A stretch of 64,000 nucleotides of DNA from assembly GCF_020911925.1 (NCBI RefSeq), contig NZ_CP087134.1, positions 248,001 through 312,000 on the forward strand, read 5' to 3'. The position numbers were made by a program, and so were the translations under genes. Positions 1-64,000 of the stretch are shown in pieces (the first letter of the stretch is position 1; every line of letters begins with the position of its first letter). The notes below the pieces were generated by a model. The model was not told the DNA's origin. It saw nothing but the letters and a program-made list of their open reading frames with translations, and ran no database searches. The DNA comes from Flavobacterium cupriresistens. GTDB taxonomy: Bacteria; Bacteroidota; Bacteroidia; Flavobacteriales; Flavobacteriaceae.

Positions 1-1320
1 GAAAAACTAACTAATACAACAGCTTATGATTTTAAATATAGTACCGTACTACATAATATAGGATTATGTTATTTACATATCAAGAAAAATGATAAAGCGG
101 AAGAGTATTTATTTAAAGGAGCTGAATTACAAGAAAAAGAAAAGGACACCTTATTACTGATAGGGTCTTATATGGATATTGCGACCTTATATTATGAACA
201 ATATAAAGACAGTCAAGCAATTCCTTATTTTGAAAAAGCTTATCATTTATCCAAAAAAGTAAAATCGTTCGAACTTAAAAGAACTGCAACCAAAAATATG
301 GCAGTTGTTGAAGAAAACAGAAAAAACTTCCCCTTAGCTTTAACCTATAGAAAAGAATACGAAGCCTGGAAAGATTCTTTAAATGACCAAAACAAAGTCT
401 GGGCGATTGCAGATCTCGAAAAGAAATTTGCTGTCAAACAAAAGCAAAAAGAAGTAAACATACTCGAAGCTGAGAATAAAGTAAAAAAAGCTGAAAGAAA
501 TGGGTTTCTTATTTCTTCAGTTTTATTGCTGGTATTGTTGGGTGCCGGTGTTTATTTTTACAGACAAAAGATCAAAAGCAACAAAATCATCCTAGCGCAG
601 AAAAACGAATTGGATGAGTTGAACGCCACAAAAGACAAACTGTTTTCTATCGTCAGTCATGACTTACGCTCTTCGGTAAATGCTTTAAAAGTAAGTAATG
701 GTAAACTAATCGAGAATCTGGAAAACAAAAAGTATACAGAATTAGATGTTTTGCTTCACAACAACAGCACTATTGCTGCAGGTGCTTACAATCTGTTAGA
801 CAACCTGCTCAATTGGGCTTTGTTGCAAACCCAACAAGCCTACTTTTATCAGGAATCGTTGCATTTGGTATCGATCGTGCAACATGTAGAGTACAACTAC
901 AAGCCTTTGATGCTGGATAAAAAGCTAAGTTATAAAAATGAAGTAACGGCATCAGAGTATGTATTTGCTGATTTGGATTCGCTTAAGATCATCATTCGGA
1001 ATTTTTTAGATAATGCGATTAAATTCTCTAAAGAAAACGGAACGATTTCGGTCTACTCGCGCCCTTCAACCGAAGACTTTTGTTATTTAGTAATTGAAGA
1101 CACGGGATTAGGAATGAGCAATGCAAGCAGAGAAGAATTACTAAAAGAAACCGTTTTACTTTCTAAAAAGAAAAATGACGACATCATAGGAACCGGTTTA
1201 GGAATGCAGTTGTGCAAAAGCCTGATTCATAAAAATGGTGGGAAATTGGATATAGAAAGCGAAGAAAACGTAGGGACGAAAATAATCATTGCCCTGCAAA
1301 AGTTTAAAAATCATGGATAA
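1..1320 (+). CDS. TPR-containing sensor histidine kinase, 5' end outside window
   Basis: The frame is open from base 1 with no start, so the N-terminus is missing; the visible part is 439 residues. The first ~150 residues are helical TPR-like repeats with alternating Tyr/Ala/Leu, followed by a coiled coil and one membrane helix (around 510-570 in DNA). The cytoplasmic kinase follows: an H-box around [16 protein letters not shown], an N-box [13 protein letters not shown], a G1 box DTGLGMS and a G2 box GTGLGMQLC. This is the usual Bacteroidota layout of periplasmic TPR sensor, membrane helix, HisKA and HATPase_c. It should phosphorylate the response regulator whose start overlaps its last 8 bases. 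The signal is unknown. Confidence 0.93.
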
Positions 1321-2059
1321 TATTAATGTACTTATTATCGAAGACACTCCTGCGGAAAGTGATGCGCTTGTAAAAGTGCTTACCGAGAATAATTACAATA
1401 TTGTTGGAATTGCAACATCCTACAGCGAAGCGCTGACGCTATTTTACAACAATGTGATTGATATTGTTGTGATCGATGTTTTTCTCAACGGAAATCCGGA
1501 TGGAATTACTTTTGCCGAGACGATTACCATTGTTCCGAACGGTATAAAACCCTTTGTCTTTTTAACCAGTTCTAAGGATCGCCAAATTTTTGAAAGAGCC
1601 AAGTTGACCAAACCGTTTAGTTTTTTGCTAAAACCGTTCAATGAGCTCGAAATTTTGTATGCGCTGGAAATGGCTGTAGAGAAATTCTACGGACAGACCA
1701 ATGTATTTCATAGTGAAGATCAGAATACAGTCATTAGCAATGAATCCCTTTTTATCAAAAAAAATAAGGCTTTAAAGAAAGTCCGCATTGAGGATATTGT
1801 CTACATTGAAGTAGAAGACCGGTATTGCAACATTATAACCGATGTTGAAAAATTTGTCATTCTAATTTCTTTAACTAAGATTATTCAGCTGTTAGATGAA
1901 ACAAAGTTTTTTCAAACCCATCGCAACTACATCGTAAACGCGACAAAAATTGAAGAAATAATTGTAAATGACAATCTGGTTATCTTAAAAGGAAATCATA
2001 AAATCACCCTAAGTGATAAATACAAAGACTTCGTAAAAAACTTCCGCATCTTAAAGTAG
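1313..2059 (+). CDS. LytTR-family response regulator
   Basis: Cytoplasmic two-component regulator of 248 residues. The receiver domain (1-120) shows the acidic pair E10/D11, phospho-acceptor D55 in VVIDVFL, the conserved FLTSS and the KPF lysine near 115. The C-terminal half is a LytTR DNA-binding domain (about 150-248), with [25 protein letters not shown] and a final ISDKY-like helix. The ATG at 1313 was chosen; an in-frame TTG at 1289 would add 8 residues but lies inside the kinase. The overlap ATGGATAA couples it to the kinase. LytTR proteins bind direct repeats upstream of targets; none can be identified here. Confidence 0.93.
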
Positions 2060-2087
2060 GAGTTACAAGAGTGTCTACATAACAAAG

Positions 2088-2115
2088 AGCCGTTTCATTG
2101 GAAGCGGTTTTTTTT
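2088..2115 (+). terminator. Intrinsic terminator after the two-component pair
   Basis: The stem CCGTTT/AAGCGG (one G-T pair) has a 6-base loop and is followed at once by a run of eight T. It lies 30 bases after the regulator stop. Confidence 0.8.
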
Positions 2116-2170
2116 GTTTCATGTTTCATGTTTCATGTTTCATGTTTCATGTTTCATGTTTCATGTTTCA
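2116..2170. repeat. Heptanucleotide tandem repeat (GTTTCAT)x7.9
   Basis: Seven perfect head-to-tail copies of GTTTCAT and a partial eighth start directly after the terminator T-run. The tract is a candidate slippage site in non-coding DNA. Related GTTTCAn heptads occur at 3190-3297 and 4744-4770. Confidence 0.95.
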
Positions 2171-2234
2171 ACTGGGACGGAAACTGGGACTGAGACTGAG
2201 ACTGAAACTGAGACTGAGACTGAGACCAAGACTA
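2171..2234. repeat. Hexanucleotide GAGACT-type repeat tract
   Basis: Imperfect hexads of the form actgag/actgaa/actggg run for about 64 bases directly after the heptad array. The same hexad is seen at 5453-5506, 33249-33383, 58134-58187 and, in reverse, at 37820-37866. Confidence 0.85.
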
Positions 2235-2242
2235 GTCGATAA

Positions 2243-2273
2243 AAGAAAAAGCCCATCACAATGGATGGACTTT
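2243..2273 (-). terminator. Intrinsic terminator of folD
   Basis: On the minus strand AAAGTCCATC pairs with GATGGGCTTT (one T-G pair) around a 6-base loop and is followed by TTTTTCTTTT. It lies 29 bases beyond the folD stop. Confidence 0.8.
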
Positions 2274-2302
2274 CTTTATTGACATCTAAGTCTTTTTAAT
2301 TC

Positions 2303-3184
2303 TTATTTTGCGTTTCTCATTTTACGTGCTAAAAGCGTATTTTGAAGTAACATTGCAATAGTCATTGGTCCTACTCCTCCCGGAACAGGTGTAATATAGG
2401 AAGCTTTTTTACTTACTCCGTCAAAATCAACATCACCGGTAATGATGTATCCTTTTGGATGTGAAGCATCGTCTACTCTTGTAATTCCAACGTCAATCAC
2501 TACCACACCGTCTTTTACCATATCTGCTTTCAGGTAATTTGGAACTCCTAAAGCAGTGATAATAATATCTGCATTTCTGGTGAACTCTTCTATGTTTTTA
2601 GTTCTACTGTGGGTTAACGTTACGGTTGAATCTCCCGGATTTCCTTTACGGCTCATCAAGATACTCATTGGACGTCCTACGATATGGCTTCTTCCAATTA
2701 CAACGGTATGCTTACCGGCTGTATCAATTTTATAACGCTCTAATAATTGCATAATTCCAAATGGCGTTGCCGGAATGAAAGTATCCATTTCTAAAGCCAT
2801 TTTCCCAAAATTGGTTGGGTGAAAACCATCTACGTCCTTAATAGGATCAATCGCCATTAAGATTTTTTGCTCGTCAATATGTTTTGGCAAAGGCAATTGA
2901 ACGATATATCCGTCAAGCGCATCATCTTCGTTTAATTCTTTGATTTTTGCCAACAACGCTTCCTCAGTAATGTCTTCAGGTAAACTTACCAAAGTAGAAT
3001 CAAAGCCAATTTGCTGGCAAGATCTTACTTTACTCCCTACGTAAGTTAAGCTTGCTCCGTCTGTCCCTACAATAACGGCTGCTAAATGAGGTACTTTTCC
3101 TCCAGCATCTTTTATTGATTGAACTTCGGCTGCGATTTCGTTTTTAATGTCTTCAGCTGTTTTTTTACCGTCTAGTAGTTGCAT
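2303..3184 (-). CDS. folD: Bifunctional methylenetetrahydrofolate dehydrogenase/cyclohydrolase FolD
   Basis: Cytosolic one-carbon enzyme converting 5,10-methylene-THF to 10-formyl-THF with NAD(P). The 293 residues match the usual family length. The catalytic segment [12 protein letters not shown] carries the Tyr (48) and Lys (52) of the active site, followed by VQLPLPKHI and KDVDGFHP. The C-terminal Rossmann part has [13 protein letters not shown] (161-173) and the closing [11 protein letters not shown]. It ends at its own terminator. ffh lies upstream on the same strand with 119 bases of repeat-rich DNA between, so whether the two are co-transcribed is unclear. Confidence 0.97.
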
Positions 3185-3189
3185 TGTTT

Positions 3190-3297
3190 TTGTTTCAAGT
3201 TTAATGTTTCAAGTTTCAAAGTGAAACTTCTAATTATTATAGCAAAAAAGTTCCAAATTCCGGTCTCAAAACTTGAAACCTAAAACTTGAAACTTTT
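3190..3297. repeat. GTTTCAA heptads forming an inverted repeat between ffh and folD
   Basis: GTTTCAAGTTT-type heptads at 3190-3226 are mirrored by AACTTGAAACCTAAAACTTG at 3270-3293. Together they can pair as a long imperfect hairpin inside the folD 5' leader. The unit is one base different from the GTTTCAT array at 2116-2170. Confidence 0.7.
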
Positions 3298-3303
3298 TTT
3301 ATT

Positions 3304-4656
3304 TTATCTCGGCATTCCACCTGGCATTCCTTTCATGCCTCCCATCATTTTCATCAGATTTTTTCCGCCCGGACCTTGCATCATTTTCATCATCTTACTC
3401 ATTTGGTCAAACTGCTTCATCAACTGATTTACCTGCTCGACTTTCGTTCCGGAACCTTTAGCAATTCTGGCTTTTCTTTTTACGTCGATTAGGGAAGGTT
3501 TACTTCTTTCGATTGGCGTCATCGAGTGGATGATGGCTTCGATATGTTTGAAAGCATCATCTTCAATTTCAACATCTTTCATGGCTTTTGAAGCTCCCGG
3601 AATCATTCCAACCAGGTCTTTCATATTACCCATTTTTTTCACTTGTTGAATCTGCGTCAGGAAATCGTCAAAACCAAATTCATTTTTAGCGATTTTCTTT
3701 TGAAGTTTTCTGGCTTCTTCTTCATCAAATTGCTCTTGCGCTCTTTCAACAAGAGACACAACATCTCCCATACCTAAGATACGCTCTGCCATACGATCCG
3801 GATAGAAAACATCAATTGCTTCCATCTTCTCGCCAGTACCTACAAATTTGATTGGTTTGTTTACAACAGATTTAATTGAGATTGCAGCTCCTCCACGAGT
3901 ATCACCGTCTAATTTCGTTAAGATAACTCCATCAAAGTTTAAGATATCGTTGAACGCTTTTGCGGTGTTTACAGCATCTTGTCCTGTCATAGCATCTACA
4001 ACGAACAAAGTCTCCTGTGGTTGAATTGCTTTGTGAACACGTGCAATTTCATCCATCATTTCCTGATCCACTGCCAAACGTCCGGCTGTATCGACAATCA
4101 CAACGTTGAAACCGTTTGCTTTTGCATGTTTGATTGCATTTTGCGCAATCTCAACAGGATTTTTATTTTCAGGTTCTGAGTATACCTCAACCCCTATTTG
4201 ATCTCCTACTACATGTAACTGGTTAATCGCCGCAGGACGGTAGATATCACACGCTACTAATAGTGGTTTTTTATTTTTCTTTGTTTTTAGAAAGTTGGCT
4301 AATTTTCCAGAGAAAGTTGTTTTACCTGATCCTTGCAATCCTGACATTAAAATAATGCTCGGGGTACCGGAAAGATTAATTCCTGCAACATCTCCACCCA
4401 TTAATTCGGTTAGTTCGTCTTTTACTAACTTTACCAATAACTGACCTGGCTGAAGTGTTGTTAAAACGTCCTGACCTATTGCTTTTTCTTTTACTTTGGT
4501 CGTAAAATCTTTAGCAATTTTAAAGTTAACATCGGCATCTAACAAGGCACGACGAACTTCTTTCAAGGTATCGGCAACGTTTACTTCTGTAATTTTCCCG
4601 TGTCCTTTTAATATATGGAACGCTTTATCTAACTTATCACTTAAATTATCAAACAT
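3304..4656 (-). CDS. ffh: Signal recognition particle GTPase Ffh
   Basis: SRP54 homologue, which binds 4.5S RNA and hydrophobic signal sequences of nascent chains and targets them to FtsY and SecYEG. It has an N-domain helical bundle (1-90) and a G domain with GLQGSGKTT (106-114), DIYRPAA, DTAGR (189-193), TKLDGDTRGG (247-256) and GTGEK. The Met-rich M domain (about 300-450) ends in MMKMMQGPGGKNLMKMMGG-like sequence. At 450 residues it has the normal length. A -7 box with a TTG at -33 lies about 22 bases upstream of the ATG. Confidence 0.98.
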   Translation of the reverse strand: MFDNLSDKLDKAFHILKGHGKITEVNVADTLKEVRRALLDADVNFKIAKDFTTKVKEKAIGQDVLTTLQPGQLLVKLVKDELTELMGGDVAGINLSGTPSIILMSGLQGSGKTTFSGKLANFLKTKKNKKPLLVACDIYRPAAINQLHVVGDQIGVEVYSEPENKNPVEIAQNAIKHAKANGFNVVIVDTAGRLAVDQEMMDEIARVHKAIQPQETLFVVDAMTGQDAVNTAKAFNDILNFDGVILTKLDGDTRGGAAISIKSVVNKPIKFVGTGEKMEAIDVFYPDRMAERILGMGDVVSLVERAQEQFDEEEARKLQKKIAKNEFGFDDFLTQIQQVKKMGNMKDLVGMIPGASKAMKDVEIEDDAFKHIEAIIHSMTPIERSKPSLIDVKRKARIAKGSGTKVEQVNQLMKQFDQMSKMMKMMQGPGGKNLMKMMGGMKGMPGGMPR

Positions 4657-4678
4657 ACTATTTTCTTTATTTGAGCTG

Positions 4679-4709
4679 CAAAGATAATCTAATTAGATAT
4701 TTTAGGCAA
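4679..4709 (-). promoter_or_regulatory. Bacteroidota sigma-A promoter of ffh
   Basis: On the minus strand TTG (4709-4707), N20, TATCTTTG (4686-4679) matches the family consensus TTTG-N19-TAnnTTTG, just upstream of the ffh start. Confidence 0.7.
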
Positions 4710-4871
4710 TTTTTATTTAGTGTCAAAGTTGGTGGGGAGTTTTTGTTTCAGGTTTCAAGTTTCAGGTTGAAACCGGGACTGTAAACTGTTACTGTTGCTC
4801 AGGTTTAAATTGCTTTTTGGCTCTTGTATTTGTGGGGAATTTGATCGTAAGGGGCTTTTTTTTTGCACGCG

Positions 4872-5120
4872 AAGGCGCGAAGACGCGAAGTTTTACTCTC
4901 TTTTTTGTAAAAAGGTCTTGCGAACTTTGTGTGAAAAACTTGAAGACAAAGAAGCCTTGTTGTTTTTACTCGCAAAGGCGCGAAGACGCAAAGTTTTTTC
5001 TTTAGCACGCAGATTTTGCGGATTGGGCTGATTTTACTTGTATCTAACAAAAACCATTTTGTCTTTCATCCCCACACAAAAAAATCTGCAAAATCTGCAA
5101 AATCTGCGTGAAAAAAAATC
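4872..5120. repeat. Long direct repeat, copy A (contains a nested palindrome)
   Basis: This ~249-base unit is repeated at 5184-5434 with roughly 90% identity by eye. It begins with the AAGGCGCGAAGACGC motif and ends with a palindrome. The left arm CACGCAGATTTTGCGGATT (5006-5024) pairs with AATCTGCAAAATCTGCGTG (5092-5110) with one mismatch. Confidence 0.9.
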
Positions 5121-5183
5121 AAATCAAAATTGAGTTTATTCTTCAACTTTAAACTGAGACTACTTTTTTTTATTATATAAAAT

Positions 5184-5434
5184 AAGGCACGAAGATGCAA
5201 AGTTTTACTCTCTCTTTTGTAAAAAGGCCTTGCGAATTTTGTATAAAAAACTTGAAGACAAAGAAGCCTTGTTGTTTTTGCTCGCAAAGGCGCGAAGACG
5301 CAAAGTTTTTTCTTTAGCACGCAGATTTTGCAGATTGGGCTGATTTACTTAGTCTCTGATAAAAACCATTTTGCCTTTCATCCCACACAAAAAAAAATCT
5401 GCTAAATCTGCCAGATCTGCGTGAAAAAAATCAA
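5184..5434. repeat. Long direct repeat, copy B
   Basis: Second copy of the 4872-5120 element, offset about 312 bases. It has the same order: GGCACGAAGATGC, TTGCGAATTTTG, GACAAAGAAGCCTTGTTG, AGCACGCAGATTTTGC, and a closing ATCTGCGTG arm. The spread of single-base differences suggests a tandem duplication that has aged. Confidence 0.9.
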
Positions 5435-5452
5435 GCTAAAAACAAGTCGACA

Positions 5453-5506
5453 ACTCAACTGCAAACTGTAAACTGTAAACTGAAACTGCAAACTGAGACT
5501 ATTTTA
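5453..5506. repeat. aaactg/actgag low-complexity tract
   Basis: Imperfect repeats of AACTGTAA and AACTGAAACTGC units ending in ACTGAGACT. It belongs to the same family as 2171-2234 and 33249-33383. Confidence 0.7.
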
Positions 5507-5516
5507 TTTCACATTA

Positions 5517-5551
5517 CAAAAAAAGGCACAAAGAATAAACTTTGCGCCTTT
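5517..5551 (-). terminator. Intrinsic terminator of the O-acetylation operon
   Basis: On the minus strand AAAGGCGCAAAG pairs with CTTTGTGCCTTT (12 bp, one G-T) around a 6-base loop, then a T-run. It begins 28 bases after the MBOAT stop. Confidence 0.85.
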
Positions 5552-5579
5552 GTACCTCTGTACCTTTCCAACAATCCTC

Positions 5580-7262
5580 CTAAAACTGGAAGTAAATAAA
5601 AGGTTGTGAACCTGCAACTGCGGTTGCGTAAACGATCCAGTAAACGAAACCTAAGACTACCGCTTTTAAAAGCAATGGTGTTCTGTCAAAAGTCCATTTT
5701 AATTTTGTGGTGAATAACTCCGGTAAGAAATGCCAAACGTAACCGAACAGCATTAAAAGAAATACATTTTTATAGCCTAAAACTATTGCTTTCCATTGTT
5801 CCGGTTCGAAAGTTAACTGACCGATATTATTGATTACCTGTAAAGCCGTATCAAAGTCTCTGGCGCGGAAAAAGATCCAACAGAAGACTACGAAATGAAA
5901 GGTTATTACTATTGAAATAAAAGTCCAAATAGCGGGTCTTTTACTTTCTTTTTTGGCCGGGAAAAATTCCAGAAAGATTTTGTGTACCGCCAATGCTAAA
6001 CCGTGTAAAGCTCCCCAGATAATAAACTGTGCCCCTGCTCCGTGCCACAATCCACCCAAAAGCATCGTCGTAAACAAGTTAAAATTGGTTACTGCGGTTT
6101 GACTTTTTTTATTTGAAAGTAAAAAGGTAAGCGCAAAAACAACAATTGAGCTAATCGCAATAACTAACGGAATTATACTCACATTGATGTTTGTAATTCC
6201 CCATAATAACAATCCGAAGAAAAATAAACTCGGGAACAAATATCCTGCGAAAGATCCTTCGCGGTTTCCTCCAATAGAGATATACAAAAAGTCTTTTAAC
6301 CAGGTTGATAACGAAATGTGCCATCTTCTCCAGAAATCGGTAATGGAGGTTGACTTGTACGGCGTTCTAAAGTTGGCCGGCAACTTAAATCCTAACAATA
6401 AAGCAATACCGATTGCCATATCTGAATATCCTGAAAAATCACAATAAATCTGAATTGCATAACCATAAGAGGCCATCAAATTCTCAAATGATGTATAGGT
6501 CATCGGCGTATCGAAAACACGATCCACGAAGTTTACAGAGATGTAATTGGAAATAACGGTTTTCTTAATTAATCCTCCAATAATAAGGAACAACGCATTG
6601 TTTACATCTTCTTTGGTCAGATTCAGCTTTTGATAAATCTGAGGAAGAAAATCTTTGGCACGTACAATTGGCCCTGCCACTAATTGTGGAAAGAAGGAAA
6701 CGAAAAACAAATATTCGATATAATTTTTTGTTGGTTTGATTTCTTCCCGATAAATCTCAATGATATAACTCATCGACTGAAAAGTATAAAACGAAATCCC
6801 CACCGGAAGGAAAACATCGTGAAGTTGGAAATGACCATTGAACATATCATTGTAGGTCACAATCATAAAGTTCATGTATTTAAAATAGCCCAGCAATCCC
6901 AAGTTCAGAATAACACTTATCACCAGGTAAATTTTCTTGATTGTGTCTTTCTTTTGTCTGTAAATAATCTGACTCAGACCATAGTCGACTACGGAAGAAA
7001 GCAGTAACAATAAAAAGTAAATCCCGCTTGACTTGTAATAAAAGAAAAGCGAAAACAATATCACGTAGGTCAATCGCAAATAGAATGTTTTACGCAAAAA
7101 GGCGTAAACGAAATAAAAAACCAAAAACAATCCGAGAAACAAACCGGTATTAAACAGTAACTTTTCTTCGGGATTGTATATAAACCAACCTTTAACCTGT
7201 TCGATGGTTATTTCACCAAAATTATGAACAAACCAATCATTTATGCTATTAACTGTTATCAA
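5580..7262 (-). CDS. MBOAT-family membrane O-acyltransferase (AlgI/PatA-like)
   Basis: Multi-pass inner-membrane protein of 560 residues that should move acetyl groups from the cytoplasm to a periplasmic acceptor. The family signature is clear: FRTPYKSTSITDFWRRWHIS with H315, then GLWHGAGAQFIIWGALHG with H407 and H420 as candidate catalytic histidines. The start is a TTG one base after the stop of the preceding gene, with an in-frame stop just upstream and no nearby ATG, which fits translational coupling. It is the last gene of a three-gene operon with two SGNH proteins, the usual partners of AlgI-type transferases. The acceptor polymer is not shown. Confidence 0.92.
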   Translation of the reverse strand: MITVNSINDWFVHNFGEITIEQVKGWFIYNPEEKLLFNTGLFLGLFLVFYFVYAFLRKTFYLRLTYVILFSLFFYYKSSGIYFLLLLLSSVVDYGLSQIIYRQKKDTIKKIYLVISVILNLGLLGYFKYMNFMIVTYNDMFNGHFQLHDVFLPVGISFYTFQSMSYIIEIYREEIKPTKNYIEYLFFVSFFPQLVAGPIVRAKDFLPQIYQKLNLTKEDVNNALFLIIGGLIKKTVISNYISVNFVDRVFDTPMTYTSFENLMASYGYAIQIYCDFSGYSDMAIGIALLLGFKLPANFRTPYKSTSITDFWRRWHISLSTWLKDFLYISIGGNREGSFAGYLFPSLFFFGLLLWGITNINVSIIPLVIAISSIVVFALTFLLSNKKSQTAVTNFNLFTTMLLGGLWHGAGAQFIIWGALHGLALAVHKIFLEFFPAKKESKRPAIWTFISIVITFHFVVFCWIFFRARDFDTALQVINNIGQLTFEPEQWKAIVLGYKNVFLLMLFGYVWHFLPELFTTKLKWTFDRTPLLLKAVVLGFVYWIVYATAVAGSQPFIYFQF

Positions 7263-7263
7263 C

Positions 7264-8685
7264 TTATTTTTTTAATTTAAAATTATCGTATGCTTTTAAA
7301 AATGCCTCGGCAAACAATTTTCCTTGTTTTTCGTATCCTTTTTTAGAGTAATGAACCCAATCCGGCCCTATTAATCCTTCTGTCCTTAATCTTCGAACTC
7401 CATTTATACCTCCAAATTCATCGTATAAATCCCAAACTGCAAAATCATCTGTTTTAGAAACTTCAATGATATGTCGGGCATAATCGGCAACAAAAGTATT
7501 AGGTCTTCTGGCTTTAAGTAAAGACGGAGGGGGTGTTGCGACAATAATAGGAACATTAATGCCTTGTGCTTTCACATTCCTAATAAACTCACGCAACTGT
7601 TGTATGTAAGCCGCGGCGTCCATTTTATCATAGCTTTCGTTTGTTCCTAATGAAAAAACCAGCATGTCGGGATGAAGCGCTTTTAATTGCTCAAAAAACA
7701 AGGGATATTTATTGTAATCTGAAAATTTGGCTCCATTTACTCCAATGCTGCTGTACAATAATCCCGGAGTATCTTTTTCTAAAACAAGTCCGCTAAGCTC
7801 GTATTTTGAGGCACTTTTATTTGGAATCAGAAAAATTTTATCCAGTGTTTTATCCGAATTATAATAATGTGAAAACGAATCGGATTGCAACTGTAAGGGA
7901 GCAAATTCTGATACGGAAACGGATCTTGTTCTTTTTTCGTTTGTTGAAATTTTCAGCGTTCTGCCGGCGCGAATTGCATTTGACTTTAAATGATTGTCTC
8001 TTTTTAGTTCTGAAACCGAAACATTATACTTGTCTGCGATGGTAGAAAGTGCTTCTCCTTTTTTTATTTTATGTGTGATGACTTTTGGCTCACTCGTCTG
8101 GATTGTATTGATTTTAGACGAAACCGCCAAATCAAACATATCTTGATTTTTTGGGGTTATGATTCGGATTGAATTGAATTTATAAGCCGCATCCTTCACA
8201 TTTAACTCTACTACAAAACCTCCATTATCCCTCCAAAGTGCAATACCACTTAAACCAACGGGATTGTTTCTGACAGGGTGAATGTTTCGATAACTTTCCC
8301 AGCCTTTGCTTGACTTGAAACGTTCGTTATAAGAACCATTTGTTTTGGCCAACTGATATGGAAAAACAAAACCACGACCTCCATTACCAAATTCCTGCTG
8401 AAGTCTCTTTCTGATTTCATTGGTCATAAGATCGCTCTGAATGTGAGAATCTCCGATATGTACAATATTAATCTTCTTATTCTTTTGACTCTCGTTATCC
8501 TTTAATTTTTGGAAAACGCTTTCTAACTCTTTCGCATTATAAATCCGATCATCAGAAAAAGAATCTATTGCTGTTGTATCCACTTTATGAGTCATACTTT
8601 TCGTTATTGGAAGTGGTGCTGTCTTTTGAGGTTTTTCATTCGTAGAAAAAAAGAAACAACAAAAGAAAATAATAAGTCTATTCAT
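7264..8685 (-). CDS. LysM-containing SGNH/GDSL hydrolase-fold protein
   Basis: Exported protein of 473 residues with a short hydrophobic N-terminus. The SGNH fold is split by an insertion. Block I VHIGDSH has S80, block III SLGTNE covers 346-350, and block V PDWVHYSKKG has D442 and H445. Residues 204-247 form a LysM domain (HKIKKGEALSTIADKYNVSV), which normally binds GlcNAc in peptidoglycan or chitin. That suggests the partner acetyltransferase acts on the cell wall or a GlcNAc polymer (inference). It overlaps the upstream SGNH gene by 8 bases and is 1 base from the MBOAT gene. SGNH partners of MBOATs can be transferases (PatB/AlgJ/X-like) or esterases; the sequence does not decide. Confidence 0.88.
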   Translation of the reverse strand: MNRLIIFFCCFFFSTNEKPQKTAPLPITKSMTHKVDTTAIDSFSDDRIYNAKELESVFQKLKDNESQKNKKINIVHIGDSHIQSDLMTNEIRKRLQQEFGNGGRGFVFPYQLAKTNGSYNERFKSSKGWESYRNIHPVRNNPVGLSGIALWRDNGGFVVELNVKDAAYKFNSIRIITPKNQDMFDLAVSSKINTIQTSEPKVITHKIKKGEALSTIADKYNVSVSELKRDNHLKSNAIRAGRTLKISTNEKRTRSVSVSEFAPLQLQSDSFSHYYNSDKTLDKIFLIPNKSASKYELSGLVLEKDTPGLLYSSIGVNGAKFSDYNKYPLFFEQLKALHPDMLVFSLGTNESYDKMDAAAYIQQLREFIRNVKAQGINVPIIVATPPPSLLKARRPNTFVADYARHIIEVSKTDDFAVWDLYDEFGGINGVRRLRTEGLIGPDWVHYSKKGYEKQGKLFAEAFLKAYDNFKLKK

Positions 8686-10159
8686 TTATACTATCTTTTT
8701 TGACAGATACGGAATCTGTCTTCGTTTTTCTGACGGGTCTTGATCCCTCGCCTCTTTCTCGTTTTTCACGCAGAATTTTATACTCTTCGTATCCTTTATT
8801 TAACTGACTGTATAATAAATTACCGATTGCTTTTGCGCCACGCTGATTAAAGTGGGTGTAATCTTTATTAGCTCTTGCCGGCGATTCGTCAACCCATTTT
8901 ACCATCGATCCGTCTCCTCCCATTAGAGTATACAAATTGACAAACCCGGATTCTGTATCCAGAGCGTATCTTTTTTGCGCTCTCATTAACGGAACTACAG
9001 CTGAATCGGTTTTCATTTCAAGATCGTATTTAGTCGATTTATCTGCTGTTGAAACAATCAGAATAGAAACTCCCGGGAATGATTCTTTTATTTTATTGAT
9101 GGTTTTTGTCATTCCTCTTTGGTACCACGAATAATTTTTGGTTCCGTAGTTCAAGACGTTCGTTCCATAATGTAAAACAATTAAATCGTATTTTAGATTG
9201 TTGTTGAATGCTTGCATTACGCCTGCATTAAACGTTGAAATCGGCAATCCTGAATTTCCTCTCTGTGAAAAATTATCCACGTGAACTCCGCTACCATTAT
9301 CAAAATTAAAACCATAGACAGGAATAGAATCCGCCTTTATAAAATTGGCTTTAAATGATTTTATACTTCCAGAAGTCACTTTTAAAGTATTTACCAGATT
9401 ATTCGGAACAAGGCTTTTTCGTAAGGTATCTTTACCGATAATGAAATTCACATTTCCTTTTTTGGATCCTCTTCCATAAAACAAAGTTGGATTGTCTAAA
9501 GCGGTAGAAAATTTATTTAATCCTGCCTCGTATTGTACCCAGGTTGTATTGGCTCTGTCATTGGCAAAGAATACGTGCCCATTGACTCCAAAAGGACTTG
9601 TGGGTCTTTTTACATTTAAATAGGATTGTGTTTTCCAGTTTTTAGAAAACAGTGTTTTTACAGAACCTCTCGATGCTGATGATTCTGAAATTATCGAAAC
9701 AAAACCAACTCCGGTTCCTCCAAAGCGCTCCTGATACTTCATTCGCACGTCTTGCACAATTAAATCACCATCGGTCATAGAATCCCCGTAATATGCAATT
9801 CGTACTTTGGCTTGTGGATTTTTCTCTAATTGATATAATTTCTCGTAAAAAGAAATCAGGTATTGAAATCCTTTATAATCCTCAAAAGTTTCTGAAGGAA
9901 ATTCGATGCCTTCCGATTCATCAAAAACGATATTTTCTCCTGCATCTCTTTTTTCTTCTTCAGAAATACTGTCTTCGTCTGCAGACAACGAATCATTTGC
10001 CACCGACTCTAAAAGAAGGCTGTCAATCAATATGTTTTTGGAATCGATCTTACTGTCGGAAAAAATTTTATCCGGTAAGATTTGTTTAAATCCAATGAAT
10101 GCTATGAATGCTAATGCTACAATGGCAAAAGACTGAAAGAAATAAGATTTTGTATTCAC
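8678..10159 (-). CDS. Membrane-anchored SGNH/GDSL protein of the O-acetylation operon
   Basis: 493 residues. It has an N-terminal membrane anchor (about 7-28), an acidic, Ser/Asp-rich linker (about 30-90) and a periplasmic SGNH domain. Motifs: IAYYGDSMTDGD with S127, HYGTNVLNYG with the GTN block at 332-334, and NKDYTHFNQRG with D433/H436. The long segment between blocks I and III is typical of AlgX/PatB-like proteins. It is the first gene of the operon, overlapping the next start by 8 bases. A -7 box lies about 85 bases upstream. The C-terminal tail is Lys/Arg/Ser-rich. Confidence 0.88.
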   Translation of the reverse strand: MNTKSYFFQSFAIVALAFIAFIGFKQILPDKIFSDSKIDSKNILIDSLLLESVANDSLSADEDSISEEEKRDAGENIVFDESEGIEFPSETFEDYKGFQYLISFYEKLYQLEKNPQAKVRIAYYGDSMTDGDLIVQDVRMKYQERFGGTGVGFVSIISESSASRGSVKTLFSKNWKTQSYLNVKRPTSPFGVNGHVFFANDRANTTWVQYEAGLNKFSTALDNPTLFYGRGSKKGNVNFIIGKDTLRKSLVPNNLVNTLKVTSGSIKSFKANFIKADSIPVYGFNFDNGSGVHVDNFSQRGNSGLPISTFNAGVMQAFNNNLKYDLIVLHYGTNVLNYGTKNYSWYQRGMTKTINKIKESFPGVSILIVSTADKSTKYDLEMKTDSAVVPLMRAQKRYALDTESGFVNLYTLMGGDGSMVKWVDESPARANKDYTHFNQRGAKAIGNLLYSQLNKGYEEYKILREKRERGEGSRPVRKTKTDSVSVKKDSINE

Positions 10160-10242
10160 TTAGTACTTATAAATTTGAAGATTGGTTTTCTAAAAACTTG
10201 CGCCTTTAAAATTCCTATTAATTCCGCTTAAAAAAACAGCTG

Positions 10243-10250
10243 CAAAGATA
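10243..10250 (-). promoter_or_regulatory. -7 box for the O-acetylation operon
   Basis: TATCTTTG on the minus strand matches TAnnTTTG. No clear TTTG was found at the -33 spacing, so this is a half match. Confidence 0.5.
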
Positions 10251-10296
10251 GGATTAAACGTTAATTTATAATTCTTTTTAACGATTAAAATAAAAA

Positions 10297-10327
10297 CAAA
10301 AAAAGAGGCCAGATAAATCCAACCTCT
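10297..10327 (-). terminator. Intrinsic terminator of the heme-locus operon
   Basis: On the minus strand AGAGG and CCTCT enclose a 14-base loop and lead into a run of seven T. It lies 34 bases after the DoxX-gene stop. Confidence 0.65.
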
Positions 10328-10360
10328 CTCAAAAAAAAATAAAAAAAACAAAGCTAATGA

Positions 10361-10822
10361 TTAACTAAATTTTAAAGCCGTTTTATTGTATAACATTGGT
10401 TTCCAAAGTTTAAAACTAAAACCAATTATAGCCAAGTTGATAAGCAATAATCCGGACATCTGAACCAATTCTCCAACCTCATTGGGTTCTAAGAACAAAT
10501 GGAACAGAAAAATGTTAATCGTAACAGGTAAGGCAATAATAGCTCCCATTAGCGAGAACAGCTGACTGATCAGCAACACACCTGCTAAAAGTTCAACAAA
10601 TCCCAAAAACTGCCAAAAATAATTGGTCTGTTGCATCCCGAAAATATAATTTTGAATTTTCAGAACTTCGGTATTTGGTGCTACTTCTTCTCCTTTTTTT
10701 ATGGTTTCCACCATTTCCGTTGGAGCAGGACTAGGAGATTCAAACTTATTGAATCCTCCTAAAATCATCATTCCTCCCAGAATTAGTGTAAAAATTATTC
10801 TTAGTATTTTTAGTGTTTTCAT
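10361..10822 (-). CDS. DoxX-like small membrane protein
   Basis: About 153 residues with four predicted membrane helices. An N-terminal helix ends in GGFNKF, and helices follow around FWQFLGFVELLAGVLLI, LMGAIIALPVTINIFLF and LLLINLAIIGFSF. This is the DoxX-type layout, whose function is generally unknown. The ATG at 10822 (MKTLK) was chosen; the longer frame needs a TTG at 10834. It is the last of four co-directional genes with the TonB receptor, HmuY-like lipoprotein and T9SS cargo; the gap to the cargo gene is about 34 bases. A link to heme use is inferred only from position. Confidence 0.75.
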   Translation of the reverse strand: MKTLKILRIIFTLILGGMMILGGFNKFESPSPAPTEMVETIKKGEEVAPNTEVLKIQNYIFGMQQTNYFWQFLGFVELLAGVLLISQLFSLMGAIIALPVTINIFLFHLFLEPNEVGELVQMSGLLLINLAIIGFSFKLWKPMLYNKTALKFS

Positions 10823-10856
10823 CTTGTCAAACAATTTAAATTATCAAAAACAAAAC

Positions 10857-12407
10857 CTATTGAAACGAAATCTTACCGGATTTCACTTCTTTATTATCTG
10901 CCATTATCTTATAGAAATAAAGCCCTTTTGGATAATTAGCAGGAAAATTCCAATTCACTACCTGATTTGGAGTAACTGTTCCTCTAAAAATAGATTTAGT
11001 TTCTCTTAACCCTTCTGAAAAAATGGTAATTTCAATTTCTTTGTTGGCAGAGAAATTGGTTGTAAAGTTTACAGATTCTGTTGTTGGGTTTGGGTACACG
11101 GTTACATCAGTTGAAACTCCTTTTTCACTTGCAATAGCTGTTTTTGCAGAAGCTCCTTTAGGTAAAATTGTAATAGAATTACTACCTGAGGTTTCATTCC
11201 CTGAAGTTACTATTCTATGTATCTTTAAAACAGGATAGGTCTTTAAATAATTATAAATATCCTCCGTAATTTCAAAACTTTGACCTGTATTTGGAAAAAC
11301 AAATGGTTCTTCACCCCCCATTAACATCCAAGAATATTGATATGAATTATTCCCTCCTGTCGGCTGACTACCAGTTATAGTAGAACCACTAATTGAAATT
11401 GTATTGTTTCCTACAGGAGCAATAGGTAATATTTTAACTGAAACACTAGTCATTGTTTGACTACCAGAGGTCACAATTCTGCTTATAGATAAATTAGGGT
11501 ATAATTTTAAATAGTCATATACATCTTTAGTCAGTTCAAAATTTTGTCCCGTCTGTGGAAAAGTATATGGCTCTTCACCCCCCCATAAAATCCAAGAATA
11601 TTGATATACATTAATCCCTCCTGTTGGTAAACTACCGTGAATTGTAGATCCATTTAAAGTTATTGTATTATTTAGTATAATTGGAGCGGGAGTTACGGTA
11701 ACAGCAACTTCATTACTAAAATGACCAAGAACGCCTGATTTTACAATTCTTTTATACGATGTATTTACAAAAGGTGTATCAGAGGATAAACTACTACTTT
11801 TTGCACCTGCAATAGTAACCCAACCACCATTTATATCTTTCTTTTGCCACTCAAAACTATAATTCCCAATACCTCCAGAAGGGTTACTTCCAGTTATGTT
11901 TACTGATTGCCCTTCAGTGATTGTTTGATTTCCCCAAATAGAATTATTAAGTATTGCAGGAATAGGAATCACTTTTACAGGAATGACATTTCCTCTAATT
12001 GAACCTCCGCCTACATAATCTGAAAATTGACCATAGAATATTCCTCCTGTAGCATTAAATGCCGAAGCATTCATTGAAACTGTAAATTCCTTACTGTACC
12101 ATGAGCTTAATAAATTATTATTAAAATCAACGTTAACATATTGTAAAGAAGTACTCTCTGAAGATGATTTCTTACTGAAAACGTATAAATAGCCTTTTTT
12201 TAATACTAATTGAGGATTACTGAGATCTAAATCAAAAGTTATTGATACAGATTCTCCCTGATATATTTCAATAGGTGAACCATTTGGTATAGATTTCCCA
12301 TTTGTATATCTTAAATTAGAAATTTTAACAGTCCCTCCTTGCGCATAAGTTGGTACTATTTGTAATCCCGCAAAAATTAAAAATAATAAAAGTAATTTTA
12401 TTTTCAT
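10857..12407 (-). CDS. T9SS-secreted protein with two tandem copies of an ~82-residue domain
   Basis: 516 residues. The signal peptide ends near TYAQG (about 23). Residues 27-150 form a first beta-rich region and 152-240 an Ig-like region with KKDINGGWVTIAGA. Two near-identical repeats follow (246-327 and 334-415), each running from NNTIxxxGSTIxGS through YQYSWxLxGGEEPxxFPxTGQ to RIVTSG. Residues 430-516 are a type-A T9SS sorting domain (VYPNPTTESVNF, then KGLYFYKI and SGKISFQ). It should cross the outer membrane by T9SS and stay on the surface or be released. An unusually good AGGAG sits 8-12 bases before the ATG. It follows the HmuY gene by 92 bases. It may bind a heme source, but nothing in the sequence proves this. 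Confidence 0.85.
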   Translation of the reverse strand: MKIKLLLLFLIFAGLQIVPTYAQGGTVKISNLRYTNGKSIPNGSPIEIYQGESVSITFDLDLSNPQLVLKKGYLYVFSKKSSSESTSLQYVNVDFNNNLLSSWYSKEFTVSMNASAFNATGGIFYGQFSDYVGGGSIRGNVIPVKVIPIPAILNNSIWGNQTITEGQSVNITGSNPSGGIGNYSFEWQKKDINGGWVTIAGAKSSSLSSDTPFVNTSYKRIVKSGVLGHFSNEVAVTVTPAPIILNNTITLNGSTIHGSLPTGGINVYQYSWILWGGEEPYTFPQTGQNFELTKDVYDYLKLYPNLSISRIVTSGSQTMTSVSVKILPIAPVGNNTISISGSTITGSQPTGGNNSYQYSWMLMGGEEPFVFPNTGQSFEITEDIYNYLKTYPVLKIHRIVTSGNETSGSNSITILPKGASAKTAIASEKGVSTDVTVYPNPTTESVNFTTNFSANKEIEITIFSEGLRETKSIFRGTVTPNQVVNWNFPANYPKGLYFYKIMADNKEVKSGKISFQ

Positions 12408-12449
12408 AGTATTCTCCTGATTGTTTGGTTTTGGTTTTTGAAGTTATTT

Positions 12450-12488
12450 ATAGATAGAATCTTGGTAAATAACCAAGATTCTATCTAT
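12450..12488. promoter_or_regulatory. Perfect 17-bp hairpin between the hmuY-like and T9SS-cargo genes
   Basis: ATAGATAGAATCTTGGT (12450-12466) and its exact complement (12472-12488) flank a 5-base loop. Neither strand has a T-run directly after the stem, so it is not a standard terminator. It could be an RNA-stabilising or processing hairpin, or an attenuator, reducing cargo expression relative to the receptor and lipoprotein (inference). Confidence 0.7.
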
Positions 12489-12499
12489 ATCTTATAATA

Positions 12500-13930
12500 C
12501 TATTTTAAGAGAGCATATTGGAATGATACATTTCCTCTTTCACCTGCAGCGCTTAACATTGAAGTGAATTTTAATTTGTAAACATTTCCGTTAGCATCTT
12601 TTATAACATAAAAACGATCTGTTTTAAACGATAAAGGATAAGTTGCTCTCCAGTTACCACCTATTACTCTTTGATCTTTTGCTAAATCAGTATTGAATTT
12701 ATCTTGAGTTGCATTAGCTAAAGTGAAATTTTCGTAAGCTATTTCAGATGTTAAAACTTGGAATGCTTTAGTACCATTTTTTGTATTAGTAATTGCGTAA
12801 TCAGGGAAATAATATGATCCTGCTGATGAACCATCATTATATAATGTTTCCCCTGTGAATGTAGTAATATTTAAATCCCATTTATCTTTTGTAGGTTCAA
12901 CTTTAACTACCGATTTAGTGTTCAAGCTAAAGAAAGAAAAATTATAAGCTGCATCTTTGGCAATAGTAACTTCACTGTGTGTTGTCGCATTTAAATCTGC
13001 ATACTGTAATTTGTAATTATTACCGTCTCTTAAAATTCTAATTTTTTTCCATCCTCTTGAAGCTCCAGTAAGTGCAACTCCAGTTCCTGTTGCCGGAACA
13101 GCAGAAATCTCTTGTCCCATATTTACTAAATAAACTTTATTTTCTGCATTATTAGCTGAAACCTCAGCAATCGCAGTTCCTTTAAGTTTATCAGTTGCAG
13201 TCAAATTCCCATAAGGACTATCTATAAAGCCAATATTAGATGCTTCATAATTACCAGTCGTTACATTTGGGTCCTCAACTTGCACTTCATCAATATTAGT
13301 AGTGTTAAGTTGTTTAACAGCAAATTTATTAATAGCCCCATTTGAAATTACACGAAATTCATTTCCTCCGTAAAAACCAAGATCCCAACTAGTTTTTAAA
13401 ACTTTGGTCATTGCTCCAGAGCTTAAATCAATAAATACTTGATTAGGAACGGTATTCCCTCCATTTTCAGACGCTAATGTTTTAGTTGCAACAGCAGTTT
13501 CATTAAAGTTAAGCTGACTAGAGCCTGTAGCTGCAGTAACTTTAACATCCTGATCTGAAACAGAAGCAATCGTGAATTTCACATTTTTGACTTCACCTTC
13601 AATAGCATCAATTATTTTTTTGAATTTAAAAGATACTGAGCTAACGTTAGCAGCATATGACAATACTAATTTTGCATTTTCTACAGCTGGAGTCGTTGTA
13701 TAATCTGTACCGTAAACTAAAGCAGTAGGTACTACATTTAAAGTTACTGTACCTGCCGATAAGGTTGGCTTAGAAAAAACAACTTTCACTTCTGTCTCGG
13801 CGTCTATAACATTTGTAGCAGTATTCACGAATGCAGCTGCATTAGAATTATCTACATCATTATCATCATTGTTACAAGCTGTAATACCAACAAGTAAAAA
13901 TGTTATAATTAAAAGTACACTTTTTTTCAT
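12500..13930 (-). CDS. HmuY-like surface heme-binding lipoprotein
   Basis: 476 residues. The lipoprotein signal ends VGITAC, giving C19, followed by NNDDNDVD. Such an acidic tract after Cys is the Bacteroidota surface-export type. Residues ~25-140 form a Calx-beta-like module. From ~160 the HmuY pattern appears: NQVFIDLSSGAMTKVLKTSWDLGFY, a later FRVISNG, and a C-terminal YYFPDYAITNTKNGTKAFQV. HmuY proteins take heme from host or environmental hemoproteins and pass it to a TonB receptor, here encoded 17 bases upstream. It is longer than classical HmuY (about 210 residues) because of the extra N-terminal module. Heme ligands cannot be assigned by eye. Confidence 0.82.
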   Translation of the reverse strand: MKKSVLLIITFLLVGITACNNDDNDVDNSNAAAFVNTATNVIDAETEVKVVFSKPTLSAGTVTLNVVPTALVYGTDYTTTPAVENAKLVLSYAANVSSVSFKFKKIIDAIEGEVKNVKFTIASVSDQDVKVTAATGSSQLNFNETAVATKTLASENGGNTVPNQVFIDLSSGAMTKVLKTSWDLGFYGGNEFRVISNGAINKFAVKQLNTTNIDEVQVEDPNVTTGNYEASNIGFIDSPYGNLTATDKLKGTAIAEVSANNAENKVYLVNMGQEISAVPATGTGVALTGASRGWKKIRILRDGNNYKLQYADLNATTHSEVTIAKDAAYNFSFFSLNTKSVVKVEPTKDKWDLNITTFTGETLYNDGSSAGSYYFPDYAITNTKNGTKAFQVLTSEIAYENFTLANATQDKFNTDLAKDQRVIGGNWRATYPLSFKTDRFYVIKDANGNVYKLKFTSMLSAAGERGNVSFQYALLK

Positions 13931-13947
13931 TTTGATTGTTTATTAAA

Positions 13948-16077
13948 TTAAAGATTAAGATTATATGTTAGTTTTAAATAATAAGATCTCCCATATCCCA
14001 ATAGGATATTATTTGAAGTTGCGTGCGCAGCTCCTGATGCAAGACTTTGCTGAATATTGGTAACATCTAAAATATTTCTGGCACCGATAGTTACATCAAA
14101 TGCCTTCTTATTAAAAGTCTTTCTTACAGAGGCATCCAAAAAGCTATAAGACTCTAGTGTTGATAGTCTATAAACATCCAATCCATTCTCTTTCACTGCT
14201 CTAAATTGTTGTTGCTCTCCATTAAACTTGTAGTTAACAGCAAACAAAGTGTTGTATTTAGATAAATTGTATGTTATACTACTATTAATTTGTAAAGCAT
14301 ATAAAAATTGATCATCCGAAACCACTTTTCCATTATCAATTTTTTGCGAAATTCCAACCAGAGAAGCACCTAGATTAAATGACAGATTTTTAAAATTAAT
14401 CTGATTTGTAACCGCTGCATTCCACATTTTATAAGTACTAATATTAATATATTGATAAATTGGTTGTGTCGTACCTGGTTCATCACCTACATAAGCCATA
14501 TCAATCTTATCATTTACATTCAGAAAAGAAGTCGACAACTTAGTTGAAAGCAATAATCCAGACTCAAAAGATGTCATTTTTTTTATACTAAAATCATATG
14601 ACATACTTGTTTCCGGGATTAAGGCATCATTACCATAAAATTGGTGTCCTGAAAATTTAATTTTCGAATACAATTCATCGAAATTTGGTGTACGAAATCC
14701 TCTTCCAAGTGATGTACGCATTTCAATTCCTTTATCAAATAAATAGTACAACCCCACAGAAGCTGCATACTGATTGTCAAATTGATTTTGGAATGAAATT
14801 CGACCTCCTGGTCTAATTGAGAATTTTTTTGTTGCTTTAATCTCTGAGGAAAGAAAAACATCATAATTTTCAAATCTTTTTTCAACCGGAACAAATGATT
14901 CATTCTCGCCATTAACCAACGAGTATCCGAGATTATTAACATATTCATAGCCTAATTGAAAATCAAAAGCTTTCTCTGGAAAAAAATTACCTAAAGTTCC
15001 AGTTGAATAAAACAACTCTGTTGATTGATTTGTTTGCTTAATACCTTCTGATTCTTGTCTCGATTTTATATTGTACTCAAACGAATCTGTTGATCGAGTT
15101 TGTTTCTGTTGGGAAAATGAAACATTATAATTATACTGAGAAGCTAATTTTCCATAAAAATTCAAATGATTAATAATACGTTCAGTTAAAAAACGTTTAT
15201 CACTGGAATAACGAATATCATCAAAAGGAGGATTTGTTACAACATTAACAATTGGATTATAATAATCTATATTTTCATTTAAATAATCGAATTTATAAAA
15301 AGCTCTAAAACTATTCTTTTTATAACTTATCATTCCATTACCTATATATTGCAATTTTGGCAACCACGTATACCCTCTTTGTAAATCAGTTTCACTATAA
15401 TATTCCCCTTTTTTACCCCCCAGATAACCATCAAGATCATTTCTATCAAGTCCTCCAGATATAAACCAATTATCGTTAATACTATGTGATACTTTTAATG
15501 ATTGTATATGACGTCCTTTATTAAAAGCTGTATACTCTTCACCAACAGTTTCTTCCTGTACTGTTGCTCCAATCTCCCATTTATAACGAGATGATTTTTT
15601 TGTAATAATATTTAAAACTCCCGTAACAGCGTTGGCACCGTTAGTTACCCCCATAGAACCTTCAATAATTTCAATTTGCTCGATATCATCAAGATTAATC
15701 TGCGTTAAATCAACATTATTCCCTAAACTGGTATCACTCACTACAGGAATATTATCAATCAAAATCTTAAAATATTCTCCATTTAAACCAAACATAGATA
15801 CTGTAGACCTACCTGTTCCAGAACTTGGAGTAATTGTAATATTTAAATATTGATTGAGTAAATCTGCCAGATTATTAGCTGCTTGTTGTTCAATATCCTT
15901 TCTGGAAATTACGGTCACATTAAAAACCGACTTCTTTATCGATTGTGGTTCAAACTGACCAGTCACAACAACTTCTGACAATTCTTCTTTTCCATTAATT
16001 GTATCTTTTTGCTTTTCTTGAGCTGAAATATTTATTGCAAATATAATTGCTGCAAAAAGGGTAATTTTTCTTTTCAT
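13948..16077 (-). CDS. TonB-dependent outer-membrane receptor, probably heme (HmuR-like)
   Basis: 709 residues. The signal peptide ends ISAQ. A plug domain follows (about 35-165), with EVVVTGQFEPQSIKKSVFNVTVI as TonB-box region, NITITPSSGTGRSTVSMFGL, and IEIIEGSMGVTNGANAVTGVLNIITKK. The rest is a 22-strand-type barrel with alternating aromatic strands and the final YYLKLTYNLNL. It has no N-terminal carboxypeptidase-like module, unlike SusC, which fits siderophore/heme receptors. The adjacent HmuY-like gene points to heme. A -7 box lies 30 bases upstream, divergent from the 16185 gene, so both may share control. Confidence 0.9.
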   Translation of the reverse strand: MKRKITLFAAIIFAINISAQEKQKDTINGKEELSEVVVTGQFEPQSIKKSVFNVTVISRKDIEQQAANNLADLLNQYLNITITPSSGTGRSTVSMFGLNGEYFKILIDNIPVVSDTSLGNNVDLTQINLDDIEQIEIIEGSMGVTNGANAVTGVLNIITKKSSRYKWEIGATVQEETVGEEYTAFNKGRHIQSLKVSHSINDNWFISGGLDRNDLDGYLGGKKGEYYSETDLQRGYTWLPKLQYIGNGMISYKKNSFRAFYKFDYLNENIDYYNPIVNVVTNPPFDDIRYSSDKRFLTERIINHLNFYGKLASQYNYNVSFSQQKQTRSTDSFEYNIKSRQESEGIKQTNQSTELFYSTGTLGNFFPEKAFDFQLGYEYVNNLGYSLVNGENESFVPVEKRFENYDVFLSSEIKATKKFSIRPGGRISFQNQFDNQYAASVGLYYLFDKGIEMRTSLGRGFRTPNFDELYSKIKFSGHQFYGNDALIPETSMSYDFSIKKMTSFESGLLLSTKLSTSFLNVNDKIDMAYVGDEPGTTQPIYQYINISTYKMWNAAVTNQINFKNLSFNLGASLVGISQKIDNGKVVSDDQFLYALQINSSITYNLSKYNTLFAVNYKFNGEQQQFRAVKENGLDVYRLSTLESYSFLDASVRKTFNKKAFDVTIGARNILDVTNIQQSLASGAAHATSNNILLGYGRSYYLKLTYNLNL

Positions 16078-16106
16078 TATTTTTATTGAATCTTAATAAG
16101 TCGATG

Positions 16107-16114
16107 CAAATATA
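16107..16114 (-). promoter_or_regulatory. -7 box of the heme-receptor operon
   Basis: TATATTTG on the minus strand, 30 bases before the receptor ATG. The divergent gene has the same octamer at 16147-16154, 33 bases away, so a regulator bound between them could control both. Confidence 0.6.
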
Positions 16115-16146
16115 TAATTATTTTTATCTATTCTAAATAAAAACCA

Positions 16147-16154
16147 TATATTTG
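16147..16154 (+). promoter_or_regulatory. -7 box of the DUF6607-like gene
   Basis: TATATTTG, 31 bases before the ATG at 16185, back to back with the same octamer for the heme receptor. Confidence 0.6.
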
Positions 16155-16184
16155 CGAAAAATTTAAAATAAAATAATTGAAGTT

Positions 16185-17093
16185 ATGATTACAAAAAGCC
16201 TCTATTTTTCAGCCGTTATGGCTTTGACTTGCAGCCTTGGTTTCAGTCAGGATGCAAAAAAGCAACAGGACCTAAAGTCAATAAAATCAATGTGTGGATG
16301 TTATGAAGTAAAATTTAATTTTGCTGAAACTTTTCAATATGCGAAGGATACTCTTACTTATAAACCTTCTCAAACCAAACACGAATCGGCATTAGAATGG
16401 GTAGAACTTTTAGAAGATACTCCAAATAAGATTGTAATGCAGCACTTGTTAATTGTAAGTGACGACATGATCATCAAACACTGGAGACAAGACTGGCTGT
16501 ATGAAAACACTGATTTATATTCTTTCGATAAAAGCAGCTCTTGGAAATATAAAAAACTGGACAAAAAAGCCGTAAAAGGACAATGGACTCAAAAAGTATA
16601 TCAGGTAGATGACAGTCCAAGATACGAAGGTTCTTCTACTTGGGTACATGTAGACGGAAAAGACTACTGGGCAAATGTAGCTGATGCACCATTACCAAGA
16701 AGAGAGCAAACAAAACGTAACGATTACAATGTTTTAAAAAGAAGAAACATTCATGAAATCACTGCTACAGGATGGAACCATGAACAAGACAACGATAAAG
16801 TAGTAAGAGACGATTCCGGAAAAGATTATGTATTAGCTCAGGAAAAAGGATTCGATGTTTATACTAAGGTTCCGGATATCAAATGTATCGCTGGTCAAAA
16901 ATGGTGGGCAGCAAATAATGCCATCTGGAAAAATGTTCGCGATAAATGGCAAACTCTTTTTGACAGACATAAAGACTTAAACTTAGAGGCTAAAGTAGAC
17001 AGAAAAGCCCTTTATTCTTTACTGTTTGATTTAAAACCAACTGCTACAAAAGCAGAAAGTGATGCTATAATCGACAAGTTTGTAAAACAATAA
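16185..17093 (+). CDS. Secreted conserved protein, resembles DUF6607
   Basis: 302 residues with a signal peptide ending GFSQ. The mature part is rich in Trp, Lys and Asp, with distinctive stretches SMCGCYEVKFNFAETF, HWRQDWLYENTDLYSFD, RREQTKRNDYNVL and TGWNHEQDNDKVVRDD. From memory these resemble the uncharacterised family DUF6607; a profile search would settle it. It diverges from the heme receptor with facing -7 boxes, so co-regulation and a part in heme or iron handling are plausible but unproven. It ends at a good terminator. Confidence 0.8.
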   Translation: MITKSLYFSAVMALTCSLGFSQDAKKQQDLKSIKSMCGCYEVKFNFAETFQYAKDTLTYKPSQTKHESALEWVELLEDTPNKIVMQHLLIVSDDMIIKHWRQDWLYENTDLYSFDKSSSWKYKKLDKKAVKGQWTQKVYQVDDSPRYEGSSTWVHVDGKDYWANVADAPLPRREQTKRNDYNVLKRRNIHEITATGWNHEQDNDKVVRDDSGKDYVLAQEKGFDVYTKVPDIKCIAGQKWWAANNAIWKNVRDKWQTLFDRHKDLNLEAKVDRKALYSLLFDLKPTATKAESDAIIDKFVKQ

Positions 17094-17115
17094 ATATTGT
17101 GTGTTAGTTATAAAA

Positions 17116-17148
17116 AAGCTGGTAATCTTAGGATCACCGGCTTTTTTT
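17116..17148 (+). terminator. Intrinsic terminator of the 16185 gene
   Basis: AAGCTGGT and ACCGGCTT (8 bp, one T-G) flank a 12-base loop and lead into a seven-T run. Confidence 0.8.
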
Positions 17149-17154
17149 ATTCCT

Positions 17155-17188
17155 AAAAAAACCGTTTAAAAATTAATTTAAACGGTTT
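17155..17188 (-). terminator. Terminator of the SusC/SusD operon, possibly bidirectional
   Basis: AAACCGTTTAAA (17159-17170) and its exact complement (17177-17188) flank a 6-base loop. The minus strand then runs into seven T; a T-rich stretch also follows on the plus strand at 17194. Confidence 0.75.
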
Positions 17189-17286
17189 ACCTTTATTTTT
17201 TTTTCTAAAAGCTTACTAATTCAAAATAGTTAAAATGAATAAAGGTTTTTATTGTAGTCCGGGTTTAATCAGAATTTAGTTGAATC

Positions 17287-18744
17287 CTAGTATTTGTCCC
17301 AGAATAATTTAGTTGTCATTTTATCTCCTCCAATTGCACTTGAAGCTGCTGCGTAATTGGCTCCGTTTGTAGAAGGGGCTAAATGCGAGTATACCATTCT
17401 CACGGGAACCTTACCCTCGGCAGCCGGTACTGCTGTAGATGGTGCAACAAGTTTAGGAAAATCAAGTCTTCTGTATGCCGTCCAGGCTTCAAATCCCCTG
17501 TTGTAGTAGGCAATCCACATTTGGTATGCAATTCTTTCTTTGGCATTACTACCTGTTGCAGTAGCAAAAGCAACATTAGGCTGTGCCAGGTAAGCAGTTA
17601 TATCTGCATCTGCAACACCCCAATATTTCATACTTGCAGTAATACCATTGGTGTAATGCGTACTTGCAGGGCTTCCAACTGCCCAGCCCCTGTTTGCAGC
17701 ATCAGCCAGTAAAAAAGAAGTTTCGGCATAGTCAAAAAGATCTCCTTTGAAATTGATTTCTTTCAGGGCTTTATTGAATATGGATACGGTTTGAACATCC
17801 GCTTTAAAACCATATGGTGCCCCAACATATACACCTCCCTTTTTAGAAGCGGGGTCAAAGTAGAAATCTCTTCTCGGATCCGTAAGATCATTTAAAGCAG
17901 TTGTAAACAAACTTGATATCGAATAGTCTGCCCTGCTTTTGAAACTCTCATAATTTGGATTGAAGTGCGGTTTAACCGAGGTGTACTGGAAAATAGCATT
18001 ATCACTGTTACTTGTCATAGCACCTGAAGTATAGGCCGTTTCAACCAAGGTCTTAGCAAGAACCGGATCTACATCTGACAATTGCATCCCTAATCTGATT
18101 TGAATAGAATTTGCGTATTTTTTCCAGCTTGCCACATTCCCGCCATAAACCAAATCAGCTTTACCAAAACTAGCCTGTGTGGGATCTAATTTACTTATTG
18201 CCAAAGTTAAACGGCTTCCTAAATCTTTATAAATTGTTAATCCATCATCGTATTTTGGCTGCAAAACTCCTGTTTTTATGGCTTCAGAATAAGGTACATT
18301 ACCATACAGATCCACCAGCGTTTGGTAGACTTGTACAATCTGAATCTCAATAATCGCTAATTTATTTTGTTTTACAACTATAGCCTGAGCGCCCGCTGCG
18401 GGAGCAGCTGTTATTTTATTCTGCGCATCGATCAGGTCTTTTAATACATCTCTGTACAACAATACCCAATTTGAGTTTCCTAACAGACGGGAATCCATGT
18501 CATATCTGGACTCATCCGGATAAGCAACCTCTGACCATTGTTGCGCATACAATCTAAAGTTGTTTCTATTTACAGATGAATTATTTAAAAAGATAGCATA
18601 CTGCTCTTGAGCCGAAGACATAAGAGCTTCGGGTACAGGGGTAACATACGCTTTGGTATCATCGTTTAACCCCTCAAGGTTATCACAGGAATACAAACAG
18701 AGTCCTAAGAATGCAAAAAGTATAGGATATTTTCTTTTTTTCAT
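17287..18744 (-). CDS. SusD/RagB-like nutrient-binding lipoprotein
   Basis: 485 residues. The lipoprotein signal ends LCLYSC (C20), followed by DNLEGLNDD, an acidic surface-export type start. The body is helical and TPR-like, with NSSVNRNNFRLYAQQWSEVAYPDESRYD near the N-terminus and IAYQMWIAYYNRGFEAWTAYRRLDFP near the C-terminus, the pattern of the SusD-like_2 subfamily. It caps the SusC barrel encoded 13 bases upstream and captures substrate. No glycosidase, peptidase or sigma/anti-sigma gene lies beside the pair, so the substrate (glycan or peptide) is not indicated. Confidence 0.92.
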   Translation of the reverse strand: MKKRKYPILFAFLGLCLYSCDNLEGLNDDTKAYVTPVPEALMSSAQEQYAIFLNNSSVNRNNFRLYAQQWSEVAYPDESRYDMDSRLLGNSNWVLLYRDVLKDLIDAQNKITAAPAAGAQAIVVKQNKLAIIEIQIVQVYQTLVDLYGNVPYSEAIKTGVLQPKYDDGLTIYKDLGSRLTLAISKLDPTQASFGKADLVYGGNVASWKKYANSIQIRLGMQLSDVDPVLAKTLVETAYTSGAMTSNSDNAIFQYTSVKPHFNPNYESFKSRADYSISSLFTTALNDLTDPRRDFYFDPASKKGGVYVGAPYGFKADVQTVSIFNKALKEINFKGDLFDYAETSFLLADAANRGWAVGSPASTHYTNGITASMKYWGVADADITAYLAQPNVAFATATGSNAKERIAYQMWIAYYNRGFEAWTAYRRLDFPKLVAPSTAVPAAEGKVPVRMVYSHLAPSTNGANYAAASSAIGGDKMTTKLFWDKY

Positions 18745-18757
18745 TTTATTGTTTTTT

Positions 18758-21700
18758 TTAGAATTGAACTTTTACATTAAAGCTAATTTCTCTAACCGAA
18801 GGCATAACACCGGTTTGGAATCCCTGAAAGTTCCCGGAACCAAAGTTCGATTCAGGATCTGCGTAGGGAAGATTTTTATGTATGATCCATAAATTACTGC
18901 CATTTGCCGCAAAAATCACATTGTTAAGAAAAGTCCCTTTTAATAATTTTACAGGCAATTGGTAAGCAATAGAAACCTCTCTCAATTTTACATATGAAGC
19001 ATCATAAACAAAATATTGATTGGGAAAAGATTTATAACCTAAGTTAGATTCTCCTGTAGCTGTTGTTACCATAGCTCTAACGGTATTACGACTACCGTTG
19101 GCTTGTACTCCCGGCAAAATTTGACCTCCCGGATTTGCATCAGTAATTTTGTTACGGATTGGATTCCCTAACTCATTTGTTCCGACACTACTTTGGTAAA
19201 TACCGCTAGATTGTCCATAGGCCTGATCCAGAGAGAACAAATCCCCTCCTTTTTTTACATCAATTAAAAAACTAAACGTTAGATTTTTGTAATTAAAAAT
19301 ATTGTTGATACCACCAGTCCAATCTGGATTTATATTTCCAATAATGCTACCACCAACTTTATCATAGTTTCCGTTTGGCAGCACTACTCTTTCTCCGTTT
19401 AAGTATTTATAACCAGAGCCTTTAATTACTCCTAACGGCTGTCCCGGAATTGCATTTAAGCTTGTTCCCTGATTAAACGTACCAATAACAATTTGCGGAA
19501 GACCATCGGCTAACGATACTACTTCACTTTTGTTTTTATTCCAGTTAATTTTTGAAGTCCACGAGAAATCTTTTGTTTTCACAGGAACCAAAGTAAGTGT
19601 AAATTCGACTCCCGTATTGGTAAGTTTCCCGGCATTAGTTGTTGTCCCGCTATAACCTATCTCAGAACCTGTAGTAATATCCATAATCAGATCTGTCGTG
19701 GTACTCTTATATAACGAAGCTTCAAGACCGATTCTCCTTTTGAACAATTGCAACTCAATCCCTAATTCTTGTCCATCAATCGTCTCCGATTTTAAGTTTG
19801 GATTTTTACGGATGTTTTCATTAGAAAATAAAGCATTATCACCAAAATTCGTGTCTTTAGTATAGACGGGCTTAATTACATGTACGTTAGCATCATTTCC
19901 GGTTTGCGCAAAATTAACTCTCAATTTACCAAAATCTAACCAAGGAACCGTAAGATGTTTACTAAAGATATAGGTACCGGTAACGGATGGATACTTATAT
20001 TTTGCTGCTTTTGCGGGCAAGGTAGAGGATTCATCGATTCTGTAAGTTCCTTCAATAAAAAAAGTTTCTTTGTAATCAAAAGAGGCACTGGTATAAACAC
20101 TATTCGTTCCTCGCTCTTCTAAAAATTCTGTTGGGTTTTCAATTGAACTAATAGAGTTAGAAAGCGCATACAATTTTGGAATTAACAACCCCCCATTGGT
20201 TGAGGATCGAATAGAACTAAGTTCACTTCTTCTACTGGACGCCCCCAATAGTCCCCTAAAGTTAACACCTTCCGTAATTTTAGCCTTAAAATTGAGCAGT
20301 AAATCCAGATTGACCTCTCTGAATCTTTTGTCATATCTAGCATATTTGGCAATACCACTATTGGCTCCTGACCCTAAAGCTACTCTCTCTTCGTGATTTT
20401 CTACATAAGAATCCACTGCTCCTCTTCCCGTTACAGAAAACCAGTTTGTGATTTCAGTGTTAATTGTAAAGTTCCCAAAGAAACGATCTCTACTAAAATT
20501 ATTGTAATTTTCATAGCGACCAAAATAAGGATTATCCCAATATAACGGAATCGTATTTGAGACCGCTCTTGGATTCCAGGTTATATTTTTACCTGTTAAA
20601 TGATAAGCACGTTCTTGCTCCTTAAGATCTACATCAGTATGCCACCACTGTCTAAAACTACCAACAATATTATCTGAGTATCCCGTATCGTTCAAACCCG
20701 TTCCACCAGAAGTGATATAATTTGCGGTTGCAGCAATTTCTGTTTTACTACTAACTTTATAACTACCGGAAAAATTAAAATTATGCTTCTTTATGGAGCT
20801 ATTAGGCAAAACCCCTGTTTGATCCAAATTCGTATAAGCAAATCTAAAAGTTCCATTTTCATTTCCACTAGTTATCGCAACGTTATTGGTATAGGTAGTG
20901 GAGTTCTTGAAAAATGAGTTTGGATCGTTTTTCGCTGCTTGCCAAGGTGATGTTTTTCCATAAGTGGCTACTAATTCAGGATAATAGGCATTCCAGCTGT
21001 ATACCTTTTGGGAGGAATTGAATGCAGGTCCCCAAGAAGAATCTTCGGGCACTATAGTTGGAAATGAACCCTGTCCTAAATCTGCATTTGAACCGAACAC
21101 AAAACCGTCTCCCCCTCCATATTGTTTTTGATACTCGGGAAGCGTGCTTTTGTCGGCAGTCCCAACAGTAAGTCCGGAACTAACAGAGATTCCTAATCCT
21201 TTTCCTTTTCTTCCTTTTTTAGTCGTAACAATAATTACTCCATTACCCGCTCTTGATCCATACAAAGCAGATGCGGCTGCGCCCTTTAACACATTGATGG
21301 TTTCAATATCGTCAGGGTTTATATCCGATGCGGCATTTCCATAATCATACCCCGAACCACCTGATTTCTGACTACTTGTATTTGAGTTGTCATTATTTAA
21401 CGGAATACCGTCAACGACCCAAAGTGCCTGATTGTTTCCGGTAATCGATTTAGATCCTCGAATAACAACGTTTGTAGATCCTCCGAAATTACCACTTCTC
21501 TTTATTTCAATACCGGCTACTTTACCGGAAATTGAATTTGCAACGTTTCCGGTATTAACTTTTGTCAGGTCTTCTCCTTTGACCTCTTGCGTAGCGTAAC
21601 CTAAAGATTTTTTCTCTCTTTTGATTCCCATGGCCGTGGACACTACAACATCATCCAGCTCCTGAGCATCTCCACTTAATTTAATAGTAAGTACCGATGA

Positions 21701-21958
21701 ATTTGCCGTCACTTCCTGATTTTTCATTCCGATGTAACTGAATACCAAAATCTGATTCGATGTTGCCTTAACAGAGAACTTACCTTCAAAATCTGTTTGT
21801 GTTCCGGATTTAGCTCCTTTTAACAATACGGTAACCCCCGGTAGCGGCATGCCCATATTGTCAGAAACAGTTCCTGAAACAAGTCTTTCCTGCGCAAAAA
21901 ATAATTGCGAACTAAGTACAAAAAACAGCATTACCATTACTTTAATTCTTTGCTTCAT
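18758..21958 (-). CDS. SusC/RagA-family TonB-linked outer-membrane transporter
   Basis: 1066 residues. The signal peptide ends LFFAQ. A carboxypeptidase-regulatory-like domain (about 24-105, VSGTVSDNMGMPLPGVTVLLKG) and a plug follow. The plug carries ISGKVAGIEIKRSGNFGGSTNVVIRG, QALWVVDGIPLNN and VLKGAAASALYGSRAGNGVIIVTTKKG. The rest is a long beta-barrel ending REISFNVKVQF. It imports substrate captured by the SusD-like partner, using TonB energy. The region upstream shows no TAnnTTTG box, so its promoter was not found. Confidence 0.96.
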   Translation of the reverse strand: MKQRIKVMVMLFFVLSSQLFFAQERLVSGTVSDNMGMPLPGVTVLLKGAKSGTQTDFEGKFSVKATSNQILVFSYIGMKNQEVTANSSVLTIKLSGDAQELDDVVVSTAMGIKREKKSLGYATQEVKGEDLTKVNTGNVANSISGKVAGIEIKRSGNFGGSTNVVIRGSKSITGNNQALWVVDGIPLNNDNSNTSSQKSGGSGYDYGNAASDINPDDIETINVLKGAAASALYGSRAGNGVIIVTTKKGRKGKGLGISVSSGLTVGTADKSTLPEYQKQYGGGDGFVFGSNADLGQGSFPTIVPEDSSWGPAFNSSQKVYSWNAYYPELVATYGKTSPWQAAKNDPNSFFKNSTTYTNNVAITSGNENGTFRFAYTNLDQTGVLPNSSIKKHNFNFSGSYKVSSKTEIAATANYITSGGTGLNDTGYSDNIVGSFRQWWHTDVDLKEQERAYHLTGKNITWNPRAVSNTIPLYWDNPYFGRYENYNNFSRDRFFGNFTINTEITNWFSVTGRGAVDSYVENHEERVALGSGANSGIAKYARYDKRFREVNLDLLLNFKAKITEGVNFRGLLGASSRRSELSSIRSSTNGGLLIPKLYALSNSISSIENPTEFLEERGTNSVYTSASFDYKETFFIEGTYRIDESSTLPAKAAKYKYPSVTGTYIFSKHLTVPWLDFGKLRVNFAQTGNDANVHVIKPVYTKDTNFGDNALFSNENIRKNPNLKSETIDGQELGIELQLFKRRIGLEASLYKSTTTDLIMDITTGSEIGYSGTTTNAGKLTNTGVEFTLTLVPVKTKDFSWTSKINWNKNKSEVVSLADGLPQIVIGTFNQGTSLNAIPGQPLGVIKGSGYKYLNGERVVLPNGNYDKVGGSIIGNINPDWTGGINNIFNYKNLTFSFLIDVKKGGDLFSLDQAYGQSSGIYQSSVGTNELGNPIRNKITDANPGGQILPGVQANGSRNTVRAMVTTATGESNLGYKSFPNQYFVYDASYVKLREVSIAYQLPVKLLKGTFLNNVIFAANGSNLWIIHKNLPYADPESNFGSGNFQGFQTGVMPSVREISFNVKVQF

Positions 21959-22430
21959 TGTTTAAATTTTAAATAATTTTGGTGCAACTTACTTCATTAA
22001 TATAAATTTAACAAGAAATTTATTCTTTTTAACATATTAAATTGTAATCCTAATATTACTTTTTAACATCTAAAAGAAAACAACAAGTACACAAACAGCT
22101 GAAATAAAGACAGTTAATACAATTCATTCCTGAAAGGACAATCTTACAATTATGGGTTATTATTTTTTTGAATAAATGCCTTTTATCCTTTTTGTAGGAA
22201 GAAAGAGTGTAGAAGAAGAGGCAAAGGCTCAGAGGGACAAAGTGTCAAAGTTTTCTTGAATCAAGACATATTTTGTGGAGGAACAAATATCTTGTACTTC
22301 TGCAATTTCGAATCAAGTTAAAAAGTTGCGAAATAATTTTTAGAAATTTCTTTTATTAGAAGTAGCAGATCATATACTTTTTGGCCAGAGCTTTTTAAGA
22401 ACCTAATTTTCTAACTTCTTGCTTTGACGA

Positions 22431-22506
22431 TCTCGCAAAGACGCCAAGTCGCTAAGTTTTTTTCTGTTTTTTCATTAAAACTTTGCGATTTTGCGACTCT
22501 GCGAGA
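22431..22506. repeat. Palindrome of the CGCAAAGACGC family
   Basis: The left arm (22431-22456) reads TCTCGCAAAG then CAAGTCGCTAAG. The right arm (22481-22506) reads CTTTGCGA then GCGACT and GCGAGA. Together they form an imperfect hairpin. The same family forms 40745-40816 and the start of the 4872/5184 repeats. Confidence 0.8.
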
Positions 22507-22620
22507 TTTTTACTTCCCCACAACTTTCGGACTTGATCCGTTTTCTTTTGTTCTGACTTTCAGAACTGCAAATTGAGAACTGCAGCAAAGGCTAATCAAC
22601 CAACCCTCGTAATAATCCAA

Positions 22621-22658
22621 AAAAAATAGGCAGTTCGTATGGGAACAGCCTATTTTTT
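22621..22658 (-). terminator. Terminator of argS
   Basis: AAAAAATAGGC-A-GTTC pairs with GAAC-A-GCCTATTTTTT around a 6-base loop. The stem is symmetrical with T-runs on both strands, so it can work in both directions. Confidence 0.85.
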
Positions 22659-22674
22659 TTGATATATTTCTATT

Positions 22675-24456
22675 TTACATTCTCTCCGGAACTTCTATTC
22701 CTAATAAAGTAAAAGCCGATTTTATAACTTCTGCCACTTTTTGAGAAAGTTGCACTCTGAATATTTTTTTTGTCAGATCCACTTCTCCTAAAATATGTAC
22801 GGATTGGTAGAACGAATTGTATTCTTTTACTAAATCATAAGTATAATTAGCAATCAAGGCCGGGCTGTGATTTTGAGCTGCGTTTTGAATTACTTCCGGA
22901 AAAAGTTCGATTTGTTTTACCAATTCTTTTTCTTTTTCGTGAAGCACTTCAACTCCATCCAGCGCTACATTATAGTCAAAATCTGCTTTGCGAATAATCG
23001 ATTGGATTCTCGCATACGTATATTGTATAAACGGCCCTGTGTTTCCGGCAAAATCAACTGATTCTTCGGGATTAAACAGAATACGTTTTTTAGGATCTAC
23101 TTTTAAAATGTAATATTTAAGTGCTCCAAGACCAATTGTTTTGTACAATTTCGCTTTTTCCGTATCAGAATAACTATCCAATTTTCCTAAATCTTCAGAA
23201 ATTTGTTTGGCTGTATCGGTCATATCCTGCATCAAATCATCTGCATCTACTACAGTTCCTTCACGGCTTTTCATTTTTCCCGAAGGCAAATCAACCATTC
23301 CATATGATAAATGATATAAACTTGAAGCCCAGTCAAAACCTAATTTCTTGAGGATTAAGAATAGTACTTTAAAGTGATAATCCTGCTCATTACCAACGGT
23401 GTAAACCATTCCGCCCACATCTGGCATGTCTTTTACACGTTGAATAGCAGTTCCAATATCCTGTGTCATATAAACAGCAGTTCCGTCTGAACGAAGTACA
23501 ATTTTACGATCTAAACCTTCGTCAGTCAAATCAATCCAAACCGAACCATCAGGATCTTTTTCAAAAACACCTTTATCCAATCCAACCTGAACTACATCTT
23601 TCCCTAATAAATAGGTGTTGCTTTCATAATAATAACGATCAAAATTTACTCCGAGATTGCTATAAGTAGTAGCAAAACCGTCATATACCCATTGGTTCAT
23701 CATTTTCCAAAGTGTGATCACTTTTTCATCACCAGCTTCCCATTTTTTGAGCATATCCTGAGCTTCGATAATAATCGCAGCTTGTTTTTTGGCTTCCTCT
23801 TCTGTTTTACCGGTTTCTATTAATTGAGCAATTTCAGCTTTGTACGCTTTATCAAACTCAACATAATATTTACCAACCAGTTTATCTCCTTTTAAGTCTG
23901 AAGTTTCCGGGGTTTCTCCGTTTCCGAATTTCTCCCAAGCCAACATCGATTTACAAATATGAATCCCACGATCGTTGATGATCTGCGTTTTATATACTTT
24001 TTTGCCTGAAGCCTTAATAATTTCAGCTACAGAATACCCCAACAAATTATTACGTACATGTCCTAAGTGTAATGGTTTGTTGGTATTTGGCGAAGAATAT
24101 TCCACCATAATCGCCTTCTCTTCCGGATTTGGTGTTACATAACCAAATTTTGTATTGTCTTTTATTCCATTAAAGAAATCTAAATAATAACGATCTGCAA
24201 TTACAATATTCAGGAAACCGGAAACCACATTAAATCGTGCTACTTCAGCAACATTTTCAACCAGGTAATTTCCAATTTTAGAACCCAACTCGCCAGGATT
24301 ACTTTTAATCACTTTCAACAAAGGAAAAATAACCATTGTAATATCGCCTTCAAACTCTTTTCTGGTAGTCTGAAACTCGATTTTTTCAATAGTAACATCA
24401 AATAATGCCTGTATTGCTTTTTGTATAGAAGGGGTAAGAATTTGTGATAATGACAT
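22675..24456 (-). CDS. argS: Arginyl-tRNA synthetase
   Basis: Class I synthetase, 593 residues, charging tRNA-Arg in the cytoplasm. It has the N-terminal ArgRS additional domain (1-90), SSPNTNKPLHLGHVRNN with the HLGH nucleotide-binding motif at 130-133, a catalytic core with SDGTAVYMTQDIGTA, a KMSKS-equivalent GKMKSREGTVV, and the C-terminal DALR helical domain ending ALTLLGIEVPERM. It stands alone between its own -7 box and a strong terminator. Confidence 0.98.
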   Translation of the reverse strand: MSLSQILTPSIQKAIQALFDVTIEKIEFQTTRKEFEGDITMVIFPLLKVIKSNPGELGSKIGNYLVENVAEVARFNVVSGFLNIVIADRYYLDFFNGIKDNTKFGYVTPNPEEKAIMVEYSSPNTNKPLHLGHVRNNLLGYSVAEIIKASGKKVYKTQIINDRGIHICKSMLAWEKFGNGETPETSDLKGDKLVGKYYVEFDKAYKAEIAQLIETGKTEEEAKKQAAIIIEAQDMLKKWEAGDEKVITLWKMMNQWVYDGFATTYSNLGVNFDRYYYESNTYLLGKDVVQVGLDKGVFEKDPDGSVWIDLTDEGLDRKIVLRSDGTAVYMTQDIGTAIQRVKDMPDVGGMVYTVGNEQDYHFKVLFLILKKLGFDWASSLYHLSYGMVDLPSGKMKSREGTVVDADDLMQDMTDTAKQISEDLGKLDSYSDTEKAKLYKTIGLGALKYYILKVDPKKRILFNPEESVDFAGNTGPFIQYTYARIQSIIRKADFDYNVALDGVEVLHEKEKELVKQIELFPEVIQNAAQNHSPALIANYTYDLVKEYNSFYQSVHILGEVDLTKKIFRVQLSQKVAEVIKSAFTLLGIEVPERM

Positions 24457-24478
24457 GTAAACTTATTTTTAAAGTGAG

Positions 24479-24486
24479 CAAAGATA
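24479..24486 (-). promoter_or_regulatory. -7 box of argS
   Basis: TATCTTTG on the minus strand, 23 bases before the ATG. No TTTG at the expected -33 spacing. Confidence 0.5.
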
Positions 24487-24658
24487 CTGCTTATTCACCA
24501 ATTAGAGAAAATCAAAAACATATAAAATTCCCGAAAATCCTTAGAATTAAAAAAAACTAACAATTATTTAAATGGTTAAAATAATCAAAAAACCGAAACA
24601 CTAAATTACTCCAAAACAGAACATTCATAAAACAACACTCTTCTTCTTTGATTTTTTC

Positions 24659-24685
24659 TGTAACATCCATAAAATAGAAGAAGTC
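24659..24685 (+). promoter_or_regulatory. Candidate ECF-sigma-type promoter (TGTAACA-N17-GTC)
   Basis: TGTAACA, 17 bases, then GTC. The same pair of elements with a 16-base spacer precedes the 25164 gene. It lies directly before a 49-codon ORF that may be a gene remnant. Confidence 0.4.
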
Positions 24686-24688
24686 ATT

Positions 24689-24838
24689 ATGGTGAAAGCA
24701 AAATCAATCCGGAGGAAAAAACACCTGCCACGGACCGGGTTTAGAACAGTCAAAACCTATTCGCGAACGTGCATGCCGCTACGAACTTCCAACTGGAACA
24801 CAGAGTTAAGAATTCCGTTTATCGATTCAAAGATCTGA
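24689..24838 (+). pseudogene. Possible gene remnant (49-codon ORF)
   Basis: An ATG four bases after the GTC of a promoter-like element opens a short frame rich in Arg, Lys and Thr. The stretch 24700-24835 is visibly richer in G and C than the AT-rich DNA around it, as coding DNA here usually is. Other frames give alternative peptides with stops. I do not recognise a family. The rest of the 24457-25163 gap is AT-rich with no ORF. This may be a decayed gene or simply unexplained sequence. Confidence 0.25.
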
Positions 24839-25048
24839 TACTTTTACTGCATTCAAAAGAGGCAGTACTTCCATCTTTAAAATTTTGCCTTAAACAACAT
24901 TTTCTGCCATCACTGTGAGTATCTATTCCCTACTATTAGCCGAAAGAAAAGTACTATAAATACATTTATTTAAATTAAAATTTAAGAAGCTTAACCTCTT
25001 ATAAAACAGCCTTTAACAAAAAAAGAACATTTTTTATTTCATTTTTTT

Positions 25049-25074
25049 TGTAACATATCGCTGGTAAAATAGTC
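25049..25074 (+). promoter_or_regulatory. Candidate ECF-sigma-type promoter of the 25164 gene
   Basis: TGTAACA (25049-25055), 16 bases, then GTC (25072-25074), about 90 bases before the ATG. Matching elements occur at 24659 and 30582. ECF promoters commonly carry an AAC core at -35 and a GTC-type -10. Confidence 0.5.
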
Positions 25075-25163
25075 TTAATAGGGACTTTGAATTTATTTCA
25101 AAAAATAAAAAAACTAAAAAAACAATCATCATCAGTCAGATCAAATCAATCAATTACCTAACT

Positions 25164-27584
25164 ATGAAATTAAAATTTTTACTGTTCGCATTACTGGGTG
25201 TAATGGCAACAGCACAAGCTCAGAATTCCGGGACGGTCTCAGGAAAAATTACCGAAAAGTCGAACAATGCTCCCATTTCATATGCTACTGTTTCAATTAA
25301 AGAAAATGGAAAAGTAGTTTCCGGAGTAAACACAGACGACAATGGTGATTTTACTATTAAAAATTTAGCCTTAAAAAACTATACCATCGAAATTCAATAC
25401 ATTGGATTTAGAAAATACATCGGTTCTATTCTTTTAAATGAAAACAAAAAAGAAGCTATTGTTAAAGTCGCTCTTGAAGAAGAAGCTACACAACTTAAAG
25501 GCGTAAATATTGTGAGCGAGCGTTCTACAATTGAACAAAAAATTGACCGTAAAGTTGTTACTGTCGGAAAAGACCTTACCACTGCCGGAGCATCAGCGTC
25601 TGACATTATGAACAATATTCCATCTGTAAACGTAGATCAGGACGGAAAACTTTCGCTTCGCGGAAATGATAATGTACGTGTATTAATTGACGGAAGACCA
25701 AGTAACATTGACCCGGCTCAGTTATTAAAACAAATTCCATCAACCTCAATCAAAAAAATTGAGTTGATTACCAATCCAAGTGCCAAATACAATCCGGAAG
25801 GAATGTCAGGAATCATCAACATTATTTTGCATAAAAACACCAATGTTGGTTTCAACGGAAGTTATAGTGGTGGTATTACTTTTGGAGAAACGGCCAAGTA
25901 CAATCAGTCTTTGGATTTGAATTATAAAACCGGGAAAGTAAACCTTTTTGGAAACGTTGGTCAAAACTTCGGAACTTACTTTAACGATGGTTTCATCAAA
26001 AGATTTGATCAGGACGTTGTTCAGAATATCGATGTTAAAAATGATAATGATTCTTATCTGTATAAAATCGGAATGGATTATTTGATTGATGACCATAATA
26101 CGTTGTCTTTTTATACCAATCAAAACAAATCGAACGGAAAAGGTTTTGTAAACACCGATATTGATTATAATAATGGTGATCCGGACATCAAAAACATTTA
26201 CCAAACTTCTAAATATTCAGGACCTGAAAAAACAGGAACTTATAATTTAGCCTACAAACACATCTTCAAAAAAGAAGGACACACATTGGATTTTGAAGGA
26301 AACTATAGCGATAGTAAAGAATCTCAGAATGCGTATTTTGATACTAAAACTACAGCTCCAAACAATACTGCAAAAAATCTAATTTACAATGACTTGATCA
26401 AAGGAGATCGTAAATTAAGTACGCTAAACATAGATTATGTTAATCCGTTGAACGAAAAAACAACTCTTGAGGCCGGTGCTGAAGCCAGAATCACCAGAAC
26501 AGGAAATGATTACACCAGAACAGGCGTAACATTTTCTGATCAGAATGTAAACTCAAATTATACTTACGATACAGATATTTATTCTGCTTACGTAACTTTT
26601 GGTCAGAAATACAAAAAATTCAGCTACCAATTGGGTGCTCGTTTTGAAAGCTATAAAGTAGCGGCTAATTTAAATCGTGGTCAACAAAAATTTGATGATG
26701 ACTATATCACTTTATATCCATCAGCTTATTTGACCTATAACCTAAACGAAAAAAATACATTGCAATTAAGCTATAGCCGTCGTGTAGACCGTCCAAGTTT
26801 AGAGCAGACAAAACCTCTTCGTGAGTTTTCTACTCCATTAGTAACTTCGTTAGGAAACCCTGAATTAAGACCTCAGTTTACAAACTCAGTAGAAGCAAAT
26901 TATACTAAAACTTTAGAAAAAGGAAGTTTCACAGCGGGAGTTTATGTGAGAAGTATCAATGATCAAATCAGTAGAGTTTTGTATCCTGACAATGTCGATA
27001 ATGAGAGCGGTAATAAGGTAATCTTGTCTTATGCTAACTTTGATCGCAACACTGCTTATGGATTTGAAGCTTCCTTCAATTATAAAATCGCAAAATGGTG
27101 GGATATTTCTCCTTCTATTGATTTCTCAAGTATCAAACAACAAGGATATGTTTCTTTGTTCGATCCTGTAACAAAGGAAAGCGATCAAGTTGAAAGAAAA
27201 ATTACAGTTTCTGCTTTCAACGCCCGTATGAATTCAAACTTTAAAGTAAACAAACGTTTGAGCTTCTTATTGTTCGGATTCTACAAAGGCCCATCTGACG
27301 GTCTTCAAAATAACAGTCACGAAATGTACAAAATCGACATGGGTTCACGTTATACCTTATTGAACAACAAAATGAACATAAGTGTTCGTTTTAATGATGT
27401 TTTCAATACGATGAAATATGCTTTTGATTCACAATATCCTTATCCACACGCAGGACAATTTACCTGGGAAAGCCAAACGGTTTATTTAGGTTTAACCTAC
27501 AACTTTGGAGGAGCAAAAATCAAAAACTTGCAACGTAAACAAAGAGAAGACAACACTAGTCAAGGTGGTGGCGGAATGTTTTAG
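25164..27584 (+). CDS. TonB-dependent-receptor-like outer-membrane beta-barrel protein
   Basis: 806 residues. The signal peptide ends TAQAQ. A carboxypeptidase-regulatory-like domain (about 23-105, VSGKITEKSNNAPISYATVSI) and a plug-like segment follow, with ASDIMNNIPSVNVDQDGKLSLRGNDNVRVLIDGRPS and IEVITNPSAKY-type IELITNPSAKYNPEGMSG. The long barrel ends in YLGLTYNFGG and a Gly-rich tail. This is the OMP_b-brl_3 type, common in Bacteroidota, with generally unknown ligands. It stands alone behind a TGTAACA-N16-GTC element and ends at a strong terminator, so it may belong to an ECF-sigma regulon (inference). Confidence 0.9.
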   Translation: MKLKFLLFALLGVMATAQAQNSGTVSGKITEKSNNAPISYATVSIKENGKVVSGVNTDDNGDFTIKNLALKNYTIEIQYIGFRKYIGSILLNENKKEAIVKVALEEEATQLKGVNIVSERSTIEQKIDRKVVTVGKDLTTAGASASDIMNNIPSVNVDQDGKLSLRGNDNVRVLIDGRPSNIDPAQLLKQIPSTSIKKIELITNPSAKYNPEGMSGIINIILHKNTNVGFNGSYSGGITFGETAKYNQSLDLNYKTGKVNLFGNVGQNFGTYFNDGFIKRFDQDVVQNIDVKNDNDSYLYKIGMDYLIDDHNTLSFYTNQNKSNGKGFVNTDIDYNNGDPDIKNIYQTSKYSGPEKTGTYNLAYKHIFKKEGHTLDFEGNYSDSKESQNAYFDTKTTAPNNTAKNLIYNDLIKGDRKLSTLNIDYVNPLNEKTTLEAGAEARITRTGNDYTRTGVTFSDQNVNSNYTYDTDIYSAYVTFGQKYKKFSYQLGARFESYKVAANLNRGQQKFDDDYITLYPSAYLTYNLNEKNTLQLSYSRRVDRPSLEQTKPLREFSTPLVTSLGNPELRPQFTNSVEANYTKTLEKGSFTAGVYVRSINDQISRVLYPDNVDNESGNKVILSYANFDRNTAYGFEASFNYKIAKWWDISPSIDFSSIKQQGYVSLFDPVTKESDQVERKITVSAFNARMNSNFKVNKRLSFLLFGFYKGPSDGLQNNSHEMYKIDMGSRYTLLNNKMNISVRFNDVFNTMKYAFDSQYPYPHAGQFTWESQTVYLGLTYNFGGAKIKNLQRKQREDNTSQGGGGMF

Positions 27585-27625
27585 TCCCACTCTTAATTAG
27601 CAGATTTAAATAATTTTCTTGTAGC

Positions 27626-27663
27626 AAAAAAGGCCTGGAGTATGCCAACTCCAGGCCTTTTTT
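27626..27663 (+). terminator. Strong intrinsic terminator of the 25164 gene
   Basis: A perfect 16-bp stem, AAAAAAGGCCTGGAGT with its complement, closes a 6-base loop and ends in a T-run. Confidence 0.92.
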
Positions 27664-27736
27664 ATTGTTATTATAATCGGATTATTTTAACCAAAAGTGC
27701 GCAAAGATTTTCGCAAGGGAAACGCAAGCAGATTTA

Positions 27737-27759
27737 ATATGAACTTACATCACTTATAT
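27737..27759. repeat. Single arm of the ATATAAGTGATG palindrome family
   Basis: These 23 bases are the exact reverse complement of the left arm of the palindrome at 39983-40047, so one arm exists here without its partner. Confidence 0.75.
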
Positions 27760-27865
27760 GGTTTAAAAGCTTTTAGTATCCATTTAGAGTCGCCAGAAAT
27801 ATAACTTTAAAAAAAATCAGATTGCCCAATCTTTTTGTCTAATCCCCAACTTTTGCATCCAATCC

Positions 27866-28537
27866 TTAAAAATAAGCCTGTATTTTTTTTATCTCCAAAG
27901 GATCTGCCGTTTCTGTATTATTTGTAATCGCAGAAGTATGAAAAAATGTTGGTTCCAGTTTCTCCAGTAACAACTGAATATTCGAGGATCGCAAACCTCC
28001 ACCCGGCATAATCACAATTCGATCCCCTGCCAATTTCTGAATTTTCTCTAAAACTGCAATCCCTTCCAAAACATTTGTTCCTTGTCCGGAAGTCAGAATG
28101 GCGTTAAAACCACAATCAATGACGTCTTCAAGAGCTTGCTCTACATCAGCCACCACATCAAAAGCCCGGTGAAACGTACAGAAATAGGGAGCCGCCAAAG
28201 CAACCAATTCTTCATTTACGCTTTTATTTACGCTTCCATCTTCGTTTAGAATTCCAAAAACAAAACCATCCACTCCCAGTTTTTTGAATTGTTTGATGTC
28301 TTGTTTCATTACGATAATTTCTTCATCGGAATAAACAAAGTCCCCTCCACGGGGTCTGATAATCACATGCATTTTGATTGACAATTTCTCGCGGACTTTG
28401 GCTCCTAAAATATAATTTGGCGTTGTCCCTCCGAGTTGCATGTTCTCGCATAATTCGATTCGGTCTGCTCCGTTTTCCTGAGCAATCAAAGCCGATTCGT
28501 AATTGAAACAGGCTATTTCGAGTTGTTTTTTTTTCAT
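27866..28537 (-). CDS. cutC: CutC-family protein
   Basis: About 223 residues, a TIM-barrel protein of the CutC family, named for copper tolerance though the biochemical role is uncertain. Visible pattern: LEIACFNYESALIAQENGADRIELCENMQLGGTTPNY, HVIIRPRGGDFVYSDEE, VDGFVFGILNEDGSV, TFHRAFDV and IMPGGGLRSSNI. The ATG at 28537 (MKKKQLEIA) or 28546 is the likely start. The open frame runs on to 28600, but that extension is a translation of the palindromic repeat beginning at 28560 and should not be annotated as protein. Confidence 0.92.
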   Translation of the reverse strand: MKKKQLEIACFNYESALIAQENGADRIELCENMQLGGTTPNYILGAKVREKLSIKMHVIIRPRGGDFVYSDEEIIVMKQDIKQFKKLGVDGFVFGILNEDGSVNKSVNEELVALAAPYFCTFHRAFDVVADVEQALEDVIDCGFNAILTSGQGTNVLEGIAVLEKIQKLAGDRIVIMPGGGLRSSNIQLLLEKLEPTFFHTSAITNNTETADPLEIKKIQAYF

Positions 28538-28559
28538 TGTATTCATTTGTTGTAAAGCA

Positions 28560-28666
28560 GGGCTTCGACTTCGCTCAGCCTGACAGTCGGCTTCGCTCAC
28601 CTTGACAGTTGTTATTTAAAAAACATCTCTTAAATCCTTAGTGTCACCCTGAGCGAAGTCGAAGGG
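28560..28666. repeat. Palindromic repeat unit 1, GIY-YIG cassette
   Basis: CTTCGACTTCGCTCAG (left, 28563-28578) pairs exactly with CTGAGCGAAGTCGAAG (right, about 28649-28664). An extra partial arm GGCTTCGCTCACCTTGACAG sits inside. The interior TTGTTATTTAAAAAACATCT recurs in unit 2. Confidence 0.92.
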
Positions 28667-28681
28667 CTATTCATCTTAAAA

Positions 28682-28766
28682 GGGCTTCGACTTCGCTCAG
28701 CCTGACAGTTGTTATTTAAAAAACATCTCTTAATCCTAGTGTCACCCTGAGCGAAGTCGAAGGGCT
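28682..28766. repeat. Palindromic repeat unit 2, GIY-YIG cassette
   Basis: This is a near-exact direct repeat of unit 1 without the extra partial arm. Arms lie at 28682-28707 and 28740-28766 with the same AT-rich interior. The right arm ends 8 bases before the end of the GIY-YIG gene. Confidence 0.92.
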
Positions 28767-28774
28767 GTTCACTA

Positions 28775-29098
28775 CTAAACATCTTTTTTAATAAAATTTT
28801 TATGACTCGTTAAATTTAAACATTCTGAAAGTTTTTTTAAGTCCTCCCATTTATCATTTATTATAGCTTCTTTCTTTTTTCTGCTCCATCCTTTCACTTG
28901 TTTTTCAAAAGAGATTGCTTGATTGACATCATTAAAATCAGTACAGAACACTAATTTCAATGGTCTTTTATTATACGTATAACTTTCTTTATGCAAACCG
29001 GACTTATGTTCCTTGAGTCTTCGATCCATATTATTTGTTATTCCGGTATAGTAACTATCATCAGAACATTTTAAGATATAAACATAATAAAATTTCAT
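28775..29098 (-). CDS. Small stand-alone GIY-YIG nuclease-domain protein
   Basis: 107 residues, a single GIY-YIG domain of the UvrC-N/YhbQ type. YYVYILKC and YYTGITNN form the GIY-YIG pair, RRLKEHKSG supplies the catalytic Arg, and SFEKQVKGWSRKKKEAII the metal-binding Glu. All core residues are present, so it may cut DNA. The C-terminal tail is Lys/Asn-rich. It is enclosed by one palindrome family: its stop lies 8 bases from unit 2 and its start 28 bases from unit 3. No other gene shares this interval, which suggests a repeat-borne cassette rather than a host operon. Confidence 0.9.
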   Translation of the reverse strand: MKFYYVYILKCSDDSYYTGITNNMDRRLKEHKSGLHKESYTYNKRPLKLVFCTDFNDVNQAISFEKQVKGWSRKKKEAIINDKWEDLKKLSECLNLTSHKNFIKKDV

Positions 29099-29126
29099 TT
29101 TAAATAGAAGTTTTGGAGTAAAAAAA

Positions 29127-29254
29127 GGGGCTTCGACTTCGCTCAGCCTGACAGTTGTTATTTTAAAAACATTTCTTAAACCTAGTGTGTCACCCTGAGC
29201 GAAGCCGAAGGGCTATTCATCTTAAAGTGCTTCGACTTCGCTCAGCTTGACAGT
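29127..29254. repeat. Palindromic repeat unit 3 plus half unit
   Basis: A full unit (left arm 29127-29154, right arm 29188-29214) has the same TTGTTATTTTAAAAACAT interior as units 1 and 2. An extra left-type arm GCTTCGACTTCGCTCAG follows at 29229-29254. All are in the same orientation as the units on the other side of the GIY-YIG gene. Confidence 0.92.
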
Positions 29255-29313
29255 TCGTTCAAAGCTGTAAATGTACGAAAAATAATACAGTAAATTATCA
29301 CCCCTCGTTCTTC

Positions 29314-29347
29314 CAAAAAAAAACCTGCTCAGAAACTGAACAGGTTT
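29314..29347 (-). terminator. Intrinsic terminator of fabH
   Basis: On the minus strand AAACCTG-TTCAG pairs with CTGAG-CAGGTTT (one mismatch) around AAA/TTT, then a T-run. It starts 24 bases after the stop. Confidence 0.85.
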
Positions 29348-29370
29348 AGTATATTATTTAAACAAAAAAA

Positions 29371-30378
29371 TTACCATTTAATAATAGCACTTCCCCAAGT
29401 GAATCCACTTCCGAAAGCTGCTAAAACAACTGTATCTCCTGTTTTTATTTTTCCTTGTTCCCATGCTTCGGTTAAAGCAATCGGAATCGATGCTGCGGTT
29501 GTATTACCATATTTCTGAATATTGTTATACACCTGATCGTCTGACAATTTGAATTTGTTTTGAATAAACTGTGAAATCCTCAAATTAGCCTGATGCGGAA
29601 TCAACATATTAATATCCGAAACCTGTAGACCATTTGCTTCTAAACCTTCGTTGATTACTTCAGCAAAACGAACTACTGCGTTTTTAAATACAAACTGTCC
29701 ATTCATATAAGGATAATAACTCTCATCATTTGGGTCATTATCTGCTATAATATCGGTTACCCAACGTGCTCCCATTCCCGGTGCTTGTAGCGCTAACTCT
29801 TCGGCGTGTTGTCCTTCTGAGTGTAGGTGTGTTGATAATATTCCTTTTGTCAAATCTTCTTCACGACTTAAAACAGCCGCTCCTGCTCCATCTCCAAAAA
29901 TAACTGAAACACCACGTCCGCGGCTTGTCATATCCAATCCTGTTGAATGTACTTCAGAACCAATTACTAAAATGTTTTTATACATTCCCGTTTTGATGTA
30001 TTGGTCTGCAACCGAGATTCCGTAGATAAAACCCGAGCATTGATTTCTAACGTCTAAAGCTCCAACCGTTCTTAATCCCAAATCACGTTGTACCAAAACT
30101 CCTGGTCCTGGAAAATAGTAATCCGGACTTAAGGTAGCAAAAACCACAAAATCAATATCTTCTTTGGCTATGCCGGAACGTTCTATAGCAATTTTAGCTG
30201 CTTTTACCCCCATAGAGGTTGTGGTATCCTCTCCACGAATAATATGTCGGCGTTCTTGAATTCCAGTTCTTTCCTGAATCCATTCGTCATTGGTATCAAT
30301 AATTTTAGACAAATCATCGTTAGTCACAACATTAGAAGGAACATAATATCCTAAGCCCGCTATTTTTGAATGATACAT
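29371..30378 (-). CDS. fabH: 3-oxoacyl-ACP synthase III (FabH-type)
   Basis: 335 residues. It condenses a primer acyl-CoA with malonyl-ACP to start fatty-acid synthesis. The thiolase-fold triad is visible: C114 in VRNQCSGFIYG, H262 in LIPHQANLRIS and N292 in YGNTTAASIPI. GDGAGAAVL and the closing GSGFTWGSAIIKW are typical. In Bacteroidota the primers often give iso-branched acids. It is monocistronic, with a -7 box upstream and its own terminator. No plsX/rpmF neighbour is present, so this may be one of several FabH paralogues in the genome. Confidence 0.92.
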   Translation of the reverse strand: MYHSKIAGLGYYVPSNVVTNDDLSKIIDTNDEWIQERTGIQERRHIIRGEDTTTSMGVKAAKIAIERSGIAKEDIDFVVFATLSPDYYFPGPGVLVQRDLGLRTVGALDVRNQCSGFIYGISVADQYIKTGMYKNILVIGSEVHSTGLDMTSRGRGVSVIFGDGAGAAVLSREEDLTKGILSTHLHSEGQHAEELALQAPGMGARWVTDIIADNDPNDESYYPYMNGQFVFKNAVVRFAEVINEGLEANGLQVSDINMLIPHQANLRISQFIQNKFKLSDDQVYNNIQKYGNTTAASIPIALTEAWEQGKIKTGDTVVLAAFGSGFTWGSAIIKW

Positions 30379-30410
30379 ATTCTTTTATTATTTGTTAAAA
30401 AATTGGATTG

Positions 30411-30418
30411 CAAATCTA
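30411..30418 (-). promoter_or_regulatory. -7 box of fabH
   Basis: TAGATTTG on the minus strand (TAnnTTTG). A TTTG lies 24 bases further upstream, slightly wide of the usual spacing. Confidence 0.5.
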
Positions 30419-30581
30419 AGTATACTTTAAAATATAACGGTACAAATTACTATTTTTTTCGTGATTGACAATTTAATATACTTCAATAATACGACATATA
30501 GAATCGTTTTAAATTCTGAAAAAGCAGTTAACACATTAAAACCTTAAAAAAATCTTAAAAAAATAAAATTCTCCATTAAAA

Positions 30582-30607
30582 TGTAACATGTCTGCACTAC
30601 TTTAGAC
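30582..30607 (+). promoter_or_regulatory. Candidate ECF-sigma-type promoter of the S9 peptidase gene
   Basis: TGTAACA, 16 bases, GAC; it lies 48 bases before the ATG. The -35-like heptamer is identical to those at 24659 and 25049; the -10 element differs by one base from GTC. Confidence 0.4.
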
Positions 30608-30654
30608 AAACTTATTAATAATACTACTTAATTTAACCCCCTAAAATTCAAATT

Positions 30655-33066
30655 ATGAAATTAAAGGTTACTCTCTTTTTATTTTTAACCTTAGGTTTTT
30701 CTGCGATTGCGCAAGAAAATTTAACCTATCAAAAGCCTTCCAAATCCATCCTGGATTTAGCCGATTACGAAAGAGCTCCTTCGGTATCAATGGATACTAA
30801 AAAAGAATACATGCTGCTTTCTTACAGAAACACTTACAAAACATTAGATGATTTAAACCAAGACGAACTTCGTTTGGCTGGTATAAGGATAAATCCTGTA
30901 ACTAACATCTCAAGTACCGTAACCTACATCAACAACTTAAAAGTACGAAAAATAAACGGTACAGAAGAAGTACAAGTTGCCGGATTACCTGCTAATCCAA
31001 GAATCAGTAACATCCTTTGGTCACCAAATGACAAAAAAATCCTGTTCTCTCATACTACAAGTACTGGGGTTGAACTTTGGGTTTTGGACGTTGCTACTGC
31101 AAAAGCTACAAAACTTACCGAAGCAAATGTAAATGCAAATCTTGGTAATCCGTTTAGCTGGCTTTTAGACAATGAAACGATCTTAGTAAAGATGCTTCCT
31201 AAAAACAGACAGCCATTACTGGATTCTAAAAAAGACTTACCAACCGGTCCTATTGTTTCTAACACTTCAGGAGAGAAATCTCAAAACAGAACGTATCCTG
31301 ATATGTTGAAAAACAAAAATGATGAAGCTAATTTTGAAAACATCATCACTTCAGAATTATATAAAGTAAACATTAATGGAACTGCTACTTTATTTAAAGA
31401 AGCTGCCATGTTTGCCGGAGAAAGAATTTCACCTGATGGAAATTACATCATGCTGACTACAATTCAAAAACCATTTTCTTATGTTGTACCATTGTTCAGA
31501 TTCCCATCTAAAACAGTAGTTTATGACAGCAGAGGAAAAGAAATCAAAGTTGTAAATGAGGTTCCTTTAAACGAAATTATCCCAAAAGGATTTATGGCGG
31601 TACAAAAAGGAAAAAGAGAAATGACCTGGAGAAATGACAAACCGGCGACTTTAGTATATGTTTCTGCTCTTGACGAAGGTAATCCTGCTAACAAAGTAGA
31701 TTTCAGAGATGAAGTTTTTCTTTGGGATGCACCCTTTACAAACGAAGCTACTACATTGGTAAAAACACCTCAACGTTTTGGAGGTATTACTTGGGGGAAC
31801 GATGCGATTGCAATTCTTTCTGATTCATGGTACGACACTCGTAATGTAAAAACCTATTTAATAAACCCATCAACTCCAAGCCAACAGCCAAAAGTACTTA
31901 ATGACAGAAACTATCAGGATGTTTACTCAGACCCAGGTTCATTTGAAACCAGAAAAAATGAGTACAACAAAAATGTTTTAGCCATTGAGAACAACAATGC
32001 TTACCTGATCGGTGACGGTTTTACAAAAGACGGTCAGTTTCCTTTTATTGATGAGTTCAATTTTAAAACGCTAAAAAGCAAACGTCTTTACACTTCATCT
32101 TACAAAGACAAAAAAGAAGATTTAATTGAGATCGAAGATTTTAAAACCGGAAAAGTTTTAGTAATGATCCAATCAAAAAGTGATTACCCAAATTATTACT
32201 TCAGAAATATTAAAAAACAAAACAGCCTGACACCAATTACTTCTTTCAAAAATCCTTTTGAAAGCATTAAAAATGTTAGCAAAGAAGTAATTAAATACAA
32301 ACGTAAAGATGGTGTAGAGCTTTCAGGAACTTTATACTTACCTGTTGGTTACGATAAAGCTAAAAAAGAAAAGATGCCTTTATTAATCTGGGCATACCCG
32401 GCTGAATATAAAGACAGAAACAGTGCAGGACAATCTACTCAGAATCCAAATGAGTTTACTTTTCCTTCTTACGGATCATTTGTATACTGGGTTACTAAAG
32501 GTTATGTTGTGTTAGATGATGCTTCTTTCCCTATTATTGGTGAAGGAACTACAGAACCTAATGACAATTTTATTACACAGTTAGTTGATAATGCAGAAGC
32601 TGCAATTAACGCTGTAGATGCATTAGGATATATCAACAGAAAGAAAGTAGCAGTTGGAGGGCATTCTTACGGTGCTTTTATGACAGCTAACCTATTAACA
32701 CACTCTAATCTTTTTGCTTGTGGAATCGCTCGTAGTGGTGCTTACAACAGAACTTTAACTCCATTTGGATTTCAATCTGAGCAACGTAATTACTGGGAAG
32801 TTCCGGAAGTGTACAACACAATGTCTCCTTTTATGAATGCTGACAAAATGAAAACACCTCTTTTGTTAGTTCACGGTGAGGCAGACAACAACCCTGGAAC
32901 TTTTACCTTACAGACAGAGCGTTATTTCCAAGCCTTAAAAGGTTTAGGAGCTCCTGCAAGAATGGTAATTTTACCTAAAGAATCTCACGGATATGCTGCC
33001 AAAGAAAACATCTTACACTTACTTTGGGAACAAGATCAGTTTTTAGAAAAAAACCTAAAAAACTAA
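30655..33066 (+). CDS. Exported S9-family (prolyl oligopeptidase) serine peptidase
   Basis: 803 residues with a signal peptide ending SAIAQ, so periplasmic or outer. Residues ~30-520 form a beta-propeller-like region containing WSPNDKKILFSHT and the signatures of WD-like blades. The catalytic alpha/beta-hydrolase domain (about 540-803) has the nucleophile S671 in GGHSYGAFMTANLL, D744 in VHGEADNNPGTF and H778 in PKESHGYA. The architecture and the Ser motif resemble S9 glutamyl/acylaminoacyl peptidases rather than DPP IV. It probably trims peptides for uptake. Single gene with its own terminator. Confidence 0.93.
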   Translation: MKLKVTLFLFLTLGFSAIAQENLTYQKPSKSILDLADYERAPSVSMDTKKEYMLLSYRNTYKTLDDLNQDELRLAGIRINPVTNISSTVTYINNLKVRKINGTEEVQVAGLPANPRISNILWSPNDKKILFSHTTSTGVELWVLDVATAKATKLTEANVNANLGNPFSWLLDNETILVKMLPKNRQPLLDSKKDLPTGPIVSNTSGEKSQNRTYPDMLKNKNDEANFENIITSELYKVNINGTATLFKEAAMFAGERISPDGNYIMLTTIQKPFSYVVPLFRFPSKTVVYDSRGKEIKVVNEVPLNEIIPKGFMAVQKGKREMTWRNDKPATLVYVSALDEGNPANKVDFRDEVFLWDAPFTNEATTLVKTPQRFGGITWGNDAIAILSDSWYDTRNVKTYLINPSTPSQQPKVLNDRNYQDVYSDPGSFETRKNEYNKNVLAIENNNAYLIGDGFTKDGQFPFIDEFNFKTLKSKRLYTSSYKDKKEDLIEIEDFKTGKVLVMIQSKSDYPNYYFRNIKKQNSLTPITSFKNPFESIKNVSKEVIKYKRKDGVELSGTLYLPVGYDKAKKEKMPLLIWAYPAEYKDRNSAGQSTQNPNEFTFPSYGSFVYWVTKGYVVLDDASFPIIGEGTTEPNDNFITQLVDNAEAAINAVDALGYINRKKVAVGGHSYGAFMTANLLTHSNLFACGIARSGAYNRTLTPFGFQSEQRNYWEVPEVYNTMSPFMNADKMKTPLLLVHGEADNNPGTFTLQTERYFQALKGLGAPARMVILPKESHGYAAKENILHLLWEQDQFLEKNLKN

Positions 33067-33090
33067 TCTCTCAATCTGATTATTATAAAA

Positions 33091-33138
33091 AAAAAGAAGC
33101 CGATTCTACTTGTTAGAGTCGGCTTCTTCTTTTTTTTT
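33091..33138 (+). terminator. Intrinsic terminator of the S9 peptidase gene
   Basis: AAGAAGCCGA (33094-33103) and TCGGCTTCTT (33119-33128) form a 10-bp stem extended inward by TCTA/TAGA-type pairing. A long T-run follows. Confidence 0.9.
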
Positions 33139-33181
33139 GAGTTGCTAAGTTGCTGAGTGACTAAGATTCTAAGTTTTTTTT

Positions 33182-33383
33182 TAAAGTTTTTAAGGTTCTG
33201 AGTAACTAAGGTTCTAAGTTTTAGATTGAGATCATCAGCTGAAAATGTGAACTGAGACTGAGACTATTTTTCTTAAAGTTCCTAAGGTTCTGAGTAACTA
33301 AGGTTCTAAGTTTTAGATAGCAGACGTCAGCTGAAAAATGCGAACTGAGACTGAGACTGAGACTGAGACCGAAGACTGAGACT
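33182..33383. repeat. Tandem copies of a composite AAGGTTCTGAGTAACTAAGG/GAGACT element
   Basis: Two ~92-base copies (33182-33270 and 33273-about 33366) share AAGGTTCTGAGTAACTAAGG, TTCTAAGTTTTAGAT, CAGCTGAAAA and an ACTGAGACTGAGACT tail. A longer hexad run follows to 33383. The same element occurs in reverse orientation at 37810-37952. It fills most of the 320-base gap between the S9 peptidase terminator and the ABC gene. Confidence 0.9.
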
Positions 33384-33386
33384 ATA

Positions 33387-34337
33387 CTACAAATAATTCA
33401 AACTCAGGAAAACATTTTCTTCAAGCGGCAGATCAATTTCACTCTCAAAGAAAACCAATTGTCTTTTATAAACCGATTCAATCAAATAGTGATTCCCTCT
33501 AAAATAAGTTCTTCTGATTTTTACCGGTAAATCAGACTCCGTTACCATTTTAAACTGGTGTGGATATACCAGCGTTTTATGCGCTTCGTCTTCGTATGGA
33601 ACTAACAAATGTGTCGGTACCTCGTTTACTTCTCCAAAAAGAGAGGCCACATATCTAGTTTGTGGATCCTCGTAAATTGTTGTCGGATTATCTTTTACGA
33701 TCACTTCGCCATTTCGCATTACAATAGCCTCGTCTGCAAACGACAAAGCGTCTGTACTGTCATGCGTTGCTATAATACAGGTAATTCCTTTTTGTTTTAA
33801 ATATCGGAACAAATTGCGTCGCAAAGCATTTTTTCGAAATGCATCGATTTGACTAAACGGTTCATCAAGCAAAATTACTTCCGGTTCTAAGGCCAAAACC
33901 CGTACCAAAGCAACTCTTTGTTGTTGTCCCCCACTTAAAAATTTAGCCTTCACGTTAGCAAACTGATCCATCTCTACCATTTCCAGCAATTCCTGAACGC
34001 GTAATTTTTTCATGTTGGCAAAACCATTCGAAAGAAACTTTCCAACGTTTTCTGCTACCGTTTCATATGGAGACAGATCAAAATCCTGTGCCAGATACTT
34101 CATAAAAGGCATACCGGGAATCAGATTGTATTTAGGCCCTAAGATAGGTTTTTCATTATAAAACATTTCCCCTTCATCCAGATTATACAATCCGTACATC
34201 AATTTAAGCAGTGTACTTTTTCCACAACCACTTTCTCCTATGATCGCAATATTTTGCCCTTTTTCTATTGAAAAAGTCACGTTTTTAATAACCGGTGTAT
34301 CCGTATAGGAAAAGGAGATATTTTTTATGTCAAGCAT
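33387..34337 (-). CDS. ABC transporter ATP-binding protein
   Basis: 316 residues. Walker A is GESGCGKSTLL (about 34-44), the Q-loop region is YLAQDFDLSPYETVAENV, the signature LSGGQQQRVALVRVL, Walker B VILLDEPFSQID and the switch ATHDSTDAL. A C-terminal extension of ~90 residues (from about 230) resembles the regulatory/TOBE-like tail of FbpC/PotA-type importers. No permease or binding-protein gene is adjacent, so its partner is encoded elsewhere and the substrate is unknown. A TAnnTTTG box lies 20 bases upstream of the ATG. Confidence 0.9.
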   Translation of the reverse strand: MLDIKNISFSYTDTPVIKNVTFSIEKGQNIAIIGESGCGKSTLLKLMYGLYNLDEGEMFYNEKPILGPKYNLIPGMPFMKYLAQDFDLSPYETVAENVGKFLSNGFANMKKLRVQELLEMVEMDQFANVKAKFLSGGQQQRVALVRVLALEPEVILLDEPFSQIDAFRKNALRRNLFRYLKQKGITCIIATHDSTDALSFADEAIVMRNGEVIVKDNPTTIYEDPQTRYVASLFGEVNEVPTHLLVPYEDEAHKTLVYPHQFKMVTESDLPVKIRRTYFRGNHYLIESVYKRQLVFFESEIDLPLEENVFLSLNYL

Positions 34338-34356
34338 TGCGTTATAATTGAGGGGG

Positions 34357-34364
34357 CAAATTTA
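34357..34364 (-). promoter_or_regulatory. -7 box of the ABC ATPase gene
   Basis: TAAATTTG on the minus strand, 20 bases before the ATG, so the leader would be very short. Confidence 0.5.
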
Positions 34365-34384
34365 CAATCTTTAAAACCGAAAGT

Positions 34385-34418
34385 CAAAAAAAAAGCCATT
34401 CATTACGAACAGCTTTTT
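34385..34418 (-). terminator. Terminator of the OmpA-like gene
   Basis: On the minus strand AAAAAAGC and GCTTTTTT flank a 15-base loop, followed by more T. It begins 22 bases after the stop. Confidence 0.65.
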
Positions 34419-34439
34419 TCAAATTATATTGTATGGAAA

Positions 34440-35135
34440 TTATTTTCCAGCTTCTGCTTTTGCATCATTTACCATTTTATCGTTTGCAGTAATAGCAAAT
34501 TCAACACGACGGTTTTGAGTTCTTCCTTCCGGAGTATCATTTGTTGCGATCGGATCAGCTATTCCTAAACCTGAAGTTTTAAAACGAGTTGATTTAATTC
34601 CTTTAGAAACTAAATAAGTTCTAACAGATGCCGCTCTTTGTCCTGAAAGTGTCAAATTGTACTCTGGTTTCCCAGTGCTGTCTGTATAACCAAAGATCTC
34701 AATATTAGTATCGCCATACTCATTAAATACAGGAACTAATTTGTCCAGATTTGCTTTTGCCTGAGCGGTCAATGTTGATTTATTAGTATCAAAACGAACT
34801 GCATTTTCGTTTAAAGTTAAGTGAATTCCTTCTCCTACTCTTTCTACATCTGCACCCGGCAACGCTTGGTCGATTTCACGAGCTTGTTTGTCCATTTTAT
34901 TTCCAATAAGAGCTCCGGTTCCACCACCAACAGCAGCTCCAATAGCAGCTCCCAGTGCAGCATTTCCTCCGCGTCCCAAATTGTTACCTAAAATACCACC
35001 AATAATTCCACCTGCAACCACTCCGATTCCGGCTCCTTTTTGAGTATTATTTGCGTTTTTTACAGAGTCACAACTTGTAAAAAAACTAGTTAATACAAGT
35101 AAACTACTTAAACCAAATACTGTTATCTTTCTCAT
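34440..35135 (-). CDS. OmpA-family lipoprotein with glycine-zipper
   Basis: 231 residues. The lipoprotein signal ends SFFTSC (C22). A glycine-zipper segment (about 34-85, GVVAGGIIGGILGNNLG and ALGAAIGAAVGGGTGALIG) resembles the membrane-inserting part of YiaD-like proteins. A C-terminal OmpA peptidoglycan-binding domain (about 105-220) has VRFDTNKSTL, IEIFGYTDSTG and NRRVEFAI. It should tie the outer membrane to peptidoglycan. It follows a small lipoprotein gene by 17 bases. Confidence 0.93.
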   Translation of the reverse strand: MRKITVFGLSSLLVLTSFFTSCDSVKNANNTQKGAGIGVVAGGIIGGILGNNLGRGGNAALGAAIGAAVGGGTGALIGNKMDKQAREIDQALPGADVERVGEGIHLTLNENAVRFDTNKSTLTAQAKANLDKLVPVFNEYGDTNIEIFGYTDSTGKPEYNLTLSGQRAASVRTYLVSKGIKSTRFKTSGLGIADPIATNDTPEGRTQNRRVEFAITANDKMVNDAKAEAGK

Positions 35136-35152
35136 GTTCTATCTATTTTATA

Positions 35153-35656
35153 TTAATTTGCTCTTTGAAATTGGTACGTTACATCTTTCGTTTGTCCACC
35201 AACATTAATGTTATCAATCAGCTGAAAGGAATTATCTGTCAAACCTGCTACTTTTAGTAAATACCCAGATTTAACATTTTTTGATTTTGTTCCAGGCTCT
35301 ACAATTTTAAGTACGAAAAGCCCTTGATTGTTAATACTCCAAACAATTGGAGATGTAAATGCAGTACAGCTTGGAGCTGTTAGTGCCATCGTTCCTTTAT
35401 TATTGTTTGAAATAAAATTCCAGGTACTTCCAATAAAACATTTTGAATCAGCAAGATCAAATGAGTTTACTTTAATATAATCAGAACCCGGATAAGATAC
35501 GTTGGTTAGTACCCAATTCCCTTTAATAGCTACCTGAGTAGGTCTGTCAAGTTTAGTTGAAAGTGTTGGTGCTTCCGTTGAAGCTGTTGAAGACGAAGCT
35601 GATTTACACGCAAACACCATCGTGGCAATCATGCAAATAAAAATAATTTTCTTCAT
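35153..35656 (-). CDS. Small lipoprotein, lipocalin-like
   Basis: About 167 residues starting MKKIIFIC; an alternative ATG at 35665 adds three residues. The lipoprotein signal ends MVFAC (C17), followed by a Ser/Thr-rich linker. The body begins IKGNWVLTNVSYPGS, the G-x-W start of lipocalin-like folds, and continues as short beta strands with two Cys (near CFIGSTW and APSCTAF) that could pair. It is the first gene of a two-gene unit with the OmpA-like lipoprotein. Ligand and role unknown. Confidence 0.82.
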   Translation of the reverse strand: MKKIIFICMIATMVFACKSASSSTASTEAPTLSTKLDRPTQVAIKGNWVLTNVSYPGSDYIKVNSFDLADSKCFIGSTWNFISNNNKGTMALTAPSCTAFTSPIVWSINNQGLFVLKIVEPGTKSKNVKSGYLLKVAGLTDNSFQLIDNINVGGQTKDVTYQFQRAN

Positions 35657-35708
35657 TTTGTACATTTATTTAAGTTAATACTTACACATTTAAGCAATTA
35701 TTGTACCG

Positions 35709-35716
35709 CAAAGATA
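35709..35716 (-). promoter_or_regulatory. -7 box of the lipoprotein/OmpA-like unit
   Basis: TATCTTTG on the minus strand, about 45-55 bases upstream of the lipocalin-like start. Confidence 0.5.
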
Positions 35717-35859
35717 CGATTCATTAAAACATCTTTTGTTTTAGAATCTGTTTTTTTTCTTTCATAATTAACACCTCCGACATTTTGTCACTCAAAAACT
35801 AATTGGTATTCTATTTGACTAAATGAAAGACATCACATTAAACTAAAAAATTAAAAAAT

Positions 35860-37743
35860 ATGACAACAGGTAAAATTAATGTTTCGGTTGAAAACATCTT
35901 TCCCTTAATCAAAAAGTTCTTGTACAGCGATCACGAAATCTTTTTACGTGAGCTGATTTCAAACGGAACAGATGCTACATTAAAACTAAAACATCTTATT
36001 AGCATCGGTGAAGCCCAAGTAGAATATGGAAATCCGGTTATTGAAATCAGAGTAGACAAAGAGGGTAAAAAAATCCACATCATCGACCAAGGTTTAGGTA
36101 TGACTGCTGATGAAGTAGAAAAATACATCAATCAGGTCGCTTTTTCAGGTGCTGAAGAATTCTTGGACAAATACAAGGATTCTGCCAAAGATTCCGGAAT
36201 TATTGGTCACTTTGGACTTGGTTTCTATTCTGCCTTTATGGTGGCTGAAAAAGTAGAAATCCTTACAAAATCATACAAAGACGAACCAGCAGCGCACTGG
36301 ACATGTGACGGAAGCCCTGAATTTACTTTAGAGCCAGCTGACAAAACTTCACGCGGAACGGAAATCATCCTTCATGTTGCTGAAGATTCTCTTGAATTCT
36401 TAGAAGATTCAAAAATCAGTGGTTTATTAAACAAATACAATAAGTTCATGCCTATTCTGATTAAATTCGGAACAAGAACAGAAACACTTCCAAAACCGGA
36501 AGATGCTCCTGAAGATTATATCAACGAGACTGTTGAGACAGACAACATCATCAACAATCCAAATCCGGCATGGACCAAACAACCAACTGAATTAAGTGAC
36601 GAAGATTACAAAAGTTTCTACAGAGAATTGTATCCAATGCAATTCGAAGATCCTTTGTTCCACATTCACTTAAATGTTGACTATCCGTTTAACCTGACAG
36701 GAATTTTATATTTTCCGAAATTAGGTTCTGACATGCAGATCCAAAAAGATAAAATTCAATTGTACCAAAACCAGGTTTACGTTACCGATAACGTAGAAGG
36801 AATTGTACCGGAATTTTTGACGATGCTAAAAGGTGTTATTGATTCACCGGACATCCCTTTGAATGTTTCTCGTTCAGGTCTACAAGCTGATGGTGCCGTT
36901 AAGAAAATTTCTAACTACATCACGCGTAAAGTAGCAGACAAACTAAAAGCTTTGTTTAACGAAAACCGTGCTGATTTTGAACAAAAATGGAACGACATTA
37001 AAATCGTTTTAGAGTACGGAATGCTTTCTGATGATAAATTCTACGAAAAAGCAGGTGCCTTTGTATTATATCCAACAGTTGACGATACCTACTTTACTAT
37101 CGAAGAATTAAAAGAAAAACTAAAAGAAAACCAAACCGATAAAGACGGAAAATTGGTTGTTTTATATGCCGGAAATAAAGACGCACAACACTCTTATATC
37201 GAAACTGCAAAAGCAAAAGGATACGAAGTGTTACTATTAGACTCTCCTATTATTTCACATTTGATTCAAAAAATTGAAGGAGATAACAGCGGTTTAACTT
37301 TTGTTCGTGTAGATTCTGACCATATTGATAACTTAATCAAAAAAGAAGAGACTACGATTTCTAAATTATCTGACGAAGAAAAAGAATCTTTAAAAACGTC
37401 TTTAGAATCTTATATTCCAAAAGCCTACTCGGTACAATTGGAAGCAATGGATAGCCAGTCAGCTCCATTTATCATCACGCAACCTGAATTTATGCGTAGA
37501 ATGAAAGAAATGAGCCAATCCGGTGGCGGTGGAATGTTCGGAATGGGAAATATGCCGGAAATGTACAATCTGGTTGTTAACACCAATTCTGACTTAGCAA
37601 CAAACATTTTAAATACAGAAGACAAAACACACCAGGAACACTTGGTAAAACAAGCTTTAGACTTAGCTAAATTATCGCAAAACCTTTTAAAAGGAGAAGC
37701 CTTAACTGCTTTTGTAAAAAGAAGTTTTGAAATGATCAAATAA
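35860..37743 (+). CDS. htpG: Molecular chaperone HtpG (Hsp90)
   Basis: 627 residues, cytosolic Hsp90. The ATPase domain has EIFLRELISNGTDATLKLK (usual form ELISNASDA), IDQGLGMT, and GHFGLGFYSAFMVAEKV. The middle domain has IPLNVSRSGLQAD with its catalytic-loop Arg. The dimerisation domain is at the C-terminus, with a Gly/Met-rich insert GGGGMFGMGNMPEMY. Single gene, ending in a clean terminator. No heat-shock operator was recognised upstream. Confidence 0.97.
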   Translation: MTTGKINVSVENIFPLIKKFLYSDHEIFLRELISNGTDATLKLKHLISIGEAQVEYGNPVIEIRVDKEGKKIHIIDQGLGMTADEVEKYINQVAFSGAEEFLDKYKDSAKDSGIIGHFGLGFYSAFMVAEKVEILTKSYKDEPAAHWTCDGSPEFTLEPADKTSRGTEIILHVAEDSLEFLEDSKISGLLNKYNKFMPILIKFGTRTETLPKPEDAPEDYINETVETDNIINNPNPAWTKQPTELSDEDYKSFYRELYPMQFEDPLFHIHLNVDYPFNLTGILYFPKLGSDMQIQKDKIQLYQNQVYVTDNVEGIVPEFLTMLKGVIDSPDIPLNVSRSGLQADGAVKKISNYITRKVADKLKALFNENRADFEQKWNDIKIVLEYGMLSDDKFYEKAGAFVLYPTVDDTYFTIEELKEKLKENQTDKDGKLVVLYAGNKDAQHSYIETAKAKGYEVLLLDSPIISHLIQKIEGDNSGLTFVRVDSDHIDNLIKKEETTISKLSDEEKESLKTSLESYIPKAYSVQLEAMDSQSAPFIITQPEFMRRMKEMSQSGGGGMFGMGNMPEMYNLVVNTNSDLATNILNTEDKTHQEHLVKQALDLAKLSQNLLKGEALTAFVKRSFEMIK

Positions 37744-37768
37744 TCCGATTTTAGTACAAATTGGTCTC

Positions 37769-37801
37769 AAAGCCTGCAAGTTTACTCTTGCAGGCTTTTT
37801 A
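37769..37801 (+). terminator. Intrinsic terminator of htpG
   Basis: AAAGCCTGCAAG and its exact complement (12 bp) around a 6-base loop, followed by a T-rich run; 25 bases after the stop. Confidence 0.9.
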
Positions 37802-37809
37802 TATTTTAA

Positions 37810-37952
37810 AAAGTCTCGGTTCTCAGTTTTCAGTTTTCAGTCTCGGTCTCGGTCTCAGTCTCAGCTCACATTTTACATCCCCCAGTCACAATCTAAACCT
37901 AAGACCAAAAACTCAGAACCTTAGCTACTCAGAACCTCAGCACCTTTAAAAA
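37810..37952. repeat. Composite repeat, reverse orientation copy
   Basis: Read on the minus strand this gives GGTTCTGAGTAGCTAAGG, TTCTGAGTTTTTGG, and then GTGAGCTGAGACTGAGACCG. This is the same order as the 33182-33383 element. It fills the 311-base gap between htpG and the 38055 gene; the last ~100 bases are AT-rich leader. Confidence 0.85.
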
Positions 37953-38054
37953 AACCTCCCTACAAACTCAGATTCAGAAAATTTCTGACAACCGAAACCT
38001 TTTTTTTATTATTTTTGAATGCCCACTATTATCTAACACTTAACAAATACCACT

Positions 38055-38876
38055 ATGAAAAAAAGTTTTTTTCTATCGTTAACCTTTTGTGCAACAGCAC
38101 TATTCTACGTTTCTTGCGGAAATGACGACAACGAAATCGTCAATCAAACCGACAACGCTGCTATTAAAGCTTCTGTCTTAATTGATGCCGTTAACGAAAT
38201 GGACCTTAAAACCGGATTGCTTGTAACCACAAATAACGGCACATCAAAATCAGTCGAAACTGCACCCGGGATTTGCGGCACTATTACGGTTGAAAAACCA
38301 ACTGCCGAAAATTATCCAAAAATATTCACAGTAGATTACGGAACAGGCTGTGCCACGGATCAAATCACAAGAAAAGGAAAACTAAAAATCACACTGACCG
38401 GACCAGTTACTACAACCGGAAGTAAAATGACAATCGAAAGAATTGATTATTTTATTAACAAACTAAAACTGGAAGGCACTATTGAGTATGTGAATACCAC
38501 AACAGAACAGACAATTCCAAAATGGACCCGAAAAGTACTTAATGGAAAATTGACCGATTCAGATGGACGAGCGTACTTAAATACCGGAACCTATTCAATA
38601 CGACAAACTGAAGGAGTTTTGACACCAACCTTAGCCGATAATGTTTATGAAATGACCGAAGGAACGCACACTGTAACTTCAGACAAAGATGCCACATTAA
38701 CTTTGACAGTTCAGGAAACTTTAGTTAAAAAGTATTCTTGTGAATTTATTTCAAAAGGAAAATTAAAAATCCAAGGCGGTTATTTAAACGGAGTTGTTGA
38801 TTACGGAAACAATGACTGCAACAGCGCTTATACCTACACTCACGAAAATGGTAATACCTATAATTTGACCATGTAA
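38055..38876 (+). CDS. Lipoprotein of unknown function
   Basis: 273 residues. The lipoprotein signal ends FYVSC (C21), followed by GNDDNEI, the acidic start linked to surface export in Bacteroidota. The mature protein looks all-beta with alternating strands (GKLKITLTGPVTTTG, LKLEGTIEYVNTTT, ATLTLTVQETLVKKY). It has Cys residues at GICGT, GTGCATD and YSCEF, and a final NDCNSAYTYTHENGNTYNLTM. I do not recognise a family. It is a single gene with no close neighbour on its strand. Confidence 0.8.
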   Translation: MKKSFFLSLTFCATALFYVSCGNDDNEIVNQTDNAAIKASVLIDAVNEMDLKTGLLVTTNNGTSKSVETAPGICGTITVEKPTAENYPKIFTVDYGTGCATDQITRKGKLKITLTGPVTTTGSKMTIERIDYFINKLKLEGTIEYVNTTTEQTIPKWTRKVLNGKLTDSDGRAYLNTGTYSIRQTEGVLTPTLADNVYEMTEGTHTVTSDKDATLTLTVQETLVKKYSCEFISKGKLKIQGGYLNGVVDYGNNDCNSAYTYTHENGNTYNLTM

Positions 38877-39011
38877 CTGATTCATTTTTACAAAAATAAG
38901 CACATCCCAATTTAGAAATAGATTGGGATTTTTATTTTTAACAAAAATTAAACCCTTACTTCTCCACATTCAAACTATTTTCTTTATTTTGCAGCAAAAT
39001 CTAAAAAACCA

Positions 39012-39728
39012 ATGAAAAAATCAATTATTGCCTTTGTTACACTTGCCCTATTGGCATCTTGCAGCAAAAAAGAAACTACTGACGGTTTACATCTTACCGG
39101 AAACATAAAAGGATTAAAAAACGGAACTTTATATATTCAAAGAGTAGCAGATACTTCCCTGGTTGCGATTGACTCTATCAAAATAGACGGAAATTCAACT
39201 TTTGAAAAAGACATCAAATTAGAATCTCCGGAAATGCTTTATTTATTTCTGGATCGCGGTGTAACAAACTCTTTGGACAATAATATTTTATTTTTCGCAG
39301 AACCGGGAAATCTTAACATCGAAACCAACTTAGACAACTTTATATACGCTGCTAAAATTACCGGATCTAAAAATCAGGAATTATATGAAGAGTATAAAAA
39401 AATAAACTCCCGTTTTAATGACGAAAACCTTTCTATGGTTGAGTCAAAATTTAAAGCGTTAAAAAGACAAGATCAAAAAGCGGTTGACAGTATTGACGCA
39501 AAACAACAGTCTAATATCAAAAGAAAATACTTATACGCTACAAACTTTGCCATCAACCACAAAGATCACGAAATAGCACCTTATATTGCGTTAGCTGAGA
39601 TTTACGATATCAACGTTAAATTCCTGGATACGATACAAAAATCAATGACTCCAAAAGTAGCACAATCTCTTTATGGTAAAAAACTAACAAAGTACGTTAG
39701 CGAAATCAAAAAACAGGAACAAAAGTAA
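39012..39728 (+). CDS. DUF4369-type lipoprotein
   Basis: 238 residues. The lipoprotein signal ends LLASC (C17). The N-terminal ~100 residues match the DUF4369 pattern found before thioredoxin-like domains in Bacteroidota: HLTGNIKGLKNGTLYIQR, LVAIDSIKIDGNSTFEKDI, ILFFAEPGNLNIETNLDNF. The C-terminal part is helical and Lys-rich, with a mid-helix Gln/Lys stretch, and ends without a CxxC thioredoxin domain, so it is a short form. Function unknown. It ends at a strong terminator. Confidence 0.82.
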   Translation: MKKSIIAFVTLALLASCSKKETTDGLHLTGNIKGLKNGTLYIQRVADTSLVAIDSIKIDGNSTFEKDIKLESPEMLYLFLDRGVTNSLDNNILFFAEPGNLNIETNLDNFIYAAKITGSKNQELYEEYKKINSRFNDENLSMVESKFKALKRQDQKAVDSIDAKQQSNIKRKYLYATNFAINHKDHEIAPYIALAEIYDINVKFLDTIQKSMTPKVAQSLYGKKLTKYVSEIKKQEQK

Positions 39729-39745
39729 TTTTATCTTTTATCCAT

Positions 39746-39785
39746 AAAAAAATGCCTTGTAAAATTTTACAAGGCATTTTTTTTT
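39746..39785 (+). terminator. Intrinsic terminator of the DUF4369 gene
   Basis: AAAAAATGCCTTGTAAAA and its complement form a long perfect stem with almost no loop, then a run of T. Confidence 0.9.
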
Positions 39786-39866
39786 GTGGAAATCTCCAAT
39801 TACAAAGGAATATATTGCCGAATAGAAATCACAAACCTATTTACGCTATAACTTGTTCTTGTTTTG

Positions 39867-39924
39867 CCACAGATTAAAAGATTAAAATGATTAGACAATC
39901 TGTGCGAATCTCTTTAATCTGTGG
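39867..39924. repeat. CCACAGATTAAA-family palindrome
   Basis: CCACAGATTAAAAGA (39867-39881) pairs with TCTTTAATCTGTGG (39911-39924). A single related arm, CCACAGATTTAAAGATTAGA, lies near 46917. Confidence 0.82.
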
Positions 39925-39982
39925 TAAGAAAAATAACGATCAGGTACAAAAATCCAGAATTAACCAAAAATATATTTAAACC

Positions 39983-40047
39983 ATATAAGTGATGTAAGTT
40001 CATATGATTTTAAACTCTTTCACTTTGATGAACTTATAACACTTATA
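39983..40047. repeat. ATATAAGTGATG-family palindrome
   Basis: The arm at 39983-40005 pairs imperfectly with 40027-40047 (GATGAACTTATAACACTTAT). A lone arm is at 27737-27759. A CCCCACAACTT motif follows at 40065-40088. Confidence 0.78.
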
Positions 40048-40137
40048 GGGTTATAATTCTTATTCCCCACAACTTCTGGGCTTGGTCCAAAAATAATAAG
40101 TCTATTTTTTTGAGTAAAAAGCCCAAAAATTCAGCGC

Positions 40138-40166
40138 AAAAAAAAACCATCACAAAAGTGATGGTT
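40138..40166 (-). terminator. Terminator of tRNA-Thr copy 1
   Basis: On the minus strand AACCATCAC and GTGATGGTT (perfect 9 bp) enclose a TTTT loop, then a T-run. It starts 11 bases after the tRNA 3' end. Confidence 0.92.
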
Positions 40167-40177
40167 AATTTATGTTG

Positions 40178-40251
40178 AGCCGGCGGAGGGACTCGAACCC
40201 ACGACCTGCTGATTACAAATCAGCTGCTCTAGCCAACTGAGCTACGCTGGC
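40178..40251 (-). tRNA. tRNA-Thr (anticodon TGT), copy 1
   Basis: A 74-base cloverleaf. It has acceptor GCCAGCG/CGCCGGC (one A-C mismatch), a D-arm with GCTCAGTTGG, anticodon stem GCTGA/TCAGC around TTTGTAA, and T-loop GGTTCGAGTCC. CCA is not encoded. It reads ACA/ACN codons. It is identical to copy 2, 708 bases away. Confidence 0.95.
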
Positions 40252-40266
40252 GACTCATTACGGGTG

Positions 40267-40297
40267 CAAATATAGTACGGTTTTTCGTTTTTCCAAA
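40267..40297 (-). promoter_or_regulatory. Promoter of tRNA-Thr copy 1
   Basis: On the minus strand TTTG (40297-40294), N19, TATATTTG (40274-40267): an exact match to TTTG-N19-TAnnTTTG. The tRNA begins 16 bases downstream. Confidence 0.85.
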
Positions 40298-40515
40298 ATA
40301 AATTTTAACTCTGAGCAATCTTTTTTTTAAGCACTGCAAACACTGAACTGAAAATGAGATTTTTAAACCCTAAAAAAACTTTCTCTTTTAATCAAAATTT
40401 CTTCAATTTTGCCCTAAATACCTAGACTTTTGATTAGAATCACTGTTCATTTCTCTTTGGATGTCACTCTCTTTTTTCAGCAAGACAGGATTGAAAGCTA
40501 AAATAAAATTTTCTG

Positions 40516-40625
40516 CAGTTCTGTCCTTTCGACAAAGGAGAAATCACACAAGAAATTCCGCATAGAAAATAGCCAATCTTTGTCGAATATCGGATGTGAT
40601 TTCTCCTTCGTCGAAAGGACAAACT
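40516..40625. repeat. GTCCTTTCGACAAAGG-family palindrome
   Basis: The left arm (40516-40548) contains GTCCTTTCGACAAAGGAG and AAATCACA. The right arm (40595-40625) contains TGTGATTTCTCCTTCG and TCGAAAGGAC. More than 25 bases pair with few mismatches around a 46-base loop. Only this copy is seen in the window. Confidence 0.85.
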
Positions 40626-40744
40626 GAAGGCGTATTGCGCAAACGTGTGTATGTATGCTAAACAAACTAAATTTTCACATTCTATTTTTTGCTGCTGTAC
40701 AGCTTTTGGACCTGATCCAACTTTTGCATCTGATTCAAATTATT

Positions 40745-40816
40745 TCTCGCAAAGACGCAGAGTCGCTAAGTTAAAAAATTAGAACAAAAACTTCGCGACT
40801 CTGCGTCTTCGCGAGA
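40745..40816. repeat. Second CGCAAAGACGC-family palindrome
   Basis: TCTCGCAAAGACGCAGAGTC (left, from 40745) pairs with GACTCTGCGTCTTCGCGAGA (right, ending 40816) around an AT-rich loop. It matches the palindrome at 22431-22506. Confidence 0.88.
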
Positions 40817-40844
40817 TTTTGACATTCACCCTTAAGTTTAGAGC

Positions 40845-40873
40845 AAAAAAAAACCATCACAAAAGTGATGGTT
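40845..40873 (-). terminator. Terminator of tRNA-Thr copy 2
   Basis: The same 9-bp hairpin and T-run as at copy 1, so the duplicated block includes the terminator. Confidence 0.92.
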
Positions 40874-40885
40874 AATTTTACGTTG

Positions 40886-40959
40886 AGCCGGCGGAGGGAC
40901 TCGAACCCACGACCTGCTGATTACAAATCAGCTGCTCTAGCCAACTGAGCTACGCTGGC
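40886..40959 (-). tRNA. tRNA-Thr (anticodon TGT), copy 2
   Basis: All 74 bases are identical to copy 1, including the acceptor A-C mismatch. About 20 bases on the 3' side and several blocks on the 5' side (GACTCATTACGGGTGCAAA, TTTTTCCAAAATAAATTT) are also shared, so a block of roughly 160 bases was duplicated. Confidence 0.95.
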
Positions 40960-40974
40960 GACTCATTACGGGTG

Positions 40975-41005
40975 CAAAGATAAGGTGGATTTTCGTTTTT
41001 CCAAA
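40975..41005 (-). promoter_or_regulatory. Promoter of tRNA-Thr copy 2
   Basis: On the minus strand TTTG (41005-41002), N19, TATCTTTG (40982-40975). The spacing is the same as at copy 1 while the bases between have diverged, so the two boxes are what is kept. Confidence 0.88.
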
Positions 41006-41037
41006 ATAAATTTGCACTTTTTTATACTTTTTTTTGC

Positions 41038-41304
41038 TTACAATTCGTTGATTTTAGCAATCAATTGATTAGCAGTTTGTTCCAATTCAACATTGATTTG
41101 TTTGAAGTGTGCTTTTTTGTTTTCAACATCTTTTGCGTTCACTTTAGTGATCAAAGTATCGAAAGCAGCAATAGCTTCGTCGATCAAAGCATTCGTTTCC
41201 GGAGTTGGATTTCCTGTCGTAGACATTTCGAATAAGTAAATTGCTTCAATGATATCACCTAATACGAAATTGATGTCTTTCTTTAAATTTTTAACGTTTG
41301 CCAT
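41038..41304 (-). CDS. Small conserved helical protein of unknown function
   Basis: 88 residues, acidic and predicted almost wholly alpha-helical (two long helices, LKKDINFVLGDIIEAIYLF and ETNALIDEAIAAFDTLITKVN, plus a C-terminal helix). No signal peptide, no Cys, no recognisable domain. The codon use and clean helical pattern support a real gene. It follows manA by 56 bases on the same strand and also has its own TACTTTTG -7 box, so it may be expressed both ways. Possibly a small structural or partner protein; function not known. Confidence 0.82.
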   Translation of the reverse strand: MANVKNLKKDINFVLGDIIEAIYLFEMSTTGNPTPETNALIDEAIAAFDTLITKVNAKDVENKKAHFKQINVELEQTANQLIAKINEL

Positions 41305-41330
41305 TTTATTTTAATTTTAATTTGCGTCTG

Positions 41331-41338
41331 CAAAAGTA
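41331..41338 (-). promoter_or_regulatory. -7 box of the 41038 gene
   Basis: TACTTTTG on the minus strand, 27 bases before the ATG, inside the manA-41038 gap. Confidence 0.5.
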
Positions 41339-41360
41339 CATATAATCTTTTTATTACGAG

Positions 41361-42329
41361 CTATGAAATGTAAATTTCTAAAATTGAAGCTTTTCCGGTC
41401 AACATAAATGCATTTATCGCAGCGGGAACCAAAACAGTATCTCCTTTTATATAAGACTGTTTAAAACCATCATATTCCATTTCGAAACTTCCTTCCACAC
41501 ACATATATACCGTAAAAGTCTCGCCTGATTTAGAAACAGCCACTTTATCTTCTAACGGAATAAAATTGGTCGTAAAATAAGGGCAATCTACTACTACATT
41601 AGAAGTATTTGTTTTAGTCTCGTATTTCTTTTGTGTATCTACCTTATTGTAGTTAATAGCATCAAGTGCCAAATCTACGTGAAGTTCTCTAGTATTTCCT
41701 TGCGCATCTTTACGGTCAAAGTCGTACAAACGGTACGTGATATCTGAAGTCTGCTGGATTTCTGCCACTACTAAACCGGCACCAATCGCATGAACAGTCC
41801 CCGTTTCTAAAAAGAAAACATCCCCCGTTTTTGCTTTTACATCATCTAAAATCGAAACTAAGGTTTTATCGTTTAGATGTTTCAAATACTCTTCTTTTCC
41901 TGAATCTTCTTTAAAACCAACAATAATTCTGGCATCTGTATCCGCCTGTAATACATACCACATTTCGGTTTTGCCAAAAGAATTATGACGCTCTTTTGCC
42001 AAAGCATCATTTGGATGTACTTGTATTGAAAGGTCCTCACGAGCATCTAAATACTTAAAAAGCAACGGAAATTGTTTTCCAAAACGCTCATAAACTTTTG
42101 TTCCTAAAATTTCGTTTGGAGTTTCATCAATAAGTTCCATCAATGATTTTCCTTTCAAAGCTCCATTGGCAACCACACTCACATCTCCTTCTACAGTCGA
42201 TAATTCCCAACTCTCGCCGGTAATTTTGGAAACAATTGATTTATTAAGGATTGTTTTTAATTTTTCTCCTCCCCAGATTCTTTCTTTTAAAATAGGGGAA
42301 AATTGCAGAGGGTACATTTTTGAATTCAT
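41361..42329 (-). CDS. manA: Type I mannose-6-phosphate isomerase
   Basis: 322 residues, a cupin zinc enzyme interconverting mannose-6-P and fructose-6-P. Visible motifs: RIWGGEKL, LSIQVHPNDALAK (zinc ligands Gln and His), KTEMWYVL (zinc Glu), and LETGTVHAIGAGL with the remaining zinc His. The length fits the short bacterial form. It is the fourth gene of the idi-PTPS-bcp-manA run, 45 bases after bcp. Mannose-6-P could feed GDP-sugars for surface polysaccharide. Confidence 0.93.
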   Translation of the reverse strand: MNSKMYPLQFSPILKERIWGGEKLKTILNKSIVSKITGESWELSTVEGDVSVVANGALKGKSLMELIDETPNEILGTKVYERFGKQFPLLFKYLDAREDLSIQVHPNDALAKERHNSFGKTEMWYVLQADTDARIIVGFKEDSGKEEYLKHLNDKTLVSILDDVKAKTGDVFFLETGTVHAIGAGLVVAEIQQTSDITYRLYDFDRKDAQGNTRELHVDLALDAINYNKVDTQKKYETKTNTSNVVVDCPYFTTNFIPLEDKVAVSKSGETFTVYMCVEGSFEMEYDGFKQSYIKGDTVLVPAAINAFMLTGKASILEIYIS

Positions 42330-42374
42330 GTTTTTTTAAGAGGCGATTATTTTTGTTAACGAATTATAGTTTCT

Positions 42375-42833
42375 TTATAGTACTAATTCTTTAATGGTTG
42401 CTAAGGCTTTAGGAATATGCTTGGAAGCATTCATGCTATCAAAAATCAGAATGACAACTCCATTCCGATCGATAACATACGTCACTCTTCCCGGTAAAAG
42501 ACCAAATAAATTATCCCGAACACCAAAAAGATGTCTCAATTTTTTATCCTGATCTGACAACAGTATAAACGGTAACTGATGTTTATTCGCGAATTTATGA
42601 TGTGATTTGACACTATCACTGCTTATTCCGATAACCTCAGCTCCAAGATCTTTAAAATCTTCATATTGATCTCTAAAACTACAAGCTTCGGTGGTACAAC
42701 CCGGTGTATTGTCTTTTGGGTAAAAATAAACCACAAGTGGCTTTCGACCCAAAACACTTTGGCTTTCAAAAACTTCACCATGATTGTCCTTTGCAGTAAA
42801 ATTCGGAACTATATCTCCTATTTTTAATGACAT
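42375..42833 (-). CDS. bcp: Thioredoxin-dependent peroxiredoxin (Bcp/PrxQ)
   Basis: 152 residues, cytosolic. The peroxidatic Cys is in FYPKDNTPGCTTEACSFRD, and the second Cys five residues later makes the PrxQ-type intramolecular pair. VIGISSDSVKSHHKFANK and RVTYVIDRNGVV complete the family pattern. It reduces hydrogen and organic peroxides. Its start lies one base after the stop of the PTPS gene. Confidence 0.95.
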   Translation of the reverse strand: MSLKIGDIVPNFTAKDNHGEVFESQSVLGRKPLVVYFYPKDNTPGCTTEACSFRDQYEDFKDLGAEVIGISSDSVKSHHKFANKHQLPFILLSDQDKKLRHLFGVRDNLFGLLPGRVTYVIDRNGVVILIFDSMNASKHIPKALATIKELVL

Positions 42834-42834
42834 T

Positions 42835-43248
42835 TTATTTTTCTCCTTTATAGGTTACAAAATTACGCTCTGTTTCATTCAAAACGATTTCCAGGTCAAA
42901 ATCGGGTTGAATTCTTTTTCTGATTTTATTCCATATCACAACGGCAATATTTTCAGCAGTTGGATTCAAATCCTGAAATTCGGGAACATCCAGATTCAGG
43001 TTTTTGTGATCAAACGGAATTTCTACTTCTTCGAGTATGATATCCGCTAATACTTTCACATCTATTACAAAACCGGTTTCGGGGTCAATTTTTCCTGTTA
43101 CGCTTACTGTTAAACCATAATTATGACCATGGAAATTAGGATTATTACATTTTCCAAAAACAGCGTTGTTTTTTTCCAATGTCCAATCTTTCCTGTGCAA
43201 TCGATGTGCAGCATTAAAATGCGCTTTTCTTGATATGGTTACTCTCAT
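42835..43248 (-). CDS. 6-pyruvoyl-tetrahydropterin synthase-type enzyme
   Basis: 137 residues. Zinc ligands H15 (AHFNAAHRL), H40 and H42 (NFHGHNYG) are present. The catalytic Cys is C34, spaced C-x5-HGH. From memory, QueD enzymes of queuosine synthesis carry C-x3-HGH, while biopterin-type PTPS carries C-x5-HGH. FGKCNNPN and PFDHKNLNLDVP also resemble the animal enzyme closely. So 7,8-dihydroneopterin triphosphate to 6-pyruvoyl-tetrahydropterin is the better guess, though QueD-like activity cannot be excluded. It lies 22 bases after idi and 1 base before bcp. Confidence 0.85.
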   Translation of the reverse strand: MRVTISRKAHFNAAHRLHRKDWTLEKNNAVFGKCNNPNFHGHNYGLTVSVTGKIDPETGFVIDVKVLADIILEEVEIPFDHKNLNLDVPEFQDLNPTAENIAVVIWNKIRKRIQPDFDLEIVLNETERNFVTYKGEK

Positions 43249-43270
43249 TTAGGTTTTTGGTTTGGTATCA

Positions 43271-43798
43271 TTAAATCTTATGGTCTTCTAAATAGTGATA
43301 AAATTCATCGAAAATTATCTTAAACCAGACGGTATAAATTTCCGGATGTTTTTCAATATCCTCTTTTACGTCTTCTATTTTCATCCATTTCCAATCTTCA
43401 ACTTCATCCTTATTAATGGCCGGATCCTCATTGTAGTAGCCAATCATAACATGGTCTAATTCATGTTCCGTCAAACCATTGTCAAAAGGAGCTTTGTATA
43501 TAAAATGAAATAATTCTTTTAATTCTGCTTTAAAGCCCATCTCTTCAAATAATCTTCGGCTTCCTGCTGCAACATTTGTCTCCCCTTCACGCTGATGACT
43601 GCAACATGTATTGGTCCATAACAAAGGTGAGTGATATTTTTGATGCGCACGTTGCTGTAACATTATTTCATTCTTATTATTTAAAATAAAAACAGAGAAA
43701 GCACGATGCAAAAGAGCCTTTTCATGTGCTTCTAATTTTGGCATTAAGCCAATTTGCTCATCATTTTGATTGACTAATATTACGTTTTCTTCTATCAT
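43271..43798 (-). CDS. idi: Isopentenyl-diphosphate delta-isomerase, type 1
   Basis: 175 residues from ATG 43798 (MIEENVILVNQ), the normal length. It interconverts IPP and DMAPP. The Nudix-type core is visible: catalytic Cys in LLWTNTCCSHQREGE, RRLFEEMGF, ELDHVMIGYYNEDP and the metal Glu residues in DEVEDWKWM. The open frame extends to 43912 but the extra 38 residues are Phe/Cys-rich, and a TATTTTTG promoter box at 43816-43823 lies inside them, so the shorter start is chosen. It heads the idi-PTPS-bcp-manA gene run. Confidence 0.94.
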   Translation of the reverse strand: MIEENVILVNQNDEQIGLMPKLEAHEKALLHRAFSVFILNNKNEIMLQQRAHQKYHSPLLWTNTCCSHQREGETNVAAGSRRLFEEMGFKAELKELFHFIYKAPFDNGLTEHELDHVMIGYYNEDPAINKDEVEDWKWMKIEDVKEDIEKHPEIYTVWFKIIFDEFYHYLEDHKI

Positions 43799-43815
43799 AG
43801 GGCGTTTTGTACAAA

Positions 43816-43823
43816 CAAAAATA
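43816..43823 (-). promoter_or_regulatory. -7 box of the idi operon
   Basis: TATTTTTG on the minus strand, 18 bases before the idi ATG. It decides against the longer ORF start at 43912. Confidence 0.55.
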
Positions 43824-44056
43824 CGAAAAAAGAAATGGCTTGAAAATCTCAGAAAAGATTGTGAAAAGTTTAACGAGCTAAAAATTTCACAACACACTAA
43901 TTTACAAAACATTGTATTTGATAATTTTATAAAAAACCTTTAAAAATAAGCCTTAAAACTAAAAACAGCTCCTTTACGTAAATACTAAAACGTTAAATCA
44001 TACTTAAAAAAAACGCAATTGTAAAGTGTACGACATTTCAAAACCTACTCTGGTCG

Positions 44057-44064
44057 TAACTTTG
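44057..44064 (+). promoter_or_regulatory. -7 box of the msrB-msrA pair
   Basis: TAACTTTG, 20 bases before the msrB ATG at 44085. Confidence 0.5.
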
Positions 44065-44084
44065 AACTACAAAAATAAAGTCTC

Positions 44085-44648
44085 ATGAAAACTACAAAAA
44101 CAAAAACCCAATTTTTCAGCCTTTGCTTTTTAATTCCGCTGTTTATTTTTCAGGCGTGCGGACAAAACACCAAAAAAACAACTTCAAAAACGGTCAGCAT
44201 GGAAAATAAAATCAGCAAACCAGGGAATCCCTATTATTCGAACACAGACACTGCCAAACTGAATGTCAGTAATGCCGAATGGAAAAAAGTACTTCCCGAA
44301 GATGTATATGCTGTAATGCGCGAAGCCGATACCGAACGCCCTTTTACCGGAAAATACTGGAAGAGCGATGAAAAAGGAACGTATTATTGCGCCTCCTGCG
44401 GAAATAAACTTTTCAGATCTACTGCTAAATTTTCAAGCAGTTGCGGATGGCCAAGCTTTTTTGAACAGGACAACAAAAAAAGTGTGGTTTACAAAACAGA
44501 TAATTCTCTGGGAATGGAAAGAACTGAAGCACTTTGCGGCAGATGCGGAGGCCACTTAGGCCACTTGTTTGATGACGGCCCGGAACCAACCGGAAAACGA
44601 TATTGTATGAATTCGATCGCACTTGATTTTATCCCAGACTCTAAATAA
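44085..44648 (+). CDS. msrB: Lipoprotein-anchored methionine-R-sulfoxide reductase MsrB
   Basis: 187 residues. The signal ends FIFQAC (C25), so it is a lipoprotein facing the periplasm, unlike cytosolic MsrB. Zinc is held by CASC (102/105) and CGRC (151/154). The catalytic Cys is C174 in GKRYCMNSIAL. GWPSFFE and GGHLGHLFDDGP are typical. It repairs the R isomer of oxidised Met in exported proteins. msrA begins 6 bases after its stop; together they cover both isomers. The electron donor is not encoded nearby. Confidence 0.94.
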   Translation: MKTTKTKTQFFSLCFLIPLFIFQACGQNTKKTTSKTVSMENKISKPGNPYYSNTDTAKLNVSNAEWKKVLPEDVYAVMREADTERPFTGKYWKSDEKGTYYCASCGNKLFRSTAKFSSSCGWPSFFEQDNKKSVVYKTDNSLGMERTEALCGRCGGHLGHLFDDGPEPTGKRYCMNSIALDFIPDSK

Positions 44649-44654
44649 AAAACG

Positions 44655-45272
44655 ATGAAAAATATATTTTTAACATGCGTCCTCGCATTATCACTAAACA
44701 GCTTTGCTCAGAATACGGCAACAAAAAAGGCTTCAAATCTTGAAACCATTACGCTTGGTGGCGGTTGCTACTGGTGTGTTGAGGCAGTTTACGAAAATTT
44801 AAATGGTGTAAAATCTGTTGTTTCAGGCTTCTCCGGAGGTAAAGTTTCTAATCCGAGTTATGAAGAAGTATGCTCGGGAACTACCGGCCATGCCGAAGTC
44901 GTTCAGATTACTTACGACAAAACCGTAACGGACATCAACGAAATTTTTAAAGTATTCTTTACCGTGCATGATCCAACAACACTAAACAGACAAGGAGCAG
45001 ATGTAGGTACTCAATATCGTTCTGTGATTTTTTACAACAACCCACAACAGAAAGCCGCAGCAGAAAGCATTATTGCACAGCTAAACAAAGCAAAAGTATA
45101 CAGCAGTCCGATAGTTACAAAAATTGAACCTTTTACTAAGTTCTATAAAGCCGAAGATTATCATCAGAATTATTATGCAAACAACAAAAATCAACCGTAT
45201 TGCAAAATGGTAATTCAACCCAAAATAGAGAAATTTGAAAAAGTTTTCAAAGACCAACTCAAAAAGAAATAA
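44655..45272 (+). CDS. msrA: Exported methionine-S-sulfoxide reductase MsrA
   Basis: 205 residues with a signal peptide ending NSFAQ, so periplasmic. The catalytic C38 is in GGGCYWCVEAVY (usual GCFWC), with GFSGGKVSNPSYEEVCSGTTGHAEVVQI and a YHQNYY motif near the end. The resolving Cys may be the one near QPYCKMV. It pairs with MsrB to repair exported proteins after oxidative damage. It ends at a good terminator. Confidence 0.95.
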   Translation: MKNIFLTCVLALSLNSFAQNTATKKASNLETITLGGGCYWCVEAVYENLNGVKSVVSGFSGGKVSNPSYEEVCSGTTGHAEVVQITYDKTVTDINEIFKVFFTVHDPTTLNRQGADVGTQYRSVIFYNNPQQKAAAESIIAQLNKAKVYSSPIVTKIEPFTKFYKAEDYHQNYYANNKNQPYCKMVIQPKIEKFEKVFKDQLKKK

Positions 45273-45289
45273 TTGTTAATTCAGAAAGT

Positions 45290-45322
45290 AACCGCTCCTT
45301 TTTAGGGGCGGTTATTTTTTTT
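45290..45322 (+). terminator. Intrinsic terminator of msrB-msrA
   Basis: AACCGCTCC and GGGGCGGTT (9 bp, one T-G) around a 6-base loop, then ATTTTTTTT. Confidence 0.88.
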
Positions 45323-45398
45323 GCTGCGAATTGCACGATTTTTTTTATCAAAAAGAGAATCCATTTTTATTTGTGATAATTCGTACAATTCGTGGCAA
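45321..45398. repeat. GCCACGAATT-family palindrome, copy 1
   Basis: TTGCTGCGAATTGCACGA (45321-45338) pairs with TCGTACAATTCGTGGCAA (45381-45398), three mismatches, around an AT-rich loop. It fills the gap between msrA and the M24 gene. Confidence 0.85.
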
Positions 45399-45478
45399 CT
45401 CCTTTTTTTCAAAATCAAATCTTTTTTTTTGTAATTTGCGTTGCTTAAAACTAATATCATCAACCAAAATCACTACAA

Positions 45479-46894
45479 ATGAAGCATTTAATTCTGTTTT
45501 TTTTATCCCTCCTGACAACCGTTCAGGTTTTTTCTCAGAAAAATTTACCAACTGATTACCTCTCCAAAGAGTTTCATAAGGGGCGTCGCGAAGCTTTTAG
45601 AGCATTGATGCCTGATAATTCTGTAGCTGTAATTTTCTCTTATCCGGAGAGAGTATTTTCCAGAGATATTAATTATATTTTTCATCAAAATCCCGATATG
45701 TATTACCTAAGCGGATACAAAGAACCTGATGCTGTTTTATTGATTTTTAAAGAAGCTCAAGGTACCGCCGAAACATACAATGAAGTTATTTTTGTCAGAG
45801 AAAAAGACGCTACAAAAGAAATGTGGACAGGAAGACGCCTAGGGGCTGACGGTACAAAATCTCAACTGGGAATTGCGAAAACTTTTAATGGAAAAGATTT
45901 CAAAAATTTTGATATCGATTTTAAAAAATTCAAAACACTAATCTACGACAAAATCCCTACCGACATTGGTAATAACAAAAGTGGCAATGATCTTTTTGGC
46001 TTATTTGAAACTTTCAAAACCAAAGCCGGAATCACAAAAGAAGATGTTGTTTCTTTAGATCTTTTTAGAACTATTACAAGTACACTTCGTGAAATAAAAA
46101 CACCGGAAGAGCTGGTATTAATGCGTAAATCTGTTCAACTTTCCTGCGTTGCACATAACGAGGTAATGAAAGCTGTAGGACCGGATATGAGCGAAAACGA
46201 AGCAGAAGGTATTCATACTTACATTCACCGCAGATATGGTGCAGAAGCGGAAGGTTACTCCCCAATTGTAGGTGCCGGAGCAAATGGATGCATCTTGCAT
46301 TACTCAGAAAACAACAGTACTAAAATGGAAAACCAACTGCTTTTAATGGATGTTGGATCCGAATATCATGGTTATTCTGCTGATGTTACCAGAACCATTC
46401 CGGCTAATGGAAAATTTTCAGAAGAACAAAAAGCAATTTATCAATTGGTTTATGATGCTCAAGAGGCTGTTTTTGCCATTTGCAAAGAAGGAACTCCACT
46501 TGTAGACCTGAACAATACTGCTAAAGAAGTTCTTGCAAAGGGATTATTAAAATTAGGAATCATCAACGACCTAAAAGACGTCAATCTTTACTACCCGCAT
46601 GGATGCTCTCACTTTCTTGGTCTGGACGTTCATGACAAAGGAAATTTTAAAGGCCCGGAAACTCTTTTAAAAGAAAATATGATTCTTACTGTTGAGCCAG
46701 GGATTTATATTAGTCCAAACAGCAAATGTGACAAAAAATGGTGGAATATTGGTGTTCGTATTGAAGATGATATTTTAATCAAAAAAAATACTTACGAAAA
46801 CTTATCTATTGATTCTCCAAGAAAATGGGATGAGATTGAAGCTTTAGCCAAACAAAAAAGCACTTTTAATGACATGGTGTTTCCTAAAATATAG
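45479..46894 (+). CDS. Exported M24-family aminopeptidase (Xaa-Pro type)
   Basis: 471 residues with a signal peptide ending QVFSQ. An AMP_N domain (about 30-170) is followed by a pita-bread M24 domain. The five metal ligands are visible: Asp in LLMDVGSEYHGY, Asp in SADVTRTIP, His in HGCSHFLGLDVHD, Glu in LTVEPGIYI and Glu in GVRIEDDILI. It should remove N-terminal residues before Pro in the periplasm. Single gene between repeat-filled gaps. Confidence 0.93.
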   Translation: MKHLILFFLSLLTTVQVFSQKNLPTDYLSKEFHKGRREAFRALMPDNSVAVIFSYPERVFSRDINYIFHQNPDMYYLSGYKEPDAVLLIFKEAQGTAETYNEVIFVREKDATKEMWTGRRLGADGTKSQLGIAKTFNGKDFKNFDIDFKKFKTLIYDKIPTDIGNNKSGNDLFGLFETFKTKAGITKEDVVSLDLFRTITSTLREIKTPEELVLMRKSVQLSCVAHNEVMKAVGPDMSENEAEGIHTYIHRRYGAEAEGYSPIVGAGANGCILHYSENNSTKMENQLLLMDVGSEYHGYSADVTRTIPANGKFSEEQKAIYQLVYDAQEAVFAICKEGTPLVDLNNTAKEVLAKGLLKLGIINDLKDVNLYYPHGCSHFLGLDVHDKGNFKGPETLLKENMILTVEPGIYISPNSKCDKKWWNIGVRIEDDILIKKNTYENLSIDSPRKWDEIEALAKQKSTFNDMVFPKI

Positions 46895-46948
46895 TATATA
46901 ACTCATTTTTTTTTGCCACAGATTTAAAGATTAGAATGATTTCTTTTT

Positions 46949-47074
46949 TGCCACGAATTGCACTAATTTTAGCGAATTGTTCCTATTTTCTTGGGATTAA
47001 GTCTTCCTACTCCTTTAATCTTTGGCAATAATTTTAAGGCTTAATTCTTGGAAATTCGTGCAATTCGTGGCAAA
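46949..47074. repeat. GCCACGAATT-family palindrome, copy 2
   Basis: TTGCCACGAATTGCACTAAT (from 46949) pairs with AAATTCGTGCAATTCGTGGC (ending 47071). A lone CCACAGATTTAAAG arm precedes it at 46917. Together with the terminator at 47148 this accounts for most of the 360-base gap. Confidence 0.88.
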
Positions 47075-47147
47075 ATAGCAAAAAACAAGGTTAACTTAAA
47101 AAATCTTTACAATCCTTTTAATCAATGATTGCAAAAAAATATAATTC

Positions 47148-47179
47148 AAACCTCGGCTAAATTTAGTCGAGGTTTTTTT
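47148..47179 (+). terminator. Intrinsic terminator between M24 and quinone reductase genes
   Basis: AAACCTCG-G-CTAAATTTAG-T-CGAGGTTT: a nested stem followed by seven T. Confidence 0.85.
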
Positions 47180-47254
47180 GTACAGTTTTATGAAAAGCTT
47201 TTCAATCTTCAATTGGATTTTTCCTTTCTTTGTATTCCTAAAAAACAATTATAA

Positions 47255-48214
47255 ATGAAAGCACTTACCTTTTCATCTTTCGGAGATTCAACTGTTTTAG
47301 AGTACATTGAGATTCCAAACCCACAATTAAAAAGTGATGAAATTTTAGTCGAAATGAAAGCTATCGGACTAAACTTCGCCGATGTTTACAGACGAAAAGG
47401 AAATTATCATTTAAAAGGAAATCCTCCTTTTATTGCAGGCTACGAAGGTGCAGGAATTGTTGTTGATGCTAATAATAATTCGGAATATAAAGTCGGAGAT
47501 CGTGTTGCCTTCGCAGACGTTCCTTTTGCCAATGCAGAATTGGTAGCGGTAAACACCAATCATATACTTCCTTTACCGGAAGCCATTTCTTTTGAAACTG
47601 CCGCCTCTATACTATTACAAGGTTTAACCGCGCAATATTTAGCAACAGACAGTCATAAAACGGCAAAAGGCGAAACGGTTTTAATTCATGCCGTTGCCGG
47701 TGGCGTTGGTCAGTTTTTAACACAAATCAGCAAGCTTTTAGGCGCGAATGTTATAGGCTTGACTTCTTCTGCAGAAAAAGCAAAAGTAGCTATTGAGCAA
47801 GGTGCAGATCATGTCTTTTTATATAATCAAGATTGGAAATCGGATCTTTTCAAAGTTATTCCGAACGGGGTAGATGTTGTTTACGACAGTATCGGCAGCA
47901 CTTTGACCGAAAGTTTTGAAGTCACTAAAGAATGTGGACAAGTCGTTTTCTTCGGAATGGCGGGTGGCGATCCTGAACCTGTAAATCCGAGAATGTTGAT
48001 GGACACTTCGAAAACATTAACCGGCGGAGATCTATGGAGCTATTTAAACTCTAAAGAAGAAAGAATCAAAAGAGCCAATCAATTATTTAGTTGGATTATT
48101 GAAGGCAAAATTACGCTTTCAACACCAACTTCGTTCAAACTATCAGAAGGAAAACTGGCTCATGATTATTTAGAAAGCCGAAAAAGTACCGGGAAAATAA
48201 TATTGATTCCTTGA
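47255..48214 (+). CDS. NADPH:quinone reductase-like zinc-independent dehydrogenase
   Basis: 319 residues, medium-chain dehydrogenase/reductase superfamily, quinone oxidoreductase type. The N-terminal GroES-like part has IGLNFADVYRRKGNY and GYEGAGIV. The nucleotide-binding part has HAVAGGVGQFLTQISKLLG (usual AAAGGVG), then GLTSSAEKAKVAIEQGADHVF, VYDSIG and a C-terminal HDYLESRKSTGKIILIP. No catalytic or structural zinc Cys set is present, as expected for QOR. It probably reduces quinones or enals in the cytosol. Single gene. Confidence 0.92.
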   Translation: MKALTFSSFGDSTVLEYIEIPNPQLKSDEILVEMKAIGLNFADVYRRKGNYHLKGNPPFIAGYEGAGIVVDANNNSEYKVGDRVAFADVPFANAELVAVNTNHILPLPEAISFETAASILLQGLTAQYLATDSHKTAKGETVLIHAVAGGVGQFLTQISKLLGANVIGLTSSAEKAKVAIEQGADHVFLYNQDWKSDLFKVIPNGVDVVYDSIGSTLTESFEVTKECGQVVFFGMAGGDPEPVNPRMLMDTSKTLTGGDLWSYLNSKEERIKRANQLFSWIIEGKITLSTPTSFKLSEGKLAHDYLESRKSTGKIILIP

Positions 48215-48220
48215 TTTTTT

Positions 48221-48302
48221 TTGCCACGAATTACACCAATTTTCGCTAATTTTTATCTAAAGATTTAAATTATAATTCGTAAAAATTCGTGTAATTCGTG
48301 GC
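48221..48302. repeat. GCCACGAATT-family palindrome, copy 3
   Basis: TTGCCACGAATTACACCAAT (48221-48240) pairs with AAATTCGTGTAATTCGTGGC (48283-48302). A half arm (ATTAGCGTAATTCGTGGCAA) follows at 48421-48440, next to the oxidoreductase stop. Confidence 0.9.
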
Positions 48303-48447
48303 TAACTTATTTCTACAACCACCCGTTAAGTGTAATTAATTTTAACACATAGAGACATAGTTAATAAAGCTTAAAAAAGACGTTTCACTTTAAATAACTC
48401 ACATAAGGCTAGGCGAAAAAATTAGCGTAATTCGTGGCAAACCTATT

Positions 48448-50007
48448 TTATTTTAAAGTCTCGGCAATCATCAAAGCGCATTTTTCGCCGTCAATTGCTG
48501 CTGATATGATTCCACCCGCATAACCCGCTCCTTCTCCGCATGGATACAAACCTTTTATTTGTAAATGTTCGTAGGTAATAGGATCTCTGGGAATACGAAC
48601 CGGAGACGAAGTTCTGCTTTCCGGTGCGTGTAAAATAGCCTCATTGGTTAAATATCCTCGCATTGATTTTCCGAATTCTTTAAAACCTTCACGTAATATC
48701 TGTGATAAGAATCCAGGAAAAACCTGTCCCATTTCTACCGAAGTTGTTCCCGGAACATAGGATGTTTTTGGAATGTCCGCTGACACTTTATTTTGTGTAA
48801 AATCGATCATTCGCTGCGCAGGTACTTTTTGAGTTTCTCCTGCCAAGTGCCACGCTTTTTGCTCGATACTTTTCTGAAATTCCATTCCGGCTAAAGCGCC
48901 GAATTTTGCAAAGGGTTTGAAATCTTCCAATTTCAATTCGATTACAATTCCTGAATTTGCAGTCACCTGATCCCTTTTAGAAGGCGACCAACCGTTTGTA
49001 ACCACTTCTCCCGGACTTGTTGCACAAGGCGCGATAACACCTCCCGGACACATACAGAACGAATACATTCCACGTCCGTTAACCTGTTTCACTATTGAAT
49101 ACGGTGCCGGAGGTAAATGCTCGCCACGATAATCACAGCTGTATTGAATACTGTCTATTAGTTCTTGTGAATGTTCTGCACGAACTCCCAAAGCAAAAGG
49201 TTTTGCTTCTATAAAGATTTTCTTTTTGTCCAATAATTCAAAAATATCCCTTGCGGAATGGCCTGTCGCTAAGATTAATTTATTGGCAAGAATCGTATCT
49301 CCGTTTTGAGTTACAATTCCTTCTACTTCATTATTTTTAACTAAAATATCCGTTACTCGGGTATCAAATAAAACCTGACCACCAAATTCGATGATTTTTT
49401 TTCGAATGTCCTCGATGATTTTCGGTAATTTATTGGTCCCGATATGTGGATGTGCTTCCACCAATATATCATCAGAGGCTCCAAAAGCGACTAGCAATTC
49501 TAATATTCTGGTTACATCACCGCGTTTCTTAGAACGCGTATACAATTTCCCGTCAGAATAGGTTCCTGCTCCTCCTTCACCAAAACAATAATTAGAATCT
49601 TCGTTAACCAAATGATCCACATTTATAGCTTTTAAGTCACGACGGCGTCCACGAACGTCTTTTCCACGTTCGATTAGAATAGGTTTTAAACCTAATTCAA
49701 TTAACTGCAATGCAGCAAAAAGTCCTGCCGGTCCTGCCCCGACTACAATTACTTCCTGAGCTTTAGAAACATCTTTATATATAGGCAATTCTATTTTGGT
49801 TTCCTGAAAAGGCTCACCCGCCATATAAATCAGCACTTTTAAATTGATTTTAATCGCTTTCTGACGTGCGTCTATGGATCGTTTCAAAATAGAAACATGT
49901 TGAATTTCTTTAGGCGAAACCTTTATTTGTTTAGACAAATAGTCACGTAACAACAATTCATTTGCTGCAATTTCGGGCGTTACCTGAAGTAAAAGTTCTC
50001 TTGGCAT
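48448..50007 (-). CDS. FAD-dependent oxidoreductase (COG2509-like)
   Basis: 519 residues, cytosolic. An N-terminal ~90-residue domain precedes a Rossmann FAD site VVGAGPAGLFAALQLIELG (around 92-110) with ERGKDVRGRRRD. SNYCFGEGGAGTYSDGKLYT, ILATGHSARDIF, PFALGVRAEHSQE and the closing YPCGEGAGYAGGIISAAIDG are the marks of this uncharacterised family of 'FAD-dependent dehydrogenases'. CMCPGGVIAPCATSPG holds three Cys. Substrate unknown. A -7 box lies 48 bases upstream and the gene diverges from the 50158 gene. Confidence 0.9.
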   Translation of the reverse strand: MPRELLLQVTPEIAANELLLRDYLSKQIKVSPKEIQHVSILKRSIDARQKAIKINLKVLIYMAGEPFQETKIELPIYKDVSKAQEVIVVGAGPAGLFAALQLIELGLKPILIERGKDVRGRRRDLKAINVDHLVNEDSNYCFGEGGAGTYSDGKLYTRSKKRGDVTRILELLVAFGASDDILVEAHPHIGTNKLPKIIEDIRKKIIEFGGQVLFDTRVTDILVKNNEVEGIVTQNGDTILANKLILATGHSARDIFELLDKKKIFIEAKPFALGVRAEHSQELIDSIQYSCDYRGEHLPPAPYSIVKQVNGRGMYSFCMCPGGVIAPCATSPGEVVTNGWSPSKRDQVTANSGIVIELKLEDFKPFAKFGALAGMEFQKSIEQKAWHLAGETQKVPAQRMIDFTQNKVSADIPKTSYVPGTTSVEMGQVFPGFLSQILREGFKEFGKSMRGYLTNEAILHAPESRTSSPVRIPRDPITYEHLQIKGLYPCGEGAGYAGGIISAAIDGEKCALMIAETLK

Positions 50008-50054
50008 TGTATTTTATTTATTCTATTAGCTTTTCTTTTTATGAAAAGAACATG

Positions 50055-50062
50055 CAAAAGTA
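50055..50062 (-). promoter_or_regulatory. -7 box of the FAD oxidoreductase gene
   Basis: TACTTTTG on the minus strand, 48 bases before the ATG. Confidence 0.5.
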
Positions 50063-50120
50063 CTATTTTTGAACCGAAACTAGTTATTTAATCTAAAATC
50101 CATTTTCGAAAGAGACTTTG

Positions 50121-50128
50121 TACCTTTG
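50121..50128 (+). promoter_or_regulatory. -7 box of the 50158 gene
   Basis: TACCTTTG, 30 bases before the ATG, divergent from the box at 50055. Confidence 0.5.
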
Positions 50129-50157
50129 CCTCTTTGAAACTTCGCACCTAAAAAATC

Positions 50158-50397
50158 ATGTCCAGAAAAATAAAACTGATTTGGGATTTTCGTGGCCCGG
50201 CTTCTGCAAAAACAGCCGAACATCACGAAATTCATTTAAAAGAATATATCGCCATAGAAAAACTTCCGTTAAATATCACGGGTTATAAAATCATAAATGA
50301 CATGCAGGCAATTGCTTTTATGGTAGTTACTGATGAGCATATGATTGCTGTTAGAGATGCTTTGAAACCGCATCGGGGGGAAGTCTACGTGGAGTAA
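50158..50397 (+). CDS. Small conserved protein of unknown function
   Basis: 79 residues with no signal peptide or membrane segment. Distinctive stretches: LIWDFRGPASAKTAEHHEIHL, LNITGYKIINDMQAIAFMVV and DALKPHRGEVYVE. Three His near residues 22-27 could bind metal, but no known motif is formed. Good spacing from a TAnnTTTG box and clean codon use support expression. I do not recognise the family. Confidence 0.8.
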   Translation: MSRKIKLIWDFRGPASAKTAEHHEIHLKEYIAIEKLPLNITGYKIINDMQAIAFMVVTDEHMIAVRDALKPHRGEVYVE

Positions 50398-50896
50398 AAT
50401 TCCAATATTTTAAAATTCCAAATTCCAATGTTGGGGCGGTCTTAAAACTGGGAAATCTATGTAGAATAAAATTCCAAATTTTTGAAATTCCAAATTCCAA
50501 TTGTGGGGCGGTTTTTTTAATTAGAGCATCCTAATTTCTTTTGGAAAGTTAATGGGATTTGGATTTACTAGCGTAAAATTCCAATACTTTGAAATTCTAA
50601 AATCCAATGTTGGGGATTTTTTACAATCAAATACTTGGCTTGCTACAAATAAATTTAGATTACATTTCTGCTATTAATTTATTCTACACAGCTATAAAGA
50701 AACAGCTTATATTTATTTAAAAATATTTAAATTCACTTGTCTCAATTTTTACTTTAGTAATGACAGGCATTAAAGTAATACTGGTATTGAGACAATTGAC
50801 TAAACTGTAGCAACTGTAAATCTTGAAAGTTTAAAATAGAGAGATCTAAATAACCTTCAAATTTAACTGGTTATTCAGCTTAAAAAATCACAAAAA
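50398..50896. other. 499-bp gap with AATTCCAAATTCCAA repeats and a nested inverted repeat
   Basis: No gene. Three copies of an ~45-base unit (50396-50441, 50467-50511, 50573-50620) read AAAATTCCAATATTTT, then AAATTCCAAATTCCAA and TGTTGGGG; a fourth copy lies at 51419-51467. A nested inverted repeat at 50737-50795 and an AT-rich leader precede the 50897 gene. Confidence 0.8.
50737..50795. promoter_or_regulatory. Nested inverted repeat upstream of the ICMT-like gene
   Basis: TTGTCTCAAT (50737-50746) is exactly complementary to ATTGAGACAA (50786-50795), and ACTTTAGTAATG inside faces CATTAAAGT. It ends about 100 bases before the ATG at 50897 and could be an operator or leader structure (inference). 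Confidence 0.5.
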
Positions 50897-51409
50897 ATGA
50901 GCACCGTATTATATCTTTTTTCAATATTTTTATTTGCAAGAGTCGTTTCTCTGTTTATATCAATCCTTAATGAGAGAAGAATTAAAAAGCTTGGTGCAAA
51001 ACAATATGGAAAATTTAACTCTTTTCTTCTTTCTCTATGCCATACTGCTTTTTATCTATCCTGTTTCTATGAGGCTTATACCAGTCAAGCACAATTTGAT
51101 CGCAATAGTCAGATCGGTTTGGGGTTATTACTCTTTTCCTATCTAATACTTTTTTATATCATTTATGAATTAAGAGCGGTTTGGACCGTGAAAATATACA
51201 TTCTCCCTAATCATAAAATGGTGCGATCCTTTTTATTCAGAACGGTAAGACATCCTAATTATTTTTTGAACATAATTCCAGAACTTATTGGTGCCGTTTT
51301 ACTCTGTAGCGCTTGGAATACCATGAAGTATGTATTACCTGTATATCTGACAATCTTATTTATTAGAATTACTCAAGAAGAAAAAGCGATGAAGACTATT
51401 GTTTTATAA
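50897..51409 (+). CDS. Isoprenylcysteine carboxyl methyltransferase-like membrane protein
   Basis: 170 residues with about four membrane helices. The C-terminal half carries the ICMT/YpbQ signature: a charged FRTVRHPNYFLNIIPELIGAVLL (His-Pro-Asn-Tyr) and a late RITQEEKAM with the Glu-Glu pair that helps bind S-adenosylmethionine. Bacterial members are found near type III polyketide synthases or stand alone; here no such partner is adjacent, so the methyl acceptor is unknown. Single gene behind an inverted repeat. Confidence 0.85.
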   Translation: MSTVLYLFSIFLFARVVSLFISILNERRIKKLGAKQYGKFNSFLLSLCHTAFYLSCFYEAYTSQAQFDRNSQIGLGLLLFSYLILFYIIYELRAVWTVKIYILPNHKMVRSFLFRTVRHPNYFLNIIPELIGAVLLCSAWNTMKYVLPVYLTILFIRITQEEKAMKTIVL

Positions 51410-51418
51410 AATCTATTT

Positions 51419-51467
51419 AGAATAAAATTCCAATATTTTAAATTCCAAATTCCAATGTTGGAGCGAT
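51419..51467. repeat. AATTCCAAATTCCAA-family repeat, fourth copy
   Basis: AAAATTCCAATATTTTAAAT, then TCCAAATTCCAATGTTGG, nearly identical to 50396-50441. It lies just after the ICMT-like stop. Confidence 0.85.
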
Positions 51468-51477
51468 TTTTTTAACG

Positions 51478-51525
51478 AAAAAACCCAAATTCCAACTGAA
51501 AAGTGAATGGAATTTGGATTTTTTT
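51478..51525. terminator. Shared terminator between convergent genes
   Basis: CCAAATTCCA (51485-51494) and TGGAATTTGG (51508-51517) form a perfect 10-bp stem. A T-run follows on the plus strand and a shorter one on the minus strand. It serves the ICMT-like gene and probably the 51542 gene. Confidence 0.75.
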
Positions 51526-51541
51526 GTTTTTTGTTTTCGAT

Positions 51542-51964
51542 TTACTTTAAGTCAAGTCTATAATCGCTAAAAACATACGTATTATCATCTTTTCCTGTAA
51601 GCTTTATACTTTTAAATTCAACAGATTCTTCACCTTTAACTTCATAACTATAAACATCTATGTCTTTTGTACTTGACGATAATTCATAAAACTTACCGTT
51701 TTCAGTCCACCACTTTCCTTTTTCGGTAAAAGTCTGAATTTCACAATCTTGCTTTGCAGTAAACATTATAACGTAAGTTCCGTCGGCAAACCTTTGCTGT
51801 ATCCAATGTTTTTCGACCCCTTCTATTTGTCCATCTTTTTCAAAACCTTTCCAAATACCAACTAACTTTGAATCGTTCTCTTTTTTATCGGTTGAAAAAC
51901 TAAAAATTAAAATTGACAATAATGCAAAAAAAGATATTTTTAATAACGGTATTACTTTTTTCAT
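51542..51964 (-). CDS. Small exported protein of unknown function
   Basis: 140 residues with an N-terminal hydrophobic signal segment (LLKISFFALLSILIFSFS) without a clear Cys lipobox. The mature part is beta-rich: LVGIWKGFEKDGQIEGVEKHWIQQRF, GTYVIMFT, EKGKWWTENGKFYEL and a final NTYVFSDYRLDLK. The G-x-W start recalls lipocalin-like folds but this is not secure. It lies 5 bases after the 51970 gene, so the two are co-transcribed. Confidence 0.78.
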   Translation of the reverse strand: MKKVIPLLKISFFALLSILIFSFSTDKKENDSKLVGIWKGFEKDGQIEGVEKHWIQQRFADGTYVIMFTAKQDCEIQTFTEKGKWWTENGKFYELSSSTKDIDVYSYEVKGEESVEFKSIKLTGKDDNTYVFSDYRLDLK

Positions 51965-51969
51965 AAATA

Positions 51970-52725
51970 TTAATTTGTTGGAATTTCTATTGTTTTTATA
52001 TAGTCATTTAAAAAAATAAACATAAAGGAATCTATTTCTTTATCTGCATTAAACTCGGACTCTTTTTGTTTTAAGGATTTATTCTCTCTTCCAATACCGG
52101 GGTTTTCAATTGGAAAACTACCATTAAAAGAACTGGATTGACTTCTCATCTCCTTAAACTCTTTAACTTTAATCTTGTATTCATTGGATTTTTTATAATA
52201 TTTAAAATAATCTTTTTTAAACTTACGAAATTCTTCTCCAGTAAATTTCTTCGATTTAACATTGATTCCTTTATTTACTTCTATAAGATTATAGTTTTCA
52301 TAAAGCGAACTATATCCCATATGAACATATTCAATCATACTTCCAGATGGACATATTAACAACCCGGAATAAAAATGGCATTGAAAATTAGTTTTATCTC
52401 CAAAAAGATCTTTATATATAGACATTAAAGATCCCTCCGTTTTCCCATCCTTATTTGTCTTATATTCTTCTTTATAAATATTCTCTACCACCAATTTTCC
52501 ATCTAAAAACTTAAAATAGGCAACATAACCTCGCCAATTGGCACTGGAAAAGCCAGTTATTAAGTTATCGGGAATAGGATGATCTTTAAAATATTCCTCT
52601 AATGGATTGGATTGTATAGCGAGAGTATCTTTTTCTACAATTAAATAATCCGGAACCTGACCGGTTGCAAATAATTTACCTGATACTAAAAACACAAAAA
52701 TGAAAAGCACTTTTAAACAACTCAT
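51970..52725 (-). CDS. Exported protein of unknown function
   Basis: 251 residues with a signal peptide ending around LFATGQ. It has an N-terminal beta-rich part (NWRGYVAYFKFLDGKLVVENIYKEEY) and a C-terminal Lys/Tyr-rich helical part (FRKFKKDYFKYYKKSNEYKIKVKEF). No catalytic motif is recognised. It starts 9 bases after the recQ stop and is followed 5 bases later by the 51542 gene, so all three may share a transcript, though the products have no obvious link to RecQ. Confidence 0.78.
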   Translation of the reverse strand: MSCLKVLFIFVFLVSGKLFATGQVPDYLIVEKDTLAIQSNPLEEYFKDHPIPDNLITGFSSANWRGYVAYFKFLDGKLVVENIYKEEYKTNKDGKTEGSLMSIYKDLFGDKTNFQCHFYSGLLICPSGSMIEYVHMGYSSLYENYNLIEVNKGINVKSKKFTGEEFRKFKKDYFKYYKKSNEYKIKVKEFKEMRSQSSSFNGSFPIENPGIGRENKSLKQKESEFNADKEIDSFMFIFLNDYIKTIEIPTN

Positions 52726-52734
52726 AGAAATACT

Positions 52735-54930
52735 TTAATTAGCGACTTCGCTAATAAATTTTATTCGCATTAAACGCAATTCATCAATATCGTAATCACC
52801 GTCGAATTCCTTAAGAGCATCTTCGATTTTATCGGATTCAGATTCCATGAAATAATCGTGAATTTCTTCTTGCTGATCGTCATCCAGCATATCATCTACC
52901 CAATATTTGATGTTCAATTTTGTTCCGGCATATACAATTTGCTCCATTTCTTTAATCAGAGCATCCATGGTCAAGCCTTTTGCGGAAGCGATATCGTTTA
53001 ATGATAGTTTTCGGTCAATATTCTGAATGATGTACAACTTATTAGCAGAATTGACTCCGGTAGATTTCACTACTAAGTCATCGGGACGAATGATATCGTT
53101 ATCTTCTACATAACGATTGATCAAGGTAATAAAGTCACTACCGTATTTTTTTGCTTTCCCTTCACCAACTCCATGAATGTTGTACAACTCCGTTAAGCTA
53201 ATTGGGTATTTTAAAGCCATATCTTCCAGCGAAGGATCCTGAAAAACAACAAAAGGAGGGACTCCCAGTTTTTTGGCTACTTTTTTTCGTAGTTCACGCA
53301 ACATCCCCATCAAAACTTCATCGGCAGTACCGGATGATTTAGAAGCGGTTACTATTGCTTCGTCTTCAGATTCATTATACTCATGATCTTCCGACATCAT
53401 AAACGAAACTGGTTTTTTAATATAATCCAATCCGCTTTTGGTAATTTTTATAATTCCGTAGGTTTCAATATCCTTAGACAAATATCCCATTACGAGAACC
53501 TGTCTTAGCAGGGCCATCCAATATTTCTCGTCATGATCGGCTCCCGATCCGAAGAAGGCTTGCGCATCTGTTTTATGTGCTTTAATTACGGCATTGACAC
53601 GTCCAATTAAAGTAAAAACAATTTCTTTTGATTTATAAATATGTTTGGTATCCCGGACAATTTCCAACAATTTAACAACCTGTTCTTTTGCTTCGATACG
53701 GGTTTTAGGATTACGAACATTGTCGTCCATGTCTGCCCCTTCTCCATTTTCACCGTCAAATTCTTCACCGAAATAATGCAAGAGAAATTTTCTGCGTGAC
53801 ATTGAAGTTTCGGCATAAGCCACTACTTCCTGCAATAAAGCAAAACCGATTTCTTGTTCTGCAACCGGTTTTCCAGACATAAACTTCTCGAGTTTTTCTA
53901 CATCTTTATAGGAGTAGTATGCCAAACAATGTCCTTCTCCGCCATCACGCCCAGCACGTCCGGTTTCCTGATAATAACTTTCTAATGATTTTGGAATGTC
54001 ATGGTGAATAACAAAACGAACGTCCGGCTTGTCAATTCCCATTCCGAAAGCGATTGTTGCTACGACCACATCTACATCTTCCATCAAAAACATATCCTGA
54101 TGTTTGGCTCTTGTTTTCGCATCTAAACCTGCGTGATACGGAACAGCACTAATGCCATTTACTTGTAAAACTTCGGCTACTGACTCTACTTTTTTGCGGC
54201 TCAGACAATAAATAATTCCTGACTTCCCTTTATGTTGTTTGATAAACCGAATAATATCCGATTCTATGTTTTTTGTTTTTGTACGAACTTCGTAGTATAA
54301 ATTAGGCCTGTTGAATGATGCTTTAAAAGTATTGGCATCAGACATTTCGAGATTCTTCAGGATATCTTCCTGAACTTTTGGCGTTGCGGTAGCCGTAAGA
54401 CCTATAATAGGCACTTTACCCAATTGTTTGATAATATTTTTCAGATTTCGGTATTCCGGTCTGAAATCATGACCCCATTCTGAAATACAATGCGCTTCAT
54501 CAATGGCAACAAATGAAATGGGCACACTTTGCAAAAACGCCACATATTCTTCTTTTGTCAAAGATTCCGGTGCGACATACAGTAGCTTGGTCAATCCAGA
54601 AGTAATGTCTTTTTTGACCTGTGTGATTTCTGTTTTAGTGAGCGAGGAGTTTAATACGTGCGCAATTCCGTTTTCCGAAGAAAGACTTCGAATCGCGTCG
54701 ACCTGATTTTTCATCAGAGCAATTAAAGGAGAAACAACGATAGCCGTTCCCTCCTGAATTAAAGCGGGTAATTGATAACAAAGAGACTTTCCACCACCAG
54801 TAGGCATAATCACAAAAGTATTCTTTTTACCGAGGATACTTGTAATGACTTGCTCCTGCAAGCCTTTAAATTGGCTAAACCCGAAATACTTCTTTAATTC
54901 TTTGTGTATTTCAATTTCGTTTGAATTCAT
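52735..54930 (-). CDS. recQ: ATP-dependent DNA helicase RecQ
   Basis: 731 residues, 3'-5' SF2 helicase in recombination and fork repair. Walker A is TGGGKS (44-49) and the DEAH box is at 144-147 in VAIDEAHCISEWGHDFRPEY. Motifs IV-VI follow, with ATIAFGMGIDKPDVRFVIHHDIP and QETGRAGRDG. The RQC zinc-binding region is unusual: the expected Cys cluster is not visible around SRRKFLLHYFGEEF, so the zinc ligands seem lost. An HRDC domain (about 525-605) and a C-terminal acidic extension follow. It is longer than E. coli RecQ (about 610). Confidence 0.95.
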   Translation of the reverse strand: MNSNEIEIHKELKKYFGFSQFKGLQEQVITSILGKKNTFVIMPTGGGKSLCYQLPALIQEGTAIVVSPLIALMKNQVDAIRSLSSENGIAHVLNSSLTKTEITQVKKDITSGLTKLLYVAPESLTKEEYVAFLQSVPISFVAIDEAHCISEWGHDFRPEYRNLKNIIKQLGKVPIIGLTATATPKVQEDILKNLEMSDANTFKASFNRPNLYYEVRTKTKNIESDIIRFIKQHKGKSGIIYCLSRKKVESVAEVLQVNGISAVPYHAGLDAKTRAKHQDMFLMEDVDVVVATIAFGMGIDKPDVRFVIHHDIPKSLESYYQETGRAGRDGGEGHCLAYYSYKDVEKLEKFMSGKPVAEQEIGFALLQEVVAYAETSMSRRKFLLHYFGEEFDGENGEGADMDDNVRNPKTRIEAKEQVVKLLEIVRDTKHIYKSKEIVFTLIGRVNAVIKAHKTDAQAFFGSGADHDEKYWMALLRQVLVMGYLSKDIETYGIIKITKSGLDYIKKPVSFMMSEDHEYNESEDEAIVTASKSSGTADEVLMGMLRELRKKVAKKLGVPPFVVFQDPSLEDMALKYPISLTELYNIHGVGEGKAKKYGSDFITLINRYVEDNDIIRPDDLVVKSTGVNSANKLYIIQNIDRKLSLNDIASAKGLTMDALIKEMEQIVYAGTKLNIKYWVDDMLDDDQQEEIHDYFMESESDKIEDALKEFDGDYDIDELRLMRIKFISEVAN

Positions 54931-54954
54931 TCTTTATATTAATGGTATTTTGTA

Positions 54955-54962
54955 TAAATTTG
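54955..54962 (+). promoter_or_regulatory. -7 box of the kdsD-tatC operon
   Basis: TAAATTTG. It lies inside the longest possible kdsD frame, which is one reason to reject the 54921 start and prefer the TTG at 55017. Confidence 0.55.
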
Positions 54963-55016
54963 CAACACATAAAGATACAACTTTCTTTTACACATACAAA
55001 TTTTAAATATTCTGTT

Positions 55017-55982
55017 TTGATCACAAAAGAAAATATATTAGCAATAGCAAAAAAAACCATACTATCTGAAAGTGAAGCAATTACAAAGCTAATTGATTTT
55101 CTCGACGAAAATTTCTACGAAGCAACCCAACGCATATACGAAACTAAAGGCCGACTAATCGTTACGGGCATCGGAAAAAGCGCGATCATTGCTCAAAAAA
55201 TGGTGGCCACTTTTAACTCCACAGGGACGCCATCAATGTTCTTACACGCCTCAGAAGCGATTCACGGGGACTTAGGAATGATTCAAAAGGAAGACATTAT
55301 TATTTGCATTTCGAAAAGTGGGAATAGTCCTGAAATAAAAGTTTTAGTTCCGTTATTAAAACGTTTCGGAAACATTTTAATCGGAATTACGGGAAACATA
55401 ACCTCTTTTTTAGCAAAAGGTTCTGATTATGTTTTGAATACTACGGTCGACATGGAAGCTTGCCCTATCAATTTGGCACCAACAAACAGCACCACGGCAC
55501 AACTTGTCATGGGAGATGCTCTTGCAGTTTGCCTAATGGAAATGCGCGACTTCAAACCCGAAGATTTTGCAGTATACCATCCAGGTGGCGCTCTAGGAAA
55601 AAAACTATTACTTCGCGTAAAAGATATGATTGAGCATTCACTAAAACCAATGGTCACACCTGATACCTCAGTTAAAAAGGTTATATTTGAAATATCTGAA
55701 AAGAGATTAGGAGTAACGGCAGTAATAGAAAACGATAAAATAATCGGAATTATTACGGACGGAGATATCAGAAGAATGCTGAACGACCGCGATACATTTG
55801 CCGAATTAACCGCTAAAGATATTATGACTAAAAACCCAAAATTAGTATCCTCCGATACGATGGCAGTAGATGCTTTAAATATTTTAGAAGATTTTTCGAT
55901 AACGCAATTGATTGTTTCGGATAATGGAACTTATAAAGGTGTTTTACATTTACATGATATTTTAAAAGAAGGAATCGTATAA
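55017..55982 (+). CDS. kdsD: KpsF/GutQ-family arabinose-5-phosphate isomerase
   Basis: 321 residues from a TTG start (LITKENILAIAKK). The open frame reaches back to 54921, but that part contains a promoter box and would overlap the divergent recQ. It has an SIS sugar-isomerase domain (about 35-170) with VTGIGKSAIIAQKMVATFNSTG, LHASEAIHGDLGM, CISKSGNSPE and YHPGGALGK. Two CBS domains follow (about 205-320), with GIITDGDIRRML in the first. It makes D-arabinose-5-P for Kdo, hence LPS core. Its stop overlaps the tatC ATG (TAATG). Confidence 0.92.
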   Translation: MITKENILAIAKKTILSESEAITKLIDFLDENFYEATQRIYETKGRLIVTGIGKSAIIAQKMVATFNSTGTPSMFLHASEAIHGDLGMIQKEDIIICISKSGNSPEIKVLVPLLKRFGNILIGITGNITSFLAKGSDYVLNTTVDMEACPINLAPTNSTTAQLVMGDALAVCLMEMRDFKPEDFAVYHPGGALGKKLLLRVKDMIEHSLKPMVTPDTSVKKVIFEISEKRLGVTAVIENDKIIGIITDGDIRRMLNDRDTFAELTAKDIMTKNPKLVSSDTMAVDALNILEDFSITQLIVSDNGTYKGVLHLHDILKEGIV

Positions 55983-56797
55983 TGGCAAAGAAAAATCTTA
56001 ACGAAATGTCGTTTTTAGATCATCTTGAAGAATTAAGATGGTTATTAGTAAGAAGTACTATAGCAGTAGTTGTAATGGGGATTGTGACTTACTTTGTGAG
56101 TGACTATTTATTCGACAGTGTTCTTTTAGGACCTACCCGACCAACCTTTTTTACCTACCAATATTTTTGTCAATTATCACATCAATTGGGTTTTGCTGAA
56201 AGCATCTGTATTACGGAATTGAATTTCATTATTCAGAACACCGAAATGGAAGGACAGGTAAACATCTTTGTATGGATGTGTCTTCTGGCTGGTTTTGTAC
56301 TAAGTTTCCCTTACATCTTATGGGAACTTTGGAAATTTATCAGTCCGGCATTGTACGAGAAAGAAAGAAAAAATGCTAAAGTTTTTATTTTCACCTCTTC
56401 CTTACTTTTCTTTTTAGGGGTATTGTTCGGCTATTATGTGGTTATCCCAATGTCAGTCAATTTTGTGGCTACATTCTCGGTGAGTGATGTCGTAAAAAAT
56501 CAATTTACTTTAGATTCTTATATGGGAATGGTTAAAACAAGTATACTTGCGAGTGGCTTGTTTTTTGAATTACCGATCTTAATTTATTTCCTAACAAAAT
56601 TAGGTTTAGTTACCCCTGATTTTTTAAGGAAATATTGGAAATATGCTGTAATCATCATTTTGATTGTTGCCGCAATTGTAACTCCGCCGGATGTGGTTAG
56701 CCAGACAATTGTCGCCATACCAATGTTACTTATTTATGAAGTAAGTATCCTTATATCCCGAATTGTTTATCGAAATAAAATGAAAGAAAATGTCTGA
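55982..56797 (+). CDS. tatC: Twin-arginine translocase subunit TatC
   Basis: 271 residues, inner-membrane receptor for folded twin-arginine substrates. It starts with the classic MSFLDHLEELRWLLVRS, has six membrane helices, and FVWMCLLAGFVLSFPYILWELWKFISPALYEKERKN including the conserved Phe-Pro and Glu. An extra periplasmic loop after helix 1 (around TYQYFCQLSHQLGFAESICI) has two Cys, common in Bacteroidota TatC. No tatA/tatB gene is adjacent. It overlaps kdsD by 1 base and the next gene by 8. Confidence 0.96.
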   Translation: MAKKNLNEMSFLDHLEELRWLLVRSTIAVVVMGIVTYFVSDYLFDSVLLGPTRPTFFTYQYFCQLSHQLGFAESICITELNFIIQNTEMEGQVNIFVWMCLLAGFVLSFPYILWELWKFISPALYEKERKNAKVFIFTSSLLFFLGVLFGYYVVIPMSVNFVATFSVSDVVKNQFTLDSYMGMVKTSILASGLFFELPILIYFLTKLGLVTPDFLRKYWKYAVIIILIVAAIVTPPDVVSQTIVAIPMLLIYEVSILISRIVYRNKMKENV

Positions 56798-57140
56798 TAT
56801 TATTCAAGAATTTAACGACTACCGTTCTAAAATGAACGAGAAACTGCTTGCAGATAACAACAAAATTGTAAAAAGAATTTTCAACCTTGATACAAACGCA
56901 TACGCTCCGGGAGCTCTTGATGTAAAAACGAAAGAGTTATTAGGATTAGTTGCGTCAGCGGTTTTACGTTGTGATGATTGTGTAAAATATCACTTAGAAA
57001 CCAGCTATAAAGAAGGAATTACAAAAGAAGAAATGATGGAAGCAATGGGAATCGCCACGTTAGTTGGAGGAACAATTGTAATCCCTCATTTAAGAAGAGC
57101 TTATGAATTCTGGGAAGCACTTGAAGAGAGCGGCAAATAG
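56790..57140 (+). CDS. Carboxymuconolactone decarboxylase-family (AhpD-like) protein
   Basis: 116 residues, all-helical. The AhpD-like CxxC pair is C61/C64 in LRCDDCVKYHLETSYKEG, with H68 completing the C-x2-C-x3-H site. EEMMEAMGIATLVGGTIV follows. Such proteins act as alkylhydroperoxidases or thiol-disulfide partners; the substrate is unknown. The start lies in the last 8 bases of tatC, so it is translationally coupled to it. Confidence 0.9.
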   Translation: MSDIIQEFNDYRSKMNEKLLADNNKIVKRIFNLDTNAYAPGALDVKTKELLGLVASAVLRCDDCVKYHLETSYKEGITKEEMMEAMGIATLVGGTIVIPHLRRAYEFWEALEESGK

Positions 57141-57377
57141 AAAACGATAATTAGAAAATGTGCTAATTAGATCATGAGATAATTTTATAAATGGTCTAAT
57201 TATGTACTTTTAGCATATACTTTCGATAATTTCAAAAATGCAATAATTTGTTAATTGATTTATCTGATTGATTATTTTGTTTTTATTTTGTCCTTTCAAA
57301 TCAAATTTTTAAAATAGATTGAGCTAGTTTTTAGAATTACCTCGCGATCTAATTTTCACATTATCTAATTAAAAAAA

Positions 57378-58118
57378 ATGAAGCTAAGAGCCGATAATTT
57401 AATCAAAACTTACAAAGGCCGAAGTGTTGTTAAAGGAATTTCCGTTGAAGTTAATCAAGGGGAAATTGTTGGGCTTTTGGGACCAAATGGTGCCGGAAAA
57501 ACAACCTCTTTTTACATGATTGTAGGATTGGTAAAACCAAATCAGGGCAATATTTATCTGGATGACCTGAACATTACCGATTATCCGATGTACAAGCGTG
57601 CACAGCAGGGAATTGGTTATTTGGCGCAAGAAGCCTCTGTTTTTAGAAAATTAAGTATTGAGGATAACATTCTAAGTGTTTTACAATTGACTAAACTTTC
57701 TAAAGAAGAGCAAATTGCAAAAATGGAAAGTTTAATTGAAGAATTTAGTCTGGAACACATTCGTACCAACCGAGGGGACTTACTTTCGGGAGGGGAACGT
57801 CGTCGTACAGAAATCGCGCGCGCACTAGCAACAGATCCTAAGTTTATTCTGCTGGATGAACCCTTTGCAGGTGTTGACCCGGTTGCCGTTGAGGATATCC
57901 AAAGAATCGTAGCGCAATTAAAAAACAAAAATATCGGAATTCTAATCACCGACCACAACGTACAAGAGACCTTGGCCATCACCGATAAAACGTACTTAAT
58001 GTTTGAAGGAGGAATCCTAAAAGCTGGAATACCCGAAGAACTGGTAGAAGATGAAATGGTTCGTCGTGTTTATCTGGGACAGAACTTTGAGTTACGTAAG
58101 AAGAAGCTGGAGTTTTAA
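57378..58118 (+). CDS. lptB: LPS export ABC transporter ATP-binding protein LptB
   Basis: 246 residues, cytosolic ATPase of the LptB2FGC complex that extracts LPS from the inner membrane. Walker A GLLGPNGAGKTTSFYMIVGL (from about 33), Q-loop GIGYLAQEASVFRKL, signature LSGGERRRTEIARAL, Walker B FILLDEPFAGVDPVAVEDIQ and switch TDHNVQETL are all diagnostic of LptB rather than other ABC ATPases. It is 237 AT-rich bases after the CMD gene. With kdsD it makes this a small LPS region. Confidence 0.96.
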   Translation: MKLRADNLIKTYKGRSVVKGISVEVNQGEIVGLLGPNGAGKTTSFYMIVGLVKPNQGNIYLDDLNITDYPMYKRAQQGIGYLAQEASVFRKLSIEDNILSVLQLTKLSKEEQIAKMESLIEEFSLEHIRTNRGDLLSGGERRRTEIARALATDPKFILLDEPFAGVDPVAVEDIQRIVAQLKNKNIGILITDHNVQETLAITDKTYLMFEGGILKAGIPEELVEDEMVRRVYLGQNFELRKKKLEF

Positions 58119-58133
58119 TTTAGTATTCGGTCG

Positions 58134-58187
58134 CAGTTTTCAGTCGCAGTCACTGAAAACTGAGACTAAAAACTGAGACTAAAAACT
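58134..58187. repeat. CAGTTTTCAGT hairpin and aaactgagact repeats
   Basis: CAGTTTTCAGT (58134-58144) pairs exactly with ACTGAAAACTG (58152-58162). AAAACTGAGACT-type units follow, of the same family as 2171-2234. It lies between convergent lptB and the GH25 gene and may act as a weak terminator. Confidence 0.75.
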
Positions 58188-59040
58188 AATCCACTGTAAT
58201 AAACTGCAATTGTTGTAAGTCTCCATTATAGATATTAACGTCAACCGTGGTTTTTATACCCGGTACAGTTGCTTTCTCTGTAAATTGCCAGAAGAGCCAG
58301 TCTTCCTCTATTCTTTCACGGTAGAAATTATAATTGGCAATCCAAAACAAATACTCGCTGAATTCTTCTTTCAAAAAATCAGCATAATACCTTTCGCCAC
58401 TATAAATAATCGGACGAACTTTATAGTGCTCTTCTACTTTGAGCAACCAACGTCTCAAGCCTTTTTTCAGACTGTCCAGAGATTGGTTTTTAGGAAGTTT
58501 TTCGATGTCTAAAACCGGAGGCAAGTCGCCTTTTTCCAATTTTACGGTTTTAATAAAGAGATTTGCCTGTTCTATTGAGTTTTCATTGGGACGATAGTAA
58601 TGATACGCCCCTCGGATCATTTTATTCTCTTTGGCTCCGATCCAATTTCGTTTGAACTGGAAATCTTTTCTGTCTCGGCCCACAGTTGCTCTGATAAACA
58701 CAAAATCTATCGGGTATTTTTGCTCTAAAGTATCTACGTAAGACCAACTTATTTTTCCTTGGTATTCAGATACATCCACACCAACTGATTTTCCTTCCCG
58801 TTTGGCCAGAACCTGAAAGTTCCGAACATCCGAAAGTCGTTTGTCCTCGATTTCTTTTTCTGAAACCTTATGTGATTTAAACCCCAAATAGTAGGCCAAT
58901 CCTCTGCGATAATGATAGGCCGCCGTCAGAAAAAGTCCAATAAAAGCAAAAATAGTCAGGTAACGAAACAACCTACCGATCGAAGAACCTGAATTTGATT
59001 TTCGATTGTTATTTGTCCTTTTGGCCGGTTTTCTTTTCAT
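58186..59040 (-). CDS. Membrane-anchored GH25-family lysozyme
   Basis: 284 residues. A basic N-terminal cytoplasmic stretch and one membrane helix (about 27-44) anchor it. The GH25 TIM-barrel runs from about 85: VGVDVSEYQGKISW with the first catalytic Asp, RATVGRDRKDFQFKRNW, RGAYHYYRPN, PPVLDIEK with the catalytic Asp-x-Glu, and a terminal TTVDVNIYNGD. It should cut peptidoglycan between MurNAc and GlcNAc from the periplasmic face. It lies 14 bases after pssA and shares its promoter. Confidence 0.93.
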   Translation of the reverse strand: MKRKPAKRTNNNRKSNSGSSIGRLFRYLTIFAFIGLFLTAAYHYRRGLAYYLGFKSHKVSEKEIEDKRLSDVRNFQVLAKREGKSVGVDVSEYQGKISWSYVDTLEQKYPIDFVFIRATVGRDRKDFQFKRNWIGAKENKMIRGAYHYYRPNENSIEQANLFIKTVKLEKGDLPPVLDIEKLPKNQSLDSLKKGLRRWLLKVEEHYKVRPIIYSGERYYADFLKEEFSEYLFWIANYNFYRERIEEDWLFWQFTEKATVPGIKTTVDVNIYNGDLQQLQFITVD

Positions 59041-59054
59041 TCAATAAAAACTAA

Positions 59055-59765
59055 CTACTTTTTCAAAAAAGTATTGTTTACCACTGATAGTAGTACATAA
59101 AAAAGTATAATTACCGGAATCGCACTATACTGAAGTAAAAATAACAGCACAAGACAAATTGACAAAAACACGATTTGAAGCGCATTCTCTTTTAAGCTCA
59201 TTTTCTTTACTTTTAAAGAAAACAATGGTATTTCGGCATTCATAATATAAGCACTACATAAAGCGATCACTAACAAAACCCATTGATTAGTCAGAATTTC
59301 CAGTACTATCAAAGAATCTGAAAATTTCAATACCAAAGGCAAACTCAAAATAAACAAGGCATTAGCGGGTGTTGGCAAACCAATAAAAGAATCTGTCTGA
59401 CGTGTATCAATATTAAAATTAGCCAATCTGTAACAAGAACCTAATGTCACTATAAATCCTAAAAACGGAATAAAGGCATTTGTCCCTAAATCGTGTGCAC
59501 TATTGGTAAATAAAGCAAACATAACATAACCCGGCACAACTCCACTGGTCACCATATCGGCCAAAGAGTCTAATTGCAACCCAAGCGGACTGGAAACTTT
59601 AAATAATCTGGCAAAAAAGCCATCGAAAAAATCAAAAAATATTCCTAAACAAACCATGTAAAAAGCCATTAGATAGTTGGCTTCTGAAACATAAACAACT
59701 GCTATGCAACCGCAGAAAAGATTGATTAATGTAATTAAATTAGGAATGTGTTTTTTAATATTCAT
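59055..59765 (-). CDS. pssA: CDP-diacylglycerol--serine O-phosphatidyltransferase
   Basis: 236 residues, multi-pass inner-membrane enzyme making phosphatidylserine, the precursor of phosphatidylethanolamine. The CDP-alcohol phosphotransferase motif is intact: DFFDGFFARLFKVSSPLG then QLDSLADMVTSG, fitting D-x2-D-G-x2-A-R-x8-G-x3-D-x3-D. About seven membrane helices. It is the first gene of a two-gene unit with the GH25 lysozyme; no psd gene is next to it. Confidence 0.95.
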   Translation of the reverse strand: MNIKKHIPNLITLINLFCGCIAVVYVSEANYLMAFYMVCLGIFFDFFDGFFARLFKVSSPLGLQLDSLADMVTSGVVPGYVMFALFTNSAHDLGTNAFIPFLGFIVTLGSCYRLANFNIDTRQTDSFIGLPTPANALFILSLPLVLKFSDSLIVLEILTNQWVLLVIALCSAYIMNAEIPLFSLKVKKMSLKENALQIVFLSICLVLLFLLQYSAIPVIILFYVLLSVVNNTFLKK

Positions 59766-59794
59766 CTGTACTAAATTTTGATAATAGTGAGCAA

Positions 59795-59802
59795 CAAATT
59801 TA
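59795..59802 (-). promoter_or_regulatory. -7 box of pssA-GH25
   Basis: TAAATTTG on the minus strand, 30 bases before the pssA ATG; a TTTG lies 16 bases further upstream, slightly close. Confidence 0.55.
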
Positions 59803-59907
59803 GTACAATAACTGCATCCAAAACACGTTTTTTAAGGAGTTTTTTGTCTAAAATTTTGAGTTTTGTAATATTTATCAAAATCAACAAATTAGATGATTAA
59901 AATATTA

Positions 59908-59915
59908 TATTTTTG
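59908..59915 (+). promoter_or_regulatory. -7 box of the PorV-like gene
   Basis: TATTTTTG (TAnnTTTG). The TTG that opens the longest frame (59913) is part of this box, so it is not the start codon. Confidence 0.6.
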
Positions 59916-59957
59916 ATAAAATTTAAAACAGACCCCGGTTTACAAAAAAAATATCCG

Positions 59958-61025
59958 TTGAAGAAACTTTTCGCGCTTTTACTATTTTGGAGCTCTACTA
60001 TGCATTATTCACAAACGATTCGAAAATACTCGAATGAGTTTATGAATATCGGCGTTGACGCTGCTGCACTTGGGATGTCAAGCGCTGTTGTATCCTCTAC
60101 AAATGATGTAAACTCCGTTTACTGGAATCCTGCCGGTTTGACTCATCTTGAAGATCACCAAATATCCTTAATGCACGCCAATTATTTTGCCAACATTGCG
60201 CAATACGATTATATTGGTTATGCGAGTCCGATTGATGACAGAAGTGCCTGGGGAATCTCGATGATTCGTTTTGGCGTTGATGATATTATGGACACGACCG
60301 AACTAATCGACAATCAGGGAAACATTGATTACAACCGAATACGCTTATTCTCAACAGCAGATTATGGTTTTACGTTTTCATACGCCCGAAAATTGCCTAT
60401 AGAAGGATTTCAATATGGGGTAAATGCAAAAGTGATTCGTCGTATTATTGGAAAATTTGCGAACTCTTGGGGATTTGGTTTCGATTTTGGACTTCAGTTT
60501 GAAAGAAACGACTGGAAATTTGGTTTAATGCTCCGGGACATCACTACTACTTATAATGTCTGGAATATTGATGAGGAAGAATATAAAAAAATCTCAGACG
60601 CTATTCCGGGAGAGAATAATACCTTGCCCGAGAGTACCGAAATCACGTTGCCAAAAGCACAATTGGGCGTGTCCAGAAAAATAGATTTTCATTATGACTA
60701 CAGCCTTTTAATTGCCACCAACCTTAATATGCGTTTTGAGCAAACACATGATATTATTTCCTCCAAAATTGTAAGTATCGATCCGGCAGTAGGTTTTGAG
60801 TTCGGCTATACAGACTTGGTTTTCTTAAGAGCCGGAGCCGGAAATTTTCAGAATGTAACACAACTGGACAACACCGAAAAACTAAGTTTTCAACCGAATA
60901 TAGGATTAGGATTTAAATATAAAGGTATTCAGGTAGATTATGCTTTGACTGATTTGGGTAATCAAAGTACTGCTTTGTACTCTAATATTTTTTCGATAAA
61001 AGTAGATTTAGGTATCTTTAGATAA
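59958..61025 (+). CDS. PorV/PorQ-like outer-membrane beta-barrel protein
   Basis: 355 residues from a TTG at 59958, which gives a perfect signal peptide (KKLFALLLFWSSTMHYSQ). The longer frame to 59913 starts inside a promoter box. The mature N-terminus NEFMNIGVDAAALGMSSAVVSSTNDVNSVYWNPAGL is the hallmark of PorV/PorQ-like, FadL-related barrels. Alternating strands follow to SIKVDLGIFR. PorV shuttles T9SS cargo and PorQ is a T9SS outer-membrane part; many paralogues have no known role. A T9SS cargo is encoded at 10857. It precedes the Lnb-like gene by 37 bases. Confidence 0.85.
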   Translation: MKKLFALLLFWSSTMHYSQTIRKYSNEFMNIGVDAAALGMSSAVVSSTNDVNSVYWNPAGLTHLEDHQISLMHANYFANIAQYDYIGYASPIDDRSAWGISMIRFGVDDIMDTTELIDNQGNIDYNRIRLFSTADYGFTFSYARKLPIEGFQYGVNAKVIRRIIGKFANSWGFGFDFGLQFERNDWKFGLMLRDITTTYNVWNIDEEEYKKISDAIPGENNTLPESTEITLPKAQLGVSRKIDFHYDYSLLIATNLNMRFEQTHDIISSKIVSIDPAVGFEFGYTDLVFLRAGAGNFQNVTQLDNTEKLSFQPNIGLGFKYKGIQVDYALTDLGNQSTALYSNIFSIKVDLGIFR

Positions 61026-61062
61026 TAATTACAAACCTTTAAACTTCTTAAAATTTTAAATC

Positions 61063-62199
61063 ATGAAGAAAGTCATTTTTAAAATAACGTTTTTTACTTT
61101 ATTATTATTAAGTTCTACTATTGGTTTTAGCCAAAATGTACCCTTGTCAAAAGATGCTAAAGTAAGCGTTATTACTTGCGGTCTTGGCAACGAAACGTAT
61201 TCTTATTTTGGACACACCGCCATTCGCGTTTCCGATCCTTTGACCAATATTGATGTTGTTTATAATTATGGTGCTTTTGATTTCAGCACTCCTAATTTTG
61301 TTGCAAAATTCACAAAAGGAGATTTGCAGTATTTTGTTATTGCCCACTCGTATGCTGAATTTATTGACAACTATAACTATGAAAAACGAAGTGTTTACGA
61401 GCAGGAATTACTTATTTCGCAGGATTTAAAACAAAGACTTTTTGACAAACTAAATACAACACTGCTTTCTGAAGATCGTTTTTATACCTATAAATTTATT
61501 GATAAAAACTGTACTTCGATGGTTGTAGATGTAATCAATAACACTTTAGGAAAAAACACGATTACCAAAAAAGGCGACACTGATATCACATACAGATCTA
61601 TACTGTATCCTTATTTTGACGGACATTTTTATGAAAAGTTAGGAACGAGCATTATTTTCGGAACCAAAGTGGACCAATTGGGAACCCGTATCTTTTTACC
61701 GTTTGAATTGAAAAACAGTTTAGAAAAAACTACTTTTCAAAATCGTCCCTTGGCCAGTGCAAGTAAAACACTTTTGAGTTTTGAAAAAGAAACACCAACA
61801 TCTTGGTGGAACAACATTTACACTTACCTTATTGTACTCGCCTTTGTAATTTTAGTACACAACAGAATAGTAGACAAAATCTATCTTTTAATTTTGTCGT
61901 TAATGGGAATCTTTTTTGTTTCTGTTGGATTTTATTCTTTTCATCTGGAGCTATCGATGAATTATAATGTGCTTTTATTCAGTCCGCTGTTGTTGATTCT
62001 ACTATTTCTTTCTATAATCAAAAACAAAAAATGGACTTATCGATTTACAGTTTTACATCTGCTTTTTCTAATCGTTTATACCATCTTCCTGATCAATAAA
62101 GCACATTTCTTTATTGTTTTGCCAATGATAATAACGAGTGGCTTTGTTTTAGTACGAGTAGCAATCCGAAACAAAAAACGGATTCCTATTATCATCTAA
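61063..62199 (+). CDS. Lnb/DUF4105-family membrane protein, candidate lipoprotein N-acyltransferase
   Basis: 378 residues. The signal peptide ends IGFSQ, a periplasmic domain (about 25-240) follows, then four or five membrane helices (about 255-370). The periplasmic part has YSYFGHTAIRV (H51), VVYNYGAFDF, YEKRSVYEQEL and DKNCTSMVVDVIN (C150), giving a Cys/His pair. This is the DUF4105 pattern, which I recall being renamed after the Bacteroides lipoprotein N-acyltransferase Lnb. If so, it would add the third acyl chain to lipoproteins. It is convergent with the sugar transferase gene, one base between the stops. Confidence 0.82.
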   Translation: MKKVIFKITFFTLLLLSSTIGFSQNVPLSKDAKVSVITCGLGNETYSYFGHTAIRVSDPLTNIDVVYNYGAFDFSTPNFVAKFTKGDLQYFVIAHSYAEFIDNYNYEKRSVYEQELLISQDLKQRLFDKLNTTLLSEDRFYTYKFIDKNCTSMVVDVINNTLGKNTITKKGDTDITYRSILYPYFDGHFYEKLGTSIIFGTKVDQLGTRIFLPFELKNSLEKTTFQNRPLASASKTLLSFEKETPTSWWNNIYTYLIVLAFVILVHNRIVDKIYLLILSLMGIFFVSVGFYSFHLELSMNYNVLLFSPLLLILLFLSIIKNKKWTYRFTVLHLLFLIVYTIFLINKAHFFIVLPMIITSGFVLVRVAIRNKKRIPIII

Positions 62200-62200
62200 A

Positions 62201-63595
62201 TTACTGTCCGCGATAAAACACAATTGTAGTAATGGTTTTAAATGTAATACTCAAATCCAGAAAAACACTTCTGTGTTTGATGTAATACAAGTCATATTGT
62301 AATTTTATCAGACTTTCTTCTATCGATTCACCGTAAGAATAATTGACTTGTGCCCAACCGGTAAGACCGGGTTTTATAACGTGTCTTGTTTCATAAAAAG
62401 GCATTCTCTGGGCAATTTCATCTACAAAAAACGGACGTTCGGGTCTTGGTCCAATAACGGCCATATCTCCTATAATAACATTAAAAAACTGTGGTAATTC
62501 GTCTATTCTGGATTTGCGCATAAATTTTCCAAACGGAGTAACACGTCTATCCCCTGAAGTTGCAAAAGCCACTCCATCAGATTCTGAGTTTTCTACCATT
62601 GTTCTAAATTTATATATTTTAAAAACAACGCCATTTTTACCTACTCTTTCCTGCGTATAGAACAAACTCCCTTTATTCCCAATCAAATTTCCGATAAAAA
62701 TGAAAGGAATAAAAACACAACAGATTATCAGACCCACGAACGAAAAAAAGAATTCGAAAAAACGAACCTGAAACAAATACAACTTATTATTATTACTTCG
62801 GCTAAAAGGGAAAAACCGATAAAAGTCTCTTGAAATATAATGCACCGGAATACGCTGCGTTTTGCTTTCGTAAACTTGTGTATACTCCCGAATTATGTTT
62901 CCGCCTTCTAATAAATGGAGTAGCTTCTGGTACAACTCAGTCGTTATTCCATCCGTATTCTGGGAGGCTATGACAATCTCTGAGATATTGTGTTTAGAAA
63001 CAAAATCTTCCAGATCTTCTCTTTTGATTTTTTTCACGTAATGAAAACCCAAATCCTCCTGAACTACCGAATCTGAGTTTACAAAACCCACAATTTTATA
63101 ATGAGGATCAACATTTTCAAGCCCTAAAACCAATTCTTCGACCTGATTCTGATTGCATATTAAAACTACGTTCTGTACAAATCTGTGCGAAGCCAAAAAA
63201 TAAACATACAGGTATCTCCAGGCTAATAATGAAAAGAGAATAGCAAAATAAAATACCACAATTGCGATTCTGTGTTTGGGTAATTCCGGCGATAAAATGG
63301 GAGTCAGTAAATACACAATTACGGTTGTACTGGTAGTAAATATAGTACTCTTAAGAATCTGAAGCTGATTGCTTGCGACCTGTAAATTATACATTTCGAA
63401 GATAGAGCCGAACATGTAGATGTAAAAGATCAATACAATTTCCCAGTAATAATTTGCGCTTGAAAACTCAAAATACTTAAAATCAAAAGTAACACTCAAC
63501 AAAAAAAGTGCGCTTAAGACAGAAATAGCATCTAAAATATGAAGTAGTACTTTCCGTTCCGATATTTCGAAATGAATTTTATTATTTAAAAACAT
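62201..63595 (-). CDS. Undecaprenyl-phosphate glycosylphosphotransferase (WcaJ/WbaP-like)
   Basis: 464 residues. Four N-terminal membrane helices (about 15-135), then a CoA-binding-like Rossmann segment (about 140-235), a further hydrophobic helix (around 275-300) and the C-terminal bacterial sugar-transferase domain. Its marks are LFYTQERVGKNGVVFKIYKFRTM, KFMRKSRIDELPQFFNVIIGDMAVIGPRPE and PGLTGWAQVNYSYGES. It moves a sugar-1-phosphate to undecaprenyl phosphate, the first step of exopolysaccharide or O-antigen units. The start has a TACATTTG box 37 bases upstream. The ligase-like gene upstream suggests that a polysaccharide cluster continues beyond the window. Confidence 0.95.
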   Translation of the reverse strand: MFLNNKIHFEISERKVLLHILDAISVLSALFLLSVTFDFKYFEFSSANYYWEIVLIFYIYMFGSIFEMYNLQVASNQLQILKSTIFTTSTTVIVYLLTPILSPELPKHRIAIVVFYFAILFSLLAWRYLYVYFLASHRFVQNVVLICNQNQVEELVLGLENVDPHYKIVGFVNSDSVVQEDLGFHYVKKIKREDLEDFVSKHNISEIVIASQNTDGITTELYQKLLHLLEGGNIIREYTQVYESKTQRIPVHYISRDFYRFFPFSRSNNNKLYLFQVRFFEFFFSFVGLIICCVFIPFIFIGNLIGNKGSLFYTQERVGKNGVVFKIYKFRTMVENSESDGVAFATSGDRRVTPFGKFMRKSRIDELPQFFNVIIGDMAVIGPRPERPFFVDEIAQRMPFYETRHVIKPGLTGWAQVNYSYGESIEESLIKLQYDLYYIKHRSVFLDLSITFKTITTIVFYRGQ

Positions 63596-63632
63596 TTATT
63601 CTATAGTTTAATTTGGGGTAATTAACTCGCAA

Positions 63633-63640
63633 CAAATGTA
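63633..63640 (-). promoter_or_regulatory. -7 box of the sugar transferase gene
   Basis: TACATTTG on the minus strand, 37 bases before the ATG and 16 bases downstream of the preceding stop. Confidence 0.5.
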
Positions 63641-63656
63641 TTATAAAAAAAAGGAT

Positions 63657-64000
63657 TTAATCCAGTGAATGTTCAGGTTTTTCAGGAATGTTAATTTGAA
63701 CAGAAAGCAGCGCTAAAGCATATATAAAGGCCGGAGCTGCCAATCGCATAGCCGCGTGATTAATTGTTAATAGCCAAAAAGCCCAAAATGAAAGGACAAA
63801 TACATTTTGGCGGTTATTTACAAAAAACAATAACGGAGTAAACAATAAAATCAGCAAATCTATTATGCCTAAAGTCCCGTGTTCAGCCATCATCCTGGTT
63901 ATTTCGTTATGAGAAGCCGCTTCAATACCTGTTTCTTCTTCTCTGATTTCTTTATTCTTTCCTACCCCTACTCCCAGAATAGGATTATCAAGAAACATTT
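63657..64000 (-). CDS. O-antigen ligase/polymerase-like membrane protein, C-terminal part only
   Basis: The frame runs off the window edge, leaving about 114 residues. NPILGVGVGKNKEIREEETGIEAASHNEITRMMAEHGTLGI is the periplasmic-loop signature of the O-antigen ligase (Wzy_C/WaaL) superfamily, with the His of SHNE. Three hydrophobic helices follow. The family is usually 400 residues or more, so the N-terminal two-thirds lie beyond position 64000. It should polymerise or ligate polysaccharide in the periplasm, in line with the sugar transferase downstream. Confidence 0.85.
   Translation of the reverse strand, partial: MFLDNPILGVGVGKNKEIREEETGIEAASHNEITRMMAEHGTLGIIDLLILLFTPLLFFVNNRQNVFVLSFWAFWLLTINHAAMRLAAPAFIYALALLSVQINIPEKPEHSLD

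Follow-up and report, generated by a model that had tools for sequence, protein, structure and literature searches.

In REP/RAYT systems, repeats bearing a GTAG tag are paired with an enzyme of the HUH Y1 transposase type. CGTC-tagged REPs, whose tag is often TGTC, have been described in five phyla and include Neisseria dRS3 and Rickettsia RPE-4/6; the sections of that survey consulted here associate no transposase with these repeats and leave the responsible enzyme open (Di Nocera et al. 2013, PMC3733652). Here, we analyzed a window of 64,000 nucleotides from Flavobacterium cupriresistens (NZ_CP087134.1, positions 248,001 to 312,000), in which a small GIY-YIG nuclease gene between cutC and fabH is bracketed by REPs carrying a TGACA tag. 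GIY-YIG enzymes include homing nucleases, and their catalytic domain is common to the GIY-YIG homing endonucleases.

A small GIY-YIG nuclease gene framed by inverted REPs

The features of the locus are collected in Table 1. PF01541 (E 3.6e-18) is the sole Pfam domain of the encoded protein, the HUH/Y1 domain PF01797 of RAYT enzymes being absent, and Y7, Y17, G19, R27, H31 and E65 are invariant across 32 aligned sequences including the window protein, which places it in the GIY-YIG superfamily by domain and conserved residues and bears out the 107-residue reading frame with an intact GIY-YIG core described in the first-pass annotation. An AlphaFold2 model (mean pLDDT 84.9, pTM 0.71) has UPF0213 proteins as its top fold matches (1zg2, 1ywl; E 6e-6 for one UPF0213 protein), followed by a weaker match to Slx1 (E 0.01), a structure-specific nuclease of branched DNA; such a predicted fold would suit hairpin cutting. 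The same genome holds five GIY-YIG matches including the window gene, namely one other small frame, a 609 aa frame read as UvrC and open frames of 472 and 454 aa.

Table 1. Repeat arms, doublets and nuclease gene of the window (window coordinates)
Feature	Position	Strand	Remarks
Single REP arm upstream of cutC	28561..28585	+	
Degenerate REP arm (TCGGCTTCGCTCACCTTGACA)	28587..28607	+	
Complete tag-outward REP doublet (REPIN-like)	28642..28707	.	ssDNA fold -21.6 kcal/mol, z -6.9
REP arm bracketing gene on left	28740..28764	-	tag TGTCA outward, stem CCCT/AGGG
GIY-YIG nuclease gene, 107 aa	28775..29098	-	ORF list, Pfam, conserved residues, predicted fold
REP arm bracketing gene on right	29129..29153	+	stem GGCT/AGCC, tag TGACA outward
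Second tag-outward REP doublet	29188..29252	.	ssDNA fold -19.8 kcal/mol, z -7.0

A scan allowing up to two mismatches found seven near-identical 16-nt arms in the window, each with at most one mismatch and all inside 28563-29245, against 0.01 expected from shuffled windows, and a single repeat family does enclose the gene as first noted. The proposed search of the whole genome (5.74 Mb, one contig) returned 161 arms carrying no more than one mismatch; the loop core TCGACTNCGCTC occurs 188 times, and the reversed control gave 0 in both cases. The claim that nothing else lies in the interval held for ORFs of at least 80 aa between the window arms, except for the cutC ORF, whose listed start enters the first arm. 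At 28538-28600 this listed ORF extends upstream across REP sequence; because the alignments of most relatives to it begin only at about residue 20, the true cutC start is probably internal to it, leaving the REP outside the gene. Rfam gave nothing above gathering score in 28400-29400. REPs of the own genome adjoin short repeats in direct or tandem arrangement (ACTGAGACTGAA, TTGGAATTTCAGAA, ACCGCAAGG..CGCAAAG) at L013, L016 and L024.

Each arm of this type (A1) is a hairpin composed of a covarying 4-bp stem of free sequence, the fixed loop and a 3' TGACA tag. The four positions before the loop pair with the four after it in 69-100% of 49 distinct own-genome A1 arms and in 79-97% of 187 distinct A1 arms from other genomes; at the stem positions that vary, shuffles give 28-49%. 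The two own-genome pairs nearest the loop hardly vary and are hence little informative, and pairing at position 5 is no better than in shuffles. Positions +5 to +9 read TGACA (82-100% each), and not the GTAG of RAYT-associated repeats. As single-stranded DNA, the doublets of the window form strong folds (z about -7); single A1 arms (25-27 nt) fold no better than shuffles.

Compact doublets have their tags facing outward in the stretches of the own genome that were read; of 13 distinct doublets, 10 have loops separated by 23-28 nt, whereas the opposite pairing (8 distinct cases) leaves 43-130 nt between them. The first-pass annotation had paired the arms around an AT-rich interior; the conserved pairing in these stretches is the other one, with tags outward. 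Lying between a minus and a plus arm, the window gene occupies the spacer position of such a doublet and is flanked by two inverted REPs, as RAYT genes are. Across 115 gene placements, tags point outward in 48, inward in 6 and in the same direction (mixed) in 30, with arms on one side only in 20 and none in 11; the excess of outward over inward has a binomial p of 3e-9 when loci are treated as independent.

Repeat association and clade specificity

Relatives of the window nuclease were present in 120 of the 150 same-genus genomes searched and were split by score into a high-scoring clade A (78 loci read, including the window's own) and a low-scoring clade B (32 loci read, out of a larger number listed). 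Using as a flank test the longest common word of at least 40% GC between the 300 bp left and the 340 bp right of each match, with a threshold of 13 nt, we found such a word at 68 of 78 clade A and 25 of 32 clade B loci among the matches listed, versus 8 of 460 control ORFs, which were taken with 300 bp on each side from 29 arbitrary 20-kb same-genus regions, repeat-picked and syntenic stretches being left out. No common flank word was seen at eight UvrC-like or long GIY-YIG genes. The word was absent from 10 of 78 clade A loci, 7 of 32 clade B loci and 32 of 80 loci of a named-genome sample (the best 80 of at least 559). The enrichment of paralogues near repeats beyond chance, put forward earlier as a check, is therefore strong, and the nuclease-repeat association is general and not confined to the window locus.

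Five repeat types (A1, A1p, A2, A3, B) can be told apart by their loops, using patterns derived from these flanks and then applied equally to all loci. On the protein tree, which was built from 107 rows and 104 columns and has many weak forks, the types require 5 changes (12 untyped rows left out of the count), with a minimum of 4, compared to a mean of 52 in shuffles, none of 200 being as low. In the 23 genomes with paralogues of at least two clades, 211 of 221 nearby arms were cognate (within 450 bp: A1 74/76, A1p 37/39, A2 48/48, A3 19/25, B 33/33), and 8 of the 56 genes lacked arms of all types over this distance. The window's own genome follows the same rule, as its two small GIY-YIG genes each lie between REPs of a different family, the second one between B-type doublets (by eye on both sides, by pattern on one), of which type the genome holds 118 matches (control 0). 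Taken together, the repeat type is specific to the nuclease clade, with mostly one type per clade. Within clade B, a subclade (L119, L123, L124, L133, L138) has flanks without B-type REPs; those of L123 have TTGTCATTCCCGCGAAGGCGGGAA in common in inverted orientation, a sequence which we take to resemble Neisseria dRS3.

The Y1_Tnp genes of the own genome were considered as drivers of the A1 repeat, and none of the four matches has an A1 arm within 1.5 kb. One of them (L186, at 2385200) contains one internal stop and is flanked by a palindrome-like repeat of its own, ACCCCGAGGCAGAGCCTCGAGG, which differs from the REPs linked to GIY-YIG genes. Ten genomes that have A1 repeats and no A1-clade nuclease were searched with PF01541; the 22 small GIY-YIG loci read, from which eight additional small or partial matches were left out, have no A1 arms beside them.

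Another small GIY-YIG group of 82-84 aa occurs in the same genus near tRNA genes (Ala-GGC, Val-TAC, Pro-TGG, Met-CAT). ARAGORN placed at least one tRNA in 10 of 10 loci (L300, L301, L304, L306, L312, L313, L314, L320, L327, L329), the common flank word resembles the tRNA 3' part in at least six (L300, L301, L304, L306, L312, L314), and genome G017 carries three of these genes in tandem. They look like tRNA-targeting cassettes that are not REP-linked.

The named-genome sample (14 of its 80 loci from Flavobacterium; the best 80 of at least 559 confirmed) had the 13-nt flank word at 48 of 80 loci versus 4 of 68 other ORFs at the same loci. A generic hairpin finder (tag CGTC/TGTC, stem of at least 6, G-U allowed), for which hairpins were hardly enriched at the 80 named loci (0.42 per kb near the gene versus 0.33 elsewhere and 0.34 in shuffles), misses shorter stems and was afterwards replaced by one keyed to TGTCA/CGTCA with a stem of at least 5 bp. 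At 60 of the 66 named non-Flavobacterium loci (six had short flanks), the keyed finder gave 3.85 hairpins per kb near the gene, that is within 350-400 bp, versus 0.30 elsewhere, with a TGTCA-type hairpin on at least one side in 49 and on both sides in 33. Clade B behaved similarly (3.08 versus 0.42 per kb; 27 of 32 loci have one), and clade A gave 0.54 versus 0.23 per kb, with hairpins at 19 of 76 loci and none at 57, because A1 stems are only 4 bp long. TGTCA-tagged hairpins were also present in metagenome bins, whose taxon labels may be wrong, assigned to Alphaproteobacteria (L274), Deltaproteobacteria (L288), Calditrichota (L291), Leptospiraceae (L271), Clostridia (L284), Anaerocolumna (L298) and Berkelbacteria (L292); in two further bins, Parcubacteria (L293) and Reyranella (L294, short left flank), the keyed finder detected no TGTCA/CGTCA hairpin. 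The REP-nuclease link seems to extend beyond Bacteroidota.

Gene and repeats at the cutC-fabH site and across genomes

The gene, together with at least one A1 arm, is found between cutC and fabH in 11 genomes; the other clade A loci, 67 of 78, are at different positions, among them one in G066 with a protein close to that of the window. For comparison, 18 further genomes were picked, mostly for many repeats. In 16 of these the site is bare, with cutC beside fabH, 75-238 bp between them and neither gene nor A1 arm, so that the empty sites suggested as a check do exist; B-type doublets sit in 2 of the 16. Fifteen of the bare-site genomes have no clade A match and one (G060) has a broken copy elsewhere, and all hold A1 loops at other places (7 to 164). 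The remaining two genomes, G112 (clade A gene elsewhere) and G130, showed no cutC within the stretch that was read. When all 29 genomes are placed on a fabH tree, those with and without the gene interleave, with 7 changes, at least 3 of which are forced by well-supported branches. Given this interleaving and the joint presence or absence, gene and repeats come or go together at this site, which is most simply read as repeated loss.

The first-pass suggestion of a mobile cassette is weakened by these results, since 11 genomes share one site and identical gene copies, seen at three loci (L054, L065, L085), are in tandem; the 67 clade A loci at other places nonetheless allow movement over longer times. 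Comparison of two close genomes shows orthologous sites that differ by entire doublets or by internal parts of them. Their flanks often differ too, so no insertion was caught in the act, and the comparison turned up no REP inserted at a site that was identical in other respects. Similarly, a 2.4-kb probe revealed no clean empty site for an own-genome doublet; by the coordinates of the hits, about 1.2 kb is missing from relatives at that place, which is more than the doublet. At two pairs of orthologous intergenic sites in close genomes (L363 versus L372, L367 versus L377), one member has a REP doublet within larger arms, CCACAGATT...AATCTGTGG, and the other has a different sequence, in the L363/L372 case with its own CCACGAATTC arms.

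At the genome level, in tables compiled by hand and counting in the arms beside the gene, at least 10 A1 loops occur in 30 of 32 genomes with an A1-clade nuclease (broken ones included) versus 32 of 118 without (Fisher p 4e-12), and at least 5 A2 loops in 22 of 26 genomes with an A2 nuclease versus 19 of 124 without (p 1.5e-11). In the cutC-fabH comparison, where genomes lacking the gene had been picked mostly for many repeats, the median number of A1 loops is 59 with and 55 without it (p 0.39). A strict genome-level dependence of repeats on the gene was not found, the 32 of 118 genomes without an A1-clade nuclease having orphan repeats; many genomes retain repeats without the gene. In the portion of the work consulted, REPINs of E. 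coli are likewise found in genomes without RAYT (PMC8049555).

A candidate REP nuclease and its described counterparts

Overall, these results suggest, with a probability of roughly three in four, that the gene encodes a REP-associated GIY-YIG nuclease acting on its cognate REPs much as in REP/RAYT, with a non-homologous enzyme. From the association and its specificity we infer binding, cleavage and mobilization of REPs: the nuclease would recognize its cognate hairpin, through loop and tag, in extruded or single-stranded DNA and would cut beside it, and repair or reintegration of the cut ends may then copy, rearrange or move the repeat unit. Framed by two REPs, the gene would form a REP-gene-REP element of about 420 bp, of which the scattered doublets would be non-autonomous derivatives. 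A wider proposal, in which small GIY-YIG nucleases are dedicated mobilizers of CGTC/TGTC REPs across phyla, each paralogue serving its own hairpin class and the doublets being miniatures of the element, strikes us as somewhat better than an even bet.

Alternatively, the nuclease might be a selfish homing-type gene using REPs as safe landing sites, with the REPs spread by another enzyme or by host recombination. Its place in the spacer of a doublet, the homing nucleases known among GIY-YIG enzymes, the small group next to tRNA genes (in several cases with the 3' part of the tRNA repeated) and the persistence of REPs in genomes without the gene would agree with this; however, a given clade goes mostly with a single repeat type, also where paralogues share its genome, 11 genomes keep the gene at one site and the four Y1_Tnp matches of the own genome lack A1 arms in their 1.5-kb flanks, and we regard this explanation as unlikely. 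The interleaving of genomes with and without the gene on the fabH tree, with its forced changes, and the several paralogues per genome with different repeats argue against a domesticated nuclease for which REP hairpins are binding or processing sites in a host function (DNA maintenance or RNA processing), their spread being passive; the site common to 11 genomes and the predicted resemblance to the structure-specific Slx1 speak for it, and it appears very improbable. REPs are abundant in the genome and could merely pile up around a dispensable gene, an idea that deserves hardly any credence, being already disfavored by the rarity of flank words at control genes, the near-diagonal type-by-clade matrix and the absence of A1 loops from bare cutC-fabH sites in genomes that hold them elsewhere.

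If the wider proposal is true, these nucleases would be a second, non-HUH answer to the problem of REP amplification, and two unrelated nuclease folds would have converged on one way of life. The nuclease may be the enzyme so far missing for an entire class of bacterial repeats. With a candidate of about 100 residues, clade-specific hairpins and several paralogue/repeat pairs per genome, the enzyme question becomes directly testable, and the cognate pairs inside one genome offer a natural specificity code to dissect.

Among described proteins, the UPF0213 or small stand-alone GIY-YIG proteins (1zg2, 1ywl) are the closest solved structures by sequence and fold, but were deposited as hypothetical proteins. 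GIY-YIG homing endonucleases share the catalytic domain, whereas here no host intron or single target gene was seen and cognate repeats are many. Among the titles and abstract openings listed in the open-access literature, which covers few subscription papers and no preprints, none linked GIY-YIG genes to REPs.

With REP/RAYT and REPINs, as far as the consulted parts of the reports go, the locus has in common a small enzyme gene between two REPs in inverted orientation, many doublets of hairpin plus tag across the genome and REPs in enzyme-less genomes (PMC2817692, PMC8049555). Membership in that system fails on the enzyme domain, GIY-YIG as opposed to HUH Y1, and on the tag, TGTC/TGACA as opposed to GTAG. 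The Bacteroidota parallel to REP/RAYT proposed at the outset is thus supported by repeat enrichment, clade specificity and bare sites, but is seemingly not restricted to Bacteroidota.

The CGTC superfamily, in the portion of its description considered here (PMC3733652), shares the CGTC tag (TGTC in many), the predominance of tags-outward (HH) dimers and TGTCAT...ATC bodies, which here adjoin clade B relatives; it differs in having no transposase gene as partner, where we find a GIY-YIG gene, and in stems of 8-9 bp with loops of 4-5 nt, compared with 4 bp and 12 nt in the window type. Among the more distant loci, L292 has an 8-bp stem with a 4-nt loop and at L271 the stems are 8 bp, with G-U pairs allowed, and the loops 9 nt. 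The unpaired tag at one end (TGACA in A1, TGTCA in the hairpins of the named loci) and the mainly tags-outward dimers in the own-genome doublets read agree with the CGTC/TGTC superfamily; the stem and loop lengths of the window type do not. Since no transposase is associated with CGTC REPs in the consulted sections of that survey (Di Nocera et al. 2013, PMC3733652), the small GIY-YIG nucleases are strong candidates for the enzyme behind them.
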